DNA of 25,292 bases from a virus: the IMG/VR virus record IMGVR_UViG_3300006790_000104, positions 1 to 25,292 of that record. The stretch is one strand, 5' to 3'. The position numbers and the translations under genes were made by a program. Positions within the stretch are counted from its first letter, which is position 1. Every line of letters begins with the position of its first letter. Below are positions 1 through 25,292 of this stretch, piece by piece. The notes under the pieces are model-generated. The model did no database searches. It was not told the DNA's origin and saw only the letters and a list, made by a program, of their open reading frames with translations.

Positions 1-7736: not shown

Positions 7737-9218
7737 ATGGCCAACAGCGCAGAAACTAATTGTATTTTATCATTCTTGTTATCTGAATCTAAAAAATGGA
7801 GCCATGTAGACGACGGTGCTGTAGATAGGGAAATAAAAAACCCAAAATTTAAAGCAAAATACGCCAGTAGGGCTAACGTCATTGACGGGATTGTTGCTAA
7901 GACAAAGTATTGGGGGGATTCAATACACGAACAACTCTTAGAGGATTGGGAGGACATAACTGGAATAAGTCCGAACAATATTGGCTCAAAAATCCGAAGT
8001 CCAAACGCAATGTTAGGTGATGATGTTGTAAACATGATTCGCCCCGTTTATACCGAATTTATAAAAAAATACGGTATGCAAAACGAGAAAGCGTGGCGAC
8101 AAACCGCGGGGAAAACAATTGAGAAGCTAGAGGACCAGATTATAAGTATGGTTCCAGACCATATGAAAGATTATGCGTATTCTTGGCTAAACACCCAAAT
8201 CGAGCACGGTGATCTGTTCCCACCCCCAAACGTGGGGGGTCTTCAGGTTCGTGCCAAAAACGCAATTGGTAACGTGGTGAACTGGAACCCTGCTATTGCC
8301 ATTGCAAACGTTTTTGAATTTCTACCAAAAGCCTATGTCTTCTCTGCTCAGAATGGCGACATGTCTGGCTTATCTATTATGAAGGCAATGCGCCGATACT
8401 TCAAAGATACAGGACTAAATTTCGCCAAACGTGTAGACGCTTTAGAAGAGCTGGGTGTATACGGACAAGCAGGCGGAGGGACGATTCTTGATTTAACGGA
8501 AAACCCTCTTCGGGGCTTGTCTTATTATCTAGCTGAAGAGTTAGGACTAGATGGTTTCGATGCCCTAGAAGAGATTGCATTTGTTCCACGATACGGAAAT
8601 AAACCGTTAATCTTTAACCAAGCCGCAGCGTTAGACAGTGTTGCTTTGATGCGTTTCTCTATGTCCGCGTGGAAGATGTATTCTGCGTTATTGAACGGCG
8701 CCCGAAAAGGAAACACCGGCGCGATTGCTGGCTTGTTGGGCTTTTCAGCCCTAACAGCCATACAATCCGGCGGTTCAGCCGCAATCCCTGTGCCACTAGC
8801 CTTACTGCTTGATAAATTAGACCCATCTATTATTGAAGAGTTGGACGAATGGACAGAGGAGTCGCTAGGGTTCAACCTTGCAGGTAAAATGGGCTTGGAC
8901 ATGAAAGAAATGTCCAGACCTTTACCGAGTGTTGCGCTGGGTCTTGGTTATAGCATTGCCACCCAAGATGTTGCTGGTGGTGCAGTAAGAATGGCTACAG
9001 GTGCTGCGGATGTTGCCCACGGCGATGTAGGTCTAGGCTTTACAAACATGCTAGAAGGTCTTTTAGGCGTTGCATTGATTAGTAAGTACCCATTCGCCAA
9101 TGTGTCTACTAAACGCCTTATACAAACGATGAGAACCCAGTTAGAAGAAGATGGTGAGCTTGACCCCGAAGGCTACTTCAATGACTGGATGGTGAACGCA
9201 AAGCTTCGCCAAGAATAA
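7737..9218 (+). CDS. Putative internal virion protein, 493 aa
   Basis: A 493-residue protein starting MANSAETNCILSFLL, with AGGA 9 bases before the ATG. The N-terminal third is charged and helical. Residues about 325-360 (AIAGLLGFSALTAIQSGGSA) and about 395-420 are hydrophobic and glycine-rich, again suggesting membrane interaction. No catalytic motif is evident. It resembles the C-terminal region of very large podovirus internal proteins, which combine helical core-stack and hydrophobic parts. It lies in the same frame as the 830-residue protein upstream, so the pair may be a divided ancestor protein. Confidence in coding is high; role is inferred from position. Confidence 0.55.
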   Translation: MANSAETNCILSFLLSESKKWSHVDDGAVDREIKNPKFKAKYASRANVIDGIVAKTKYWGDSIHEQLLEDWEDITGISPNNIGSKIRSPNAMLGDDVVNMIRPVYTEFIKKYGMQNEKAWRQTAGKTIEKLEDQIISMVPDHMKDYAYSWLNTQIEHGDLFPPPNVGGLQVRAKNAIGNVVNWNPAIAIANVFEFLPKAYVFSAQNGDMSGLSIMKAMRRYFKDTGLNFAKRVDALEELGVYGQAGGGTILDLTENPLRGLSYYLAEELGLDGFDALEEIAFVPRYGNKPLIFNQAAALDSVALMRFSMSAWKMYSALLNGARKGNTGAIAGLLGFSALTAIQSGGSAAIPVPLALLLDKLDPSIIEELDEWTEESLGFNLAGKMGLDMKEMSRPLPSVALGLGYSIATQDVAGGAVRMATGAADVAHGDVGLGFTNMLEGLLGVALISKYPFANVSTKRLIQTMRTQLEEDGELDPEGYFNDWMVNAKLRQE

Positions 9219-9244
9219 GAGAGAAACAATTAAATAGGTGACTT

Positions 9245-9997
9245 ATGGATCTGCGCGAACGCGCGGCTCTGATACTTGCGGCAAGAGATAAGCCAAAGGT
9301 ACAGGCGGCGCATATCGAGCTATGCCGACGTGACCCCATTTACTGGTTCAATACGTTTTGTTGGACGTTTGACCCACGTGTGGAACGAGGTTTAGCTTAT
9401 CTACCCTTTAATTTATACCCGTTCCAAGAAGAGTTTGTCCGAGAGCTTATCCGGTGTATTGAGACAGGTGAGGACGTTTGTATTGAGAAAAGCCGTGATA
9501 TGGGTATGTCGTGGTTGATCATTCTAGCAATGCAGTGGTGCTGGTTGTACAAGGCAGGTTGGGACTTCTTAGTAGGCTCCATCAAAGAGAAAGATGTTTG
9601 TACGGCTACAGATGATCCCTCCACTCTATTTGGAAAACTTCGGTTTAATTACCAACGCCTCCCCATCTGGATGAAACCTAAAAAAGGCATCCAAGATAAA
9701 AAGTTACTGATGCAGAATCTAGACAACAATAATGTTTTATCCGGTGAAGCATCGACCACAACTTTTGGAAGGGGCCCACGTAAAAGGGCGATTCTATTAG
9801 ACGAGTTCTCCTACTGGGACAATCAAGAAGATATTTATGGTGGTCTGGCAAACACCACACGTTGTCGAATTGTTAACGGTACACCGTATGGCGAAGACTC
9901 AGAGTATTATAGAATTTTACACAACCCCCACAATGAACTTTACGAGTTCTCTATGGATATTGAGATGAAGAGAGACAGGGGGGTTATTAGTGCGTAA
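9245..9997 (+). CDS. Terminase large subunit, ATPase part (split gene)
   Basis: A 250-residue protein carrying the packaging ATPase half of a large terminase. Residues 81-90 (EKSRDMGMSW) form the degenerate Walker A motif of this family. Residues 182-187 (AILLDE) are Walker B with the catalytic acid. NGTPYGE at 211-217 is the coupling motif. The ATG is preceded by AGGTGA. Full large terminases are about 450-600 residues and continue into a nuclease domain; this ORF ends just before it, and the nuclease lies immediately downstream in the +1 frame with an 8-base overlap. The last residues (RGVISA) are likely out-of-family. Explanations are a real split, a programmed frameshift at the G6 run, or an indel or sequencing error. 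Confidence 0.88.
   Translation: MDLRERAALILAARDKPKVQAAHIELCRRDPIYWFNTFCWTFDPRVERGLAYLPFNLYPFQEEFVRELIRCIETGEDVCIEKSRDMGMSWLIILAMQWCWLYKAGWDFLVGSIKEKDVCTATDDPSTLFGKLRFNYQRLPIWMKPKKGIQDKKLLMQNLDNNNVLSGEASTTTFGRGPRKRAILLDEFSYWDNQEDIYGGLANTTRCRIVNGTPYGEDSEYYRILHNPHNELYEFSMDIEMKRDRGVISA
9969..9997 (+). other. Frame junction in terminase with G6 run
   Basis: The ATPase frame is open to TAA at 9995-9997. The nuclease frame is open from 9969, just after TGA at 9966-9968. Within this 29-base window lies GGGGGG at 9978-9983. Loss of one G would fuse the two into one terminase of about 530 residues (RDRG joined to LLVRKFTIGWW). The same G6 can act as a Shine-Dalgarno for GTG at 9990, as a G6 at 21803-21808 does for the ATG at 21814. 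Confidence 0.7.
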
Positions 9998-10832
9998 GTT
10001 TACGATTGGCTGGTGGCTACACCCCAACAAAAATAAGGAATGGTATGAACGTGAGAAACGAAGAACCTCTCCAGATATTTTTGCAAGAGATGTTGATATT
10101 AATTACGCATTGTCTGTTAGTGATAGGGTTTTCAGCAATTTTGATAGGAATGTCCATGTAAGTCATGAACGTTTAAAATATGACCCCCACCGTTTTTTAT
10201 ACCGTATTTGGGATTTTGGGAAAACCAACAGTGTTTTATGGGTACAGAAAGACGATCTTGGACGTACTCGTGTACTTTTAGAACGGGTGTTAGGAAAGTA
10301 TAAAGGACAGGGCGAAGATTCTACAATCCTAGACCAAGTTTACATTGCCCAAAGCGACACAGACAAATGGTTTCCTAACGCAAATATTTTTGATATTTGT
10401 GACCCACAAGGGGACGTTGCTGACGGAAAGCCTAATACTTATCTGGATACACTTCGAGATAATGATATTAATCCATATTATGACGTTATCAAGAGTATAG
10501 CCCGTCAAAAAATAACACGTTCTGGAACTGAAGTTATTAAACGTGAGCTTCAGATTACAGTGATGAAACAACCCGCATTATTAATTCAAGCCCCTATGGG
10601 TGATTTTAATGGGTGCCCCTTACTCATTGAGGCCATGCAAGGCGGCCTGATTTATAAAAAAGACACGAAGGGCAACCCAACTGACATTATTAAAGAAAAG
10701 CACCCTTACATGGATGTTGTGGATTGTTTAATTTACTACTACTTACAGACAAGCGGGTTCAGTGGGGAAGACGACGAGGACGTCACGATTGAGTACACGG
10801 GTACGGGAATCAACGATTACCTTGGGTATTAA
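9990..10832 (+). CDS. Terminase large subunit, nuclease part (split gene)
   Basis: A 280-residue protein starting at GTG, 6 bases after a G6 run. It begins at the linker normally joining ATPase and nuclease: FTIGWWLHPNKNKEWYE matches the conserved W-HP-K-WY segment, then ARDVDINY. The RNase H-like nuclease metal-binding acids are visible as Asp75 in WDFG, Asp135/Asp138 in FDICDPQGD, and Asp242/Asp245 in YMDVVD. This domain cuts concatemeric DNA at the start and end of packaging. The frame is +1 relative to the ATPase ORF and overlaps it by 8 bases. All expected nuclease residues are intact, so the protein is probably functional, alone or as part of a frameshift fusion. Confidence 0.85.
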   Translation: MRKFTIGWWLHPNKNKEWYEREKRRTSPDIFARDVDINYALSVSDRVFSNFDRNVHVSHERLKYDPHRFLYRIWDFGKTNSVLWVQKDDLGRTRVLLERVLGKYKGQGEDSTILDQVYIAQSDTDKWFPNANIFDICDPQGDVADGKPNTYLDTLRDNDINPYYDVIKSIARQKITRSGTEVIKRELQITVMKQPALLIQAPMGDFNGCPLLIEAMQGGLIYKKDTKGNPTDIIKEKHPYMDVVDCLIYYYLQTSGFSGEDDEDVTIEYTGTGINDYLGY

Positions 10833-10855
10833 CTAAAAGAAGAGAGACGATTGCG

Positions 10856-12772
10856 ATGATGGAAGCAAACACGCTCGATAAGCGTGGAAATATTGTTGCG
10901 GATTTAACAGATACACAGGCAGATGAGTGTATCGGGTTAATGACGGATCTATGGCGCACATCCACTGAGGATATCCGAGAGTTACTAGAAGACAGTAACA
11001 CCGCATGGGATTATTACCTAAACAATCGTCCCAACGCACAAACGTTTGGAACAACAGCTACAAAGAGGGATAAAAGTGATGTTGAATCACGCAGACGTGG
11101 TTTACGTTTAGGGTTAATTCCTAAGCATACAGACTCTATTATCAGTATGCAGCATAACAACACGTTCCCAATTGATGACCGGTTCTTCCGTGGAACACCT
11201 ATTAATAAATACGCCAAAGAAACACAAGAGTTAGTTGAACAGTATTTGGCCTTAAAAATGGCCGAGGCGAACATTACGGAGAAGTTCCGACAATTACGCC
11301 ATAACTCCTTTCTGGACGGAACAGCTTGTGCGGCGTGCCACTGGAAAACAAACAAACTAAAGAAACAGGTACACGAGCCTAGAAAAATTACGATTAAGAG
11401 TCCGTTTGGTTTTGATGTATCGGTTCCTATTCCTCACTCGTATAAATCATCCACAAAGACCGTTACGGTTTGGGAAGGCACAGACGTCACTCCATTAAAT
11501 TTCAATGATTGGCGTGTAGACCCGAATGCGAAGTCTATGGACGATACGTGGTTTATGACACGCTGGTATGAAGAGGGGCACGCGTTAGAGAAACGTTATC
11601 CCGATCTAGGTAAGGTAAGCTCGTACCACAGTACATTTGATGTGGACGATGAGGGGACACGTAGAGAAGACTCAGGACTGCCCAAACGTCAGACCAGCAT
11701 GTCAAAGGATGCAGAACAGGAAGGAAAGCATAAAGCACTTGTTGTCGCATGTTATAACGACTTCATTCTGGATGGTGAATATTACGAGAACCACTTAGCG
11801 GTTGTTGTGAACGACCAAGACTTAGTATGGTTCGGGCCAAACCCGTATAACCACGGAAAAATACCTTACATTGTTATTCCGTACATCCCATTGTCCAATC
11901 AGATTTACGGACTGAGTGGTGTAAAGCACTCTATACCGTCGGCAGAAGTTGCAGACAAGTTGACGGACAGCATGACGTACAAGGCGGCTTACGATTCCAA
12001 CCCAGCCTTTACGGTGAACATGCGAGACCGGTATTTGAAGAAGCACAACAGTATTCGCTTGAGACCTGGAATTAAGATACCGGTTGATACAGAGAACCCA
12101 TTAAGACCTATTGAGATATCTATGGGCAACGTGGGCACAATGTACTCACTGTTAGAGAAAGCCGAACAGAATATCGAACAAACAATCGGTAGTTCTGATT
12201 ACTTGGTTGGAAACGGCCCTGACTCTGGAAACCGGACAACAGCTTTTGAAGTTGATGCCCGTGTTCAGGGTGGAAACAGTCGTTCTCAAGTCCATATGAT
12301 GCACTTTAACAACATGGCGTTAGAGGCATACATGTATATGGCTTATGAGAATGAGAAGCAGTACATGAGTCGTGAGGTAGAAGTAAACGAGCGAATTATT
12401 CGCCCTATTGACCTTAAGTTAAGCGACTTTAAGTGGGTCATCACGAGTACGGCGGCAACTATGTCTCGAAACCGTCGTTTGGCAAACACCAGAGCGTTTA
12501 TTACAGAGATTCTACCGAACCTGATTAGTACGGGAGTATTGAACACCCCGTATAAAGAAGTAGTGCTCATGGAGGTGAAGCAGCTACTTAGGGACAGTGG
12601 GGAAGCGGAAGCGGACACGATTGTAGACATGTTAAGAGAGGCCGCCGGACAACAAGGCTCCATGATGATGGGCCCAATGGACGCACCACTACAAGGAAAC
12701 ACCGATGGATTACCGTCAGCTAATGTCGCTCCCAATGAGGGAGCAGCAACACCGGATGAAGGAAGCGTATAG
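10856..12772 (+). CDS. Portal protein
   Basis: A 638-residue protein forming the dodecameric ring at the capsid vertex, through which DNA enters and to which the tail attaches. Size, place between terminase and scaffold, and sequence style support this: an N-terminal helical region with IPKHTDSIISMQHN, a wing with W-EGTDVTPLNFNDWRVDP, the segment PYIVIPYIPLSNQIYGLSG, then IEISMGNVGTMYSLLEKAEQNIEQTIG, which fits the stem or tunnel-loop helix region. The C-terminal 40 residues are flexible (Met, Gly, Pro, Asn-rich). Two ATGs are adjacent (10856 and 10859) after an AGAAGAGAGA leader. Its end overlaps the next gene by 68 bases. Confidence 0.88.
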   Translation: MMEANTLDKRGNIVADLTDTQADECIGLMTDLWRTSTEDIRELLEDSNTAWDYYLNNRPNAQTFGTTATKRDKSDVESRRRGLRLGLIPKHTDSIISMQHNNTFPIDDRFFRGTPINKYAKETQELVEQYLALKMAEANITEKFRQLRHNSFLDGTACAACHWKTNKLKKQVHEPRKITIKSPFGFDVSVPIPHSYKSSTKTVTVWEGTDVTPLNFNDWRVDPNAKSMDDTWFMTRWYEEGHALEKRYPDLGKVSSYHSTFDVDDEGTRREDSGLPKRQTSMSKDAEQEGKHKALVVACYNDFILDGEYYENHLAVVVNDQDLVWFGPNPYNHGKIPYIVIPYIPLSNQIYGLSGVKHSIPSAEVADKLTDSMTYKAAYDSNPAFTVNMRDRYLKKHNSIRLRPGIKIPVDTENPLRPIEISMGNVGTMYSLLEKAEQNIEQTIGSSDYLVGNGPDSGNRTTAFEVDARVQGGNSRSQVHMMHFNNMALEAYMYMAYENEKQYMSREVEVNERIIRPIDLKLSDFKWVITSTAATMSRNRRLANTRAFITEILPNLISTGVLNTPYKEVVLMEVKQLLRDSGEAEADTIVDMLREAAGQQGSMMMGPMDAPLQGNTDGLPSANVAPNEGAATPDEGSV

Positions 12773-12965
12773 GGAAGTCAGCCTATTCATCCAAGAGAAC
12801 ACAGACTGGAACCTTGTTATCGAGGAATTTCTATACACCTTAGATGATCCCGACCAAAGTTCCACCCAGTTAGAAGTCAACAAACGAACCTTTATGCGGG
12901 ATGGAATTAATCTTCTAGACCGTGCATTGAGAGAGTATAAGGAAGACGACAACGACGATGAGTGA
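12705..12965 (+). CDS. Small helical protein between portal and scaffold, overlapping both
   Basis: An 86-residue protein starting at an ATG with AAGGA 8 bases upstream, inside the portal gene in another frame (68 shared bases). Its stop overlaps the scaffold start by 8 bases. It is predicted helical (MREQQHRMKEAYREVSLFIQ) and ends in an acidic tail (EYKEDDNDDE). No family is recognised. It could be a small capsid assembly or portal-associated factor. The good ribosome site and double coupling argue that it is real. Confidence 0.65.
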   Translation: MDYRQLMSLPMREQQHRMKEAYREVSLFIQENTDWNLVIEEFLYTLDDPDQSSTQLEVNKRTFMRDGINLLDRALREYKEDDNDDE

Positions 12966-14001
12966 AGAGAGAACAATTGAAGAACGTACACAAGAGTTAT
13001 TAGAAAAACATGGTCTGGTTGATGAAGCGCCAGCGGAGTCACCAGATGAAAACAACCTTGTGCCACTAGACGAACAACAGGAATCTATTGATGAATCTGA
13101 AGAGACTGAAAACAATCCTACAGACAATGAGCATGATTCAGAATATACAGAGCTTAATAGCGAGTATTCAACGGAAGAAGAAACAGAAGAAGAAACCGTG
13201 TCAGAAGATGAGCACGGAGAACAAGAACCTCAACCTACTGATCTAGCACCTATTGAAGAGCGTCTAGGGAACTTAACCAAAGACATCCCGAAGACACAAG
13301 AACAATTAAACCTTGATAACCCTGTTGACAAATACGAAGCGGCTAAGCGCTACATGCGAGACATGGAAATGTCGCTTACTCAAACTAGTCCATTAGAAGG
13401 CCTTGGTGAGTTTTATTATGAAGGCAAGTCCATCTATGAGATGACCGAATCCGAGTTCAATGACGTTATTGAGGAATTACAAAGTAACGCAAACCACTTA
13501 GAAGTTTCTCGGTATTCACAAGCACGAATTGAGGCTACAAAGAAGGCACAAGAGTGGGTAAACAAGAAGACTGAGTTTGAACGAGGTCGTGCCGGACTAG
13601 AGGCACTTCGCCACGAGTCTGAATGGTATGAGGTGGGCAAGCAATGGCGGGACGCACTACCGGAACTTACAGACGATATGGCCAAAGAATTACATGGTTA
13701 TATCAACCAACAATACGTTTCTATGGGCGATGAGTTTACGAAAGTGACTTCAGACAAACAAAAGAAAATCGGAATGATTAACGAAGCATTTGTGAAACTG
13801 CGATTGATGGATCGCATTAAACCACAGGGTGATACCACCCAAGTTGCGGCACCGGATTCAAAGGCGGGAAGCAAGCAACACAAAACAAAATCCAAACCTT
13901 TGACGTTTACAAGAAAGCAAATCGAAACGATGAGTGACGCGGAGTTCAGGAAGTATGAGTCTCAAATTAATGAGGCCATGTCTAAAGGACTCGTAAGTTA
14001 A
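12958..14001 (+). CDS. Scaffolding protein
   Basis: A 347-residue protein located between portal and coat genes. Residues about 20-100 are extremely acidic and low-complexity (runs of E, D, S, T, N). The centre (about 120-290) is helical with coiled-coil character. The C-terminus is basic then helical (KTKSKPLTFTRKQIETMSDAEFR). This matches phage scaffolds, which copolymerise with coat protein inside the procapsid and bind it through a basic C-terminal helix pair before leaving or being degraded. No protease motif is seen. Translation is probably coupled to the upstream 86-residue gene. Confidence 0.8.
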   Translation: MSEERTIEERTQELLEKHGLVDEAPAESPDENNLVPLDEQQESIDESEETENNPTDNEHDSEYTELNSEYSTEEETEEETVSEDEHGEQEPQPTDLAPIEERLGNLTKDIPKTQEQLNLDNPVDKYEAAKRYMRDMEMSLTQTSPLEGLGEFYYEGKSIYEMTESEFNDVIEELQSNANHLEVSRYSQARIEATKKAQEWVNKKTEFERGRAGLEALRHESEWYEVGKQWRDALPELTDDMAKELHGYINQQYVSMGDEFTKVTSDKQKKIGMINEAFVKLRLMDRIKPQGDTTQVAAPDSKAGSKQHKTKSKPLTFTRKQIETMSDAEFRKYESQINEAMSKGLVS

Positions 14002-14067
14002 TTTCAATCTAAAACAACGATTGCCAAACGGTCTAAGTAATTATCGAGAGAAAGAGAGATAGACCTA

Positions 14068-14916
14068 ATGGCTAATGATTTAGTGAATTTTATTCCAGAG
14101 GTTTGGAGCAAAAAATTACAAAAGAACTTTGATGACAATACCGTTTTAAAACCTTTGGTCAATAAAAACTATGAAGGGGAGATTAAAGCAGCCGGTGATA
14201 CCGTCCACATTCGTGGCTTCGATGATATCACCATTGGCGATTACACCAAGTATTCTGAACTGACTCCACAGGATCTAACCGACCCTATGGATGACTTGTT
14301 AATTGACCAACAGAAGTATTTTGCTTTTAACGTTGACGATATCGACAAAGCTCAAGCAGACATCAGTATTCTTGACGGTTACACCAAGCGTGCAGCGGTT
14401 GCGATGGCACAGACTGTGGATAAAGCAATTCACGCTCAATATGCAAATGTTCACGCAAACAACGTTACCGGTACTTCAGGGGCACCTATCACATTAACCA
14501 AAGACAACGTTTATGAGTATTTGGTTGATATGAAGACTCAAATGGATAAAGGCAACGCTCCACGTGGTGCCCGTCATTTGGTAGTCAACCCAGCCGTCGA
14601 GGGCTTACTGGTTAAATCAGATCAGTTTACCCACGCAACCGGCATGGGGGATGACGTTGTGAAGAACGGTTACATCGGTAAAGTTGCAGGATTTAAAGTT
14701 CACTGTAGCACCAACCTGAATACCGTAACCGGTAATACCCCTCTGTTAGCACTCACAAGCGACTTAATTACGTTTGCAATGCAGATTACTAAGACTGAGG
14801 CCGTTCGCCCGTCTAAGCAGTTTGTAACCCTCGTAAAAGGCTTGAATGTTTATGGAATGAAAGTTCCTTCCAAACACAACAAGCAAGGCGCTGTTTTGTG
14901 GGTATCTAACGCGTAA
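14068..14916 (+). CDS. Major capsid (coat) protein, P22-coat-like type
   Basis: A 282-residue protein beginning MANDLVNFIPEVWSKKLQKN. The pattern of the N-terminal arm, NKNYEGEIKAAGDTVHIRGFDDITIGDY, then LLIDQQKYFAFNVDDIDKAQ and the helix AVAMAQTVDKAIH, is characteristic of a group of HK97-fold coat proteins annotated as P22-type. A central segment, RHLVVNPAVEGLLVKSDQF, and C-terminal VRPSKQFVTLVKGLNVYGMKV follow. It lacks the large insertion domain of P22 gp5, being much shorter (P22 is 430 residues). It has its own 66-base leader ending in a GAGAAAGAGAGA purine tract, consistent with heavy translation. Confidence 0.87.
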   Translation: MANDLVNFIPEVWSKKLQKNFDDNTVLKPLVNKNYEGEIKAAGDTVHIRGFDDITIGDYTKYSELTPQDLTDPMDDLLIDQQKYFAFNVDDIDKAQADISILDGYTKRAAVAMAQTVDKAIHAQYANVHANNVTGTSGAPITLTKDNVYEYLVDMKTQMDKGNAPRGARHLVVNPAVEGLLVKSDQFTHATGMGDDVVKNGYIGKVAGFKVHCSTNLNTVTGNTPLLALTSDLITFAMQITKTEAVRPSKQFVTLVKGLNVYGMKVPSKHNKQGAVLWVSNA

Positions 14917-14942
14917 TAACAATTGAATAAGGAGTAGATAGA

Positions 14943-15392
14943 ATGTCTGCTAAAGAAGAGATGGAACGACGTGACCGGAAGCTCGAACAGTACCGAGCAC
15001 AAGGCATGATTAATTCATTTTACTATTGGGAAGTAGTGCATAAGGAAAGCGGCAAGACCGAAATCGTTTCAGGCGATGTGGTCAAGCTGTTTATGAATTA
15101 TGAATATATCGTTACTCCCGTTGGGGAAGCGGAAGCACTAAAAGCGTACTTTAACCCCCAACCCAAAACAGTCGAAGAGGCCCAGCCTAAAGTGGCTGAG
15201 TCCGCGACTGAAACACCTACCGGTACTTCATTTAATCTTGATGAATTTAATAAGTTGACCCAATACAGCGCGTTGGAACAACTTGAGGAGATTAATGATC
15301 CTGCCGTACTTATGTTGTTGTCTTCTGAGGGCCGTATTAAAGCGGTACGAACTGAGGCACAACGCAAACTAGACAACGCCACAGACGCGTAG
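14943..15392 (+). CDS. Hypothetical head-region protein
   Basis: A 149-residue protein with AAGGAG 9 bases before its ATG, directly after the coat gene and before a strong terminator. The N-terminal half contains FYYWEVVHKESGKTEIVSGDVVKLFMNYEYIV, beta-rich and compact. A Pro/Glu/Thr linker (about 75-97) leads to a small helical C-terminal domain (LDEFNKLTQYSALEQLEEI) that resembles repeats found in small capsid-associated proteins. The location suggests a capsid accessory, decoration or head-completion protein; no family is recognised. Confidence 0.55.
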   Translation: MSAKEEMERRDRKLEQYRAQGMINSFYYWEVVHKESGKTEIVSGDVVKLFMNYEYIVTPVGEAEALKAYFNPQPKTVEEAQPKVAESATETPTGTSFNLDEFNKLTQYSALEQLEEINDPAVLMLLSSEGRIKAVRTEAQRKLDNATDA

Positions 15393-15396
15393 TCAC

Positions 15397-15440
15397 AAGA
15401 GGGGCTGTAGACATCACTACGGCCTCTCTTATTTTTTAAA
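15397..15440 (+). terminator. Rho-independent terminator after capsid genes
   Basis: A 14-base-pair stem (15397-15410 with 15417-15430) with two G-U pairs closes a 6-base loop ACATCA and is followed by ATTTTTT. The position behind the coat region parallels the single main terminator after gene 10 in T7-like phages. Read-through probably supplies the tail genes. Confidence 0.88.
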
Positions 15441-15455
15441 CAAGAGGGAGAAAGA

Positions 15456-16121
15456 ATGGCACTCACTTTATTAGACGTTGTGAACTGGGTACGCGGTAAA
15501 ACCGGACACTTAGGTGTCTCTTCCTTTTCACAAAGCAATGAATCTCTTGATAATGTTCGGGACGTGAATGATGCCTATGAGGAACTAATCCAAGAGCTAC
15601 CAACGGATACCCCGTATCTGATGGGCTCTGGTGAGCTCAGCCTTGTGGCACTAACACGAACATACCCTCTTGAGTCTGATGCACTATTACACAATTTAAT
15701 TGACTGGTCTGTAGAGAATGAAACCGAGAATGACTCCCCCGTCAACGTTGCAACCTTTGAGTTTATCAAGCGCACGTATCCTAAATATGACGAAACAACC
15801 GGTAAACCAAAATACATTTACAGGGAGCCAAATCAGACCGACACGGTGGGAGTTTACCCCGTACCGGACAGTCCTTACACCCTTAAGTATTTATACCAAA
15901 AAGACTTCACCTTATTATCTGAACCGACTGACACATTCGCCGTACCCGATCGGTGGCTTCGGTACGTCAAACTCCGTGCCAAACATATGTACGAAAAACG
16001 CCGGAATTATGGGAACCCTGAAGAGACTTATGAGGAAGTACTGGATGCGTTGGCTTTCATACAAGTTCAGTGCTTAGAGAACAATCCACAATACGTATTC
16101 CCAGAGAGATTATTGTCATGA
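15456..16121 (+). CDS. Head-tail adaptor (tail tubular A / gp4-like)
   Basis: A 221-residue protein starting MALTLLDVVNWVRGKTG. Podovirus adaptor proteins that dock beneath the portal share this style: an N-terminal helix, V-DVNDAYEELIQE, then YREPNQTDTVGVYPVPDSPYTLKYLYQKDF, and a helical C-terminus (RWLRYVKLRAKHMYEKRRNYG). The size is close to T7 gp11 (196) and P22 gp4 (166). GGGAG precedes the ATG, and the stop overlaps the next gene as ATGA. Function is inferred from sequence style and the gene order coat, adaptor, nozzle. Confidence 0.75.
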   Translation: MALTLLDVVNWVRGKTGHLGVSSFSQSNESLDNVRDVNDAYEELIQELPTDTPYLMGSGELSLVALTRTYPLESDALLHNLIDWSVENETENDSPVNVATFEFIKRTYPKYDETTGKPKYIYREPNQTDTVGVYPVPDSPYTLKYLYQKDFTLLSEPTDTFAVPDRWLRYVKLRAKHMYEKRRNYGNPEETYEEVLDALAFIQVQCLENNPQYVFPERLLS

Positions 16122-17725
16122 GTGGTCGCCGTAAGACAGCACAACGGGATATCCGCCCGTTTAATTTTCTTTTGAACCAAAAAGGCATGGATGAGGATGA
16201 CGGTGTTTTTACAACCGATCCCGCGAGTGCAGACTTAATTCGCAACATGCACCCCGACAAAAAGGGGGAATACACCACAGTCAATCAAGGATTCTCCAAG
16301 TTAAACACGACGGCATATTCAGCACACACCATTGATAGCTTGTATCTATTCAAGGAGGAGGACGGTACACCTCATTTCCTAACGGCTATAAACGGCTCTG
16401 TACTGGACGTAAGTCCTTCAACGGGTGTAAGCGCATCGACTGTACATTCGGCCAACACAGCAGGCAACAGGGTGCGTTGCACGACCTCATACGGTGCCGC
16501 GTATATGGTTGAGAAAACGATGGAGCCACAAAACTTTGACGGCACAACAAACAACGTGTCTTCGGGCTTCCCAGCAACCAGCGGAACAAACACTTTTTCC
16601 AAGCCGAGTTTAATCTGTAATTATACCGACCATGTTGTATACGCTAACTTCAACGGCACAGCAAAGTTCCCCAGCCACATTGTTGTGAGTGATCTCGGCC
16701 AGCCGGATTCGTTCACGTTTGGCTCCGGTGATGCTGACGCACATTCACAGTCGGTAAACGCGGGTGACGGTCAGGAAATAACCGGCCTCCACACCATGTT
16801 TATTCCAAGCCAGAACCAAGAATATTTAATTGTATTCAAGGATAAATCTATTTACGGACTGTCGGGTGATACACCTAACACGTACCGTGTGTTTCAGATT
16901 AATTCTACGTTTGGTGCTGTTGGTCAAGAAGCAATCACTCAAGTTGGAACCGATATTATCTTCATCGGCGACAAGAATATCTATAGCCTAAAGACCAGCT
17001 TGGACAGCGGTTCATTACGTCCAGAGGCCATCGGCTCGCGTCGTGTACGTGAGACCCTTCAAGAGATGAATATGACATACAAACAGAACTGTGTGTCTAT
17101 TGCATTGCCTGACCGACAAGAAGTGTGGTTTGGCATACCGACGGGGTCAAGTGCTGTACCGAACAAAACACTGGTGTACAACTATCGCCACACAGACCCA
17201 CGAGACGGTGTATGGATTATCCGAGATGGATTCACTATGCCCAGTGCAGCCGCTCATGAAACTGTTTTGTATACCGGTAGTGAAGACGGATATATCCGAA
17301 AGTGGTTTAGCTCCAGTGATTATGACGGCGCATCCTTTCAGTGGGAATATCGTTATCCGTTCTTTAGTTTCGGCACAGAGAATCAACACAAGCGAACATC
17401 GGATGCAAAAAGTGTTTTCCGTCTTCTGTCAGACACGGTTATTAATATCAAGACCCGATGGAGGGCAGGTGGGAACGACACATCAAACACGATAAGTCAG
17501 ACACTAGAGGTAGACGATAACACGGCCATATACAACATATCCCGTTACGGCATAGGGGTGTATTCAGAGAGTTCAGATAGACTCTACCAGCTTAGGTTCC
17601 CTGTCTATGGGGACGGAATACAACTTCAACTTAGCTTCTATGGAAACACGCTAAGCGGTGCGCCGACTTTCGTAGGCACAACGGGATTTATTGAGTTTGG
17701 TGGTTTTGAGAGACGTTATAACTAA
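16118..17725 (+). CDS. Tail nozzle / DNA stabilisation-like protein, 535 aa
   Basis: A 535-residue protein starting MSGRRKTAQRDIRPF. The frame is open 16 residues further upstream, but the ATG at 16118 gives a 4-base ATGA overlap with the adaptor gene. Successive beta-rich blocks look like propeller blades: EYLIVFKDKSIYGLSGD, ITQVGTDIIFIGDKNIYSL, EVWFGIPTG and ETVLYTGSEDGYIRKWF. P22 gp10-like and nozzle proteins of short-tailed phages have this kind of sequence; they seal the portal and extend the tail tube. It lies directly after the adaptor, as expected. A T7 gp12-like label would also fit. Confidence 0.75.
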   Translation: MSGRRKTAQRDIRPFNFLLNQKGMDEDDGVFTTDPASADLIRNMHPDKKGEYTTVNQGFSKLNTTAYSAHTIDSLYLFKEEDGTPHFLTAINGSVLDVSPSTGVSASTVHSANTAGNRVRCTTSYGAAYMVEKTMEPQNFDGTTNNVSSGFPATSGTNTFSKPSLICNYTDHVVYANFNGTAKFPSHIVVSDLGQPDSFTFGSGDADAHSQSVNAGDGQEITGLHTMFIPSQNQEYLIVFKDKSIYGLSGDTPNTYRVFQINSTFGAVGQEAITQVGTDIIFIGDKNIYSLKTSLDSGSLRPEAIGSRRVRETLQEMNMTYKQNCVSIALPDRQEVWFGIPTGSSAVPNKTLVYNYRHTDPRDGVWIIRDGFTMPSAAAHETVLYTGSEDGYIRKWFSSSDYDGASFQWEYRYPFFSFGTENQHKRTSDAKSVFRLLSDTVINIKTRWRAGGNDTSNTISQTLEVDDNTAIYNISRYGIGVYSESSDRLYQLRFPVYGDGIQLQLSFYGNTLSGAPTFVGTTGFIEFGGFERRYN

Positions 17726-17736
17726 GGGGAGAGTAA

Positions 17737-18651
17737 ATGGCACAGATTAACCGTTTAAAAGAGGCAGAAATCTCAAACGGTAATACGATTAATGCGGACG
17801 ACCTTTCCGCCGAGTTCAACCAACTTGCAAGCGAAAGCAACGCACAAGACACACGCATCACTACCATTGAGAGTAACTATATACAGTCTGGAGCAACACC
17901 TAGTTTTGCCGGTGTTATTTTTCCAGATCACGGTGAACTGACTATCTCTAGCGGTTCCGTCACAGCGACGGGAATGTTCCACACAATTGATACCGAGGGA
18001 GACGCGGCAACCGACGACTTAGAAACAATTGTTGGCGGTTCAGACGGTGAATTGCTGGTGTTACTGCCTGACAACGACAGTCGAACCGTTGTCGTGAAAC
18101 ACAACACGGGAAACATATTTCTAGCCGACGAGGCCGACGTGACGCTGGACACGAACAAGAAGACCTTATTTTTAATATACAGCTCCGCTTTAGGTAAATG
18201 GGTTCAGGTCGCGAAGGGTGAAACACCGTCAACATTCACGGACTTAACTGACACCAACTTCACAAGTTTGGCGAGTGGCGATCGTTTAAATTATGACGGG
18301 ACTGAGTGGGTTAATGAGGTGACGCGTTATGAGAGCGCGGAACAAACTATATCAAGTGGTGACGCTTTTACCGTATCCCACGGTTTGTCCCGCAAACCCG
18401 ACTCCGTGTCCGTAATGCTTGTCTGTAAAGTTGATGACCAAGGGCACACGGCTGGTGAAGAGATTGAGTTTCTAAACGGTGGCCCAACGAATGAAAGTAT
18501 GGGCATAACAATTAAGTCAAACTCAACGAACATTATTGCTCGATATGGAGACGCCGGTAGCCCCTTTTACGTTCAACACGGAAGCAGTGGAGCAGGGGTC
18601 GCGTTAACAAACAGTAGTTGGAGAGTTGTAGTCAAAGCGGGGTTATTTTAA
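17737..18651 (+). CDS. Tail fibre or fibre-base protein
   Basis: A 304-residue protein with an AGGGGAG leader. Residues 1-50 (NRLKEAEISNGNTINADDLSAEFNQLASE) form a helical virion-anchoring region common in phage fibre proteins. Residues about 166-193 (TDLTDTNFTSLASGDRLNYD) match a short repeat type frequent in tail fibres. The rest is beta-rich and Ser/Thr/Gly-rich, suggesting a trimeric fibre. The C-terminal segment from about 205 (AFTVSHGLSRKPDSVSVMLVC) resembles a small terminal beta-sandwich. It probably links the nozzle to the receptor-binding proteins downstream. Its stop shares one base with the next ATG. Confidence 0.68.
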   Translation: MAQINRLKEAEISNGNTINADDLSAEFNQLASESNAQDTRITTIESNYIQSGATPSFAGVIFPDHGELTISSGSVTATGMFHTIDTEGDAATDDLETIVGGSDGELLVLLPDNDSRTVVVKHNTGNIFLADEADVTLDTNKKTLFLIYSSALGKWVQVAKGETPSTFTDLTDTNFTSLASGDRLNYDGTEWVNEVTRYESAEQTISSGDAFTVSHGLSRKPDSVSVMLVCKVDDQGHTAGEEIEFLNGGPTNESMGITIKSNSTNIIARYGDAGSPFYVQHGSSGAGVALTNSSWRVVVKAGLF

Positions 18652-18995
18652 TGCGTTATTTCTTTGCACCGACTGGTGAAAACTTAGGGGCGTTTGACGA
18701 CGGCTCTCTACATTTATTGCCGGAAGGTTCTATTGAGGTTGACCGTCCTTACCATGGTTTATCTCGGATGGTTAACGGTGTTGTCGTGGAGCACGTTGAC
18801 ACCGCAGAAGAACTTTTAAAAGTGTTTGAAGCTCAAGATGAGGACATACAGGCCGACTTTGCTCCATTGTTTGTTGCCGTGGATCAACACTTAAAAACTG
18901 GAAAAAAGGCGATTGCTAAAAAAATCATACAGCGGGCAAGCATTCCACAAGAGTTAGAACCCATCAGACAAGAGTTATTGAATAAATTTAATTAG
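18651..18995 (+). CDS. Small hypothetical protein of the tail module
   Basis: A 114-residue protein starting MRYFFAPTGENLGAF. The ATG at 18651 overlaps the preceding stop (TAATG); a longer frame beginning at 18618 would extend into the fibre gene without need. The N-terminal half is beta-like (GAFDDGSLHLLPEGSIEV). The C-terminal half is helical and Lys/Gln-rich (KTGKKAIAKKIIQRASIPQELE). A role as a chaperone or assembly factor for the fibre is possible, as small coupled genes often follow fibre genes, but no family is recognised. Confidence 0.55.
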   Translation: MRYFFAPTGENLGAFDDGSLHLLPEGSIEVDRPYHGLSRMVNGVVVEHVDTAEELLKVFEAQDEDIQADFAPLFVAVDQHLKTGKKAIAKKIIQRASIPQELEPIRQELLNKFN

Positions 18996-19072
18996 CGCGG
19001 GTAGTCGAAGACGTACCGCAGCGAACACAAACAACATTGTGCAACTACACATCATTATTTAGGGGAGAGAGT
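18996..19072 (+). other. Short intergenic leader with bulged hairpin
   Basis: A 77-base gap. GGTAGTC (19000-19006) pairs with GAC (19010-19012) and TACC (19014-19017) around a GAA loop, with a bulged G and a possible extension by GC/GC. No T-run follows, so it is not a standard terminator. It may protect or set apart the following mRNA. The gap ends in AGGGGAGAG, the ribosome site of the next gene. Confidence 0.3.
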
Positions 19073-19516
19073 ATGAATTTAGTTAGTGTCACACCAGTGG
19101 TAAGTACATCGGCCTATACAGCGAATGACGCTGTAGGCGGCCAGATGACATTTGGAGGAGTGCCTGAACAAGGATGGGTAAACTCAATCAGTATTATTGA
19201 TAAGGATAACCAAAAGGCACCATTAACCCTCGTCCTGTATGACAACGATTTCACAGAAGATACAGATAACGCAGCCTACTCTGTAGAAGCAGATGACATC
19301 GACAACATTATTGGGGTCATTAACATCACTGCGGACGATTACACCACCATTGGCTCTATTGCCGTTGCAACCGTCCCTAACGTCAACATCCCGTTCAATC
19401 GTGGAACCGGACGTTACTCTATTGATGGTCAGATGATGACAACAGGCACACCGACGTACACGTCAACCACGGCATTAATCGTCAAGCTCGGCGTCATGTC
19501 AGACGGAGAGTTTTAA
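19073..19516 (+). CDS. Putative structural protein of the tail or capsid surface, 147 aa
   Basis: A 147-residue protein starting MNLVSVTPVVSTSAYTAND. The ATG at 19073 follows AGGGGAGAG at the right distance; a frame opening 12 residues earlier lacks such a site. The beginning, VTPVVSTSAYTANDAVGGQMTFG, with the following WVNSISIIDKDNQKAPLTLVLYD, is a pattern of small beta-sandwich phage surface proteins annotated only as structural or hypothetical. It has no cysteine and an acidic composition. The position between fibre and spike genes suggests a spike-associated or decoration protein. Confidence 0.55.
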   Translation: MNLVSVTPVVSTSAYTANDAVGGQMTFGGVPEQGWVNSISIIDKDNQKAPLTLVLYDNDFTEDTDNAAYSVEADDIDNIIGVINITADDYTTIGSIAVATVPNVNIPFNRGTGRYSIDGQMMTTGTPTYTSTTALIVKLGVMSDGEF

Positions 19517-19517
19517 T

Positions 19518-21500
19518 ATGGGAATACCGATTTTATTTTCGGCGTTCTCTCGTACTGTTACTGTCTCCCCCGTCACCCCCGTTGCATTAACGTTGGATGA
19601 ACCGATTACAACGGCGTTATCCACCTCTGTACACGGTGCGTATCATACAGCTCGTGTTGTGGAAGGATACACCGGTAACACATGCCGCCTTCTACGCCGC
19701 TCAGACAACGCGGAAGAAGACTTCGGGGTTAACAGCTTAGGCTCACTGGATATGGACGCTGTGAACGCTTGGAGAGGGGTCGCAGACGTTGACGTCGTTA
19801 AACTATATGACCAGATTGGATCAAATGATTTAACGGCAGTAGGGCGTGCTAGATTAATTGACGGGGGAAACGTTGTTCGCTTTGGTGTCAGCCGCTCATC
19901 TAGTGACGAGACGCTTACACGGTCAACCACAGACGGCGGTGTTGGTATTGATACTGGATCGGACTTGTCGTACTTCATATCCGATTCCACCTACACACTA
20001 ACGTCATCAGAAGGAATTGAACTACATTACGCCTTTTCGTTCAAACAAGACATTGACTCCAGTTATAGCAGTGAGCAATACCCGATCACGTTCGGTAAGT
20101 CGGACAACATCTACTTTAATCACGGTGTTGGCCCTGCCAACACCGTCGATTATATTCGCTGTAAAACAACAAGTGGTAACTCCGTCGAGGGACAAAGCGT
20201 TCCGTACAAAGCAAACGGCCTACATGTTCAATCGACTGTTATGGACGGTACGGACTTTACACTACACGCTCACGGACAGTTAGACACACAAGCAATCGAG
20301 TCAGGAACCGTAACAGACATTGGAAGCAATATCTTTAGCGGATCCAAGCTCGTTGTGGGTGCTAAGTTTACCGGCTCTTCTGGAGCGATTCGTTCAGACC
20401 GTCGGGCCAACATGGTGTTTGGTGGGGTTATCATTACGAAGAGTATTTCGGATAAAAACAGATGGCTCATTCGTCAGAAACTTCAAGCAATTGCGTACGA
20501 ACACCGTATTGTTTCTGTAGAGACTCTCAAGGGTTACTTTGCTGGGGGTGTGTTGGCTAAGGATGTTAGCAGCCACACAATTGCACCGTTCACCGGTACA
20601 GGCACGTTTAACTTCAATAACACCACCGGATCTCCAGACTTTGTGTACGGACACACGTTAGACGGCTTTGGTCTTGAGGGCATCCGCTCGATAGCTGATA
20701 ACAACGACAACGCGTTTGTGTCCGATGACGCTGTTCCTCCCGACTTGAACGGAACGGTTCTTAGCTTTCACTATTCAGAGACAAGCGGTAATAACGTCTG
20801 TAACGTCTTAAGTATTGCAAGCGATACACAGGGTGAGTTTGATGACACCTTAGACGACGTGAGCTTCTCTATTGGTTATGACCACGGAGAGCCGTCCACA
20901 ATGAATATGATTGCGGACAGTCGTGATGATGACGGGCTAATCGGACGGCGCGTTAAGGCCGATGAGACAGCGTTTAACTATGACATGTCGAACCAGTCTC
21001 AGGCTAAGTACAACCGGAACACAGCACACGATGACTTTGTGTATAACGAGACTTACGATTCACACGTGTGGGACATTGACGATTGGCAAAACAACGGAGA
21101 TCAGCCATACGATTTGGACGGGCCGGTTGTATCACACTTGGCAGGAAACACAAAATCCCTGTCTAAAGATGGAGCATTAAACTTACATATCGGTACGTTT
21201 GAAGCACCCAGCGGCTACAACAAAGCAGACCCGTGGAGTACACGCAAGTCATACCGTCTACAATCGGATAACTATTCGTATGTGTCCCAAGGTGCATTGC
21301 CAGCACATAGGTGGGGAGATATCGCCTACAACCCTTATGGCTCTGTTGTGGATAACGCGTCTGACGCTAAGTTCATGAGCCGTCACGGACTCCAACAAAG
21401 CTTCCGAGGAACGATTATTGCTTTTGCGTGGTCTCCCGACGTGTTTGACATGGAGAAGATAGAAGAGGTGTCTGTGAACTGGTACAAGTTATTTGAGTAA
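19518..21500 (+). CDS. Putative receptor-binding tail protein with arabinofuranosidase-like lectin module
   Basis: A 660-residue protein with GGAGAG upstream of its ATG, one base after the previous stop. Residues about 41-110 (AYHTARVVEGYTGN, RLLRRSDNAEEDFG, LYDQIGSNDLTAVG) follow the pattern of the alpha-L-arabinofuranosidase B catalytic-domain family, a concanavalin-like sandwich often borrowed by phage tail proteins. A further beta-rich stretch to about 320 completes it. Residues about 335-660 are a second, unrecognised domain rich in Asp, Asn, Tyr and Trp, suited to binding carbohydrate. It is the last and largest late tail gene, as expected for a receptor-binding protein. Enzyme activity cannot be judged from sequence. 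Confidence 0.68.
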   Translation: MGIPILFSAFSRTVTVSPVTPVALTLDEPITTALSTSVHGAYHTARVVEGYTGNTCRLLRRSDNAEEDFGVNSLGSLDMDAVNAWRGVADVDVVKLYDQIGSNDLTAVGRARLIDGGNVVRFGVSRSSSDETLTRSTTDGGVGIDTGSDLSYFISDSTYTLTSSEGIELHYAFSFKQDIDSSYSSEQYPITFGKSDNIYFNHGVGPANTVDYIRCKTTSGNSVEGQSVPYKANGLHVQSTVMDGTDFTLHAHGQLDTQAIESGTVTDIGSNIFSGSKLVVGAKFTGSSGAIRSDRRANMVFGGVIITKSISDKNRWLIRQKLQAIAYEHRIVSVETLKGYFAGGVLAKDVSSHTIAPFTGTGTFNFNNTTGSPDFVYGHTLDGFGLEGIRSIADNNDNAFVSDDAVPPDLNGTVLSFHYSETSGNNVCNVLSIASDTQGEFDDTLDDVSFSIGYDHGEPSTMNMIADSRDDDGLIGRRVKADETAFNYDMSNQSQAKYNRNTAHDDFVYNETYDSHVWDIDDWQNNGDQPYDLDGPVVSHLAGNTKSLSKDGALNLHIGTFEAPSGYNKADPWSTRKSYRLQSDNYSYVSQGALPAHRWGDIAYNPYGSVVDNASDAKFMSRHGLQQSFRGTIIAFAWSPDVFDMEKIEEVSVNWYKLFE

Positions 21501-21510
21501 GGGGGCGTAG

Positions 21511-21813
21511 ATGGCTATAGAGATAGGCTGGGGACACCTGACAACCATTATAGGGAGTTTGTGTGGAACGATTGTAGCGATGGCCTTATGGATTAAGGAT
21601 GTGTTTAAGAAAACGGATGCTGAGAATAAAGCCGTTATTCAAGTTATGCAAAATAAACTGGATAACTGTCATGAGAAGCATATAGAGAGTGAGATTAAAT
21701 ACGTTGCACTTGAGGCCAAGGTGGACGCAATAAACAGCTTTGACAAACTAAAAGACAGTTTCGTTAAGGGTGTTGTGGACGGTGTAAAAGACATCTTAGT
21801 AAGGGGGGATTAA
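21511..21813 (+). CDS. Small membrane protein, putative holin or spanin-type lysis protein
   Basis: A 100-residue protein. Residues about 9-28 (HLTTIIGSLCGTIVAMALWI) form one transmembrane segment. The remainder is charged and coiled-coil-like (AENKAVIQVMQNKLDNCHEKHIESEIKYVALEAKVDAI). It is preceded by AGGGGG and followed directly by the DUF1353-type gene, with the endolysin two genes on. One membrane span plus a coiled coil suits either an inner-membrane spanin or a small holin; the family is not decided by sequence. Lysis role is inferred from size, topology and neighbours. Confidence 0.55.
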   Translation: MAIEIGWGHLTTIIGSLCGTIVAMALWIKDVFKKTDAENKAVIQVMQNKLDNCHEKHIESEIKYVALEAKVDAINSFDKLKDSFVKGVVDGVKDILVRGD

Positions 21814-22275
21814 ATGTTCAGGAAGCGGGATAGGGAAATACTCTTTGCACGTGTGCCCATCTCTGGTGTGGATTACTTACCGTTGGGCAACGGTGTAAAG
21901 GAGTACATACTATTAAAAGACTTTGTTATCCGATGGCGCCGAGGAAACGTGGACTTTAAGATAGTTGTTCCAAAACGTTTTAACACCGACTTTGGGACAA
22001 CACCGTTTAAGATATTTAACGAAGACTACATGCTGGCCGGCTACATCATCCACGATTGGATTTATTACGAACGAACAAACGACGTGGAGAAACCGTGGTA
22101 CTTCTACCGTAACCCACGTTCGGGCGAGTGGGAACCGGCTATTGCCGATTGGAACCAGTCAGACGCGGACAGCTTGATGCAGGATATTCAGACGTACCAC
22201 AAAGCGCCATGGTGGAAACACTCGGTAGTCTATCGGGCTGTTCGGTTATTTGGTAAGCGCTATTGGGAGAGTTAG
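21814..22275 (+). CDS. DUF1353-type phage protein
   Basis: A 153-residue protein with GGGGGG 5 bases before the ATG; the previous stop abuts it. VVPKRFNTDFGTTPF (residues about 51-65) and AGYIIHDWIYY (about 75-85) are the hallmark segments of the DUF1353 family, small proteins carried by many tailed phages near lysis or tail genes. The His-Asp of HDWIYY might be catalytic, but no activity is established to my knowledge. The C-terminus is basic and aromatic (KAPWWKHSVVYRAVRLFGKR). Its place beside the endolysin suggests a role in lysis or late morphogenesis. Confidence 0.75.
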   Translation: MFRKRDREILFARVPISGVDYLPLGNGVKEYILLKDFVIRWRRGNVDFKIVVPKRFNTDFGTTPFKIFNEDYMLAGYIIHDWIYYERTNDVEKPWYFYRNPRSGEWEPAIADWNQSDADSLMQDIQTYHKAPWWKHSVVYRAVRLFGKRYWES

Positions 22276-22277
22276 AC

Positions 22278-22634
22278 ATGCAGTTAACACCACACTTTAA
22301 TCTTAGTGAGTTTGTTCGGGGTGACGACTTGGAGCAGATCAGTGAGGAGACGTTAGATAACGTTTATAAAATAGCCCAGTGCTTAGAAGTTATACGATGC
22401 ATCATTAACAAGCCTATTCATATTACTAGCGGTTACAGAACCCCTGATTATAACTTTGAGATTGGGGGACATCCTAACAGTTACCACGTTCGAGGAATGG
22501 CAGCAGACGTTGTGGTAAACGGTATGCCTGCGAGAGAACTTCAGAAGTTGTTAAAACACTGGTCAGGTGGTCTAGGTTCCTATGAAACATTCACTCATAT
22601 TGATATCGGGCCTAAACGTCGGTGGGGGAGTTAG
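22278..22634 (+). CDS. Endolysin, peptidase M15 family
   Basis: A 118-residue protein. The zinc-peptidase M15_3 pattern is complete: the N-terminal HFNLSEFV, ITSGYRTPDYNFEIGG, SYHVRGMAADVV giving zinc ligands His70 and Asp77, and FTHIDIGPKRRW giving His107. These enzymes cut peptide bonds in peptidoglycan stem peptides and release progeny phage. There is no signal peptide, so export would need the holin. The ATG at 22278 with GGGAGAG 6 bases upstream is preferred over a TTG at 22263. The previous stop lies 2 bases upstream. Confidence 0.87.
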   Translation: MQLTPHFNLSEFVRGDDLEQISEETLDNVYKIAQCLEVIRCIINKPIHITSGYRTPDYNFEIGGHPNSYHVRGMAADVVVNGMPARELQKLLKHWSGGLGSYETFTHIDIGPKRRWGS

Positions 22635-22789
22635 TGACACAAGTTGTGTTTACGCACACGGCATCGTAGGTGCTACGCACTACTCGCGTGTGTTATCCGC
22701 ACTGTTAACATTAGAGACAGAATAAAGGAATTCATCGAGTAGTCCCATAAAATATAAAAGAGACAGCTATTTTTCTGGTTATTATTTCT
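22635..22789 (+). other. Untranslated spacer after endolysin with possible RNA structure
   Basis: About 155 bases without a credible gene. It begins with GTGACAC (22634-22640) and the near-palindrome ACACAA-G-TTGTGT. A nested hairpin follows: CACACG (22655-22660) with CGTGTG (22687-22692), enclosing CGTAG-GTG-CTACG (22665-22677). The second half is AT-rich (ATAAAATATAAAAG) and may include a weak promoter for the HNH gene, but no good -35 is visible. Confidence 0.35.
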
Positions 22790-22819
22790 GAGCGGCCTTC
22801 GGGTCGCTCTTTTTCTTTT
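22790..22819 (+). terminator. Rho-independent terminator with UUCG loop
   Basis: GAGCGGCC (22790-22797) pairs with GGTCGCTC (22802-22809) over a TTCG tetraloop, followed by TTTTTCTTTT. It closes the late transcription unit after the endolysin and separates it from the HNH and kinase pair. Confidence 0.93.
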
Positions 22820-22828
22820 AGGGGACAT

Positions 22829-23110
22829 ATGAGAGAGATACCGACAACCAACTACCCACGATTAATTCAAGTGGATGATGAGGATTATGACTACTTAAGT
22901 CTATTCACGTGGAGAACATTGTTCACTAAGTATGGTCGGCCACGTTTAGTGGTGCCGACCACTACGTCCATCGGCCGTGTGCTACTACAACCCCCCACAC
23001 ACTTAGAGGTTGACCACATAGACCGTGACCCGTTTAACAACCAACGCCATAACTTACAAGCCATATCAAAAGAAGAGAACTTAGCACGGAGACAATTCAA
23101 TGCACGATGA
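22829..23110 (+). CDS. HNH endonuclease (HNH_3-like, compact)
   Basis: A 93-residue protein with AGGGGA before its ATG. The C-terminal half carries LEVDHIDRDPFNNQRHNLQA followed by KEENLARR, the DHID-N-N-NL-N signature of HNH_3 nucleases; His63, Asn71, Asn75 and Asn84 are the key positions. The N-terminal half (IQVDDEDYDYLSLFTWRT and GRPRLVV) resembles the small beta-rich lead-in seen in phage homing endonucleases. It lacks a C-terminal AP2-type DNA-binding domain, so it is short. It is probably a free-standing homing nuclease or a packaging-related nuclease. It overlaps the next gene by 11 bases. Confidence 0.8.
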   Translation: MREIPTTNYPRLIQVDDEDYDYLSLFTWRTLFTKYGRPRLVVPTTTSIGRVLLQPPTHLEVDHIDRDPFNNQRHNLQAISKEENLARRQFNAR

Positions 23111-23666
23111 CCGTATTTTTATCGCCATTAGCGGCAAGCAACGTCGAGGCAAAGACACCGTTTGTGACATGCTGACCAACAAACTTAACGACTATCAACG
23201 TGTGTCCGTATCGGACTTGATTATAACTGAGGTCGCTAGTCTTTATTCGTTTAACATACCTGAGTTAATCCACTTAAAGAATACAGACGGTCAAGCCCGT
23301 AAGATGATCATTCAACACGGCTGGGACATGCGTAAACGTCATGGCGATGACTACTGGATTAAACAGATTACTGACACGTCTGGCAACGTTGTGATGCCGT
23401 CCTTACGTTTACTGGATGAAGTATTACATATAAAAGAACACGAACCATTTAACGTCATGGTCCGTGTCGAATGTAATGAAGATGTTGCGAAACAACGTGG
23501 TGTTTTAAGTAATACAACCGACCCAACAGAGCTTGAATTGGATGACTACGATGAGTGGGATTTTGTGATTCACAACAATTCTGATTTAGTTAGTTTAGAA
23601 GAGCAGGTACAGGCGGTGGTAGACTACGTGAAAGCATTGTCTTATGGCTTACGGGTTGGTGTTTAG
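23100..23666 (+). CDS. Deoxynucleoside monophosphate kinase-like protein
   Basis: A 188-residue protein with GGAG about 8 bases upstream of the ATG. The N-terminal P-loop SGKQRRGKDTVCDML (Gly12 to Thr20) has the GK-D form of phage dNMP kinases (T4 gp1 type), which phosphorylate dNMPs to dNDPs for DNA synthesis. Later segments, such as VMPSLRLLDEVLHIKEH and VMVRVECNEDVAKQRG, match the strand and lid regions of this fold. WDFVIHNNSDLVSLEEQV near the C-terminus is typical of the family (D-xI-N-x-S/D-L--L). It overlaps the HNH gene and is the last + strand gene before the convergent junction. Confidence 0.75.
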   Translation: MHDDRIFIAISGKQRRGKDTVCDMLTNKLNDYQRVSVSDLIITEVASLYSFNIPELIHLKNTDGQARKMIIQHGWDMRKRHGDDYWIKQITDTSGNVVMPSLRLLDEVLHIKEHEPFNVMVRVECNEDVAKQRGVLSNTTDPTELELDDYDEWDFVIHNNSDLVSLEEQVQAVVDYVKALSYGLRVGV

Positions 23667-23678
23667 AGTTAAGCGTGT

Positions 23679-24026
23679 TTAAACGTCTCCTAGCACCTCC
23701 TTCTCAATCTCACGAACAAAACCTAATAGCTCATTACGCTCCAACTCCAGTGTCTTCATGGCATCAGCATCAATAAACTCACCCCATGAACAAGTGCCTA
23801 TGAAATACTTTTTAGCCAACTCCAAAATACGCTTTTCGGAGACGGGTTTGACTTCCCTACAATCCCATTTCTCTTCTGGCTTGCCATAGTAATCATACAA
23901 AGCAGCGCCACATTCACAGACAATGCCGTCCGTATAATCATTGAATCCTGACGTCTTACTATCTTTTCTTAGGTTAGTTCCACCACAGAATGGGCAAGGT
24001 TTTAGGGTGGTTGGTTTATTAATCAT
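23679..24026 (-). CDS. Lar-like restriction alleviation / zinc-ribbon protein
   Basis: A 115-residue protein with AGGAG 6 bases before its ATG. KPCPFCGG (Cys11, Cys14) and VCECGA (Cys37, Cys39) form the zinc ribbon of the Lar family. Rac-prophage Lar stimulates modification by the host type I system and relieves restriction of incoming DNA. The N-terminal ribbon is followed by about 65 residues of helical tail not found in minimal Lar proteins. Many phage proteins with this ribbon have unproven function. It is the promoter-distal gene of the right leftward cluster and converges with the kinase gene across 12 bases. Confidence 0.7.
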   Translation of the reverse strand: MINKPTTLKPCPFCGGTNLRKDSKTSGFNDYTDGIVCECGAALYDYYGKPEEKWDCREVKPVSEKRILELAKKYFIGTCSWGEFIDADAMKTLELERNELLGFVREIEKEVLGDV

Positions 24027-24035
24027 CTTGATCTC

Positions 24036-24296
24036 CTAAATTCCATACCTTATGTAATCATCCAACACTTTTGTGGCTGCCCTTTTAAAAGCGTCGTCAA
24101 GTGGCTCGACAATTAAGTGGCCATCAGACCTTTTGGCGCACATATAGCGGCGAGAGAAAAGATTCCCTATCTCGTATATTATGTATCCCTTTTTGTGTAG
24201 GTACTCTCTACGCTCCTTTATACTTTTTCCCAAAAAGTCTACGCGTGCTTCAGGCCAAAGTAATTTAGTCAACCACCACCGTATCTTATTAATCAT
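24036..24296 (-). CDS. Small hypothetical protein, 86 aa
   Basis: An 86-residue protein, MINKIRWWLTKLLWPEARVDF to DDYIRYGI. The frame extends further up, to 24356, but the ATG at 24296 has AGGA 9 bases upstream and overlaps the preceding gene by only 8 bases. The N-terminus is amphipathic and Trp-rich, possibly membrane-associated; the rest is basic. No family is recognised. Confidence 0.55.
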   Translation of the reverse strand: MINKIRWWLTKLLWPEARVDFLGKSIKERREYLHKKGYIIYEIGNLFSRRYMCAKRSDGHLIVEPLDDAFKRAATKVLDDYIRYGI

Positions 24297-24537
24297 TAGA
24301 ATAAATCCTATGCTCCTCTGATTCATACGCTTTTCTGCAGATATTCCACATAACAAAACTCTCCATAACCTTTTCTAAATGGTAGTAGTCGTTGGGTTTA
24401 TCTGGGTGAAACCACAAATCACCGTGGCCGCATATCCATATCTGTTTCCATCCATAAGCTTCTGCAAACTTTTCCTGCGTATCTTTTCTATCTTTCAGTA
24501 CCCGATTAAAAAAGACTTGGTAGTACTTTTTAAACAT
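24289..24537 (-). CDS. Small hypothetical protein, 82 aa
   Basis: An 82-residue protein, MFKKYYQVFFNRVLKDRKD to HRIYSND. The ATG at 24537 shares a base with the upstream stop (GTGATG) and has GGAGG 7 bases before it; a GTG one codon earlier is less likely. It is aromatic and charged, with His and Trp clusters (WICGHGDLWFHPDKPNDYYHLEK). Not recognised. It is tightly coupled to both neighbours. Confidence 0.55.
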   Translation of the reverse strand: MFKKYYQVFFNRVLKDRKDTQEKFAEAYGWKQIWICGHGDLWFHPDKPNDYYHLEKVMESFVMWNICRKAYESEEHRIYSND

Positions 24538-24932
24538 CACTCCACCTCCTTCAATAACTCATCCGCCTTGGCGAGTGCTTCTTCACTTATTCCCTTCTCA
24601 GCTAACTGACAGGCTACACTGAACCCCTTCTGAAACTCAGTCATATCATCCCAGACAGGAAAGTTTTGATGCTTTAATAAGTACCGAATACTCTGTTTGT
24701 TTTTATCTAGTGTCTCCCGCAACACCTCCACCGCACTAAGCAATCGTGAGCGCTCTTGTTTGAAGTTATCAATTTCATTTAACAACTCTGTTTCTCGTGG
24801 TGGGAATATAGGAGGGACTCCGTTTTTGTATTTCGCAACCCGCTCAAGTTCTGCTTTGAGCTGGGTGTTTTCATGCTTAAGTTTATCTTCTAAAGCAAAA
24901 CGGCTTTTACTAATATCGAAGTGTTTACTCAT
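24537..24932 (-). CDS. Coiled-coil hypothetical phage protein, 131 aa
   Basis: A 131-residue protein beginning MSKHFDISKSRFALEDKLKHENTQLKAELERVAKY. Residues about 15-95 are a long coiled coil, broken by GVPPIFPPRE, and the end is helical. The ATG at 24932 is preceded by GGGGGAAGAG and overlaps the stop of the upstream gene (TGATG); a GTG one codon upstream is an alternative. Coiled-coil accessory proteins of this type are common in phage early regions; function is unknown. Confidence 0.55.
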   Translation of the reverse strand: MSKHFDISKSRFALEDKLKHENTQLKAELERVAKYKNGVPPIFPPRETELLNEIDNFKQERSRLLSAVEVLRETLDKNKQSIRYLLKHQNFPVWDDMTEFQKGFSVACQLAEKGISEEALAKADELLKEVE

Positions 24933-25292
24933 CACTCTTCCCCCTCAGTAAGAATTCCTAAATTATCGGTGTTATTGGGTGTAATCTGACCGGACGGTAA
25001 GTTGTAGAAGCTTATTAATTTCCCGTTAATTTGCTCTACTCCTCTACTTAAATCACACCAGCCATATGGCTCTACCCACTTAGTCTCTTGATTAAAACTC
25101 TCAGGGCCATCTTTAAATTGACCGTAAATTACACTCCCATCCCTAGGCGCTTCTTCAATAGGCCGTGGTGGTTCGACGAGCCACCCAGCTTCACGGCGTG
25201 CTTCGTCGTTGGCTTGGATGATATTTAAAGCTATTTCTTTATTCGATAACCAAACTTCACTCCGCTCAATACATTTATCTATCTGCGCATCG
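24932..25292 (-). CDS. DUF551-like phage protein, C-terminal part (runs off window)
   Basis: On the - strand a frame is open from the right edge to TGA at 24934-24932, giving 119 residues with no start in the window. It contains RPIEEAPRDGSVIYGQFKDG and the tryptophans of WVEPYGWCD, resembling the W-PIETAPKDG-VI pattern of DUF551-type phage proteins of unknown function. The upstream part is helical (EVWLSNKEIALNIIQANDEARREAG). The stop overlaps the next gene's start, so the four genes of this cluster are probably one transcript. Confidence 0.6.
   Translation of the reverse strand, partial: DAQIDKCIERSEVWLSNKEIALNIIQANDEARREAGWLVEPPRPIEEAPRDGSVIYGQFKDGPESFNQETKWVEPYGWCDLSRGVEQINGKLISFYNLPSGQITPNNTDNLGILTEGEE

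Follow-up and report, generated by a model that had tools for sequence, protein, structure and literature searches.

The large terminase (TerL) encoded in a linear virus fragment of 25,292 bases from IMG/VR, the whole of which is referred to here as the window, appears to be naturally bipartite, with two separately translated products of one operon forming a heteromeric motor whose lineage underwent one split and one re-fusion. A probability of roughly 85 % is assigned to this reading. TerL, the DNA-packaging enzyme of phages, is normally one protein, formed by a single two-domain chain. In the window, the conserved motifs of this enzyme are distributed over two overlapping open reading frames, ORF1 and ORF2 (Table 1), and the same arrangement could be discerned in related phages; judging from these sequences, it is natural and inherited, and not a sequencing slip. 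Literature searches, which covered open papers, gave no match to a split or two-gene terminase precedent, and it is the naturally bipartite, unspliced nature of this TerL that is new.

Recomputation of the ORF coordinates agreed with the earlier note on this DNA, which had placed the large terminase in two frames overlapping by 8 nt, with ORF2 in the +1 frame relative to ORF1. As the ORF2 frame is closed upstream by a TGA (9966-9968) and ORF1 terminates at a TAA (9995-9997), both frames are open across positions 9969-9997, including the GGGGGG (G6) run, as had likewise been noticed. Between this TGA and the conserved strand that follows, GTG 9990 represents the sole start codon in the ORF2 frame. 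Both ORFs match a single 500-aa TerL in a related phage, L001, with ORF1 sharing 45 % identity with its N half and ORF2 34 % with its C half. While no PHROG family was matched by ORF2 at an E-value of 0.001, it is 26-44 % identical to the C halves of its relatives.

Table 1. Features of the terminase gene pair and its surroundings in the window
Feature	Position	Strand	Evidence and remarks
Gene upstream of terL	7737..9218	+	Common to L112, L114, L075, L001 and L079; blastp 20-34 %
ORF1, TerL ATPase subunit (TerL-N)	9245..9997	+	ATG start, 250 aa; PHROG 5989 and 2, terminase large subunit
Walker A-like motif, EKSRDMGMSW	9485..9514	+	In 7/7 split phages; near-invariant in alignment A11
Walker B motif, ILLDE	9791..9805	+	Alignment and motif comparison across split phages
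Motif III/coupling motif, GTPYG	9878..9892	+	Alignment and motif comparison across split phages
C-terminal tail of ORF1, ending RDRGVISA	9896..9994	+	Gap-free match to L112 tail
G6 run, core of ORF2 Shine-Dalgarno	9978..9983	+	Anti-SD duplex -10.8 kcal/mol, 5 nt spacing
ORF2 (TerL-C), nuclease subunit and C-terminal end of ATPase domain	9990..10832	+	GTG start, 280 aa; identity to relatives' C halves; start codon
ATPase-domain part of ORF2 (last strand RKFTIGWW and two helices)	9990..10118	+	Alignment to L001
Nuclease acid 1, WDFG	10209..10220	+	Alignment and motif comparison
Nuclease acid 2, FDICDPQG	10389..10412	+	Alignment and motif comparison
Nuclease acid 3, HPYMDVVD	10701..10724	+	Alignment and motif comparison
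Portal protein, SU10-type	10856..12772	+	Pfam SU10_portal, 4.5e-16

The features by which a TerL is recognised are largely present in the pair. These include the ASCE ATPase motifs (Walker A, Walker B and coupling motif), the three conserved acids of an RNase H-like nuclease, the fold of which was judged via the intact L001 protein, and a position adjacent to the portal gene; both domains do not, however, occur on one polypeptide, being encoded by two cistrons in seven phages. Motif comparison situated the ATPase motifs in ORF1 and the nuclease acids in ORF2 where the earlier note had them. Structure models were made for the intact L001 TerL and for a re-fused one, L076. In the AlphaFold2 model of the former (pLDDT 91.3; pTM 0.83), residues 1-268 match the ATPase domain of T4 gp17 (2o0h; Z 24.1, 250 aligned residues, 2.8 Å) and residues 29-269 that of P74-26, while the solved nuclease domains of P22 and SPP1 begin at residues 271-273. 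On the basis of the alignment and this model, ORF2 starts at L001 residue ~229, between a helix (219-226) and a strand (230-234). With the ATPase domain extending to residues 268-270, the cut thus falls ~40 residues inside this domain, whose last strand and two helices are encoded in the "nuclease" gene. The description of ORF2 as the nuclease therefore needs to be amended: the whole nuclease does lie there, but the first ~43 residues form the end of the ATPase domain.

A TerL split at the same site was found in seven distinct phages, comprising the window and six others from IMG/VR (L008, L075, L079, L112, L114 and L117), all of them metagenomic or draft contigs and none a named isolate. A profile search with the nuclease half retrieved L008, a second profile search L075 and L079, and a search with the ATPase half the remaining three; L112, the closest split relative of the window, is identical over 7,644 bases to L113 from a second metagenome and was counted together with it. 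The ORFs overlap by 8 nt in the window, 47 nt in L008, 14 nt in L117 and 11 nt in L114 (frame relation +1 in each) and by 1 nt in L112 (TAATG; +2), while they are separated by a 3-nt gap in L075 (frame relation 0, with a stop between the in-frame ORFs) and by a 419-nt gap containing two other genes in L079 (+2). All three frame relations are thus represented, as is expected of separate cistrons. The start of ORF2 occupies the same alignment column (within two residues) in 7/7 phages, just ahead of the "HW..HP" strand, and may be GTG, as in the window, ATG, which in L008 directly follows a TAG stop, or TTG, found two residues earlier in L114. The catalytic motifs are retained in all seven, with 26-49 % identity across both halves, and the third nuclease motif of L114 reads HPWEDIMD in place of HPYxDxxD. 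Each half is present once per split contig, and PHROG and Pfam profile searches of G000, G001 and G005 revealed no second TerL. The two-subunit terminase, which had been put forward as an unusual possibility, is thus borne out by the same split in six other phages, one of which has two genes between the halves. These two small genes (L079, 3580-4017; phrog_16028 and phrog_12377) belong to PHROG families of unknown function.

It had been proposed that a homopolymer error in sequencing or assembly, at the G6 run of a normal single-ORF terL, was the main alternative. Although the break falls at one of just five G6 runs in 25 kb, and intact single-ORF relatives such as L001 exist, this explanation is now highly improbable. 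In the six other phages, the split occurs at an identical residue, in various frames and without a G6 run there, and three of the five G6 runs in the window (4981, 7912 and 8234) are located within long intact ORFs; G6 is not peculiar to a break. Furthermore, the ORF1 products of the window and L112 can be aligned without a gap from TPYGE to the last residue, over the final 39 residues, ending in RDRGVISA and RDKGLIAA, respectively, with the stop next in each. This conservation up to the stop indicates that the frame running through G6 to the TAA is the conserved frame. Comparison with close relatives had been suggested as a check, on the premise that all of them might carry one uninterrupted ORF, and six proved to be split.

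The G6 run is read here as the ribosome-binding site of ORF2, in keeping with its suggested role as Shine-Dalgarno (SD) sequence for GTG 9990. Located 5 nt upstream of this codon, CAGGGGGGU forms a duplex of -10.8 kcal/mol with the anti-SD, where the 5th percentile of random 20-mers lies at -6.9 kcal/mol. This is the third strongest SD among 21 window genes, behind those of the genes starting at 21814 and 21511; the G6 reported ahead of ATG 21814 is indeed present. The three strongest SD sites of the window (21501-21505, 21803-21808 and 9978-9983) are all of a G-run type (G5-G6). Values of -7.0 to -8.9 kcal/mol were obtained for the SDs of L008, L075, L079, L112 and L117.

Programmed ribosomal frameshifting (+1 or -2) or transcriptional slippage at G6, by which one fused TerL would be produced, could draw on the G-rich run within a 29-base stretch open in both frames, but is no more credible as an account of the split. 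The frame relation varies (+1, 0 and +2) among the seven phages and a slippery sequence common to them is absent, so that neither the conserved frame relation nor the slippery site in relatives that characterise a programmed frameshift gene was observed. Moreover, a shift upstream cannot give the conserved ORF2 start in L008, where a stop directly precedes the ORF2 ATG, in L075, where a stop lies between in-frame ORFs, or in L079, with its two intervening genes. Some fused product may nevertheless be made, in small amount, by slippage at G6 in the window phage alone. There is similarly little to commend decay of a split terL in a defective prophage, with loss of TerL function, given that the catalytic motifs are kept in both halves at the level of identity given above and that starts, SDs and gene order are conserved. 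The least probable option is a terL in two exons joined through a self-splicing intron, or in two extein parts joined through a split intein. TerL is indeed a known intron and intein target (PMC10448857, PMC12363816, PMC7156551). In 5/7 split phages, however, the ORFs share 1-47 nt, so that an intron would have no space, and an Rfam search gave no hit in the window, L008, L075, L079 or L076. The ORF1 tail extends only about 10-40 aa past the coupling motif, which is too short for an intein N part, and ORF2 opens on terminase sequence itself, without an intein C part ahead of it.

The bipartite TerL can be set against several known systems. The single-chain TerLs of T4 (gp17), Thermus phage P74-26, D6E, HK97 and Sf6 share the same motifs and, via the intact relative L001, the same fold, but are made as one chain, whereas here there are two, the cut lying ~40 residues short of the ATPase domain's end. 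The terL of phage ICP1 and of the Jug phages likewise comprises two or more ORFs, but these are divided by group I introns and united by mRNA splicing (PMC10448857, PMC12363816); the ORFs described here overlap, and the intron search was negative. The TerL chains of Mic1, Rak2-like phages and phiJA1 are likewise interrupted, by inteins that are removed to leave one chain (PMC7156551, PMC5259590, PMC3670811); the split in the window contains no intein. Two adjacent terminase genes are known in CBB/Rak2-like phages and Sinorhizobium phage phiM12. In CBB (L107, L110; PMC5259590) and phiM12 (L106, L108), one codes for a full TerL and the other for a truncated second terminase ATPase. Both phages were dismissed as split precedents, as they represent duplications and not splits, while here each half occurs once. 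A passage of PMC10448857 cites ribonucleotide reductase as having been split by a homing endonuclease gene into two working peptides. Although a different enzyme, it is similarly an essential one made as two separate peptides; no homing endonuclease gene was seen at the window terL.

Among the TerL ORFs in the fetched loci, 139 other distinct ones run through the split site, with at least 60 residues beyond it. A tree of 32 rows placed L076 and the seven split TerLs in one clade (95/93), and a split-only clade without L076 was rejected (AU test, p = 0.002). L076 is encoded by one ORF, with a loop much longer than that of other one-ORF relatives. This loop carries KKGLADA, resembling the ORF1 tails, and a Met is found exactly at the position where ORF2 begins elsewhere; the L076 model is of low confidence in the linker, and a strand starts at that Met. 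The simplest history is one split in the lineage, followed by one re-fusion in L076. Breaks at sites other than this one occur in the TerLs of L019, L032, L037 and L090, and in a more distant TerL whose terL region is identical in two metagenomes (L173/L175, 3450-5268); none of these was included among the split phages. The break in L173/L175 lies ~40 aa further on and represents either a second natural split or an indel of old date. The ATPase domain of the L021 TerL ORF (around 1240-3183) is interrupted elsewhere by an intein-like insert of ~350 aa. No relatives of the window ORF2 were found among the phage isolates searched. Matches to the ORF2 proteins of L079 and L008 were distant and were set aside; the one examined in full, from Pelagibacter phage Hodr, has an intact TerL.

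In the proposed bipartite motor, TerL-N would supply the Walker A, Walker B and coupling motifs, and TerL-C the ATPase domain's final strand and helices along with the entire RNase H-like nuclease. The anatomy of the genes suggests translational coupling, in which ribosomes terminating ORF1 would initiate ORF2 at GTG 9990 by means of the G-rich SD that lies within the last part of ORF1. TerL-C would presumably dock onto the ATPase sheet of TerL-N with its N-terminal strand, and the docked pair could operate as a packaging motor like an ordinary TerL; from sequence considerations, assembly of the two products into one heteromeric motor is most likely. Since no more than a strand and helices of the ATPase domain come from TerL-C, the complex may be weak or regulated. 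It is also conceivable, though rather doubtful, that the ATPase domain is completed in trans by the nuclease subunit with the ORF1 tail (..RDxGxIxA) serving as a docking element that arose either together with the split or later. Were this so, motor and nuclease might be loaded, exchanged or released separately. A natural split motor provides a way to test the coupling of translocation to cleavage and the need for covalent joining. It is also a warning for gene callers and terL-based taxonomy, in which such phages can be mistaken for broken ones or for ones without a terminase.

The genes on both sides of the terL pair are common to other split phages, with the portal gene next after the pair in all those compared. 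The capsid protein of the window shares 54 % identity with one from the record of Microcystis phage MaAM05. This phage was considered as a relative and rejected, as it has the capsid and portal in common but neither TerL half in the whole record. Host-like kimA, pgcA and hppA genes are found beside its capsid-portal module (L192; MW495066, 210000-222000), and the record has the appearance of a bacterial contig that retains a prophage remnant.
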